34,102 nucleotides of DNA, from NCBI GenBank assembly GCA_017481925.1, contig JAFUOK010000019.1, positions 1 through 34,102 on the forward strand. Direction: 5' to 3'. Position numbers and translations under genes: made by a program. The stretch is from Alistipes sp. (GTDB lineage: Bacteria; Bacteroidota; Bacteroidia; Bacteroidales; Rikenellaceae). This document shows, piece after piece, positions 1 to 34,102 of this stretch. Under the pieces are notes generated by a model, which was not told the DNA's origin, searched no databases, and was given only the letters and a program-made list of their open reading frames with translations. Every line of letters begins with the position of its first letter. The first letter of the stretch is position 1.

Positions 1-52
1 AGTATAATTATGACAATATCCATATATAGCATTGTTTGTCGCACAAAATTAC

Positions 53-86
53 AAAAAAATGCCCGCCTAATCAAATCAGACGGGCA
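53..86 (-). terminator. Intrinsic terminator of the GH3 gene
   Basis: On the minus strand a 12-base stem (60-71 with 75-86, two G-T wobbles, loop of 3) is followed by seven T (complement of 53-59). It lies 22 bases past the stop codon of the GH3 gene, so it most likely ends that transcript. Bases 1-52 show nothing I can name. Confidence 0.85.
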
Positions 87-108
87 AATTATTATATATA
101 GTAAATTA

Positions 109-2361
109 TTAGATAGCAACCTGCGTTGTGAGGCGCAAATCATCTGATGAGCCACCCACCATAATCTCGATGTTGCCATTCTCAAGCATCCACGTATCGG
201 CATCCACATCCCAATAGCGCAGGCTCTCCACGGGAATCTCTACGCTCACCTGCTGTGTCTGACCTGCACCTACACTTACGCGCTGGAAGGCCTTGAGTTC
301 CTTCACGGGCCACTCAACCTGTGCGTCCAGACGCTTTACATATACCTGTGTAACCTCGTCAGCCTCCATCTCTCCGTTATTTTTAAGGTTGAACGTAAGC
401 TTAATCACGTCGTTAGCACGATACTTCTTCTTATTAGCCTGCAAGTCCGAGTACTCGAAATCGACATACGACAAACCATGGCCGAAAGCGTACATCACGG
501 GCACCTGCTTGGTGTCGAACCAACGATAACCAACATACTGACCCTCCGTGTAGTAAGCATCGGGGGCAGGACGCTGGCGACGACGCTGACCTCCCGTAAT
601 ATCGTCACGGTGTGCGGCAGCAAAGACATCGGTACCTGCATCAACCTTCTGCGGGAAGTTACCCATAGCGTATGCGGGCGAATCTTCCAACTTGATGGGG
701 AACGTGAAAGGCAACTTACCCGAAGGAGCGATATTACCGTAGAGAATGTCAGCCAATGCATGACCACCCTCCAAGCCATTCCACCAGCCCTGAACGATAG
801 CCTTCGAGTGCTTCTCCAGCACCTGCAAGTCGCAAGGACCACCAGAGATGATTACGCTCACGATGTTGGGGTTAACCTCTGCCAAAGCCTCTACAATCTG
901 CTCCTGACCCAAAGGAAGCTTAATGTTCTGTCGGTCGCTACCCTCGGTCTCGATGAACTTGTTCGTTCCGCAGAAGAAGAGCACCACATCAGCATCCTTG
1001 GCGGCAGCCACAGCCTCGGCAAGCAGATCAGCATCGGGAGCCTCGTCGATTGCCTGTGCATACTCCTTGGGGTCGGCATCACGCATCATACGGGCAAACA
1101 TACCGAGGAAGTTCTTGTATGCGGGCGTATATGAAATCTCAAAGTTGTTGTTTGAGCGATTCTGCAAGCCCTGCAACGGAGTGATCTCGTAGGGAGTCTT
1201 AACGCCAGCACCCATACCACCTGCGGCGGTCGTGGCAACGGCATTGCGACCAATGACGGCAATCTTCTTGACCTTATCGCTCTTAATAGGAAGCACGCCA
1301 CCCTCATTCTTCAACAGCACAACCGACTTTGCCGCAACGTTATACGCCGTCTGTCGGCTCTCGGGCTGTGAGGTCTGCACGGTGTTGGCCACATCTTCGG
1401 GGATAGGCTCAATAGCAAAGCGCAGGCGCAGAATCTCACGCACACGGTCATTGACGATCTCCTCCGAGAGGCGACCAGCACGGATAGAGTCAATAAGCGG
1501 CTGACCCAGGTAGTTATCACCCGTCATCTGCACATTCAGACCACCGAGAGCTGCACCCATAGTGCTATGCGTACCACCCCAATCCGAGACGGTCATACCC
1601 TTGAAGCCCCAATCGCCACGCAGAATCTCATTGTTGAGTACAAAGTTCTCGGTACCGTAGTAGCCATTGACCTTATTGTAGGCGGGCATCACGGACATTG
1701 CACCACCCTTAACCACTGCATCCTCAAAGGGTTTGAGGTATATCTCACGCATCGTGCGCTCGTCGATAATCACATTTACCGAGCCACGGTTAGTCTCCTG
1801 ATTATTCAGGGCATAGTGCTTAACGCAAGCAGCCGTACCTGCATCCTGCATACCCAAAATATATTGCACCGCCAAAGCAGCAGCCAGGATAGGATCCTCC
1901 GAGAAGTACTCATATGTACGACCACCTACGGGCAGACGCTGGATGTTGATAGCCGGGCCCAGCATAATATCCTTACCACGCAGGCGAGCCTCCACACCGA
2001 TACCGTTACCGTAGTCGTAAGCCAACTCGGGCGACCATGTAGCAGCCAAGGCCGAACCCGTGGGGAAATATGTAGCCGAATCGAGCGACCACCCCTTGGG
2101 ACGGAAACCATCGGCAACCTCTTCGCGCACGCCGAAAGGACCATCGGCATACTTAATATCCTGAATACCAAGACGAGGCACACCCTCCGAAGACATAATC
2201 GTCTTGCTGTGCATCATCTCCACCTTCTCTTCGAGCGTCATCTGGGCGATGATCTCGTTGATCTCCTTGTCGTGAATCGTCAGGCGATCCTGCAACGATG
2301 TGGGACGTGAGCAAGAGATGCACACGGCGCACACGGCGACAAATAAAATTAAGCGTTTCAT
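109..2361 (-). CDS. bglX: Beta-glucosidase, glycoside hydrolase family 3, lipoprotein
   Basis: A 750-residue GH3 enzyme expected to release glucose or a similar sugar from the non-reducing end of beta-linked oligosaccharides. The N-terminus is a short hydrophobic signal ending in a Cys at residue 17 (CISC-S), so it is probably a lipoprotein on the periplasmic or surface side. The (alpha/beta)8 domain carries the KHY...NNQET motif (Lys181-His182) and the SDWGG motif with the predicted nucleophile Asp260. It is followed by the alpha/beta sandwich domain and a C-terminal fibronectin-III-like domain (about 630-745), the usual three-part GH3 layout. It is monocistronic, divergent from argS and ended by its own terminator. 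The family and fold are firm. The substrate is not, because GH3 also includes xylosidases and exo-glucanases; the symbol is by family resemblance only. Confidence 0.9.
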   Translation of the reverse strand: MKRLILFVAVCAVCISCSRPTSLQDRLTIHDKEINEIIAQMTLEEKVEMMHSKTIMSSEGVPRLGIQDIKYADGPFGVREEVADGFRPKGWSLDSATYFPTGSALAATWSPELAYDYGNGIGVEARLRGKDIMLGPAINIQRLPVGGRTYEYFSEDPILAAALAVQYILGMQDAGTAACVKHYALNNQETNRGSVNVIIDERTMREIYLKPFEDAVVKGGAMSVMPAYNKVNGYYGTENFVLNNEILRGDWGFKGMTVSDWGGTHSTMGAALGGLNVQMTGDNYLGQPLIDSIRAGRLSEEIVNDRVREILRLRFAIEPIPEDVANTVQTSQPESRQTAYNVAAKSVVLLKNEGGVLPIKSDKVKKIAVIGRNAVATTAAGGMGAGVKTPYEITPLQGLQNRSNNNFEISYTPAYKNFLGMFARMMRDADPKEYAQAIDEAPDADLLAEAVAAAKDADVVLFFCGTNKFIETEGSDRQNIKLPLGQEQIVEALAEVNPNIVSVIISGGPCDLQVLEKHSKAIVQGWWNGLEGGHALADILYGNIAPSGKLPFTFPIKLEDSPAYAMGNFPQKVDAGTDVFAAAHRDDITGGQRRRQRPAPDAYYTEGQYVGYRWFDTKQVPVMYAFGHGLSYVDFEYSDLQANKKKYRANDVIKLTFNLKNNGEMEADEVTQVYVKRLDAQVEWPVKELKAFQRVSVGAGQTQQVSVEIPVESLRYWDVDADTWMLENGNIEIMVGGSSDDLRLTTQVAI

Positions 2362-2416
2362 AGTAGTTGATAGTAAGATTATTAATTGTGTGTCATTGTA
2401 TCAAAATATAGATAAA

Positions 2417-2424
2417 CAAAGTTA
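2417..2424 (-). promoter_or_regulatory. Bacteroidota -7 box for the GH3 gene
   Basis: Read on the minus strand this is TAACTTTG, an exact match to the Bacteroidota sigma-ABfr -7 consensus TAnnTTTG, 56 bases upstream of the GH3 start codon. No clear TTG-type -33 element is seen at the usual distance, so strength and use are uncertain. Confidence 0.5.
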
Positions 2425-2582
2425 CAAATAATAGTCGAATATCCGTCTCGTTTCGACCAAAAAACGGACTTTTTATGCCAACAAGTGGATTTCTACCCTC
2501 TTTTTTGCCGATATTTACCCCGTTCGGCGACAGAAATGATGATTCTCTACGTCACGGAGTGGCTTTTTCTGCGAAAAAATAC

Positions 2583-2590
2583 TAATTTTG
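2583..2590 (+). promoter_or_regulatory. Bacteroidota -7 box for argS
   Basis: TAATTTTG fits TAnnTTTG exactly and sits 41 bases upstream of the argS ATG at 2632. The -33 region is T-rich but lacks a clean TTG. A transcript starting here would exclude the longer in-frame start at 2485. Confidence 0.5.
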
Positions 2591-2631
2591 TGGCACAAAA
2601 TATTACACAAGAAAAAATTAAACACATAGAT

Positions 2632-4410
2632 ATGAATACCGAAACCTTTATTTCGCAAGTCGTAGCCTCGTCGGTTGAGGCGTTGTACGGTGAGGTAAAC
2701 CCTGCCCAAATACAGATTCAGAAGACCCGCAAGGAGTTCGAGGGTGACTACACGTTGGTGACCTTCCCCCTGCTTAAAATGAGCCGCAAGTCGCCCGAGG
2801 CCACAGCCACCGAGATCGGTGAGCACATCGTAGCCAACTGCGAGCAAATCAGTTCTTTCAACGTAATCAAGGGTTTTCTTAATCTCTCTATTTCACCTCT
2901 GTTCTGGCTCCGCTCGCTCGCCGAGATGAGCGCAAACGAGGAGTTCGGCACAGCAGCACCGTCGGGTCGTACGATTATGATCGAGTACTCATCACCCAAC
3001 ACCAACAAGCCCCTGCACTTGGGTCACATCCGCAACAACCTGCTGGGTTACTCTGTGGCGCAGATTCTGAAGGCTAACGGTCACAACGTGATGAAGGTAA
3101 ACCTGGTGAACGACCGTGGTATCCACATCTGCAAGTCGATGCTCGCCTGGCAGCTCTATGGCGGTGGCGAGACCCCCGCATCGTCGGGTATGAAGGGCGA
3201 CCACCTGGTGGGCAAGTACTACGTTGAGTTCGACAAGCACTACAAGTCTCAGATCAAGGAGCTCGTCGAGGGCGGCATGAGCGAGGATGAGGCAAAGAAA
3301 AATGCCCCCATCATCCTTCAGGCGCAGGAGATGTTGCGCAAGTGGGAGGCCAAGGACCCCGAGGTGTATGAGTTGTGGCAGACGATGAACGGCTGGGTAT
3401 ATGAGGGCTTCGACGTGACGTACAAGGCTTTGGGCGTAGATTTCGACAAGGTATATTATGAGTCTGAGACCTACCTGCTGGGTAAGAGCCTGGTGCAGGA
3501 CGGACTGGACAAGGGCGTATTCTACCGCCGTGAGGATGGTTCGGTGTGGATCAATCTGGAGGCTGACGGACTGGATGAGAAACTGCTGCTGCGTGGCGAT
3601 GGCACATCGGTATATATGACGCAGGATTTGGGTACTGCCCTGAGCCGCTTCGAGGAGAACAAGCTCGATGATATGATCTACGTCGTAGGTAACGAACAGA
3701 ACTACCACTTCCAGGTGTTGAAGCTGGTATTGAAGAAGTTAGGCTACGACTGGAGCGACAACATCTACCACCTCTCATACGGTATGGTCGAGTTGCCCGA
3801 GGGTAAGATGAAGTCACGCGAGGGTACCGTAGTGGATGCCGACGACCTGATTGCAAGCATGGTCGATACAGCACGCGAGATGTCTTCAGAGCTGGGCAAG
3901 CTGGACGGCTGCTCGGAGGAGGAGGCTAACGCCATCTGCACGATGGTGGGTTTGGGTGCATTGAAGTACTTCATCCTCAAGGTCGATCCCAAGAAGACTA
4001 TGTTGTTTGACCCCCGCGAGTCTATCGACTTCAACGGTAATACGGGCCCCTTCATTCAATATACGCACGCGCGTATCTGCTCTGTACTGCGCAAGGCCGA
4101 GGAGCAGGGCATCGACTACAAGTCGCACTCTAACAACGAGTTGCTCTCGGAGGAGATTGAGCTTATCAAGCAGTTGGACACCTTCCCCGCAGTTATTACG
4201 GCGGCGGCGGAGAACTTCGCACCCTCGATGATTGCCGCCTACGCTTACGAGCTGGCAAAGACCTTCAACGGCTACTACCACGACCACTCTATCCTGCGTG
4301 AGGAGAACGACGAGAAGCGCCGTATGCGCCTGCAGCTGGCCGCACTCGTTGCCCGCACCATTAGCAAGGCTATGAAGCTATTGGGCATTGACGTTCCCGA
4401 GCGTATGTAG
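2632..4410 (+). CDS. argS: Arginine--tRNA ligase
   Basis: Class I aminoacyl-tRNA synthetase that charges tRNA-Arg with arginine using ATP in the cytosol. The predicted protein is 592 residues, normal for bacterial ArgRS. The N-terminal tRNA-binding domain (about 1-110) precedes the Rossmann catalytic domain with the HIGH motif as HLGH (129-132), inside the typical SSPNTNKPLHLGH context. The KMSKS loop is the degenerate KMKSR (392-396), which is common in this family. A DALR-type anticodon-binding domain closes the protein. The open frame extends upstream to 2485, but the ATG at 2632 is preferred because the extra 49 residues resemble no ArgRS N-terminus and the -7 box at 2583 lies inside that extension. 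It is monocistronic, with its own terminator. Confidence 0.97.
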   Translation: MNTETFISQVVASSVEALYGEVNPAQIQIQKTRKEFEGDYTLVTFPLLKMSRKSPEATATEIGEHIVANCEQISSFNVIKGFLNLSISPLFWLRSLAEMSANEEFGTAAPSGRTIMIEYSSPNTNKPLHLGHIRNNLLGYSVAQILKANGHNVMKVNLVNDRGIHICKSMLAWQLYGGGETPASSGMKGDHLVGKYYVEFDKHYKSQIKELVEGGMSEDEAKKNAPIILQAQEMLRKWEAKDPEVYELWQTMNGWVYEGFDVTYKALGVDFDKVYYESETYLLGKSLVQDGLDKGVFYRREDGSVWINLEADGLDEKLLLRGDGTSVYMTQDLGTALSRFEENKLDDMIYVVGNEQNYHFQVLKLVLKKLGYDWSDNIYHLSYGMVELPEGKMKSREGTVVDADDLIASMVDTAREMSSELGKLDGCSEEEANAICTMVGLGALKYFILKVDPKKTMLFDPRESIDFNGNTGPFIQYTHARICSVLRKAEEQGIDYKSHSNNELLSEEIELIKQLDTFPAVITAAAENFAPSMIAAYAYELAKTFNGYYHDHSILREENDEKRRMRLQLAALVARTISKAMKLLGIDVPERM

Positions 4411-4430
4411 TGATACCATACAAAAGAGAG

Positions 4431-4461
4431 ACTGCCCCGAGAAATCGAGGCAGTTTTTTTT
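4431..4461 (+). terminator. Intrinsic terminator of argS
   Basis: Ten-base arms 4431-4440 and 4445-4454 (one C-A mismatch) with a GAAA loop, followed by a run of eight T that begins at 4454. It starts 20 bases after the argS stop codon. Confidence 0.9.
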
Positions 4462-4467
4462 GCGCGT

Positions 4468-4518
4468 TGTTACACCTTGTTACAGCCTGTTACAGCTGTA
4501 ACAGTGTAATGGGTGTAA
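4468..4518. repeat. Helically phased TGTTACA repeats with an 18-bp palindrome
   Basis: TGTTACA occurs three times at an exact 10-base period (4468, 4478, 4488). The third copy is part of the perfect palindrome CTGTTACAGCTGTAACAG (4487-4504). Outer arms TTACACC (4470-4476) and GGTGTAA (4512-4518) are also complementary. It sits between the terminators of two convergent genes, so it controls no obvious downstream promoter. Its function is unknown. Confidence 0.7.
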
Positions 4519-4528
4519 TGGTAACCGC

Positions 4529-4553
4529 AATTTTGAATTTTGAATTTTGAATT
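4529..4553. repeat. Tandem AATTTTG repeat
   Basis: Three exact copies of the heptamer AATTTTG (4529-4549) are followed by a partial fourth (AATT). This is low-complexity sequence in the convergent argS/fmt gap. No function can be assigned. Confidence 0.75.
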
Positions 4554-4556
4554 AAC

Positions 4557-4587
4557 AAAAAACCGCCCGACATTATTTGTCAGACGG
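4557..4587 (-). terminator. Intrinsic terminator of the znuB-like/lptF-like/fmt operon
   Basis: On the minus strand, arms 4587-4578 and 4572-4563 pair over ten bases with two G-T wobbles around a five-base loop, followed by six T (complement of 4557-4562). It lies 25 bases past the fmt stop codon. Confidence 0.85.
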
Positions 4588-4611
4588 TCTAACCCTTCGT
4601 AGAACAACTCT

Positions 4612-5577
4612 CTACGCGAACGTATAGTCCTCAATATTACGCAGTCCCAGCAGCAGATCACGCACAGCCATACGGCGCTTGCCAGCCACCTGCAGTTCGT
4701 GAATCTCCACCCAGCCATCCTGGCACGCCACACGCAGGCTGCTCTTGCCATCGCTCTCCACCGTGCCTGCCGTACGCTTATGCTCCGCGGCCGAGAACGT
4801 CACACGGAATATCTTTGCCGAGCCACGCTCCTCGCCATCTATATACATAGGTGTCCACGCCGCAGGATAGGGCGACAGACCACGCACGAAGTTCACGATG
4901 CGGCGACCCTCCCACGACCAATCTATACGGCAATCATCCTTGAAAATCTTGGGCGCTGGCTTCAATGTAGCCTCGTCGATATGCATCTGCTCACGAGCCT
5001 CATAGTTGCCCGCAGCCACACGCTCGACAGTCTCCACCACCAAGTCGCAACCACTTCGCATCAACTTATCGTACATCGTACCCACGGTATCATCCTCCGC
5101 GATAGGCTCACGCTTCTGACCGATGATAGCACCTTTATCTATCTCGTGGTTAAGCAGGAACGTTGTAATACCCGTCTCCCGCTCGCCATTTATCACCGCC
5201 CAGTTGATGGGTGCTGCACCACGATACTCAGGCAGCAGCGAGGCGTGCAAGTTGAAGGTTCCCAACCTCGGCATAGCCCAAATAACCTCGGGCAACATAC
5301 GGAACGCAATGACGATACCCAGATCGGGCTCAAGAGCACGCATAGCCTCCACAAAGGCCTCATCACGCAGGCGCTCGGGCTGCAGAATGGGAAGACCCAA
5401 CTCGCGAGCCGCCACCTTCACATCGCTCTCGTGCAACTTTTGACCACGCCCTGCAGGCTTATCGGGCGTAGTGACCACCGCCACGATGTTATACCCCTCC
5501 TCCACCAGGCGACGCAACGAAGCCACGGCAAACTCGGGAGTACCCATAAATACTATTCTTAAATCTTTTCCTGTCAT
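4612..5577 (-). CDS. fmt: Methionyl-tRNA formyltransferase
   Basis: Transfers a formyl group from 10-formyltetrahydrofolate to Met-tRNA(fMet) for translation initiation; cytosolic. The 321-residue length is typical. The N-terminal formyltransferase domain opens with RIVFMGTPEFA and contains the folate and catalytic signature NLHASLLPEYRGAAPINWA, holding the catalytic Asn and His. The catalytic Asp is in the NHEIDKGAI segment. The C-terminal OB-like tRNA-binding domain (about 210-321) is complete. The start codon overlaps the stop of the upstream permease by one base (TAATG on the minus strand), so translation is probably coupled. It is the last gene of a three-gene operon. Confidence 0.97.
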   Translation of the reverse strand: MTGKDLRIVFMGTPEFAVASLRRLVEEGYNIVAVVTTPDKPAGRGQKLHESDVKVAARELGLPILQPERLRDEAFVEAMRALEPDLGIVIAFRMLPEVIWAMPRLGTFNLHASLLPEYRGAAPINWAVINGERETGITTFLLNHEIDKGAIIGQKREPIAEDDTVGTMYDKLMRSGCDLVVETVERVAAGNYEAREQMHIDEATLKPAPKIFKDDCRIDWSWEGRRIVNFVRGLSPYPAAWTPMYIDGEERGSAKIFRVTFSAAEHKRTAGTVESDGKSSLRVACQDGWVEIHELQVAGKRRMAVRDLLLGLRNIEDYTFA

Positions 5578-7127
5578 TACACTGTTGTTTTCTTTTTGCG
5601 CTCACGCACTTTGTTTACGACCGACTGCATCCATCGCCACACCGCCGACTGCGTGATGAATCGGCGCACGGGGCTCACAACGGGCTCAATCTTCGCCTTG
5701 AAGGCCTGATACTTGCCCCAATACCAATCGGTATCAAGCAGCGACGAGTCGTTCGTAGCCTTGATAAGCAGATATATGGCTATGGGTGAGAGCACAATGG
5801 AGGATATCCACATACCCATCACGGCACTCCACTGACCCTCGACCGAGGCCTTTTCGCCCGAGAGCATAATGATATAATATACCACAAAGAAGAAGACCGA
5901 AATCACGATGGGCGTACCCAGACCTCCCTTGCGAATGATAGCACCGAGGGGCGCACCGATGAGGAAAAAGATGATGACCGACACGGGCAACGAGAGCTTG
6001 CGGTGCCAATCGTTCTTGCTCTTGTAGAGTTGTGTGAGCGCATCCTTGGTCATCGTCTCATCGAACGAGAAGGCATTACGCGACTCCAACGCCGCCGAGC
6101 GGGCACGGTTCCATATCACACTACGGTCACGAAGTGACATATTGGCTATCGTGTCCATCAGGGCTACGTCCACAAATCCCGTCTTGTCTATCTTCAGCGA
6201 GTCGGGCAACTGCGTCACCTGAATATCCTTGCTGAACATATTTTCGCGTAGCAGAGGCTCATACGACTGCGTCGTGGAGTTGCTCACCACCACCTCCAGC
6301 GAATCGATAGCCGACTGCAACTCGACGATATTCTTGGTCTGCGAGCCATTCATCATCTCGTTGTTGTCCGTGCGCTGGAAGTCGAAGCCCTCCATAGGTA
6401 TCGACATATCCTGCACATCGAAGCGGTCGTGACGCAACGCATTGTTGGTGTACCACTGATTGTTACGCGTATGCTGGTAGTTGTCGCCATTGTACAGCGT
6501 CACCATCAGGTAGCGCTTATCGTCCGACAGACGAATGAATCCTCGCTCGGCCACGGTAGTGGTCATATTGCCCGCCGTGGAGCGGTTATCGTAGATGAGC
6601 ACATTATCCAGCTCGCCCGTCACGGGGTCCTGATGCTCGACACGGATGCTCATATCGTCAATGCCGTTGAAGAAGAGGCCATCCTTGAGTTCAAGCACCT
6701 GCTTCTGACAACGTATGTCGATCAGTATGCTGGTCATCTTCTTGTTGGCGTATGGCACCAGATTATTGACAAGGAAGAAACTGGCTATGGCCATAAAGAA
6801 TGTAACCCAAATCAGCGGTTTGAGGATTCGCATCAGCGACACGCCTGCCGACTTCATCGCCTGCAACTCGAAGTTCTCGCCCAGGTTACCCATCGTCATA
6901 ATACCTGCCAGAAGCATCGCCAGCGGCAAGCCCAACGGAATGAGGTTGATAGTAGCGTAAATCAAAAGCTCCATAATCACACCGAAGCCCAGACCCTTAC
7001 CCGTGAGTTCGTCGATATAACGCCACAGGAAGTTCATCATCAGCACGAACGTAATGATGAAGAAGGTCATAACCAGCGGTCCGAGGTATGACTTCAGCAC
7101 AAGTTTATGTATGGTTTTGAGTCGCAT
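5577..7127 (-). CDS. LptF/LptG-family permease
   Basis: Membrane protein of the YjgP/YjgQ family, whose members form the inner-membrane part of the LptB2FG exporter that moves lipopolysaccharide to the outer membrane. The N-terminal half begins with the family-typical sequence around LVLKSYLGPLVMTFFIITFV and has about three membrane segments in residues 1-130. A periplasmic beta-jellyroll-like region follows (about 130-380), and three more segments end near residue 465. At 516 residues it is longer than the E. coli proteins (about 360), because the periplasmic part is enlarged and the tail is basic. It abuts the upstream ZnuB-like gene with no gap (TAG then ATG) and overlaps fmt by one base. 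Whether it acts as LptF or LptG cannot be decided here. Confidence 0.88.
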   Translation of the reverse strand: MRLKTIHKLVLKSYLGPLVMTFFIITFVLMMNFLWRYIDELTGKGLGFGVIMELLIYATINLIPLGLPLAMLLAGIMTMGNLGENFELQAMKSAGVSLMRILKPLIWVTFFMAIASFFLVNNLVPYANKKMTSILIDIRCQKQVLELKDGLFFNGIDDMSIRVEHQDPVTGELDNVLIYDNRSTAGNMTTTVAERGFIRLSDDKRYLMVTLYNGDNYQHTRNNQWYTNNALRHDRFDVQDMSIPMEGFDFQRTDNNEMMNGSQTKNIVELQSAIDSLEVVVSNSTTQSYEPLLRENMFSKDIQVTQLPDSLKIDKTGFVDVALMDTIANMSLRDRSVIWNRARSAALESRNAFSFDETMTKDALTQLYKSKNDWHRKLSLPVSVIIFFLIGAPLGAIIRKGGLGTPIVISVFFFVVYYIIMLSGEKASVEGQWSAVMGMWISSIVLSPIAIYLLIKATNDSSLLDTDWYWGKYQAFKAKIEPVVSPVRRFITQSAVWRWMQSVVNKVRERKKKTTV

Positions 7128-7949
7128 CTATCTGTTTTTGCTTCGCAAAGATACAAGTTTTACCGCAATAAGCACCACGGAAAGGATAAATATTATGCAG
7201 GCAGCGGGCGGAATCTCCCAATAATAACTCGCCACAAGTCCCGCCACGGTGCCAAATGTAGCAATCACTGCCGCCCACACCGTGATGCGGGCATACGACT
7301 TGGTGAGTGTGTTTGCAGCCACCGCAGGCATCGTAAAGAGCGAGAGCAGCAGCACGATACCCATAATGCGGATTGCCAGAACGATGGTTACTGCCACCAC
7401 CACGATGAGCAGATACGACACCGCACGGACAGCTATGCCCTGACTTGAGGCAAACTCTCTGTCGAAGGCCAGGTACATCACCTGACGCCACCACACGGCA
7501 AAGCCCACAACGCAGAGCAGCGTAAAGAGGCCAAGCAGAATAACATCGGTCTGCGTAACAGTCACAATGCTGCCGAACATATAACTTGCCAGATCGCCCG
7601 ACGTGTAGCCCGGCGTAAGGCTCATAAACAACGCTCCGATGGCCATTCCCACGCCCCACATAATACCTATGGCCGAGTCCTCACGCATCTTGCCACGGTC
7701 GCTCGCCCACTCTATGCCCAGCGCCGACAGCACGGCAAATGCCATAGCACCCGCAATGGGATTAACGCCAGCCCATAGGGCTATGCCAAGGCCTCCGAAC
7801 GAAGAGTGTGTGATACCGCCACAGAGAAAGACCATACGTCGTGCTACGACGTACGTTCCCACGATACCGCACGTAATGCCGGCAAACACCGCCGCCAAAA
7901 GAGCGTGCAGAAGGTAACGGTACTCCAATATGTCAGCAAAAAACTCCAT
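7128..7949 (-). CDS. Metal ABC transporter permease (ZnuB/MntB type)
   Basis: A 273-residue polytopic protein with seven to nine hydrophobic segments, of the ABC-3 permease family that imports Zn2+, Mn2+ or Fe2+. Recognisable features are the GTYVVARRMVFLCGGITHSS region near residues 30-50 and the GIVLLLSLFTMPAVAA segment near residue 215, both standard for ZnuB-like permeases. No ATPase or metal-binding protein is present in the window, so its partners must be encoded elsewhere. It is the first gene of the operon, followed directly by the LptF/LptG-like gene. The metal is not predictable from this sequence alone. Confidence 0.88.
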   Translation of the reverse strand: MEFFADILEYRYLLHALLAAVFAGITCGIVGTYVVARRMVFLCGGITHSSFGGLGIALWAGVNPIAGAMAFAVLSALGIEWASDRGKMREDSAIGIMWGVGMAIGALFMSLTPGYTSGDLASYMFGSIVTVTQTDVILLGLFTLLCVVGFAVWWRQVMYLAFDREFASSQGIAVRAVSYLLIVVVAVTIVLAIRIMGIVLLLSLFTMPAVAANTLTKSYARITVWAAVIATFGTVAGLVASYYWEIPPAACIIFILSVVLIAVKLVSLRSKNR

Positions 7950-7971
7950 CTTCGGGGTAATAAAACGCGCA

Positions 7972-8004
7972 CAAATTTAGTTTAATTATCGGATAGCGTC
8001 AAAA
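7972..8004 (-). promoter_or_regulatory. Promoter of the znuB-like/lptF-like/fmt operon
   Basis: On the minus strand the -33 element TTTTG (complement of 8000-8004) is followed, 20 bases later, by TAAATTTG (7979-7972), an exact match to TAnnTTTG. Spacing and both elements fit the Bacteroidota housekeeping promoter. It lies 22 bases upstream of the permease start codon. Confidence 0.8.
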
Positions 8005-8031
8005 CTTTTTTCCTTTTCCGACAAGTTTTAG

Positions 8032-8039
8032 TAACTTCG
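8032..8039 (+). promoter_or_regulatory. Probable -7 box of mtaB
   Basis: TAACTTCG matches TAnnTTTG except for one base and lies 29 bases before the mtaB ATG. A transcript from here would start close to 8046, so the TTG at 8042 is unlikely to be a start codon. No strong -33 element is visible. Confidence 0.4.
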
Positions 8040-8068
8040 CATTGCAAAAAAGTAGATTTTTTCGATTT

Positions 8069-9364
8069 ATGAAGCGTCGAGTAAGTTTTCATACATTGGG
8101 TTGTAAGCTCAATTTCTCGGAGAGTTCCACCATCGCCCGCCAATTCGAAGAGGGCGGTTTTGTTCGCGTGGGAGCCAACGACGAGGCCGATATATGTGTT
8201 ATCAACAGCTGTTCCGTAACCGAGCACGCCGACAAGAAATGCCGTAACATTATCCGCAAACTACACCGCCGCAACCCCAACGCCATTATTGCCGTCACAG
8301 GGTGCTATGCACAGTTAAAACCCTACGAAATAGCAAAGATCGAGGGCGTGGATATTGTACTGGGTAACAACGACAAAGGCGATTTATATCAACGAGTGGT
8401 TGAGATCAGCGAACGTGGCACAGCACAGGTATATAGCTGCGACTGCGAGGAGATCACCCGCTTCTTCTCGGCCTTCTCGTCGGGCGACCGCACCCGTTCG
8501 TTCCTGAAGGTACAGGATGGTTGCGACTACAAGTGCGCCTACTGCACCATACACTATGCTCGCGGTTCGAGCCGCAACATCCCCATCGCCGACCTTACAG
8601 AGGAGGCACGCAAAGTGGCCGCCACGGGCTTGAAGGAGATAGTCATCACGGGTGTCAATACGGGCGATTTCGGCCGCACTACGGGCGAGAAATTCATCGA
8701 CCTGCTGCGAGCTTTGAACGATGTGGAGGGCATCGAGCGCTACCGCATTTCGTCTATTGAGCCAAACCTTATAACTGACGAGATAATAGAATTTTGCGCC
8801 GCCTCACCTAAATTTCAACATCACTTTCATATTCCACTCCAAAGTGGCTCGGATCACATACTCGGTCTGATGCGTCGCCGCTACACCTCCTCGCGCTTTG
8901 CCGACCGCATCGAGAAGATTCGTTCGCTGATGCCCGACGCCTTTATCGGCATCGACGTAATCACGGGTTTTCCCGGTGAAAAGGAGGAGCATTTCCGCGA
9001 GACCTACGACCTTCTGGCGCGTCTGCGTCCCGCCTTTCTGCACATCTTCCCATTCTCGGAGCGACCGGGCACGCCCGCTGTGGATATGCCCGACAAGGTG
9101 CCTTCGTACATCTCTACACAACGTGTGTCGCAGCTGGAGGAGCTGTGCGATGTGTTGCATTATGACTTCTGCGCAAATGACGTTGGCAAGGAGGCCGATG
9201 TGTTGTTCGAGAGCACGATGCGTGACGGACTGATGTACGGTTATACGGGCAACTACATCCGCGTCAAGGCACCCTACCGCCGCGACTGCATCAACCGCAT
9301 CTGCCGCGTGAAATTGCTCTCCATAGACCAAAGTCACGATGTTGTGGCCGAGATTTTGGAGTAA
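8069..9364 (+). CDS. mtaB: tRNA (N6-threonylcarbamoyladenosine(37)-C2)-methylthiotransferase MtaB
   Basis: Radical SAM methylthiotransferase that turns t6A37 into ms2t6A37 in tRNAs reading ANN codons. It is 431 residues from the ATG at 8069. The N-terminal MTTase domain binds one [4Fe-4S] cluster through Cys12 (TLGCKLN), Cys48 (NSCSVT) and Cys79 (TGCYAQ). The radical SAM domain has the CxxxCxxC triad at Cys152, Cys156 and Cys159 (CDYKCAYC). The TLGCKLN and NSCSVT wording is typical of MtaB rather than MiaB or RimO. A C-terminal segment from about 375 may be the TRAM domain. The frame stays open to a TTG at 8042, but that would sit on the predicted transcription start. It is monocistronic and divergent from the permease operon. 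Confidence 0.93.
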   Translation: MKRRVSFHTLGCKLNFSESSTIARQFEEGGFVRVGANDEADICVINSCSVTEHADKKCRNIIRKLHRRNPNAIIAVTGCYAQLKPYEIAKIEGVDIVLGNNDKGDLYQRVVEISERGTAQVYSCDCEEITRFFSAFSSGDRTRSFLKVQDGCDYKCAYCTIHYARGSSRNIPIADLTEEARKVAATGLKEIVITGVNTGDFGRTTGEKFIDLLRALNDVEGIERYRISSIEPNLITDEIIEFCAASPKFQHHFHIPLQSGSDHILGLMRRRYTSSRFADRIEKIRSLMPDAFIGIDVITGFPGEKEEHFRETYDLLARLRPAFLHIFPFSERPGTPAVDMPDKVPSYISTQRVSQLEELCDVLHYDFCANDVGKEADVLFESTMRDGLMYGYTGNYIRVKAPYRRDCINRICRVKLLSIDQSHDVVAEILE

Positions 9365-9389
9365 AACGTTTTTTCCAAAGGAAAAAGTC

Positions 9390-9419
9390 TTGGGGTTAAG
9401 AGAATTATTCTTATATTTG
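9390..9419 (+). promoter_or_regulatory. Promoter of the sensor-trkH-SPOR-nfeD-floA operon
   Basis: TTG (9390-9392), a 19-base spacer and TATATTTG (9412-9419) make one of the best-matching Bacteroidota promoters in the window. It lies 25 bases upstream of the first ATG (9445). No comparably clear promoter is seen between the following four genes. Confidence 0.85.
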
Positions 9420-9444
9420 CGTGATTAGCATAAAGTGATTCGTT

Positions 9445-10248
9445 ATGACCGGTATTCGCAAGAGAGTAACCATCGGATTTTTGAGTATCATCGTGCTTCT
9501 GTTTTTCTCGGGTTTGGTATCGTTATTTGAGCTGAACCACATGAGTACAGATATCGACTCTATCCTGAGCAGCAACCATCAGGGCATAGCCCTCACGGAG
9601 GGTATGCTCGACGCCATACGTGCCAACGACCGTGCCGTGATACGCTACGCCGTATTGCGTGATGTGGCATACGCCGACTCGTGCCGTGTGAGTGCTACCA
9701 ACTTTGCGTCAAAGGTTCACTCTGCCCGCGAGCAGATATCGTCGTCAGCCACAACACTTTTCGACTCGCTGGAGGCCTCGGCTATGCGTTTGGCGACACT
9801 TGTTGAGGAGTTGCGTGCAAGCCGTCAGGTGGAGTTGAGTCTGCTGCCCGACTCACTGCGTGCCGACACCCTCACATTCAACGGCAGCGACTGGTACAAC
9901 AACGAGTACCACCCCGCCTACAACACCGCCAGCAATCAGATTCTGCAGGTGCTCACCCACGCACAGAGTTCGCTATCGCCCCGCGCCGAGCGACTGAGCC
10001 GCAACGCCTATCGTGCCGTGACGCCGGTATTTATCTCGCTCGTGGTGATGATCATCATCCTGATGATGTTCTACTACTTCATCCTGATCTACACCGTCAA
10101 GCCCATCGTCGAGATGAACAAGAGCCTGGCCGACTGGATACGTTACCGACTACCCTTTGCCCCCAAGGCGGAGTATCGTGACGAAATAGCCGAGCTACGC
10201 GACAAGATAGAATCTGTCACCACAAACACTAAACTCCCCACGAAATAA
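9445..10248 (+). CDS. Sensor-like membrane protein: four-helix periplasmic domain plus HAMP, no output domain
   Basis: A 267-residue protein built like the front half of a chemoreceptor or histidine kinase. A first membrane helix (about 10-30) is followed by a mostly helical periplasmic region (about 31-190) that resembles the 4HB_MCP sensor fold. A second membrane helix (about 195-217) leads into a HAMP-like segment beginning YTVKPIVEMNKSLADW and ending at about residue 260. The protein then stops, with no kinase, methyl-accepting, cyclase or other output domain. It heads the operon and is followed by trkH after 8 bases, so a role in sensing or regulating at the membrane is possible but unproven. 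The stop is followed at once by trkH, so a frameshifted output domain downstream is not hidden here. Confidence 0.75.
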   Translation: MTGIRKRVTIGFLSIIVLLFFSGLVSLFELNHMSTDIDSILSSNHQGIALTEGMLDAIRANDRAVIRYAVLRDVAYADSCRVSATNFASKVHSAREQISSSATTLFDSLEASAMRLATLVEELRASRQVELSLLPDSLRADTLTFNGSDWYNNEYHPAYNTASNQILQVLTHAQSSLSPRAERLSRNAYRAVTPVFISLVVMIIILMMFYYFILIYTVKPIVEMNKSLADWIRYRLPFAPKAEYRDEIAELRDKIESVTTNTKLPTK

Positions 10249-10256
10249 CCCCCGAT

Positions 10257-11705
10257 ATGCGATATAGCGTGGTCATAAGGTATATAGGAATGGTGCTGCT
10301 TGTCCTGGCGGCATTTATGCTTGTGTCGGCCGGCATATCGTATGTGAGCGGAGTCGATTCAGCCTATACGCCACTCATTATGTCGTCGCTGCTGACACTT
10401 CTGATTGGTTGCTTCCCTTTGATATTCGTACCACGGTCAGATCACATATCTCAAAAGGAGGGTTATTGTATAGTCGTAGGTGCGTGGATCGTATCGAGTA
10501 TCGTGGGTATGTTCCCCTACCTGATGTGGGGCGGCGAGTTTACCCCCATAAATGCTTGGTTTGAAAGTGTTTCGGGCTTTACCACCACAGGAGCATCCAT
10601 ACTCAACAACATCGAGGCTCTGCCTCGTGGCCTGCTCTTCTGGCGTATGGCTACAAGTTGGATCGGAGGTATCGGCGTTGTGATGTTTGCATTGGTGATT
10701 CTGCCCTCGATCGGCAAGAGCAAGATGATGCTTTCGCACTTCGAGCTGTCGTCGCTTGCCAAGGATAACTTCAATCTCTACCGCACCCCTACTGTTGTAC
10801 GTATTATCCTCTCGGTATATATTGGGCTTACCATCGTTTCAATCCTTGTGCTGAAACTCTGCGGAATGAATTGGTTTGATGCCGTATGTCACGCCATGTC
10901 GGCCTGCAGCACGTGCGGCTTCAGCACCAAGAACCTCAGCATCGGCTGGTTCAACTCTGCCACCATTGAGATGGTGCTGGTGGTCATTATGCTCATCTCG
11001 GGTATTCACTTCGGACTGATCTTCGCCACGCTCACACGCAAGCGCAACAACATCTTCCGTTCGGAGACTACCCGCACCTACTTCTCCGTGATTGCCATAT
11101 CGGCACTGATCATAGGCATAAGCCTGTGGGCAGCAGATATATACCCGTCACTCTTCGGTTCACTGCGTAGTGCGCTGTTCCACACCGTGTCGCTCATCAC
11201 TACCACGGGTTTTGCCACTACCGACTGTAACACGTGGACATCTGTTGCCATACTGATTCTGATGTTCTGCTCATTCGTATGCGCCTGCGCAGGCTCTACA
11301 TCGGGAGGATTGAAAATGGATCGTCTGCTGGTGGCTGTGAAGATGCTCCGCAACCGTCTGCGCTCGCAACAACACCCCAACGCCATCTTCCGCACCAAGG
11401 TGGACGGCATACCGCAGGACAAGGAGATGCTAAACGGAGTGATGGTATATATTGTTGCGTACATGCTACTCATTCTGATAGGAGCCTTTACCAACACCCT
11501 GCTCGGCGCCGACCTGATGACAGGCTTCTCGGCTTCGATTGTGTGTGTGAGCAACGTGGGCCCCGGCTTTGGTGAGGTGGGTACGATGGACAACTACTCG
11601 CTCCTGCCCGCTCTGATGAAATTTAATTTGACGGCACTGATGTTATTCGGTCGTCTTGAGATATTTGGATTGATACAACTTTTCTTTATTCGTTGGTGGA
11701 GATGA
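10257..11705 (+). CDS. trkH: Potassium uptake protein, TrkH/KtrB family
   Basis: A 482-residue K+ channel-like transporter subunit of the inner membrane. The four pore repeats of the family are visible: FTTTGAS (TTTG at 109-112), CSTCGFSTKN, TTTGFATTD and SNVGPGFGE, each supplying a selectivity-filter Gly. Many hydrophobic segments fill the rest. TrkH usually needs a cytosolic nucleotide-binding RCK partner (TrkA/KtrA). None is encoded in this window, so the partner lies elsewhere or is replaced. The gene follows the sensor-like gene by 8 bases and its TGA overlaps the next ATG by four bases (ATGA, 11702-11705), so the three are probably translated together. Confidence 0.95.
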   Translation: MRYSVVIRYIGMVLLVLAAFMLVSAGISYVSGVDSAYTPLIMSSLLTLLIGCFPLIFVPRSDHISQKEGYCIVVGAWIVSSIVGMFPYLMWGGEFTPINAWFESVSGFTTTGASILNNIEALPRGLLFWRMATSWIGGIGVVMFALVILPSIGKSKMMLSHFELSSLAKDNFNLYRTPTVVRIILSVYIGLTIVSILVLKLCGMNWFDAVCHAMSACSTCGFSTKNLSIGWFNSATIEMVLVVIMLISGIHFGLIFATLTRKRNNIFRSETTRTYFSVIAISALIIGISLWAADIYPSLFGSLRSALFHTVSLITTTGFATTDCNTWTSVAILILMFCSFVCACAGSTSGGLKMDRLLVAVKMLRNRLRSQQHPNAIFRTKVDGIPQDKEMLNGVMVYIVAYMLLILIGAFTNTLLGADLMTGFSASIVCVSNVGPGFGEVGTMDNYSLLPALMKFNLTALMLFGRLEIFGLIQLFFIRWWR

Positions 11706-13237
11706 TTTTGCGACATAAACTACTCGCCGTCGCCCTGCTCTCCGTAGTGAGCCTCTCGGCCTGGGCACAGCAGGATGTGACGGTGCGAATACCCGAACTT
11801 GAAAACAACACAGAGTACCTCGACCTGTTGCGTAGCGATGTGCGTATGCGACAGCAGAGCGACTCACTGATGAGCGTCATACGCGACATACGAAGCGATT
11901 TGGCCCGCAATGCCGAGGAGCGTGACTCGCTCGCGCAGCTGCGAACAGACTCGCTCTCCGTGGTGCTTGCCGATACGGAGAGTGCCATATACAACATACG
12001 TGGTCAGATGATGAAACTCGTCGATAGAATCAACGCTATCGAGCAGGAGCATCTGCTCGCCTCGATGGGTAACATACGTGGCGTAGCCGAGCAGGCCTCA
12101 GGCTCTATATTTACCAACGCCTACTTCCGCAAAAGCATCGACCCTGACGACTACAAGGCCCTCGCCGCTGCAAACGTAGCCGAGAGCAAGGCGGCCGAGT
12201 ATGCCCGCACATACGTTGCCAACTACGACAAGATCAAGCAGATGTACGACAAGTACGTGCTGGCACGCACCGAAGCCGAGGCCGAGGAGATATATGCCCA
12301 GATGGCAACACTGATGGACGAGAACAACCAGCTGGAGCGCAATCTGGAGCAGACGTGGATGGAGATCTACGACCAGAAGAGTTACGTCTATGCCTACTTC
12401 TTCGAGAAGGAGGAGCGCGACGACATACTGGACCTCACGGAGTCGATGATGATGGAGGCACGCGAGGAGAAACTCGCCTCGATAGATAACCTTGCATCGG
12501 AGCCGCTGGCCGACTACCGTCTGCAGAAGCACGTCATCCTCAACTACGAGACCTACGTAGCCAAACTGCTCAACAACACGTCAGCTATTGACTCCTTGTC
12601 GAACGCTTCACGTGCCGTAAGACAGATCGACTACCGCATACCGGCTCTGGATATTGAGCGCCGTTCGTTTGTCGATTATTCGGCCATAGAGTTCACACAG
12701 CGCAGCCCCTACAACTCGCAGAACCCAATCCCCGAGTGCATCGTCTATGAGTATGGCACCATCTACCGTATCCTGCTCGGAACGTTCAAGTACAAGCAGC
12801 AAGTATCCATCTTCCGCAACGCCTCACCGCTCTGCATCGAGACGCTGGAGGATGGCCGTTTCAGCTACTATGCCGGAGGCTTCCGCTCTCGCACCGAGGC
12901 GGAGAAGGCCGTGGAGGTGATGAAGAAGAAGGGTTTTCGTAATCCGCAAATTGTCGAGTGGTGCGACGGCATCAAGACCAACCTCTCGGAGGCAGGCGAA
13001 GTATCTTACCGTCTGATGATTAGCGGCGGTGCGCTCACAAGCGAGGTGCGCGAGGTGATAGAGACTATGGCTGTCGATTGCCAGCTCTCACGCCTTGCCG
13101 AGGATAGCTTCTCGGTGGGTATGTTCGCCAGCCGAGCTATGGCAGATCGTGTAGCACAAGCCATCACAAAGAGCGACAGCGCACTCACGGTAGAGGTCGA
13201 GGAGTTGCGCCCCGAGGCTGAAGAAGAGGAGGAGTAA
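11702..13237 (+). CDS. Exported coiled-coil protein with two SPOR-like C-terminal modules
   Basis: A 511-residue protein with a cleavable signal peptide (ending near SAWA-QQD, about residue 22). A long charged helical region (about 30-330) is probably coiled coil. Two segments that look like SPOR modules follow: one at about 350-420 (YRILLGTF ... YYAGGFRSRTEAEKAVEVMK) and one at about 433-505 (YRLMISGG ... FSVGMFASRAMADRVAQAI). SPOR domains bind denuded peptidoglycan. The tail is very acidic (PEAEEEEE). The frame is open from a TTG at 11693, but the ATG at 11702 is preferred because it forms the classic ATGA overlap with the trkH stop. I do not recognise a named family. A periplasmic, cell-wall-associated role in the same operon as NfeD and FloA is an inference. 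Confidence 0.7.
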   Translation: MILRHKLLAVALLSVVSLSAWAQQDVTVRIPELENNTEYLDLLRSDVRMRQQSDSLMSVIRDIRSDLARNAEERDSLAQLRTDSLSVVLADTESAIYNIRGQMMKLVDRINAIEQEHLLASMGNIRGVAEQASGSIFTNAYFRKSIDPDDYKALAAANVAESKAAEYARTYVANYDKIKQMYDKYVLARTEAEAEEIYAQMATLMDENNQLERNLEQTWMEIYDQKSYVYAYFFEKEERDDILDLTESMMMEAREEKLASIDNLASEPLADYRLQKHVILNYETYVAKLLNNTSAIDSLSNASRAVRQIDYRIPALDIERRSFVDYSAIEFTQRSPYNSQNPIPECIVYEYGTIYRILLGTFKYKQQVSIFRNASPLCIETLEDGRFSYYAGGFRSRTEAEKAVEVMKKKGFRNPQIVEWCDGIKTNLSEAGEVSYRLMISGGALTSEVREVIETMAVDCQLSRLAEDSFSVGMFASRAMADRVAQAITKSDSALTVEVEELRPEAEEEEE

Positions 13238-13258
13238 AACACAAAAAAGCATATAACT

Positions 13259-13726
13259 ATGGGAATGGTTATTTTTCTAATCGTATTGGGACTATTTTTT
13301 CTCGTTGCCGAGCTGGTCTTTCTGCCGGGTGCGGCGCTGGGTGTGATTCTCTCGCTAGCGAGCTATGCGGCAGCCATCTACTTCGCATTCGTGCGTCTGG
13401 GTATGGTGAGCGGCTTTATCGTCGTGGGCGTCATTATTCTGCTCTCGCTCATTGCCACCGTCATCTCGCTACGTGCCAAGACGTGGCAACGCTTCGCCCT
13501 CAAGGATAAGGTCGAGGGACAAAGTATGGAGACCCCTGCCGACACTCTGCACGTGGGTGACTGCGGTGTGGCTACATCACGCCTCTCGCCTATGGGCAAG
13601 GTTACAATCAAGGGCAAGGAGTATGAGGCCAAGTCGGCCGAGGCATATATAGACCAGCGTTCGGAGGTGGAGGTTACGGGCTTTGAGAACTTCACCGTGA
13701 TTGTCAAGATGCGCAAGGCGGAGTAA
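13259..13726 (+). CDS. NfeD-like membrane protein
   Basis: A 155-residue short-form NfeD protein. Two to three hydrophobic segments occupy residues 3-70, including FLVAELVFLPGAALGVILSL, and a C-terminal OB-fold-like beta domain (about 95-152) ends in VTGFENFTVIVK. Short NfeD proteins are commonly encoded beside flotillin or SPFH proteins and are thought to partner them in membrane microdomains. That is exactly the context here, with floA 48 bases downstream. No serine protease part is present, so this is not the long NfeD form. It lies 21 bases after the SPOR-like gene in the same operon. Confidence 0.88.
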   Translation: MGMVIFLIVLGLFFLVAELVFLPGAALGVILSLASYAAAIYFAFVRLGMVSGFIVVGVIILLSLIATVISLRAKTWQRFALKDKVEGQSMETPADTLHVGDCGVATSRLSPMGKVTIKGKEYEAKSAEAYIDQRSEVEVTGFENFTVIVKMRKAE

Positions 13727-13774
13727 TCTGCACGTTGTGCGAAACAAAGAAAAACCAAATAAAACTATACAATT

Positions 13775-14752
13775 ATGATGGACGAAATGCAAATTGGATT
13801 TGTGGCTATCGTGGGTCTGTTGGCCTTTATCGCCATTTGGATAATATTCTACTTCATCCCCGTGGGCTTGTGGTTCTCGGCTCTGGTGTCGGGCGTGAAG
13901 ATCAACCTGCTGCAACTCTTCCTTATGCGTTGGCGTAGAGTTCCCCCCGGGGTTATCGTATCGTCAATGATTGAGGGAACGAAGGCGGGACTTAAGCTCG
14001 ACCCCAACGAGTTGGAGGCGCACTATCTGGCGGGTGGTAACGTGACGAACGTTGTCCACGCCCTGGTGTCGGCACAGAAGGCAAATATCAACCTCAACTT
14101 CCAGATGGCTACGGCTATCGACCTGGCGGGTCGTGATGTATTTGAGGCTGTGCAGATGTCTGTAAATCCTAAGGTTATCAACACTCCTCCCGTGGCGGCT
14201 GTGGCTAAGGATGGTATCCAACTTATCGCCAAGGCGCGTGTTACCGTTCGTGCCAACATCAAGCAGTTGGTCGGTGGTGCCGGCGAGGAGACCGTGTTGG
14301 CGCGTGTGGGCGAGGGTATCGTATCCTCTATCGGTTCGGCTATGTCGCACAAGATCGTGCTGGAGAACCCCGACTCAATCTCTCGCGTGGTGCTGGAGAA
14401 GGGTCTGGATGCAGGTACTGCGTTTGAGATTCTTTCGATCGATATTGCCGATATTGACGTAGGTAAAAACATCGGCGCACAGTTGCAGATGGATCAGGCC
14501 GATGCCGACAAGAATATCGCACAGGCCAAGGCCGAGGAGCGTCGTGCTATGGCTGTGGCGCTGGAGCAGGAGAATTTGGCAAAGGCGCAGGAGGCACGTG
14601 CAAAGGTTATCCTTGCCGAGGCCGAGGTACCGCTGGCTATGGCCGAGGCGTTCCGCAACGGCAACCTGGGTATTATGGACTACTACAAGATGAAGAACAT
14701 AATGGCCGATACGCAGATGCGTGACGCTATCTCAAAGACGGACAAGAAGTAA
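13775..14752 (+). CDS. floA: Flotillin-like protein FloA
   Basis: A 325-residue bacterial flotillin of the UPF0365 family that oligomerises in functional membrane microdomains and affects membrane fluidity and protein assembly. An N-terminal hydrophobic hairpin or helix (about 7-30) anchors it. The SPFH-like region carries the strongly conserved [20 protein letters not shown] and [22 protein letters not shown] stretches. An Ala/Glu-rich helical tail (about 235-300, [27 protein letters not shown]-type repeats) is the flotillin coiled region. The length matches the family. A second ATG directly follows the first (13778), so the true start could be either. It is the last gene of the operon and has a strong terminator after it. 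Confidence 0.95.
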
Positions 14753-14773
14753 TCCGTGCTACGCTTCACACAA

Positions 14774-14807
14774 GAGCCTATCTCCGCCTTGGAGGTAGGC
14801 TCTTTTT
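14774..14807 (+). terminator. Intrinsic terminator of the floA operon
   Basis: Twelve-base arms (14774-14785 and 14791-14802, one G-T wobble) around a five-base loop, followed by five T (14803-14807). It begins 21 bases past the floA stop codon. Confidence 0.92.
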
Positions 14808-14872
14808 GCATATTTTCCTACGGAAAAACAATAAAACAGAGGTCAAAACGTTTAGATGATGGTGCGATTTAG

Positions 14873-14901
14873 CACGCGCGCGTGAAATAATTGATATTTC
14901 A
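14873..14901. repeat. Two adjacent palindromes upstream of the FISUMP lipoprotein promoter
   Basis: CACGCGCGCGTG (14873-14884) is a perfect 12-bp palindrome. It runs into TGAAATA-attga-TATTTCA (14883-14901), a perfect 7-bp inverted repeat. The second one ends just before the -33 TTG at 14902, a position suited to a regulator. No regulator is known. Confidence 0.5.
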
Positions 14902-14933
14902 TTGCTCAATTACGCAGGTTTTTGGTATATTTG
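14902..14933 (+). promoter_or_regulatory. Promoter of the FISUMP lipoprotein gene
   Basis: TTG (14902-14904), a 21-base spacer and TATATTTG (14926-14933), which fits TAnnTTTG exactly, 37 bases before the ATG at 14971. Confidence 0.75.
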
Positions 14934-14970
14934 CAGATATTTTTAACCGACTTTTAGAAAACGACAATAT

Positions 14971-16455
14971 ATGAAAACTCTTTTTCGAGCTATCATCTCT
15001 GCCACGCTCTGTGTGGCGCTTTGTGTAACCACATTCTCAGCGTGTACCACCAACGAGGTGTACGACTTTGAGTTTGAGCTCCCCGGACAGATCGTAACCG
15101 AGTTCGGCAAGACCATCGTCATACCCTTCAAGGCACGCAACATAACAAGTGTGGTTATCTCATCTTCGCCCAAGGGCTGGATAATCAAGAATATCGACCT
15201 CGACAACTGGACCATCACCATCACCGCCCCCACGGAGTATGCCAACGACGAGAATAAATATGAGGAGAACGGTACCCTCTCGCTCACGGGTTACACCGCC
15301 GCCAGCACCTCGGTACACGCCTCATCATACCTTTCGTTGCTCAGACAGGACATTGACCTTACGGACCAATATTCAAACTCATACGTCATCACACAGCCCG
15401 ACACACGTTACCACATCGACGTGACGCACAAGGGCGAATCGGAGGAGCGTATAGCTCCCGCCAACGTAGCCATACTGTGGCAGAGCTCTATCGGCTTGAT
15501 TAACTTCAGCAGTTTCATTCCCGAGAGCAACACCTTCACCTTCTACGTAGGCCACGAGACTACGACCGACGAGGATGGCAACCAAACGGGCACTCGCATC
15601 GCCGATGGTAACGCCGTAGTGGCCGCCTATGACGATGCGGGCAATATCATCTGGAGCTGGCACCTCTGGCTCACGGGCTCTGATCCCAAGACCAATGCCA
15701 TCACCACATCGGCTGGCGAGTTTATGGATCGCAACCTGGGTGCATACCACAATAGCGACGGCTCGGTAAAGATGGCCGACATCTACGGTTCGTATGGCCT
15801 CTACTACCAGTGGGGTCGCAAGGATCCGTTCCCACGCCCTACCGACTACCGCTTCACCGCAAACAGCGATCAGCTGATGTTCTCAGAGCTGGGAGCCGCC
15901 ATATCGCTCAACTATGCCGACAGCAAGACCGAGGGAGCAGGCACCTACGAATATGCCGTGGCTCATCCCATGACCTTCGTCAAGGGTTCGGCAGAGAATG
16001 GTTACGACTGGCTCTACTCATCACACGACAACACATTGTGGAGCGCCGACCATAAGAGCATGAACGACCCCTGCCCCCGTGGCTGGCGTCTGCCCGATGG
16101 CGAGGCCTTCACCGTATTCGATATTGCCGAGGAGCAGGATATGGCACCGTCTGCAGATGTAGAGAATATGTACGGCTGGCACCTTGTCGATACGGCTACC
16201 GACGCAAAGATGTTTATGCCGGGTGCAGGACGCCGCAGTTTTGAGACGGGCATCCTGACCAACATCAACAACTACGGCCTGGAGTACGTTCCCAAGCCCT
16301 GGACAGGCTACTACTGGACAGCAGGCGCAGGCGCCGAGGATGCAACATCGATGTTCTTCGATCTGAATACCACACGTGCCGTGAACAACCGCTACGAGCC
16401 CACAAAGCAGATGCACCGTGCCAACGCTATGCAGGTGCGCTGCGTGAGAGAGTAA
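14971..16455 (+). CDS. Lipoprotein with a C-terminal FISUMP (Fib_succ_major) domain
   Basis: A 494-residue predicted lipoprotein: signal sequence with lipobox FSAC, Cys25. Residues about 35-160 are beta-rich and resemble a BACON-like or Ig-like domain. The C-terminal half has the wording of the Fibrobacter succinogenes major paralogous (FISUMP) domain: FMDRNLGAY, GLYYQWGRKDPFP (from residue 275), DPCPRGWRLPDGEAF (about 365) and the final MQVRCVRE. Such proteins are cell-surface or outer-membrane lipoproteins of Bacteroidota with unknown biochemical role. The gene has its own promoter and terminator and converges on the DUF3575/DUF3868 operon, where a surface or fimbria-related role is possible. 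Function is not known. Confidence 0.8.
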   Translation: MKTLFRAIISATLCVALCVTTFSACTTNEVYDFEFELPGQIVTEFGKTIVIPFKARNITSVVISSSPKGWIIKNIDLDNWTITITAPTEYANDENKYEENGTLSLTGYTAASTSVHASSYLSLLRQDIDLTDQYSNSYVITQPDTRYHIDVTHKGESEERIAPANVAILWQSSIGLINFSSFIPESNTFTFYVGHETTTDEDGNQTGTRIADGNAVVAAYDDAGNIIWSWHLWLTGSDPKTNAITTSAGEFMDRNLGAYHNSDGSVKMADIYGSYGLYYQWGRKDPFPRPTDYRFTANSDQLMFSELGAAISLNYADSKTEGAGTYEYAVAHPMTFVKGSAENGYDWLYSSHDNTLWSADHKSMNDPCPRGWRLPDGEAFTVFDIAEEQDMAPSADVENMYGWHLVDTATDAKMFMPGAGRRSFETGILTNINNYGLEYVPKPWTGYYWTAGAGAEDATSMFFDLNTTRAVNNRYEPTKQMHRANAMQVRCVRE

Positions 16456-16473
16456 GATTCGTCACACAATAAC

Positions 16474-16510
16474 AAAGGCCATTCCCCGTCGGGAGTGGCC
16501 TTTATTTTTA
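16474..16510 (+). terminator. Intrinsic terminator of the FISUMP lipoprotein gene
   Basis: Arms 16474-16486 and 16491-16503 pair over 13 bases with one G-T wobble around a four-base loop, followed by a T-rich tail (16501-16510). It may also slow transcripts arriving from the convergent small lipoprotein gene, but the T tract is poor on that strand. Confidence 0.85.
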
Positions 16511-16515
16511 TGGTA

Positions 16516-16680
16516 TTATCGTCCTTGCGAATGGCAATCCGTCTGCGTTACATCCCGATCATAGTCACGAATATCGGGCGTACAGCGATCCTCACCCTCG
16601 CACGCTGAGCATACTCCAACGACAACGAGAGGGAATATTATCCGCCAGCGATGGCATAGATAGTAGAGAAACTGCTTCAT
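16516..16680 (-). CDS. Small predicted lipoprotein, 54 residues
   Basis: A short frame starting MKQFLYYLCHRWRIIFPLVV. After a basic and hydrophobic stretch comes GVCSACEGEDRC, where Cys27 could be lipidated (C-S-A-C), then a short polar tail with two more Cys. The ATG lies only 4 bases after the stop of the DUF3868/OmpA gene on the same strand, which supports an operon. The layout (short signal, lipid Cys, early second Cys) resembles the N-terminus of Mfa2/FimB-type anchor lipoproteins that often follow DUF3575 and DUF3868 genes. It could be a truncated relic of such an anchor or an independent small lipoprotein. It could also be non-coding: no homologue can be checked here. Confidence 0.5.
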   Translation of the reverse strand: MKQFLYYLCHRWRIIFPLVVVGVCSACEGEDRCTPDIRDYDRDVTQTDCHSQGR

Positions 16681-16684
16681 ACGG

Positions 16685-18160
16685 CTACTGTTCTTGAGCG
16701 TTCATCAACTCCTTCAGAAGCCCTATATTATACGTGGCTTCGCTCACGCCGTCACGCTCAGCCTGCTGGAACAGAGTCATAGCCTCGCTGTAATTGCCCT
16801 GCGACATTGCCAATATGCCACGTGAGTTGATAGCCTCGGGCATTGACGAGGGCACACCCTGCAGATACTCCGCAGCACGTTCATAGTCGCCACCTGCCAT
16901 AGCCACATTAGCGGCATTCACACGTGCTTCGGGCGAGAGCGGAAAGCGCTCCACGGCAAAGAGGATCACCTCATCCCACTCACGGCTACCCTTCTCGTAG
17001 GTCAGCGCCACCATATAGATATCGTCGAGCGTGAGTTGCGATGGCGCACTCTGCATCATACTCTTCGCCTGCTCGACCGTATATTTTGGTTTCGAACCCT
17101 CCACCGCTATCTCCGTCACTCGCAGGCGAGGATACCACGTGCGAAGCATAAAGTCATACTCCACAGGGTACTTCGCCCGTATGGCGTTATTCTTATCGGC
17201 AAGGGCAATCGCAGGATCATCAATAATTGCCACAATACCACGCCAATTCTCGATAAAGGTCTCGCCCAGCATACGCTTCACCTCGTCCCAATTTGCCGGC
17301 GACGAATCCACCGCAATATCTACACTGTCGCCTACGCCGTGACCTCGAAGAAAACTCTTCACTGCCTCGGCACGGCGTGCTGCCAACGCCTTATTGAACT
17401 CATAGGGGCCCTCGGGCGAGGCGTAGCCCATAAGGTGAATCTGCTTGACGCCACTCTGCTCGACGGCTGCCGCTATATCCTTAATTTCTGCGGAGTTATC
17501 CATAAACGAGGTGACTATATCGCTCTTATTTACAGCAAAGTAGATATCCAGATCGCCCTGCGACACACTCTTATCCTCCGACTTGGGCATTGCGTATGCC
17601 ATACGTGGCAGCGACATTATTGCACTTGGCGTGGTCGTAGGCTGTAGATCAGTCTGCACGGGCACGGGTGTGGATTTGGGCACCTGTGCCACAGCCATCA
17701 ACTCCTCGCTGATAGGCAGGTCGTGACAACTGCACCACTCCTCACGCAGTACCAGCTCCGAGCCCTCCATCCACGACTCCATAGGCACATCGGCATCGTA
17801 CTCTACAACCTGATCCTTGTTATTATAGCGACGCACATAGGTCTTTATGCTCTCGTACATCTCACTTTCATGGCGCTGATGCACAATCGAGCGACGGCGA
17901 CCATCAATCACCACGGGTGGCAGCTGCACCATCTCCTGGCCATTGCTCAGGATGGGAGTTATCTGCAACGAGTAGTTCGACCTTAAACGTAAATCACTCA
18001 CATCGAACAACATATCCACATTCATACGCCCATCGTGCGGCGCGAGCGTTATATCCCTCACCATCACACCGTTGGTCGTCACTACGCCCTGTGCCGCAGC
18101 ACTTGCTACCGCACAGCACACTACGCCTGCGGCAAAAAGATATTTGTAAATCTGTTTCAT
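16685..18160 (-). CDS. DUF3868 protein with OmpA-like C-terminal domain
   Basis: A 491-residue exported protein with a signal peptide ending near ASAAAQG (about residue 24). The N-terminal region (about 25-150) matches the DUF3868 style seen in Bacteroidales fimbria-linked operons (VMVRDITLAPHDGRMNVDMLFDVSDL). An OmpA-like domain follows (about 200-300) with IYFAVNKSDI, HLMGYASPEGPYEFN and the peptidoglycan-binding type LAARRAEAVKSFL. The last third (about 375-490) looks like TPR helices (AANVAMAGGDYERAAEYLQ, LAMSQGNYSEAMTLFQQAE). It probably bridges the outer membrane and the cell wall. It lies 12 bases after the DUF3575 gene and 4 bases before the small lipoprotein gene. The exact role is unknown. 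Confidence 0.82.
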   Translation of the reverse strand: MKQIYKYLFAAGVVCCAVASAAAQGVVTTNGVMVRDITLAPHDGRMNVDMLFDVSDLRLRSNYSLQITPILSNGQEMVQLPPVVIDGRRRSIVHQRHESEMYESIKTYVRRYNNKDQVVEYDADVPMESWMEGSELVLREEWCSCHDLPISEELMAVAQVPKSTPVPVQTDLQPTTTPSAIMSLPRMAYAMPKSEDKSVSQGDLDIYFAVNKSDIVTSFMDNSAEIKDIAAAVEQSGVKQIHLMGYASPEGPYEFNKALAARRAEAVKSFLRGHGVGDSVDIAVDSSPANWDEVKRMLGETFIENWRGIVAIIDDPAIALADKNNAIRAKYPVEYDFMLRTWYPRLRVTEIAVEGSKPKYTVEQAKSMMQSAPSQLTLDDIYMVALTYEKGSREWDEVILFAVERFPLSPEARVNAANVAMAGGDYERAAEYLQGVPSSMPEAINSRGILAMSQGNYSEAMTLFQQAERDGVSEATYNIGLLKELMNAQEQ

Positions 18161-18172
18161 AGTTTCCCTGTT

Positions 18173-18745
18173 TTAGAATAGATAGACAAACGAGATGGCG
18201 AGTTTGGTCACGCCCCAATAGTTCTTGTCGGCATCCGAGCGCACCAATTCGCTATACTCTGCGCCGCTATACTGGTCGTACCACGCGTGAGCATAGCCTA
18301 CGCCCACCTGCGCTTCGAGATTCCAATGCCGTCCCAACATCCACGCATAGCCATACGTCAGACCCGCTCCCAGGGCGTGACCCTTGTAGCGGTTATCCTC
18401 CAGGCCGTCCCAGATGCTGAACGGGAAGAACGAGAGGTTACCCATATTGAAACCTCCGCCCAATAGATGTACTCCGAGGAAGTGCCCGTTGAAGCGTTCG
18501 CAGGTCCACCAGCGAAATTCGGGCTGCACGATCCAGTGTCGCCACTGGCGGTTGTGAGAGAATTTGAAGGGATTGAATCCTGCCGAGATGTCGAGGGTAG
18601 TCTGCTTACCCAACCCTATCTCCACACCCAGATTGGGTGATGCAGTAGCCCAATGTAACAGATTGGTCTTGATACCAACCTCCTGAGCATCGCTCTTGGC
18701 GACGAATGCGGCCACAGCCAGCAATAAAAGTAGAATTTTTCTCAT
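18173..18745 (-). CDS. DUF3575 family outer-membrane beta-barrel-like protein
   Basis: A 190-residue protein with a signal peptide (ending near KSDA-QEV, about residue 20). The DUF3575 family pattern is clear: VGIKTNLLHWATASPNLGVE, then WRHWIVQPEFRWW, GHFLGVHLLGGGFN and a final aromatic residue in KLAISFVYLF, as expected for a small outer-membrane barrel. In Bacteroidales, DUF3575 genes commonly precede DUF3868 genes in fimbria-type loci, as here. No fimbrillin gene is in the window. The 92 bases between this gene and the next (18746-18837) show no clear promoter. Confidence 0.85.
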   Translation of the reverse strand: MRKILLLLLAVAAFVAKSDAQEVGIKTNLLHWATASPNLGVEIGLGKQTTLDISAGFNPFKFSHNRQWRHWIVQPEFRWWTCERFNGHFLGVHLLGGGFNMGNLSFFPFSIWDGLEDNRYKGHALGAGLTYGYAWMLGRHWNLEAQVGVGYAHAWYDQYSGAEYSELVRSDADKNYWGVTKLAISFVYLF

Positions 18746-18837
18746 AGTTAGAAGATTGCCTGTTAATCAATGAGCCGAGTATTCAAACTCTGCACCAAAC
18801 AATCATCAAAAACAAGAAAAATGAGATACCTTATATA

Positions 18838-19299
18838 TTAAAACAGGGAATTGACACCTTGCAGCGCCAACAACATAAGCAGATAGCGACCAAACTTGCC
18901 GGCAAACATAGTGATCGTAGTGATATAGACGTTGCAGCGCAGAAGGCCCAGCAACACGATAATCACATCGCCCACCCACGGCAGCACGCCGAAAACACCC
19001 ATCCACGGGCCATAGCGTCTGACACGTCCCTCGAAGCGTTGCATCTTCTCGTGGTCGATCTTGAGCCAGCGCTCGATCCACTCCATATTACCCAGATAAC
19101 CGAGCCAATAGCAGATCAATCCACCCACGGTATTACCCACCGATGCCGACATTAGGCATAGCACAGGGTCGGCACCCATCTGCACCAATACGGTGAGCAC
19201 CAGCTCCGAACTGAAAGGCAATATACTGCCCGCCAGCAGAGCCGAGAGGAAGAGACCTATGTAACCCCAATCGACAAAAAATTGTGCTATAGCATCCAT
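18838..19299 (-). CDS. VTT/DedA-superfamily membrane protein, YqaA type
   Basis: A small polytopic protein (153 residues) of the SNARE-associated/VTT superfamily, whose members are linked to lipid scrambling and membrane homeostasis. Typical features are GYIGLFLSALLAGSILPFSSE near the N-terminus, the GNTVGGLICYWLGYLG motif (about 55-70) and the re-entrant-loop style segment FGVLPWVGDVIIVLLGLLRC (about 102-121). The frame is open from a TTG at 19320, but that codon lies within a -7 promoter box (19318-19325). The ATG at 19299, starting MDAIAQFFVDWGY, is therefore preferred. The substrate is unknown. Confidence 0.85.
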   Translation of the reverse strand: MDAIAQFFVDWGYIGLFLSALLAGSILPFSSELVLTVLVQMGADPVLCLMSASVGNTVGGLICYWLGYLGNMEWIERWLKIDHEKMQRFEGRVRRYGPWMGVFGVLPWVGDVIIVLLGLLRCNVYITTITMFAGKFGRYLLMLLALQGVNSLF

Positions 19300-19317
19300 A
19301 ATATTTGAAAGAATATG

Positions 19318-19325
19318 CAAAAATA
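19318..19325 (-). promoter_or_regulatory. -7 box of the VTT-family gene
   Basis: Read on the minus strand this is TATTTTTG, an exact TAnnTTTG match, 18 bases upstream of the ATG at 19299. The implied 5' UTR is only about 12 bases. No clear -33 element is visible. Confidence 0.5.
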
Positions 19326-19337
19326 GTAATTTTTTTA

Positions 19338-19345
19338 TATATTTG
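19338..19345 (+). promoter_or_regulatory. -7 box of the TonB-dependent receptor gene
   Basis: TATATTTG fits TAnnTTTG exactly and lies 80 bases upstream of the receptor ATG (19426). It sits 12 bases from the divergent -7 box at 19318-19325, so the two promoters overlap in their upstream regions. Confidence 0.6.
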
Positions 19346-19425
19346 CGTTCGATAGTCTCACCTTTCGAGATGAGGCAACGTGTGTTGAACTTGCATCGTA
19401 AATAGATGCCCCAAAACAGAGAGTA

Positions 19426-22400
19426 ATGAAAAAACTTATATGCCTTATCACGGCATCGCTATGCACATTATGTGCCTTGGCGCAAATTACCACCGCTTCG
19501 CTTAGCGGTGTTGTCATAAATCAATCCCAAGAGAAGTTAGTCGGCGCAACCGTCATCTTGTCGCATCCCACAACGGGCAGCGAGTATGCCGTAGTGGCTG
19601 ATGTGCAGGGACGCTATTCGTTACACGGCATACGCCCCGCCGATGGATATACATTGGAGGTGAGTTATGTGGGCTACAAGACCTATCGCCGCGAGGGCAT
19701 CACACTCCGCGTGGGTGACATCCGCACCGAAGACGTAACTCTCAATCAATCAACAACATTAGACGAAATCATCATCACCGCCGAGCAGACGCAGGCAGAT
19801 CACGTATCGGGCAAATTCAGCGAGAGTGTCATCAAACAGATGCCCACCGTATCACGCTCGCTCTACGACGTGGTACGTCTTATGCCGCAGGCTGTAGCCA
19901 CCAAGGGTGGCGGAATGTCCTACGGAGGTGTGGCCAACCGCTATAACGCCTTTATGGTCAATGGAATGGCCAACAACGACATGTACGGTCTCTCCTCTTC
20001 AGGCACAAATGGCGGATTGTCAAATGCCAACCCCATAGCGTTGGATGCTATCGAGCAGCTGGAGGTTGTCGTAGCATCGTATGACGTGCGACAGAGCGGC
20101 TTTGGTGGCGGAGCGATAAATGCCGTAACCAAGTCGGGAACCAACGAATTTAAGGGTAGCGCCTACACCTATTATAATAATCACAACTTCTACGGCACCA
20201 CACCGGGTCGCAATGTGGCCGAGCGCAAGAAGCTGGGCGATCAATCGACACAGATTTACGGTGCTACGCTGGGTGGCGCAATTGTCAAGAATAAACTCTT
20301 CTTCTTCCTGAGCGGAGAGTACAACCTCGAAACATCGCCCTCATCATACTATATCGGCTATGACGGCACGGCACTCGATGCTGCGGAGTTGCAACGCATC
20401 TCCGACCGCTACAAGGCTCTCACGGGCTACGACGGCGGTGGCACGGGCGGTCGCGACGTACAGCAACGCTCGGGCTCTATGCTGGCACGCCTGGATTGGC
20501 ACATCAACTCACGGCACCGCCTCACGGCAAGTTATTCGTTCCTTGACGCCCGTGCCGAGGAGTATGGTAACTCGCTCACTTCGTTCACATTCAACGGCTC
20601 GGGATATGCCAATTACAGCACGGCGCACTACCTCGCCCTTGCTTTGGAATCACGATTCTCGGATCATACGCACAACTCTCTGCGCGTAGGCTACTCGCGT
20701 GTGGGTGATGGTCGCAAGCCCGATGTAGGAGGCGATCTGCCGAGCGTAATTATCCGCAATGCCGGCACAACGGGTGGTGTTGCAATCAATATCGGCAACA
20801 ACCGCTATGCGGGTATCAACGATCTCAAACAGAACGTCATAACCCTTACCGACGATCTTATTATGGAGCGTGGTTCGCACTCTATAACTCTGGGTATGCA
20901 CCACGAGTTCTACAATATCCACAACCGCTATTTAGCCAACGCCTACGGCACATATACCTACAACTCGGTCGCTGATTTTGAGCGTGACCTAGCCTCAATC
21001 TACGAGTACAACTACACCGATCCCGCCGTTACGGGTACCACAACGTGGGGGCCCCGCTTCCGTGCTGCCGAGCTAAACCTCTACGCACAGGATCGCTGGG
21101 CGCTGGGGCGTGGTCTGCATCTGACGTATGGTGTACGTGCAACGCTACCGCTGATCTTCAACTCCCCCACGGCAAACGACGAGTTTAACGCAGGCGATAT
21201 AGCGCAGAAGCACGACATCCGTATCGGCGATGTGCCACGACAGCAGCTGCTTATCTCACCGCGTGTGGGCGTATCGTGGGCTCGCAACTATGAGCACGGA
21301 CGCCTGACGGTGGATGGAGGTGTAGGTATCTTCACGGGGCAGATTCCGTTCGTATGGATTGTAAACAACTACTCCAATACGGGTGTCGAGCAGAAGGGTC
21401 TGCGTCTGACGGCCGAGAGCGAGGGTGGTCAGATCATAAAGCCTGCCGCCAACTTCTCCGTAAAGCCCTCTCCCACATCGCAGTCGAACACCCGCTTTAT
21501 GCTCAATGCGATGAATCGTAAGTTCCGCTACCCGCAGAACCTCAAGGCGAGTGCCGCCATAGGCTACACCACAGACAACGGCTGGGCACTACGTGCCGAG
21601 GCTCTCTACACGAAGACCCTGCACAACGCCGTATTCCGCAACCTGGCCGTAGAGCCTACGGGCGAGATGATATATGCCGTCGAGGGTTCGGCCGCATCGG
21701 CCCTACCGCAATACCGCACCGCCACGACCGACTACTCGGCAGTATATTATCTCGACAACACCTCACGCGGATACTCTTACTCCGTGGCAGCAAGCGCCGA
21801 AAAGAGTTTTTCGTGGGGACTCTCGGTGATGGCATCTTACATCTTCGGACATTCGTATGCCGTGTGTGATGTGCCCTCGACCTCATCGTCGAGCAACTGG
21901 AACCGCACGTATGCCCTCGATCTGAACAACCCCTCGCTAACGTTCTCCGCCTACGACATTCCGCATAAGGTATCGGTGGCGGTGGCATACAACAAGCGCT
22001 ACTCACCGCTCTTTGACATCAACGCTTCGCTCGTTTATCAGGCCACATCGGGACAGCGTTATTCGCTCTGCGTGGGCGAGGCTGTCGATTTCAATGGCGA
22101 CGGCGCCTACGGCTCTACACTGATGTATATCCCTACCGAGCAGGAGTTGCAACGCATGCTCTTTGCCGACGGCTCTTCACGCGAGAAATGGAACAATTAT
22201 ATCGAGGATGATGCTTACCTTCGCTCTCACCGAGGATCGTTTGCCGAGCGCAACGCTATTCAGACTCCTATGGAGCACCGCCTGGACCTGCACCTCTCGC
22301 ACGGCTTCTATTTCAGTCGCCAGAGCAGCCGCAAGGTTGAACTGTCGATAGATGTGATGAATCTGGGTAATCTGATTTGCCGTCACTGGGGTGCATACTA

Positions 22401-22548
22401 CAATGTGTCGGGAGTGCGTCTGCAGCCCGTAACCATCTCAGCCACAGAGGATGGACAGCCCGTATATCGTTTCACGGGTGCGGAGCCCTCGCCCAGCGAT
22501 TTGCTCTCACGCTGGCATATGCAAATCGGCGCACGCATAGTATTTTAA
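19426..22548 (+). CDS. TonB-dependent receptor, Oar-like, with N-terminal carboxypeptidase-regulatory-like domain
   Basis: A 1040-residue outer-membrane receptor. A signal peptide (about 1-19, ending CALA-QIT) is followed by a CarboxypepD_reg-type beta-sandwich (about 24-110, SLSGVVINQSQEKLVGATV). The plug domain (about 118-240) contains MPTVSRSLYDVVRLMPQAV and GGGAINAVTKSGTNEFKGS, the Oar-type plug ending. The rest is a 22-strand-type barrel that ends in a terminal Phe (WHMQIGARIVF). It probably imports a large or scarce ligand, or moves proteins, across the outer membrane. No SusD-like partner follows, which separates it from Sus-type glycan systems. The ligand is not predictable. No convincing terminator follows the stop codon. 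Confidence 0.93.
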   Translation: MKKLICLITASLCTLCALAQITTASLSGVVINQSQEKLVGATVILSHPTTGSEYAVVADVQGRYSLHGIRPADGYTLEVSYVGYKTYRREGITLRVGDIRTEDVTLNQSTTLDEIIITAEQTQADHVSGKFSESVIKQMPTVSRSLYDVVRLMPQAVATKGGGMSYGGVANRYNAFMVNGMANNDMYGLSSSGTNGGLSNANPIALDAIEQLEVVVASYDVRQSGFGGGAINAVTKSGTNEFKGSAYTYYNNHNFYGTTPGRNVAERKKLGDQSTQIYGATLGGAIVKNKLFFFLSGEYNLETSPSSYYIGYDGTALDAAELQRISDRYKALTGYDGGGTGGRDVQQRSGSMLARLDWHINSRHRLTASYSFLDARAEEYGNSLTSFTFNGSGYANYSTAHYLALALESRFSDHTHNSLRVGYSRVGDGRKPDVGGDLPSVIIRNAGTTGGVAINIGNNRYAGINDLKQNVITLTDDLIMERGSHSITLGMHHEFYNIHNRYLANAYGTYTYNSVADFERDLASIYEYNYTDPAVTGTTTWGPRFRAAELNLYAQDRWALGRGLHLTYGVRATLPLIFNSPTANDEFNAGDIAQKHDIRIGDVPRQQLLISPRVGVSWARNYEHGRLTVDGGVGIFTGQIPFVWIVNNYSNTGVEQKGLRLTAESEGGQIIKPAANFSVKPSPTSQSNTRFMLNAMNRKFRYPQNLKASAAIGYTTDNGWALRAEALYTKTLHNAVFRNLAVEPTGEMIYAVEGSAASALPQYRTATTDYSAVYYLDNTSRGYSYSVAASAEKSFSWGLSVMASYIFGHSYAVCDVPSTSSSSNWNRTYALDLNNPSLTFSAYDIPHKVSVAVAYNKRYSPLFDINASLVYQATSGQRYSLCVGEAVDFNGDGAYGSTLMYIPTEQELQRMLFADGSSREKWNNYIEDDAYLRSHRGSFAERNAIQTPMEHRLDLHLSHGFYFSRQSSRKVELSIDVMNLGNLICRHWGAYYNVSGVRLQPVTISATEDGQPVYRFTGAEPSPSDLLSRWHMQIGARIVF

Positions 22549-22621
22549 TCGACGGGGGCTCTGCGACAAAAAAATATAGCAAAAAATAGGCTGCAAAGCA
22601 CGCTGATTGATTTTTTTTGCT

Positions 22622-22629
22622 TATCTTTG
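22622..22629 (+). promoter_or_regulatory. -7 box of the pyrimidine operon
   Basis: TATCTTTG fits TAnnTTTG exactly and lies 181 bases upstream of the pyrC ATG. A transcript would begin near 22636, giving a leader of about 175 bases that contains the small ORF and terminator described next. The -33 region is poor (GCTGATTG). Confidence 0.6.
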
Positions 22630-22649
22630 CAGGAAATAAATGGGACGAA

Positions 22650-22775
22650 ATGAATAAGGGAAGAAACATATCTCCGTCGCACGCGACATCATGCGTTGTC
22701 AAGCAATCGGATTGTTGTTTTCGCTTATTCGTTATTGATTCTCAGAACGACGTTAATACTGTTTTTAATTGTTAA
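22650..22775 (+). CDS. Putative pyr operon leader peptide, 41 residues
   Basis: An ATG-to-TAA frame (start MNKGRNISPSHATSCVVKQS) lies wholly within the presumed leader, starting about 14 bases after the predicted transcription start and ending 6 bases before the terminator stem. The peptide is Cys-rich (5 of 41) and resembles nothing I know. Its second half is encoded by U-rich RNA. Size and placement match the pyrBI leader ORF of E. coli (44 codons), whose translation prevents termination when UTP is scarce. That the frame is translated is an inference. A second ATG (22640) upstream gives only a 5-codon frame. Confidence 0.45.
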   Translation: MNKGRNISPSHATSCVVKQSDCCFRLFVIDSQNDVNTVFNC

Positions 22776-22781
22776 TATATG

Positions 22782-22805
22782 GGCGACTGTTTGGTCGCCT
22801 TTTTT
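22782..22805 (+). terminator. Attenuator-type terminator just before pyrC
   Basis: Perfect stem GGCGAC (22782-22787) with GTCGCC (22794-22799), six-base loop TGTTTG, then six T (22800-22805). It ends five bases before the pyrC ATG and lies downstream of the operon's -7 box, as an attenuator would. The arms could alternatively pair with GTCGC (22676-22680) and GCGAC (22683-22687) in the leader. It could instead simply end the receptor transcript, whose stop codon is 233 bases upstream. Confidence 0.8.
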
Positions 22806-22810
22806 ATGAT

Positions 22811-24088
22811 ATGAACACAAACAACCGAATCATTCTTCGAGGCGGAACGCTGGTACACGAGGGCAAGCAGACGGTGGCTGATGTAGCTATTCTGAATGGC
22901 CGTATTGAGTGTATAGCACCCTCGATCGAGGCAACCGACAACGATAGAGTTTTCGACTGCACGGGTAAGATCATCACCCCGGGTCTGGTCGATCTGCACG
23001 TACACCTGCGTGAGCCGGGCTTCTCTCGCAAAGAGACTATCGCCACAGGTACAGCCGCAGCAGCACACGGAGGTTTTACCACCGTATGCTCTATGCCCAA
23101 CCTTGAACCTGCACCCGACACGATGGAGAATCTGCAGCAGCAGCTGTCAATCATCGAGCGTGACGCCGTAGTGAAGGTTCTGCCCTACGCCACCATCACT
23201 CGCAAGCGTCGTGGCGATGAGTTGGTAGATTTCTCTGCGCTCAAACCATACGTTGCAGGCTTCTCGGATGATGGCAGCGGCGTACATAGCGGAGAGGTTA
23301 TGCAGGCAGCTATGTACGAGGCGGCAAAGTGCGGCGGTATCATTGCGGCACACTGCGAGGTGAATGAGCTTCTACGCAAAGGCTACATCCACGATGGCGA
23401 GTATGCCAAGGCGCACGGCCACCGAGGCATCTGTTCGGAGAGCGAGTGGGCGCAGATTGAGCGCGATATAGAGTTGGCAGCCAAGGCAGATTGCCGTTAC
23501 CACGTATGCCACATATCTACCAAGGAGAGCGTAGCGCTGATTCGCGAGGCGAAGCGTCGTGGCGTGAAGATCACCTGCGAAACGGGTCCCCACTACCTTA
23601 CGATGTGCGATCAGGATCTGCAGGAGAATGGCCGCTTCAAGATGAATCCCCCGATTCGCTCGGCCGAGGATCGCGATGCACTCGTTGCAGGCTTGCAGGA
23701 TGGCACTATCGACGTAGTGGCTACCGACCACGCACCCCACACCGCCGACGAGAAGTCACGTGGCTTGGAGCTGAGCGCCATGGGTGTTGTAGGTCTGGAG
23801 ACATCGTTTGCCGTGATATACACCAAACTCGTAAAAACGGGCGTCATCTCTTTGGAGAAGGCTATCGACGTAATGGCCGAGGCACCCCGCCGTATCTTCG
23901 GTTTGGGTGGTGGCTTGCAAGAGGGCGAGGCGGCCGACATCGCAGTATTCGACCTCGACGCAACCTTCACGGTTGATCCCACGACATTCCTCACGATGGG
24001 TCGCAGCACCCCGTTCGAGGGCTGGGAGTTGCAGGGTGAGTGTTGCCTGACGCTTGTTGATGGAAAAATTGCTTACGAAAAAAGATAA
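22811..24088 (+). CDS. pyrC: Dihydroorotase, class I type
   Basis: Cyclises carbamoyl-aspartate to dihydroorotate, the third step of pyrimidine synthesis. The predicted protein is 425 residues. Zinc ligands are visible in HVH (His63 and His65, DLHVHLREPG), in FSDDG (Asp153/154) and in TDHAPHT (Asp306-His307). The Asp in FSDDG fits the class I (Bacillus-like) form rather than the E. coli class with a carboxylated Lys. The frame extends upstream to 22769, but this would run through the terminator stem. The ATG at 22811 gives MNTNNRIILRGG, a normal N-terminus. It is the first gene of the operon; carA follows after 25 bases. Aspartate carbamoyltransferase (pyrB) is not in the window. Confidence 0.95.
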   Translation: MNTNNRIILRGGTLVHEGKQTVADVAILNGRIECIAPSIEATDNDRVFDCTGKIITPGLVDLHVHLREPGFSRKETIATGTAAAAHGGFTTVCSMPNLEPAPDTMENLQQQLSIIERDAVVKVLPYATITRKRRGDELVDFSALKPYVAGFSDDGSGVHSGEVMQAAMYEAAKCGGIIAAHCEVNELLRKGYIHDGEYAKAHGHRGICSESEWAQIERDIELAAKADCRYHVCHISTKESVALIREAKRRGVKITCETGPHYLTMCDQDLQENGRFKMNPPIRSAEDRDALVAGLQDGTIDVVATDHAPHTADEKSRGLELSAMGVVGLETSFAVIYTKLVKTGVISLEKAIDVMAEAPRRIFGLGGGLQEGEAADIAVFDLDATFTVDPTTFLTMGRSTPFEGWELQGECCLTLVDGKIAYEKR

Positions 24089-24113
24089 ACGAAAAATAAT
24101 AAATCACTATTCA

Positions 24114-25202
24114 ATGAAACCATTTACTAAAAAGTTAGTTCTTGAGAACGGTCGCGAGTTCCTCGGCTATGGCTATGGAGCCAACGTGGAGCGTGTGTGC
24201 GACATCGTTTTCAACACTTCTGTGGTGGGTTATCAGGAGATTCTCTCTGACCCATCGTGCAGCAATCAGATTGTCGTTATGGCCTATCCGCTGATTGGCA
24301 ACTACGGCATCACCGACGAGGACTTCGAGTCGAAGACCCCGCAGATTGGCGGTATGGTGGTGCGTGAGTGCAACGAGAACCCCTCAAACTTCCGTTACAC
24401 CAAAACCTTCTCGGAAACCTTGGAGGAGGCTGGCATCCCCTGCATCGCAGGTGTGGATACCCGCATGATCGTTCGCATCATCCGCGACGAGGGTGCTCAG
24501 CGTGCCGCAATCGTGAATATCGACACCACAACGGAGGCTGCCCTTGATATGATTAAGAACACACCCCAGCCCACCAACCTGGTGGCAAAGGTGAGCAGCC
24601 GCAAGGCTTGGTTCTCTCGTACGCCCAACCACAAGTACGACATCGTAGCCGTAGATTGCGGTATCAAGCACAATATCATCCGTTCATTCACCAGCCGCGA
24701 GTGCAACGTAACGGTAGTACCCTACAACACCTCTTTGGAGGAGATTATGGCCTTCAACCCCGACGGTCTGTTCATCTCGAACGGCCCCGGCTCTCCCGAG
24801 GAGCTTACGGAGGTTGTGGAGTTGATTCGCTCGGCGAAGGGTAAGATTCCCATGTTCGGTATCTCAATCGGTATGCAGCTCATCGCCCTGGCTTACGGTG
24901 CGAAGGTTTACAAGATGAAGTGCGGTCACCACGGCTCATCGGCCGTTCGTACGCTCTCAACGGGTCGTATCGATATGACCTCGCAGAACCACGAGTATGC
25001 TATCGTTCCCGAGTCGTTGGAGGGTACGGGCCTTACCGTTACACACGAGAATGTATTTGACTCAACAATCGAGGGCGTGGAGTGCGCCGAGGATAAGATG
25101 TATGCTTTGCAGTTCCACCCCGAGAGTGCTCCGGGTCCGCAGGATTGCGCATATCTTTTCGATAAATTCATTAAACTGATGGAGGAGAAACAAAATGCCT
25201 AG
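24114..25202 (+). CDS. carA: Carbamoyl-phosphate synthase small subunit with Ser in place of the catalytic Cys
   Basis: A 362-residue CarA. The N-terminal domain is normal (VFNTSVVGYQEILSDPS, DTRMIVRIIRDEGAQ) and the C-terminal class I glutaminase domain has NGPGSPEE. At the nucleophile elbow the usual GICLGHQ reads GISIGMQ: Ser251 replaces the catalytic Cys and Met254 replaces the His, while Gln255 remains. The other triad residues are kept as His335 and Glu337 (FHPES). In the glutamine-binding loop the usual NHG reads NHE (Glu294). In E. coli the equivalent Cys-to-Ser change abolishes glutamine use but spares ammonia use, and vertebrate CPS I naturally has Ser here. I therefore predict an ammonia-dependent enzyme. 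The ATG at 24114 is chosen over 24054, which would overlap pyrC. The gene overlaps carB by 8 bases. Confidence 0.93.
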   Translation: MKPFTKKLVLENGREFLGYGYGANVERVCDIVFNTSVVGYQEILSDPSCSNQIVVMAYPLIGNYGITDEDFESKTPQIGGMVVRECNENPSNFRYTKTFSETLEEAGIPCIAGVDTRMIVRIIRDEGAQRAAIVNIDTTTEAALDMIKNTPQPTNLVAKVSSRKAWFSRTPNHKYDIVAVDCGIKHNIIRSFTSRECNVTVVPYNTSLEEIMAFNPDGLFISNGPGSPEELTEVVELIRSAKGKIPMFGISIGMQLIALAYGAKVYKMKCGHHGSSAVRTLSTGRIDMTSQNHEYAIVPESLEGTGLTVTHENVFDSTIEGVECAEDKMYALQFHPESAPGPQDCAYLFDKFIKLMEEKQNA

Positions 25203-28200
25203 AAGAACAGATATCAAGAAAGTGATGGTGATCGGTTCAGGTCCGATTGTCATCGGTCAGGCCGCAGAGTTTGACTATGCAGGTACGCAGGCGTGCTTGG
25301 CACTTAAGGAGGAGGGTTACGAGGTTATCCTTGTGAACTCTAACCCCGCAACCATTATGACCGATACGAACATCGCCGACAAGGTCTATATGGAGCCTTT
25401 GACGTTGGAGTATGTGGCAAAGATTGTACGCTATGAGCGTCCCGATGCTATCGTGCCGGGTCTGGGTGGTCAGACAGGTCTGAACCTGGCCGTGCAGCTG
25501 GCAAAGAAGGGTGTTTTGGATGAGTGTCACGTCGAGATTCTGGGTACTTCGTTCAAGAGTATCGAGGAGGCCGAGGACCGTGAGCTCTTCAAGGAGCTGT
25601 GTGTCCGCATCGGCGAGCCCGTTCTTCCTTCGATTGTTGTAAACTCTATGGAGGATGGTGTTAAGGCTGCCGAGGAGATTGGCTACCCCGTTGTGCTTCG
25701 TCCCGCATTTACACTTGGCGGTACGGGTGGTGGTTTTGCCGACAACGAGGAGGAGTTGCGTGAGATTATGCGCAACGCATTGGTTCTCTCTCCCGTACAT
25801 CAGGTTTTGGTTGAGAAGAGTATCAAGGGCTACAAGGAGATCGAGTTCGAGGTTATGCGCGACAAGAACGACACCGCGATTGCCATCTGTAGCATGGAGA
25901 ACATCGACCCCGTAGGTATCCACACCGGTGACTCTATGGTTATCGCACCGGCACAGACCCTTACAGACAAGGAGTATCAGCTCTTGCGTGGTAGTGCACT
26001 GAAGATTATCCGCGAGCTTAAGATTGAGGGTGGTTGCAACGTGCAGTTTGCACTCGATCCCCTCTCGTTCAAATACTACATCATCGAGGTTAACCCCCGC
26101 GTATCGCGTTCATCGGCTCTGGCATCAAAGGCCAGCGGTTTCCCTATCGCACGTGTAACGGCAAAGATCGCCGTAGGTCTTACCCTCGACGAGATTATGA
26201 TTTCAGGCCGTCCTGCCTGCTTTGAGCCTGCATTGGACTACGTTGTGTTGAAGGTGGCTCGCTTCCCCTTCGATAAGTTCAGCGACGCATCGAACGAGCT
26301 GGGCACACAGATGAAGGCTACGGGCGAGGTTATGAGTATCGGTCGCACCATCGAGGAGGGAATACTGAAGGCTATCCGCTCATTGGAGACAGGTGTTTGC
26401 CATATCCACAACAAGAAGTTTGACGACTGGACCTCTGCACAGATGTTGGACTACATCCGCAAGGGTACGGACGACCGCATCTACGCCATCGCACAGCTTA
26501 TCCGCCTGGGCGTTGATCTGCTCATTATCTACAACCACACCAAGATCGACATGTTGTTCCTCGAGAAGTTCAAGAACATCGTCGAGATGGAGAAGGTGGT
26601 AGCCGCAAACAAGGGTTGCATCGCAACACTCAAGGAGGCAAAGAAGATGGGCTTCAGCGATAAGTACATCGGTCAGTTGTGGGGCATGTCGGAGGCCGAG
26701 ATGTTCGAGTTGCGTAAGGCAGAGAGCATCTTCCCCGTATATAAGATTATCGACTCTTGCGCTGGCGAGATCGACACCTATGTACCCTACTTCTACTCAA
26801 CTTACGAGGCAGAGAACGAGTCTATTCGCAGCGACCGCAAGAAGATCCTTGTACTTGGTTCGGGTCCGATCCGTATCGGTCAGGGTGTGGAGTTCGACTA
26901 CTCGACCGTACACGCCATATGGACAATCAAGGAGGCTGGCTACGAGGCTATCATCATCAACAATAACCCCGAGACCGTATCAACGGACTACACCATCAGC
27001 GACAAGCTCTACTTCGAGCCTTTGACCGTTGAGGATGTAATGAACGTTGTAGAGCTGGAGCAGCCCGAGGGTATCGTAGTATCACTCGGTGGTCAGACCG
27101 CCATCAATCTAGCAGAGCCTTTGGCAGACCTTGGCGTGAAGATTATCGGCACAGGCATCGAGGCTATCAACAACGCCGAGGACCGCAAGTGCTTCGAGCG
27201 CATCATGAACGAGGTGGGCATCCCCCAGCCCAAGGCAAAGGCCGTGACCGACATCGAGTCGGGCGTTGAGGCGGCAGCCAACATCGGCTACCCCGTATTG
27301 GTACGTCCCAGCTTCGTGCTCGGAGGTCGTGCTATGCAGATTGTGGGTAACGAGGAGACTCTGCGCCACTACCTGCGCTCGGCAGTAGAGATTAACGAGA
27401 AGTCGCCCGTATTGGTCGATAAATATATCCAGGGTAAGGAGTTGGAGGTTGATGCTATCTGCGATGGCAAGGATGTATATATCCCCGGCATTATGGAGCA
27501 CGTAGAGCACACGGGTATCCACTCTGGTGACTCTATCAGCGTATATCCCACCTTCAGCGTAAGCCAGCAGGTGAAGGACACCATCATCGAGTACACCCGC
27601 CAGTTGGGCTTGGCTATCGGTATCGTGGGTCTGTTCAACATCCAATTTATCGTGGACGAGCAGGAGAAGGTATATGTTATCGAGGTGAACCCCCGTTCAT
27701 CGCGTACCGTGCCGTTCCTCTCAAAATCTACGGGCGTACCCATGGCAAAGATCGCTACGATGGTGATTCTCGGCCACTCACTCAAGGAGCAGGGTATCAC
27801 CGAGATTTACGGTAAGGAGAGCACCCGCTGGTTCGTTAAGTCACCTGCCTTCTCATTTGCCAAGATTCGTGGTGTGGATTCATACCTCTCTCCCGAGATG
27901 AAGTCAACGGGTGAGGCTATCGGTTACGACGTAAGCCTTAACCGCGCACTCTATAAGTCATTGCAGTCATCGGGCGTAGCCGTTGCGAACTATGGTACGA
28001 TCTTCGTTACCATCGCCGACGCCGACAAGGAGCGTGCTCTGCCCTTCATCCGTCGTTTCTACGACCTCGGCTTCAACATCGAGGCTACGGGCGGCACCTG
28101 CGAGTATCTGCGTAACCACGGCATCCGCACACGCCACTTGCGTAAGATCAGCGAGGGCTCTACGGAGATCTACGACGAGTTGCGCAAGGGTCACGTTACA

Positions 28201-28377
28201 TACGTCATCAACACCATCGACGTAAACCAGCACAGCACACGTCGTGACGGTTATGAGATTCGTCGTGCTGCGGCCGAGAACAACGTGACGCTGTTCACAT
28301 CGCTGGAGACCGTGAGCGTACTGCTCAACGTCCTGGAGGAGATTACATTGGGTGTTTCAACCATCGACGGCAAGTAA
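25195..28377 (+). CDS. carB: Carbamoyl-phosphate synthase large subunit
   Basis: Makes carbamoyl phosphate from bicarbonate, ammonia and two ATP. It is 1060 residues, close to the E. coli protein (1073). Two homologous ATP-grasp halves are visible, beginning KKVMVIGSGPIVIGQAAEFDY (from residue 4) and KKILVLGSGPIRIGQGVEFDY (about 549). Their ATP-grasp loops are FTLGGTGGGFA and FVLGGRAMQIV, and both have metal-binding EVNPR motifs. The C-terminal MGS-like allosteric domain (about 930-1055) retains EATGGTCEYL and KISEG, the region that binds UMP and other effectors in the E. coli enzyme, so feedback control is likely. The start codon overlaps the end of carA by 8 bases, as expected for subunits made in equal amounts. 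Confidence 0.97.
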   Translation: MPRRTDIKKVMVIGSGPIVIGQAAEFDYAGTQACLALKEEGYEVILVNSNPATIMTDTNIADKVYMEPLTLEYVAKIVRYERPDAIVPGLGGQTGLNLAVQLAKKGVLDECHVEILGTSFKSIEEAEDRELFKELCVRIGEPVLPSIVVNSMEDGVKAAEEIGYPVVLRPAFTLGGTGGGFADNEEELREIMRNALVLSPVHQVLVEKSIKGYKEIEFEVMRDKNDTAIAICSMENIDPVGIHTGDSMVIAPAQTLTDKEYQLLRGSALKIIRELKIEGGCNVQFALDPLSFKYYIIEVNPRVSRSSALASKASGFPIARVTAKIAVGLTLDEIMISGRPACFEPALDYVVLKVARFPFDKFSDASNELGTQMKATGEVMSIGRTIEEGILKAIRSLETGVCHIHNKKFDDWTSAQMLDYIRKGTDDRIYAIAQLIRLGVDLLIIYNHTKIDMLFLEKFKNIVEMEKVVAANKGCIATLKEAKKMGFSDKYIGQLWGMSEAEMFELRKAESIFPVYKIIDSCAGEIDTYVPYFYSTYEAENESIRSDRKKILVLGSGPIRIGQGVEFDYSTVHAIWTIKEAGYEAIIINNNPETVSTDYTISDKLYFEPLTVEDVMNVVELEQPEGIVVSLGGQTAINLAEPLADLGVKIIGTGIEAINNAEDRKCFERIMNEVGIPQPKAKAVTDIESGVEAAANIGYPVLVRPSFVLGGRAMQIVGNEETLRHYLRSAVEINEKSPVLVDKYIQGKELEVDAICDGKDVYIPGIMEHVEHTGIHSGDSISVYPTFSVSQQVKDTIIEYTRQLGLAIGIVGLFNIQFIVDEQEKVYVIEVNPRSSRTVPFLSKSTGVPMAKIATMVILGHSLKEQGITEIYGKESTRWFVKSPAFSFAKIRGVDSYLSPEMKSTGEAIGYDVSLNRALYKSLQSSGVAVANYGTIFVTIADADKERALPFIRRFYDLGFNIEATGGTCEYLRNHGIRTRHLRKISEGSTEIYDELRKGHVTYVINTIDVNQHSTRRDGYEIRRAAAENNVTLFTSLETVSVLLNVLEEITLGVSTIDGK

Positions 28378-28378
28378 G

Positions 28379-29119
28379 ATGTACAAGAAGGCAATATACA
28401 CCATTAGGCAAAACCATCCGCTAACCTCTGACGTGTGGCGGATGGTGCTTGCCGGTGATACACAGTGGATCACACGCCCCGGTCAGTTCGTAAACATCGA
28501 ACTGGAGGGTCTGTATCTGCGTCGCCCCATCTCGATCAACGACTGGGACGATGAGACGATCACCATCATCTATAAGGTTGTAGGTCGTGGCACCGAGCAG
28601 ATGAGCCGTATGGCAGAGGGCGAAACCCTCGACGTGCTCACCGGTCTTGGCAACGGCTTCGATGCCGACGTGGAGTGCCAGCGTCCCCTCTTGGTTGGTG
28701 GTGGCGTAGGTGTTCCCCCGCTCTACCGCTTGGCAAAGGAGCTCATAGCTCGTGGTCGCAAGGTAAGCGTAGTGCTTGGCTTTAACACCGCCGCCGAGGT
28801 ATTCTATGCCGATGAGTTCCGCGCATTGGGCGTAGATGTATATCTATCTACAGCTGACGGCTCAATAGGCACAAAGGGCTTTGTAACGGACGCTATCCGC
28901 GAGAACGCCATCGACTTCGACTACTTCTACTCGTGCGGCCCACTGCCTATGCTCAAAGCGTTGTGCGACTGCACGGATGTTAAGGGCGAACTATCGTTCG
29001 AGGAGCGTATGGGCTGCGGCTTTGGAGCTTGTATGGGTTGCAGTTGCAAGACCCTGACGGGCAACAAGCGTATCTGCAAGGAGGGCCCCGTAATGAAACG
29101 TGAAGAGATAATTTGGTAA
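28379..29119 (+). CDS. pyrK: Dihydroorotate dehydrogenase B, electron-transfer subunit
   Basis: A 246-residue FAD- and [2Fe-2S]-containing subunit that passes electrons from PyrD to NAD+. The FAD-binding part (RRPISINDWD, VGRGTEQMSRM) is followed by the NAD-binding part (LLVGGGVGVPPLYRLAKEL). The iron-sulfur cysteines are Cys213, Cys218, Cys221 and Cys233 (CGFGACMGC ... RIC). The ATG at 28379 lies one base after the carB stop; the longer frame from 28352 would overlap carB and adds unrelated residues. An NAD-linked enzyme suits an anaerobe without a quinone-dependent PyrD. Confidence 0.95.
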   Translation: MYKKAIYTIRQNHPLTSDVWRMVLAGDTQWITRPGQFVNIELEGLYLRRPISINDWDDETITIIYKVVGRGTEQMSRMAEGETLDVLTGLGNGFDADVECQRPLLVGGGVGVPPLYRLAKELIARGRKVSVVLGFNTAAEVFYADEFRALGVDVYLSTADGSIGTKGFVTDAIRENAIDFDYFYSCGPLPMLKALCDCTDVKGELSFEERMGCGFGACMGCSCKTLTGNKRICKEGPVMKREEIIW

Positions 29120-29123
29120 GGAG

Positions 29124-30050
29124 ATGAGTATGGATAAGAAATATGATTTGTCGGTGGAGTTGTGTGGCGTGAAGCTGGACAATCCCGTCATCCCTGCGAG
29201 TGGCACATTCGGTTTTGGTCGCGAGCACAATGAGTTTTACGATATCAACATCCTCGGCTCAATCTCCATCAAGGGTACTACACGCGAGGCTCGCTTCGGT
29301 AACCCCACACCGCGTATTGCCGAGTGCCGCGCGGGTCTGATCAACTCGGTCGGTTTGCAGAACCCGGGCGTAGATGCTGTTGTGGCAAGGGAGTTGCCCG
29401 AGTTGCGTAAGATTTTCCACAAGCCTATCGTAGCCAACATCAGCGGTTTTTCTATCGACGAGTATGCCGAGTGCTGTGCAAAGATAGACAAGGAGGATCA
29501 GGTGGCAATCATTGAGGTGAACGTATCGTGCCCCAACGTGCATAACGGAGGTATGAGTTTCGGTACGCAGCCCGAAATGGCTGCCGAGGTTACACGTGCC
29601 GTGAAGGCTGTGACCACAAAGCCCGTATTCATCAAACTAAGCCCCAACGTGACGGACATCGTCGCCATCGCCAAGGCGTGCGAGGAGGCTGGTGCTGACG
29701 GTATCTGCCTTATTAACACGTTGCTCGGCATGCGGATCGACACCAAGCGTCGTCGCCCCGTCATCGCCAACAAGATGGGTGGCTTTTCGGGTCCTGCTAT
29801 CTTCCCCGTGGCCGTGCGTATGGTTTATCAGGTGTCGCACGCCTGCTCTATTCCCGTAATGGGTTGCGGTGGTGTGGAGAGTGCTGCCGACGTAATCGAG
29901 ATGATGATGGCAGGTGCTACGGCCGTGCAGGTGGGTGCCGCCAATCTGAAAGATCCCTACGCCTGCAAGCACATCATAGAGGATCTGCCCGCAGAGATGG
30001 AGCGTCTGGACATTGAGCGCCTGAGCGATATTATTGGTATTGTGGAGTAA
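29124..30050 (+). CDS. pyrD: Dihydroorotate dehydrogenase B, catalytic subunit
   Basis: FMN enzyme that oxidises dihydroorotate to orotate, partner of PyrK (class 1B, heterotetramer). It is 308 residues from the first ATG. The catalytic base is Cys136 in VNVSCPNVHNGG, as in class 1B enzymes (class 2 uses Ser). FMN and phosphate-binding motifs include NSVGLQNPG, KLSPNVTDI and the C-terminal GCGGVESAADVIEMMMAGATAVQVG. A second in-frame ATG at 29130 is six bases after a GGAG (29120-29123), one of the few Shine-Dalgarno-like sequences here, so the protein may be two residues shorter. It is the last gene of the operon and is followed by a strong terminator. Confidence 0.96.
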   Translation: MSMDKKYDLSVELCGVKLDNPVIPASGTFGFGREHNEFYDINILGSISIKGTTREARFGNPTPRIAECRAGLINSVGLQNPGVDAVVARELPELRKIFHKPIVANISGFSIDEYAECCAKIDKEDQVAIIEVNVSCPNVHNGGMSFGTQPEMAAEVTRAVKAVTTKPVFIKLSPNVTDIVAIAKACEEAGADGICLINTLLGMRIDTKRRRPVIANKMGGFSGPAIFPVAVRMVYQVSHACSIPVMGCGGVESAADVIEMMMAGATAVQVGAANLKDPYACKHIIEDLPAEMERLDIERLSDIIGIVE

Positions 30051-30067
30051 TCAGCCGCATATCTAAC

Positions 30068-30104
30068 AAAAGAGAGTTTTCCAATACGGAAAACTCTCTT
30101 TTTT
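30068..30104. terminator. Bidirectional terminator between pyrD and the LytTR gene
   Basis: A perfect 15-base stem (30068-30082 with 30088-30102) around a five-base loop. The stem begins with AAAA and ends in a T run to 30104, so it works in both directions between the two convergent genes. Confidence 0.93.
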
Positions 30105-30122
30105 ATTTGTATCTAATTCTTA

Positions 30123-31046
30123 CTACTCCACGCTCTCTGCCTCGGCCTCCACATTAGTGGCATTGGCCAGAGCCGTTGAGTTATACTTATCAATCTTTGA
30201 GATAAGATTCTTGAAGTAACTCTTCGATACGGGGATAGGTTTGATATCGTCATTTGTCAGAACGATATAACGAGCCTTGCCACCCTTGCGGATATGGTTA
30301 ATCTTCATAACATTGACCATATATGAGCGGTGACAACGCACCATACTCGTTTCGGTCAGATTCTCCTCGATAGTCTTGGTGCGACTACGCAACATATATG
30401 AGAGCAGTTTGCCATTGTTCTCGTAGAAGATCTTGACATAGTTATCCTGCGACTCCATATAGTAGAGCGAATCAGAATTGATCGTAAGCTTCAACGCACC
30501 GTTGTAGTCGTAGAGATTGATCAGCGATGGATAAACCACCGACTCGGCCGACGAGAGCGACATCTCATACTGCAACATCTGCAGCTCCTCGGTCTTGGTG
30601 CGGTAGGCCGCATAGAGCGTTAATATAGTATAAGGTATAGCGATTATGAGCAATATACAACCAAAAGCCTTGAGTGCGATATTTGCCACCGACTCCTCAA
30701 CAGGTTGTACAAAGACAAAGGTAAAGTGAGTATAGAAAAGCGATATAATCACCACCTCGCCCATCACCCAGAGGATATATTTCCATAGTGTGAAATTGAT
30801 TCGCGACTGCGAGGCATACATTATCAATTTGCTGATAAAAAGTATTGCCAACGCCACAACATAGAACGCCAGCGTGGTACCCAAACTCCCGACATCACCC
30901 AAACTAATCCACGATGTATCGGAGAAGGGAGTGTAAATTGCGAGGAACAAAACCGAGAACGTAAGGATAAAAACAACCGACCCCACGAGGTAGCGTTTAT
31001 CCAAAAGAAACTTCGGCAATTCCTGATCTTTATATATTTTTGACAT
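30123..31046 (-). CDS. Membrane-anchored LytTR-domain transcription regulator
   Basis: A 307-residue protein with four predicted membrane helices in residues about 19-170 and a short linker (about 170-190, possibly helical). A C-terminal LytTR DNA-binding domain (about 195-290) shows the typical SDSLYYMESQDNYVKIFY, MVRCHRSYMVNV and IPVSKSYFKNL. It has no receiver domain, so it is not a classical LytR/AlgR response regulator; a signal would have to reach it through the membrane part. The protein has no partner kinase next to it. It is monocistronic, convergent with pyrD and divergent from fabH. A GATATTTG at 31077-31070 on the minus strand is a one-mismatch -7 box. Targets are unknown. Confidence 0.85.
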   Translation of the reverse strand: MSKIYKDQELPKFLLDKRYLVGSVVFILTFSVLFLAIYTPFSDTSWISLGDVGSLGTTLAFYVVALAILFISKLIMYASQSRINFTLWKYILWVMGEVVIISLFYTHFTFVFVQPVEESVANIALKAFGCILLIIAIPYTILTLYAAYRTKTEELQMLQYEMSLSSAESVVYPSLINLYDYNGALKLTINSDSLYYMESQDNYVKIFYENNGKLLSYMLRSRTKTIEENLTETSMVRCHRSYMVNVMKINHIRKGGKARYIVLTNDDIKPIPVSKSYFKNLISKIDKYNSTALANATNVEAEAESVE

Positions 31047-31181
31047 AAAATTCGGGTAAAAACTTTGTGCAAATATCGGAATTTTACTTCAAAAAACATC
31101 GACTTTACCCCTAAAAAAGCAAATTTCGTCACAAAAAGGTACTTTCGACCGCACCCATAATGCTTTACTCTTGCTTTTCGA

Positions 31182-31189
31182 TAACTTTG
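31182..31189 (+). promoter_or_regulatory. -7 box of fabH-fabF
   Basis: TAACTTTG is an exact TAnnTTTG match 73 bases upstream of the fabH ATG. The -33 region (TGCTTT near 31161) is weak. Nothing else that I can name is present in the 216-base gap 31047-31262. Confidence 0.55.
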
Positions 31190-31262
31190 CACCCGATGTT
31201 TGGCAAAAGACATCAAAATCGATTGGTAAAAAGGAATGGTATTTACTAAACTAAATTTCTAA

Positions 31263-32216
31263 ATGAGAATTATCGGAACAGGCAGGGCTCATCCTGCCAA
31301 AGTAGTAACAAATGCAATGCTCGAGGGATTCCTCGACACAAGCGATGAGTGGATACGTACGCGTACCGGCATCCAGGAGCGTCGCCTCATCTCATCGGAG
31401 CGTTTGGAGGATTTGGCAACCGAAGCCGCACGCAAGGCTATCGAGGATGCGGGTTTGACACCTGCCGACATCGACTATATAATTTGTTCTAACGTTGTAA
31501 ACGAGTACATCACCCCAGGTCTTAGTTGTATCGTGCAGGGCGCTATCGGTGCACGCTGCGCATCAGTAGATGTGAATGCCGCCTGCTCGGGATTCATCTA
31601 TGCCCTCGATATGGCCGACGACCGCATCCGCAGTGGCAAGGCTCGCAACATTCTGGTGCTGGCAGCCGAGGAGCCCACGCGCATGGTCGATTGGGAGGAT
31701 CGCTCACTATGCGTGCTGTTTGGAGATGGCGCAGGCGCGGTTGTTGTAACAGGTGGCGATGGACTGATTTGCTCACGTCTTACGACGACGAGCAAACTCG
31801 ACTGCTTGCACTATGTGCGTCGTCTGGAGCCCACGCCCTACATCACCAAGGAGGAGTACTCTGCACCTATGTATATGAATGGCAAGGAGGTCTTCAAGAC
31901 TGCCGTATTGTCGTCATCGCGCGATATCAAGGTGTTGCTCGACAAGTCGGGTTTGAAGCCTTCGGAGATTAAATATTATGTACTGCATCAGGCCAACTTC
32001 CGCATCATCGAAGCTATCGCCAACTGGCTCAAGTTGGATCTTTCGCACTTCCCCACCAACGTGGAGCGTTGCGGTAACACCTCTTCGGCGAGCATACCTT
32101 TGCTTTTGGACGAGCTGGCTCGCGAGGGCAAATTACAGAAGGGTGACAAGATTTTGATGAGTGCTTTCGGTGCCGGTTTCACCACGGGTGCTTGTATTAT
32201 TGAGTGGACAAAATAA
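31263..32216 (+). CDS. fabH: Beta-ketoacyl-ACP synthase III
   Basis: Starts fatty acid synthesis by condensing an acyl-CoA primer with malonyl-ACP. The 317 residues are normal for the family. The catalytic triad is visible as Cys108 (NAACSGF), His242 (LHQANFR) and Asn272 (CGNTSSAS). The DTSDEWIRTRTGIQERR segment near the N-terminus and the final FGAGFTTGACIIEW are typical. Branched-chain primers are usual in Bacteroidota, but the substrate cannot be read off here. fabF follows after 14 bases, so the two are probably one transcript. A paralogue with another primer preference is possible elsewhere in the genome. Confidence 0.95.
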   Translation: MRIIGTGRAHPAKVVTNAMLEGFLDTSDEWIRTRTGIQERRLISSERLEDLATEAARKAIEDAGLTPADIDYIICSNVVNEYITPGLSCIVQGAIGARCASVDVNAACSGFIYALDMADDRIRSGKARNILVLAAEEPTRMVDWEDRSLCVLFGDGAGAVVVTGGDGLICSRLTTTSKLDCLHYVRRLEPTPYITKEEYSAPMYMNGKEVFKTAVLSSSRDIKVLLDKSGLKPSEIKYYVLHQANFRIIEAIANWLKLDLSHFPTNVERCGNTSSASIPLLLDELAREGKLQKGDKILMSAFGAGFTTGACIIEWTK

Positions 32217-32230
32217 AACAACAGATATAG

Positions 32231-33481
32231 ATGGAACAGAGAGTAGTTATCACCGGTGTGGGTGTAATCTCACCGGTAGGAAACAATATCAACGATTTCT
32301 GGAAGAACCTCACCGAGGGCAACTGTGGCATTGACACGATCAAAGGCTTCGAGGATTACGAGTTGCCTATCAGCGTAGCTGGTCAGGTGAAGGACTTCAA
32401 CCCCGAGGAGTGCGGTCTGGAGCGCAACGACGTACGTCGCAACGATCTCTACTGCCAGTTTGCATTGGCGGCAGCTTATCAGGCTATGCAGGACAGCGGT
32501 CTGAAGAGTGGCGAGAACATCGCTCCCGAGCGCCTTGGAACCTATATCGGCTCGGGTATCGGTGGCATGAACACATTTGTCGAGGAGACGGGTAAACTTC
32601 TCAACGAGGGCGTGCGCCGCATCTCTCCCCTGTTTGTGCCTATGATGATTGGCAACATCGCTGCAGGTAACGTATCCATCAAGTACAACGCACAGGGCGT
32701 ATGTCTGCCCGTCGTGACGGCTTGCGCTACGGGTACACACGCTGCAGGCGAGGCCTACCGCGCCATCAAGCACGGCTACGCCGATGCTATCATCACGGGC
32801 GGAGCGGAGGCTTCGATCCACCCCCTGGCTATCGGAGGCTTTGCCAACAGCAAGGCGCTGACCCGCTCGACCGACCCCAAGAATGCATCTATTCCCTTCT
32901 CAGCAAACCGCAACGGTTTTGTTATGGGTGAGGGTGCAGGCGTGCTGATTTTCGAGTCGCTGGAGAATGCACAGAAGCGTGGCGCAAAGATCTATGCCGA
33001 GGTTGTAGGCTATGGCAATAGCTGTGATGCTCACCATGTGACGGCTCCGTCGCCCGACGGTATTCCCGCATCACGTGCTATCAAGCAGTCGCTCGACGAG
33101 GCGCAGTTTGACGCCGAGAAGGATGTACTCTACATCAATGCACACGGCACGAGCACACCGCTGAACGACAAGTCGGAGACTCGCGCCATCAAGCTCGCTA
33201 TGGGCGAGGAGGCTGCACACAAGGCTATGATCAGCTCTACGAAGTCGATGACGGGCCATATGTTGGGTGCTACGGGTGCTGTGGAGTTGATTGCCGCTGC
33301 CCTTACGCTCAAAAATGGTGTTGTACCCCCCACTATCGGTTTGAACGATCCCGATCCCGAGTGCGACCTGGACTATGTACCCAACGTAGCACGTAAGGCT
33401 GATGTCACTGTGGCCATTTCGAACTCTTTAGGCTTCGGAGGTCACAATAGTTGTGTGGCTCTGCGTAAGTGGAATGGATAA
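32231..33481 (+). CDS. fabF: Beta-ketoacyl-ACP synthase II
   Basis: Elongates fatty acyl-ACP by condensation with malonyl-ACP. The protein has 416 residues, the usual FabF length. The Cys-His-His triad is present as Cys165 (TACATGTHA), His305 (NAHGTSTPLND) and His343 (TGHMLGA). The protein opens with RVVITGVGVISPVGN and ends with SLGFGGHNSCVAL, both standard. It lies 14 bases after fabH. No acpP is next to it in the window. Confidence 0.97.
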   Translation: MEQRVVITGVGVISPVGNNINDFWKNLTEGNCGIDTIKGFEDYELPISVAGQVKDFNPEECGLERNDVRRNDLYCQFALAAAYQAMQDSGLKSGENIAPERLGTYIGSGIGGMNTFVEETGKLLNEGVRRISPLFVPMMIGNIAAGNVSIKYNAQGVCLPVVTACATGTHAAGEAYRAIKHGYADAIITGGAEASIHPLAIGGFANSKALTRSTDPKNASIPFSANRNGFVMGEGAGVLIFESLENAQKRGAKIYAEVVGYGNSCDAHHVTAPSPDGIPASRAIKQSLDEAQFDAEKDVLYINAHGTSTPLNDKSETRAIKLAMGEEAAHKAMISSTKSMTGHMLGATGAVELIAAALTLKNGVVPPTIGLNDPDPECDLDYVPNVARKADVTVAISNSLGFGGHNSCVALRKWNG

Positions 33482-33488
33482 AATTTCG

Positions 33489-33496
33489 TATATTTG
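33489..33496 (+). promoter_or_regulatory. -7 box of fabG
   Basis: TATATTTG fits TAnnTTTG exactly, 28 bases upstream of the fabG ATG and only 7 bases after the fabF stop codon. This suggests fabG can be transcribed separately. No clear -33 element is seen in the end of fabF. Confidence 0.55.
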
Positions 33497-33524
33497 CAAA
33501 AGGAAACAAAAAAACTCACATACT

Positions 33525-34102
33525 ATGAAACTTTTGGAAGGTAAAGTGGCACTCGTAACGGGTGCTGCCAGAGGTATCGGCAAGGCTATTGCGTTGCGTT
33601 TTGCTGCCGAGGGTGCTGCCGTTGCATTCACCGATTTGGTTATCAACGAGGCTGCCGAGCAGACCCTCGCCGAGTTGGAGGCATACGGCGTAAAGGCTAA
33701 GGCCTACTCTTCGAATGCCGCCTCGTTCGAGGAGTCACACGAGGTTGTAAAGCAGATTATGGAGGACTTCGGTCGTATCGACGTGTTGGTAAACAACGCA
33801 GGTATCACCAAAGATGGCCTCATGATGCGTATGTCGGAGGCTCAGTGGGACGCTGTAATCAACGTAAACCTCAAGTCGGCATTCAACTTCATCCACGCCG
33901 TAACTCCCATTATGGCTCGTCAGAGAGGCGGTTCTATTATCAATATGTCGTCGGTCGTAGGCGTTTCGGGCAACGCAGGTCAGTGCAACTACTCTGCTTC
34001 GAAGGCAGGTATGATTGGTCTGGCGAAGTCTATCGCCAAGGAGATGGGTCCCCGTGGTATCCGCGCCAATGCTATTGCTCCGGGCTTCATCATCACCGAG
34101 AT
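33525..34102 (+). CDS. fabG: 3-oxoacyl-ACP reductase, 3' end outside the window
   Basis: NADPH-dependent short-chain dehydrogenase that reduces beta-ketoacyl-ACP in the fatty acid cycle. The visible 192 residues start MKLLEGKVALVTGAARGIGK, with the cofactor motif TGAARGIG near residue 13. NNAGITKD (about 90) and the catalytic residues Ser143, Tyr156 and Lys160 (YSASK) follow. The spacing matches E. coli FabG (Ser138, Tyr151, Lys155). The frame is open to the window end; about 55 more residues are expected. It lies 43 bases after fabF with its own -7 box. Confidence 0.95.
   Translation, partial: MKLLEGKVALVTGAARGIGKAIALRFAAEGAAVAFTDLVINEAAEQTLAELEAYGVKAKAYSSNAASFEESHEVVKQIMEDFGRIDVLVNNAGITKDGLMMRMSEAQWDAVINVNLKSAFNFIHAVTPIMARQRGGSIINMSSVVGVSGNAGQCNYSASKAGMIGLAKSIAKEMGPRGIRANAIAPGFIITE

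What the first reader, a model, noticed from the sequence alone, without database searches (positions are those of the whole stretch)
24861..25124. CarA has lost the glutaminase nucleophile (Cys to Ser251): predicted ammonia-dependent carbamoyl-phosphate synthase
Seen: the codon at 24864-24866 is TCA, giving GISIGMQ where glutamine-dependent CarA proteins have GICLGHQ. Met254 replaces the His of the motif, and Glu294 replaces the Gly of NHG in the glutamine loop, while His335 and Glu337 remain. The frame is intact, overlaps carB by 8 bases and is otherwise well conserved, so this is not a decaying gene. Known: the C269S change in E. coli CarA destroys glutamine-dependent but not ammonia-dependent synthesis, and vertebrate mitochondrial CPS I has Ser at this position and uses ammonia. 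Inference: this organism feeds pyrimidine synthesis, and perhaps arginine, from free ammonia, which would suit an ammonia-rich gut-like habitat. The small subunit would be kept for structure or for gating ammonia.
Basis: partly seen in the sequence, partly recalled or inferred. Interest (0 to 1): 0.85.

Follow-up and report, generated by a model that had tools for sequence, protein, structure and literature searches.

The report
Ammonia-fed carbamoyl-phosphate synthase in Alistipes
Alistipes gut bacteria have repeatedly disabled, and in one branch deleted, the part of an essential enzyme that takes nitrogen from glutamine, apparently because they build nucleotides from free ammonia instead.

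Summary
In detail: codon 24864-24866 is TCA, so CarA residue 251 (E. coli Cys269) is Ser, in an intact carA overlapping carB by 8 bp inside a pyrC-carA-carB-pyrK-pyrD operon. It is not a one-off. Of 152 CarA read in the genus (GTDB Alistipes), 96 lack the nucleophile (Ser 32, Asp 32, Gly 26, Ala 3, Asn 2, Glu 1); 56 keep Cys-His-Glu. On a CarB tree of these and near relatives the non-Cys states form 7-8 separate inactivations, plus one clean carA deletion (pyrC-carB). One CarA was found in the window's genome (84% complete). Its CTP synthase has also lost Cys and His, its GMP synthetase lacks the nucleophile part of the glutaminase domain, and the only PurF-like protein found lacks Cys1; HisH and PurL keep Cys. 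The short GMP synthetase occurs in 52 of 100 genomes with non-Cys or deleted CarA and 0 of 56 with Cys. Best reading: CarAB here uses free ammonia, with CarA kept as a catalytically dead but selected subunit, as part of a stepwise move from glutamine to ammonia in nucleotide synthesis. Activity was not measured. My literature searches found no report of this.

The parts
24114..25202 (+). carA: carbamoyl-phosphate synthase small subunit, 362 aa, glutaminase nucleophile replaced by Ser251
   Evidence: (TIGR01368 430.9 bits, cut-off 307.35)
24864..24866 (+). TCA codon, Ser251 = E. coli Cys269
24993..24995 (+). Glu294 codon (E. coli Gly313, glutamine loop)
25116..25124 (+). His335-Pro-Glu337, rest of the former triad, retained in this genome
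25195..28377 (+). carB: synthase subunit, 1060 aa, tunnel-gate residues Cys232/Ala251/Ala313 kept (E. coli gate numbering recalled)
22769..24088 (+). pyrC, dihydroorotase-like amidohydrolase, upstream gene of the operon
   Evidence: PF01979, PF12890
28352..29119 (+). pyrK, electron-transfer subunit of dihydroorotate dehydrogenase B
   Evidence: PF10418, PF00175
29124..30050 (+). pyrD, dihydroorotate dehydrogenase
   Evidence: PF01180

Best explanation
The window's CarA cannot form the cysteinyl thioester needed to hydrolyse glutamine, so CarAB makes carbamoyl phosphate from bicarbonate, ATP and free ammonia that enters the synthase subunit directly. CarA is kept under selection as a structural or ammonia-guiding subunit. 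This is one step of a wider, stepwise change in ruminant-gut Alistipes: nucleotide enzymes whose synthase half can use ammonia (CPS, GMP synthetase, CTP synthase, apparently PRPP amidotransferase) lose their glutaminase, while HisH and PurL keep theirs. Shown: the residue changes, their recurrence, the carA deletion, the linked GuaA, PyrG and PurF changes, and purifying selection on carA. Inferred: loss of glutaminase activity, use of ammonia in vivo, and the role left to CarA.
For: Ser at the nucleophile. One CarA found in the genome. 96 of 152 genus CarA lack Cys, and 61 of those 96 have also lost His and/or Glu. 7-8 inactivation groups plus 1 deletion, loss taken as irreversible, in 32 of 32 bootstraps of the CarB tree (first tree). 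carA deleted with carB kept in 4 genomes, pyrC-carB gaps of 36-96 bp. PyrG of the same genome reads GVGLGMQ/NPE and GuaA is truncated, while HisH is intact; PurL intact in 8 of 8 genomes searched. Short GuaA in 52 of 100 non-Cys or deleted and 0 of 56 Cys genomes. GATase domain relaxed relative to the N-terminal domain: dN/dS ratio 2.18 in the window clade, 1.14 in the Cys set. Human CPS1 has Ser294 for the Cys and takes ammonia (PMC4655335 passages). Most amidotransferases, GMPS among them, can use exogenous ammonia (PMC10526850 passages).
Against: No activity data. The ammonia reaction of E. [quoted passage not shown] The multi-enzyme loss is patchy: PyrG is intact in 13 of 20 genomes read, 8 of which have a non-Cys or no CarA (G061, G068, G070, G094, G109, G129, G130, G164); GuaA is full length in G094, G109, G129 and G164. 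48 of 100 non-Cys or deleted genomes do not show the short GuaA. The GuaA association is not corrected for phylogeny. The Gly genome G164 has a second, intact CarA-CarB pair. The window's genome is 84% complete, so a missed second CarA cannot be fully excluded.
Confidence: 0.82

Rival explanations
1. Free ammonia is not the true donor: another glutaminase or deaminase in the cell hands ammonia to CarAB, so glutamine is still the source, indirectly.
For: The cell has not given up glutamine altogether: HisH and PurL glutaminases keep their Cys.
Against: No candidate partner lies in the operon. The carA-deleted lineage keeps carB without any small subunit. In the window's genome two, perhaps three, other amidotransferases lost the same function. 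I did not search the genome for free-standing glutaminases.
Confidence: 0.1
2. The Ser acts as a weak nucleophile and CarA still hydrolyses glutamine slowly.
For: His335, Glu337, Gln255 and Asn292 remain in the window protein.
Against: Relatives have Ala, Gly, Asp, Asn or Glu at the site and often lack His/Glu as well. One lineage deleted carA. Human CPS1 with Ser at this site does not use glutamine (PMC4655335 passages).
Confidence: 0.04
3. The operon is on its way out and pyrimidines are salvaged.
For: CTP synthase was not found in 4 relatives (G072, G020, G073, G089), so some members may depend on salvage.
Against: carA and carB are intact and under purifying selection; pyrC, pyrK and pyrD are present in the operon and PyrB elsewhere in the genome; carB is kept even where carA is gone. 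pyrE and pyrF were not searched for.
Confidence: 0.04

Closest known systems
Vertebrate mitochondrial CPS I (human CPS1)
   Same: Inactive glutaminase-like domain kept, catalytic Cys replaced by Ser (Ser294), takes ammonia from outside (PMC4655335 passages).
   Different: CPS1 is one fused chain, needs N-acetylglutamate and serves urea synthesis; here it is a two-gene bacterial enzyme in a pyrimidine operon, the nucleophile was lost 7-8 times in one genus and its near relatives, and carA was deleted once.
E. coli CarAB (glutamine-dependent CPS II)
   Same: Same two-subunit architecture; CarA and CarB are clear homologues over their length.
   Different: E. coli uses Cys269 and His353 for glutamine hydrolysis; its ammonia reaction is thought likely physiologically irrelevant (PMC6245113 passages).
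Oreochromis (Alcolapia) CPS III and frog CPS I
   Same: Proposed convergent shift of a CPS from glutamine to ammonia (PMC7657897 passages).
   Different: There the triad is kept and a glutamine-binding residue is lost; here the nucleophile itself is lost.
Single-domain, ammonia-dependent NAD synthetases
   Same: Amidating enzymes without a glutaminase domain that use ammonia in vivo (PMC3376133 abstract).
   Different: There the glutaminase-less form is considered ancestral; here the loss is secondary.
Small CPS of Methanobrevibacter smithii
   Same: A gut microbe whose 41 kDa CPS corresponds to the synthetase domains only (PMC6022934 passage; that it has no glutaminase part is my reading of that passage).
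   Different: A dimeric minimal CPS, not a CarAB whose CarA was disabled.

Membership tests
Glutamine-hydrolysing CPS small subunit (CarA, TIGR01368) | Sequence family membership above the curated cut-off | tested here: met
   430.9 bits, cut-off 307.35
Glutamine-hydrolysing CPS small subunit (CarA, TIGR01368) | Catalytic cysteine of the class I glutaminase triad | tested here: not met
   Ser251 at E. coli Cys269
Glutamine-hydrolysing CPS small subunit (CarA, TIGR01368) | His and Glu of the triad | tested here: met
   His335, Glu337; one or both lost in 61 of 96 non-Cys relatives
Glutamine-hydrolysing CPS small subunit (CarA, TIGR01368) | Glutamine-dependent activity | not testable with these tools
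   needs an enzyme assay
CPS I (ammonia-dependent CPS of ureotelic vertebrates) | Ser in place of the catalytic Cys, glutaminase-like domain kept | tested here: met
CPS I (ammonia-dependent CPS of ureotelic vertebrates) | Glutaminase-like and synthase parts fused in one chain | tested here: not met
   two genes, carA and carB; so it may work like CPS I but is not a member
CPS I (ammonia-dependent CPS of ureotelic vertebrates) | N-acetylglutamate as essential activator; ammonia as only nitrogen donor | not testable with these tools
   needs kinetics
CPS synthase subunit CarB (TIGR01369) | Full-length synthase above cut-off, with tunnel-gate residues | tested here: met
   1456 bits, cut-off 1027; Cys232/Ala251/Ala313 present

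The most novel reading that the evidence does not exclude
A bacterial lineage has stepped away from glutamine as the nitrogen donor for nucleotides: carbamoyl phosphate, GMP, CTP and possibly phosphoribosylamine are made from free ammonia, by repeated and independent loss of glutaminase sites, a GuaA without a working glutaminase domain, and in one branch deletion of carA. Glutaminases are kept only in the enzymes that cannot do without them.
Probability: 0.6. Interest if true: 0.9.

Novelty: new variant of a known kind. Interest (0 to 1): 0.78.

Why it matters
Textbook bacterial CPS is a glutamine enzyme with a tunnel that protects ammonia. Here nature has run the disabling experiment several times in one genus and its kin, with different residues, and once to full loss of the glutaminase subunit. 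That gives a natural series for asking what CarA does apart from making ammonia, how a synthase subunit adapts to free ammonia, and how ammonia-rich gut habitats shape core metabolism. It also means that family-based annotation would call such proteins 'glutamine-hydrolysing', probably wrongly, and that glutamine-analogue inhibitors should act differently on these bacteria.

Tried and rejected
Considered and rejected: sequencing or assembly error (near relatives from separate assemblies share the state); pseudogene (dN/dS about 0.06 against G010); a second carA in this genome (none found); Glu294 as key evidence (column variable in Cys relatives). For GuaA I cannot tell whether the short form arose by erosion in place or by gain of an already short gene. 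CarB sites that change in several loss groups (258, 266, 316) lie in the N-terminal half, but E. coli itself has Asp at 258 and Phe at the place of 316, so I do not use them as proof; only the carA-deleted group shows a significant N-half excess, the other nine groups do not. Rows dropped: 3 CarA with stops in the aligned stretch (G127, G069, G145) from the conservation and dN/dS counts; 9 of the 161 genomes with a CarA hit were not listed and not fetched; in all 24 of 180 genus genomes have no CarA state; 158 loci with both genes full length were reduced to 152 distinct CarB; 3 CarB of unknown CarA state were left out. The structure prediction planned for CarA could not be run.

Full report
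OBSERVATION. carA is 24114-25202 (362 aa) and carB 25195-28377 (1060 aa), overlapping by 8 bases. Codon 251 (24864-24866) is TCA, Ser. In the alignment to the E. coli small subunit it falls on residue 269, and the best solved relative, 1c30/1c3o, carries Ser at that position as well (that this is the engineered C269S protein is recalled). His335, Glu337, Gln255 and Asn292 remain; His272 of E. coli is Met254 and Gly313 is Glu294. The protein scores far above the cut-off of the glutamine-hydrolysing CarA family (430.9 against 307.35 bits), so family-based annotation would call it glutamine-dependent. The genes lie in a pyrC-carA-carB-pyrK-pyrD run. A single CarA was found in the genome (1.9 Mb, 78 contigs, 84% complete).

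WHO IT IS. The nearest named relatives (94-96% identical CarA, L056 and L057) are Alistipes sp. metagenome assemblies. Of the 18 named records at 74-96% identity (L056-L073, all Ser or Ala), 15 state a ruminant cecum, colon or rectum (yak, cattle, goat, sheep, buffalo, roe deer, water deer) and 3 state no host. The CarA of this genus is about 60% identical to CarA of Clostridia but only 39-42% to those found in the other families of the order (11 of 16 such genomes gave a full-length hit), which suggests an old transfer of the pyr genes (inference).

RECURRENCE. 161 of 180 genus genomes have a CarA hit; I read the residue in 152 of them (loci; tallied): Cys 56, Ser 32, Asp 32, Gly 26, Ala 3, Asn 2, Glu 1. 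All 56 Cys proteins keep Cys-His-Glu. Of the 96 others, 35 keep His and Glu and 61 have lost one or both (for example HPE to QPD in the Asp group). Of the 80 named loci, 53 have Cys, among them every record titled Clostridia, Eubacterium, Ruminococcaceae or Porphyromonadaceae; the 27 others are all Alistipes, Rikenellaceae or Tidjanibacter. On a CarB tree (159 tips, genus members plus such relatives), which does not use CarA, the non-Cys states fall in separate groups next to Cys tips. Rooted on Clostridia and treating loss as irreversible, the full data (156 tips) give 7 inactivation groups and 1 deletion group; 32 bootstraps give 8 inactivations (24 of 32) or 7 (8 of 32), with one deletion group in 32 of 32. 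Two of the groups (Tidjanibacter type with L110, and L079) are not among the genus genomes searched.

DELETION. 19 genus genomes have no CarA hit; 13 of these have CarB. In four (G072, G087, G136, G139; 65-92% complete) pyrC is followed after 36-96 bp by carB, and in the one read further, L248, then by pyrK and pyrD: carA is gone. PF00117 finds no CarA in G072. Four more genomes (G018, G077, G094, G096) hold only a distant CarB (about 40% identical) and no CarA hit; in G094 PF00117 finds only GuaA and PyrG, and no carA stands beside its carB. The remaining five (L249, L252, L253, L254, L259) have carB cut by a contig end and are uninformative.

SELECTION. carA is not decaying. Against G010, dN/dS is 0.033/0.546 for the gene, 0.009/0.521 for the N-terminal domain and 0.056/0.595 for the glutaminase domain. 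Median dN/dS (domain dN over whole-gene dS) is 0.062 and 0.136 for the two domains in the window clade (217 of 300 pairs used), 0.076 and 0.125 in the Asp clade (531 of 595), and 0.156 and 0.179 in the Cys set (1446 of 1540). The glutaminase domain is thus relaxed relative to the N-terminal domain where the nucleophile is lost (ratios 2.18 and 1.65 against 1.14). Of 166 columns conserved in the Cys set, the only one at 0% in all three non-Cys groups is the nucleophile, which defines the groups; several others are mostly lost. I read this as a dead but still useful subunit.

SYNTHASE. CarB is full length, and the tunnel-gate residues (gate named in PMC4655335 by its CPS1 residues; E. coli numbers Cys232, Ala251, Ala314 recalled) are present in the window protein and in the non-Cys and deleted tips of the tree. 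Among 511 CarB columns conserved in 83 Cys tips, the carA-deleted group changes 17, all in residues 130-541 (286 of the 511 lie in 1-541; Fisher 5.7e-5); the carboxyphosphate and oligomerisation domains that CarA touches in E. coli (PMC6245113 passages) lie in that half. The other nine loss groups show no significant excess. Columns 258, 266 and 316 change in 6, 7 and 7 of 10 loss groups, not all of them independent; a Cys relative (L186) also has two of them, and the columns were chosen as conserved in Cys tips, so this is a lead only.

OTHER AMIDOTRANSFERASES. PF00117 finds five proteins in the window's genome. CarA has Ser. CTP synthase (L137) reads GVGLGMQ and NPE where intact relatives read GICLGMQ and HPE. 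GMP synthetase (L140) keeps a full synthetase part (TIGR00884 465 bits, cut-off 338.75) but only a stub of the glutaminase domain (TIGR00888 47.5 bits, cut-off 172.15, positions 1-75 of 188), with no nucleophile motif. HisH keeps GICVGMQ and HPE (TIGR01855 211.7 bits), and a fifth protein, which looks like a C26-type peptidase (my label), keeps a Cys in its motif. Over 24 chosen genomes, PyrG has lost Cys and/or His in G000, G010, G014, G099, G003, G015 and G121 (7 of the 20 with a PyrG hit) and is intact in 13, of which 8 have a non-Cys or no CarA. HisH keeps Cys in the 6 genomes read, PurL keeps GICNGFQ in 8 of 8 and GlmS its N-terminal Cys in the 3 of 8 where it was found. PurF keeps Cys and GHVRY in G068, G044 and G023; keeps Cys but reads GHVLY in G130; and has lost the N-terminal Cys in G072 and G099. 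In G000 and G015 PurL is followed directly by PurM, and the only PurF-like protein found begins MSGFFG, without Cys1; the G000 copy, cut by a contig end, scores 104.5 bits against a PurF cut-off of 350. That a Cys-less PurF paralogue is widespread in Bacteroidetes is recalled, so this may be an old paralogue and not a loss.

LINK. A search for the short GuaA N-terminus over all 180 genomes gives 60 carriers at 73-100% identity and no other match at E 1e-10. None of the 56 Cys genomes has it; 52 of the 100 non-Cys or carA-deleted genomes do; 8 carriers have no CarA read (Fisher 1.5e-13, not corrected for relatedness). Of the 48 exceptions 36 belong to the Asp/Gly clade (GuaA full length in the two members read, G109 and G129, and not found in G068), 4 to the Gly lineage of G164 (full-length GuaA, and a second, intact CarA-CarB in G164), and 8 are scattered. 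On the tree, short GuaA occurs in 6 of the 7 loss groups that lie in the genus (not in the Asp/Gly group).

MECHANISM. Without the thiol no glutamyl thioester forms, so ammonia must come from solution, as in human CPS1, where Ser294 replaces the Cys and external ammonia is used (PMC4655335 passages). Most amidotransferases, GMPS among them, can use exogenous ammonia (PMC10526850 passages; for CTPS and PurF this is recalled), and these are the enzymes whose glutaminases are lost here; those that stay intact argue that glutamine itself is still made or taken up (glutamine synthetase was not searched for). The weak point is affinity: E. coli CPS needs very high ammonia (PMC6245113 passages), so these enzymes should have a better ammonia Km, or the habitat and cell keep ammonia high. 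PyrB is present in this genome as a carbamoyl-phosphate sink (TIGR00670 347.5 bits); a second carbamoyltransferase, in G015 nearest to N-acetylornithine carbamoyltransferase (286.9 bits, just under the cut-off of 288), was found in 6 of 8 genomes searched (not in G000 or G068).

NOVELTY. Ammonia-dependent CPS is known in vertebrates, and a minimal CPS in an archaeon (PMC6022934 passages). I found no paper describing bacterial CarA with a lost nucleophile, carA loss with carB kept, or parallel loss across CPS, CTPS and GMPS in Alistipes in ten searches of the open-access library, of which I saw the listings; subscription papers are mostly not held, so this is not proof of absence. I call it a new variant of a known kind: it works like CPS I, is not a member of CPS I, and is a CarA by descent but probably not by catalysis.

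Noticed in passing
G072, G020, G073, G089: No CTP synthase N-terminal domain (PF06418) found in these four genomes (91-98% complete), while the other 8 of 12 searched have it; they may depend on cytidine salvage or use another route.
   Followed up: partly
L348/L349 (G014:C20:120388-121178): CTP synthase of this genome is split by one in-frame TAG near residue 35; the longer piece has GIGLGMQ and NPE, the same Cys-to-Gly and His-to-Asn changes as the window's genome.
   Followed up: no
L255-L258 (G077, G094, G096, G018): A distant CarB type (about 40% identical) with no CarA hit in the genome: possibly a second, separate route to a CPS without glutaminase subunit.
   Followed up: partly
L260 (G164:C1:209966-210490); G157, G193, G194: These Gly-CarA genomes have a second CarA match; the one read (G164) has GICLGN and HPE intact and lies next to its own CarB-like frame.
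   Followed up: partly
G000, G015, G072, G044, G023: GlmS was not found with two class II glutaminase families in these genomes although G099, G068 and G130 have it; amino sugars might come from ammonia through another enzyme.
   Followed up: no
L186 (CarB tree): A relative with intact Cys CarA, sister to Gly CarA species, already has CarB changes at 182, 266 and 316: perhaps an intermediate state.
   Followed up: no
window 24114-25202: CarA of this genus is closer to Clostridia (about 60%) than to other families of its order (39-42%), suggesting horizontal transfer of the pyr genes.
   Followed up: no
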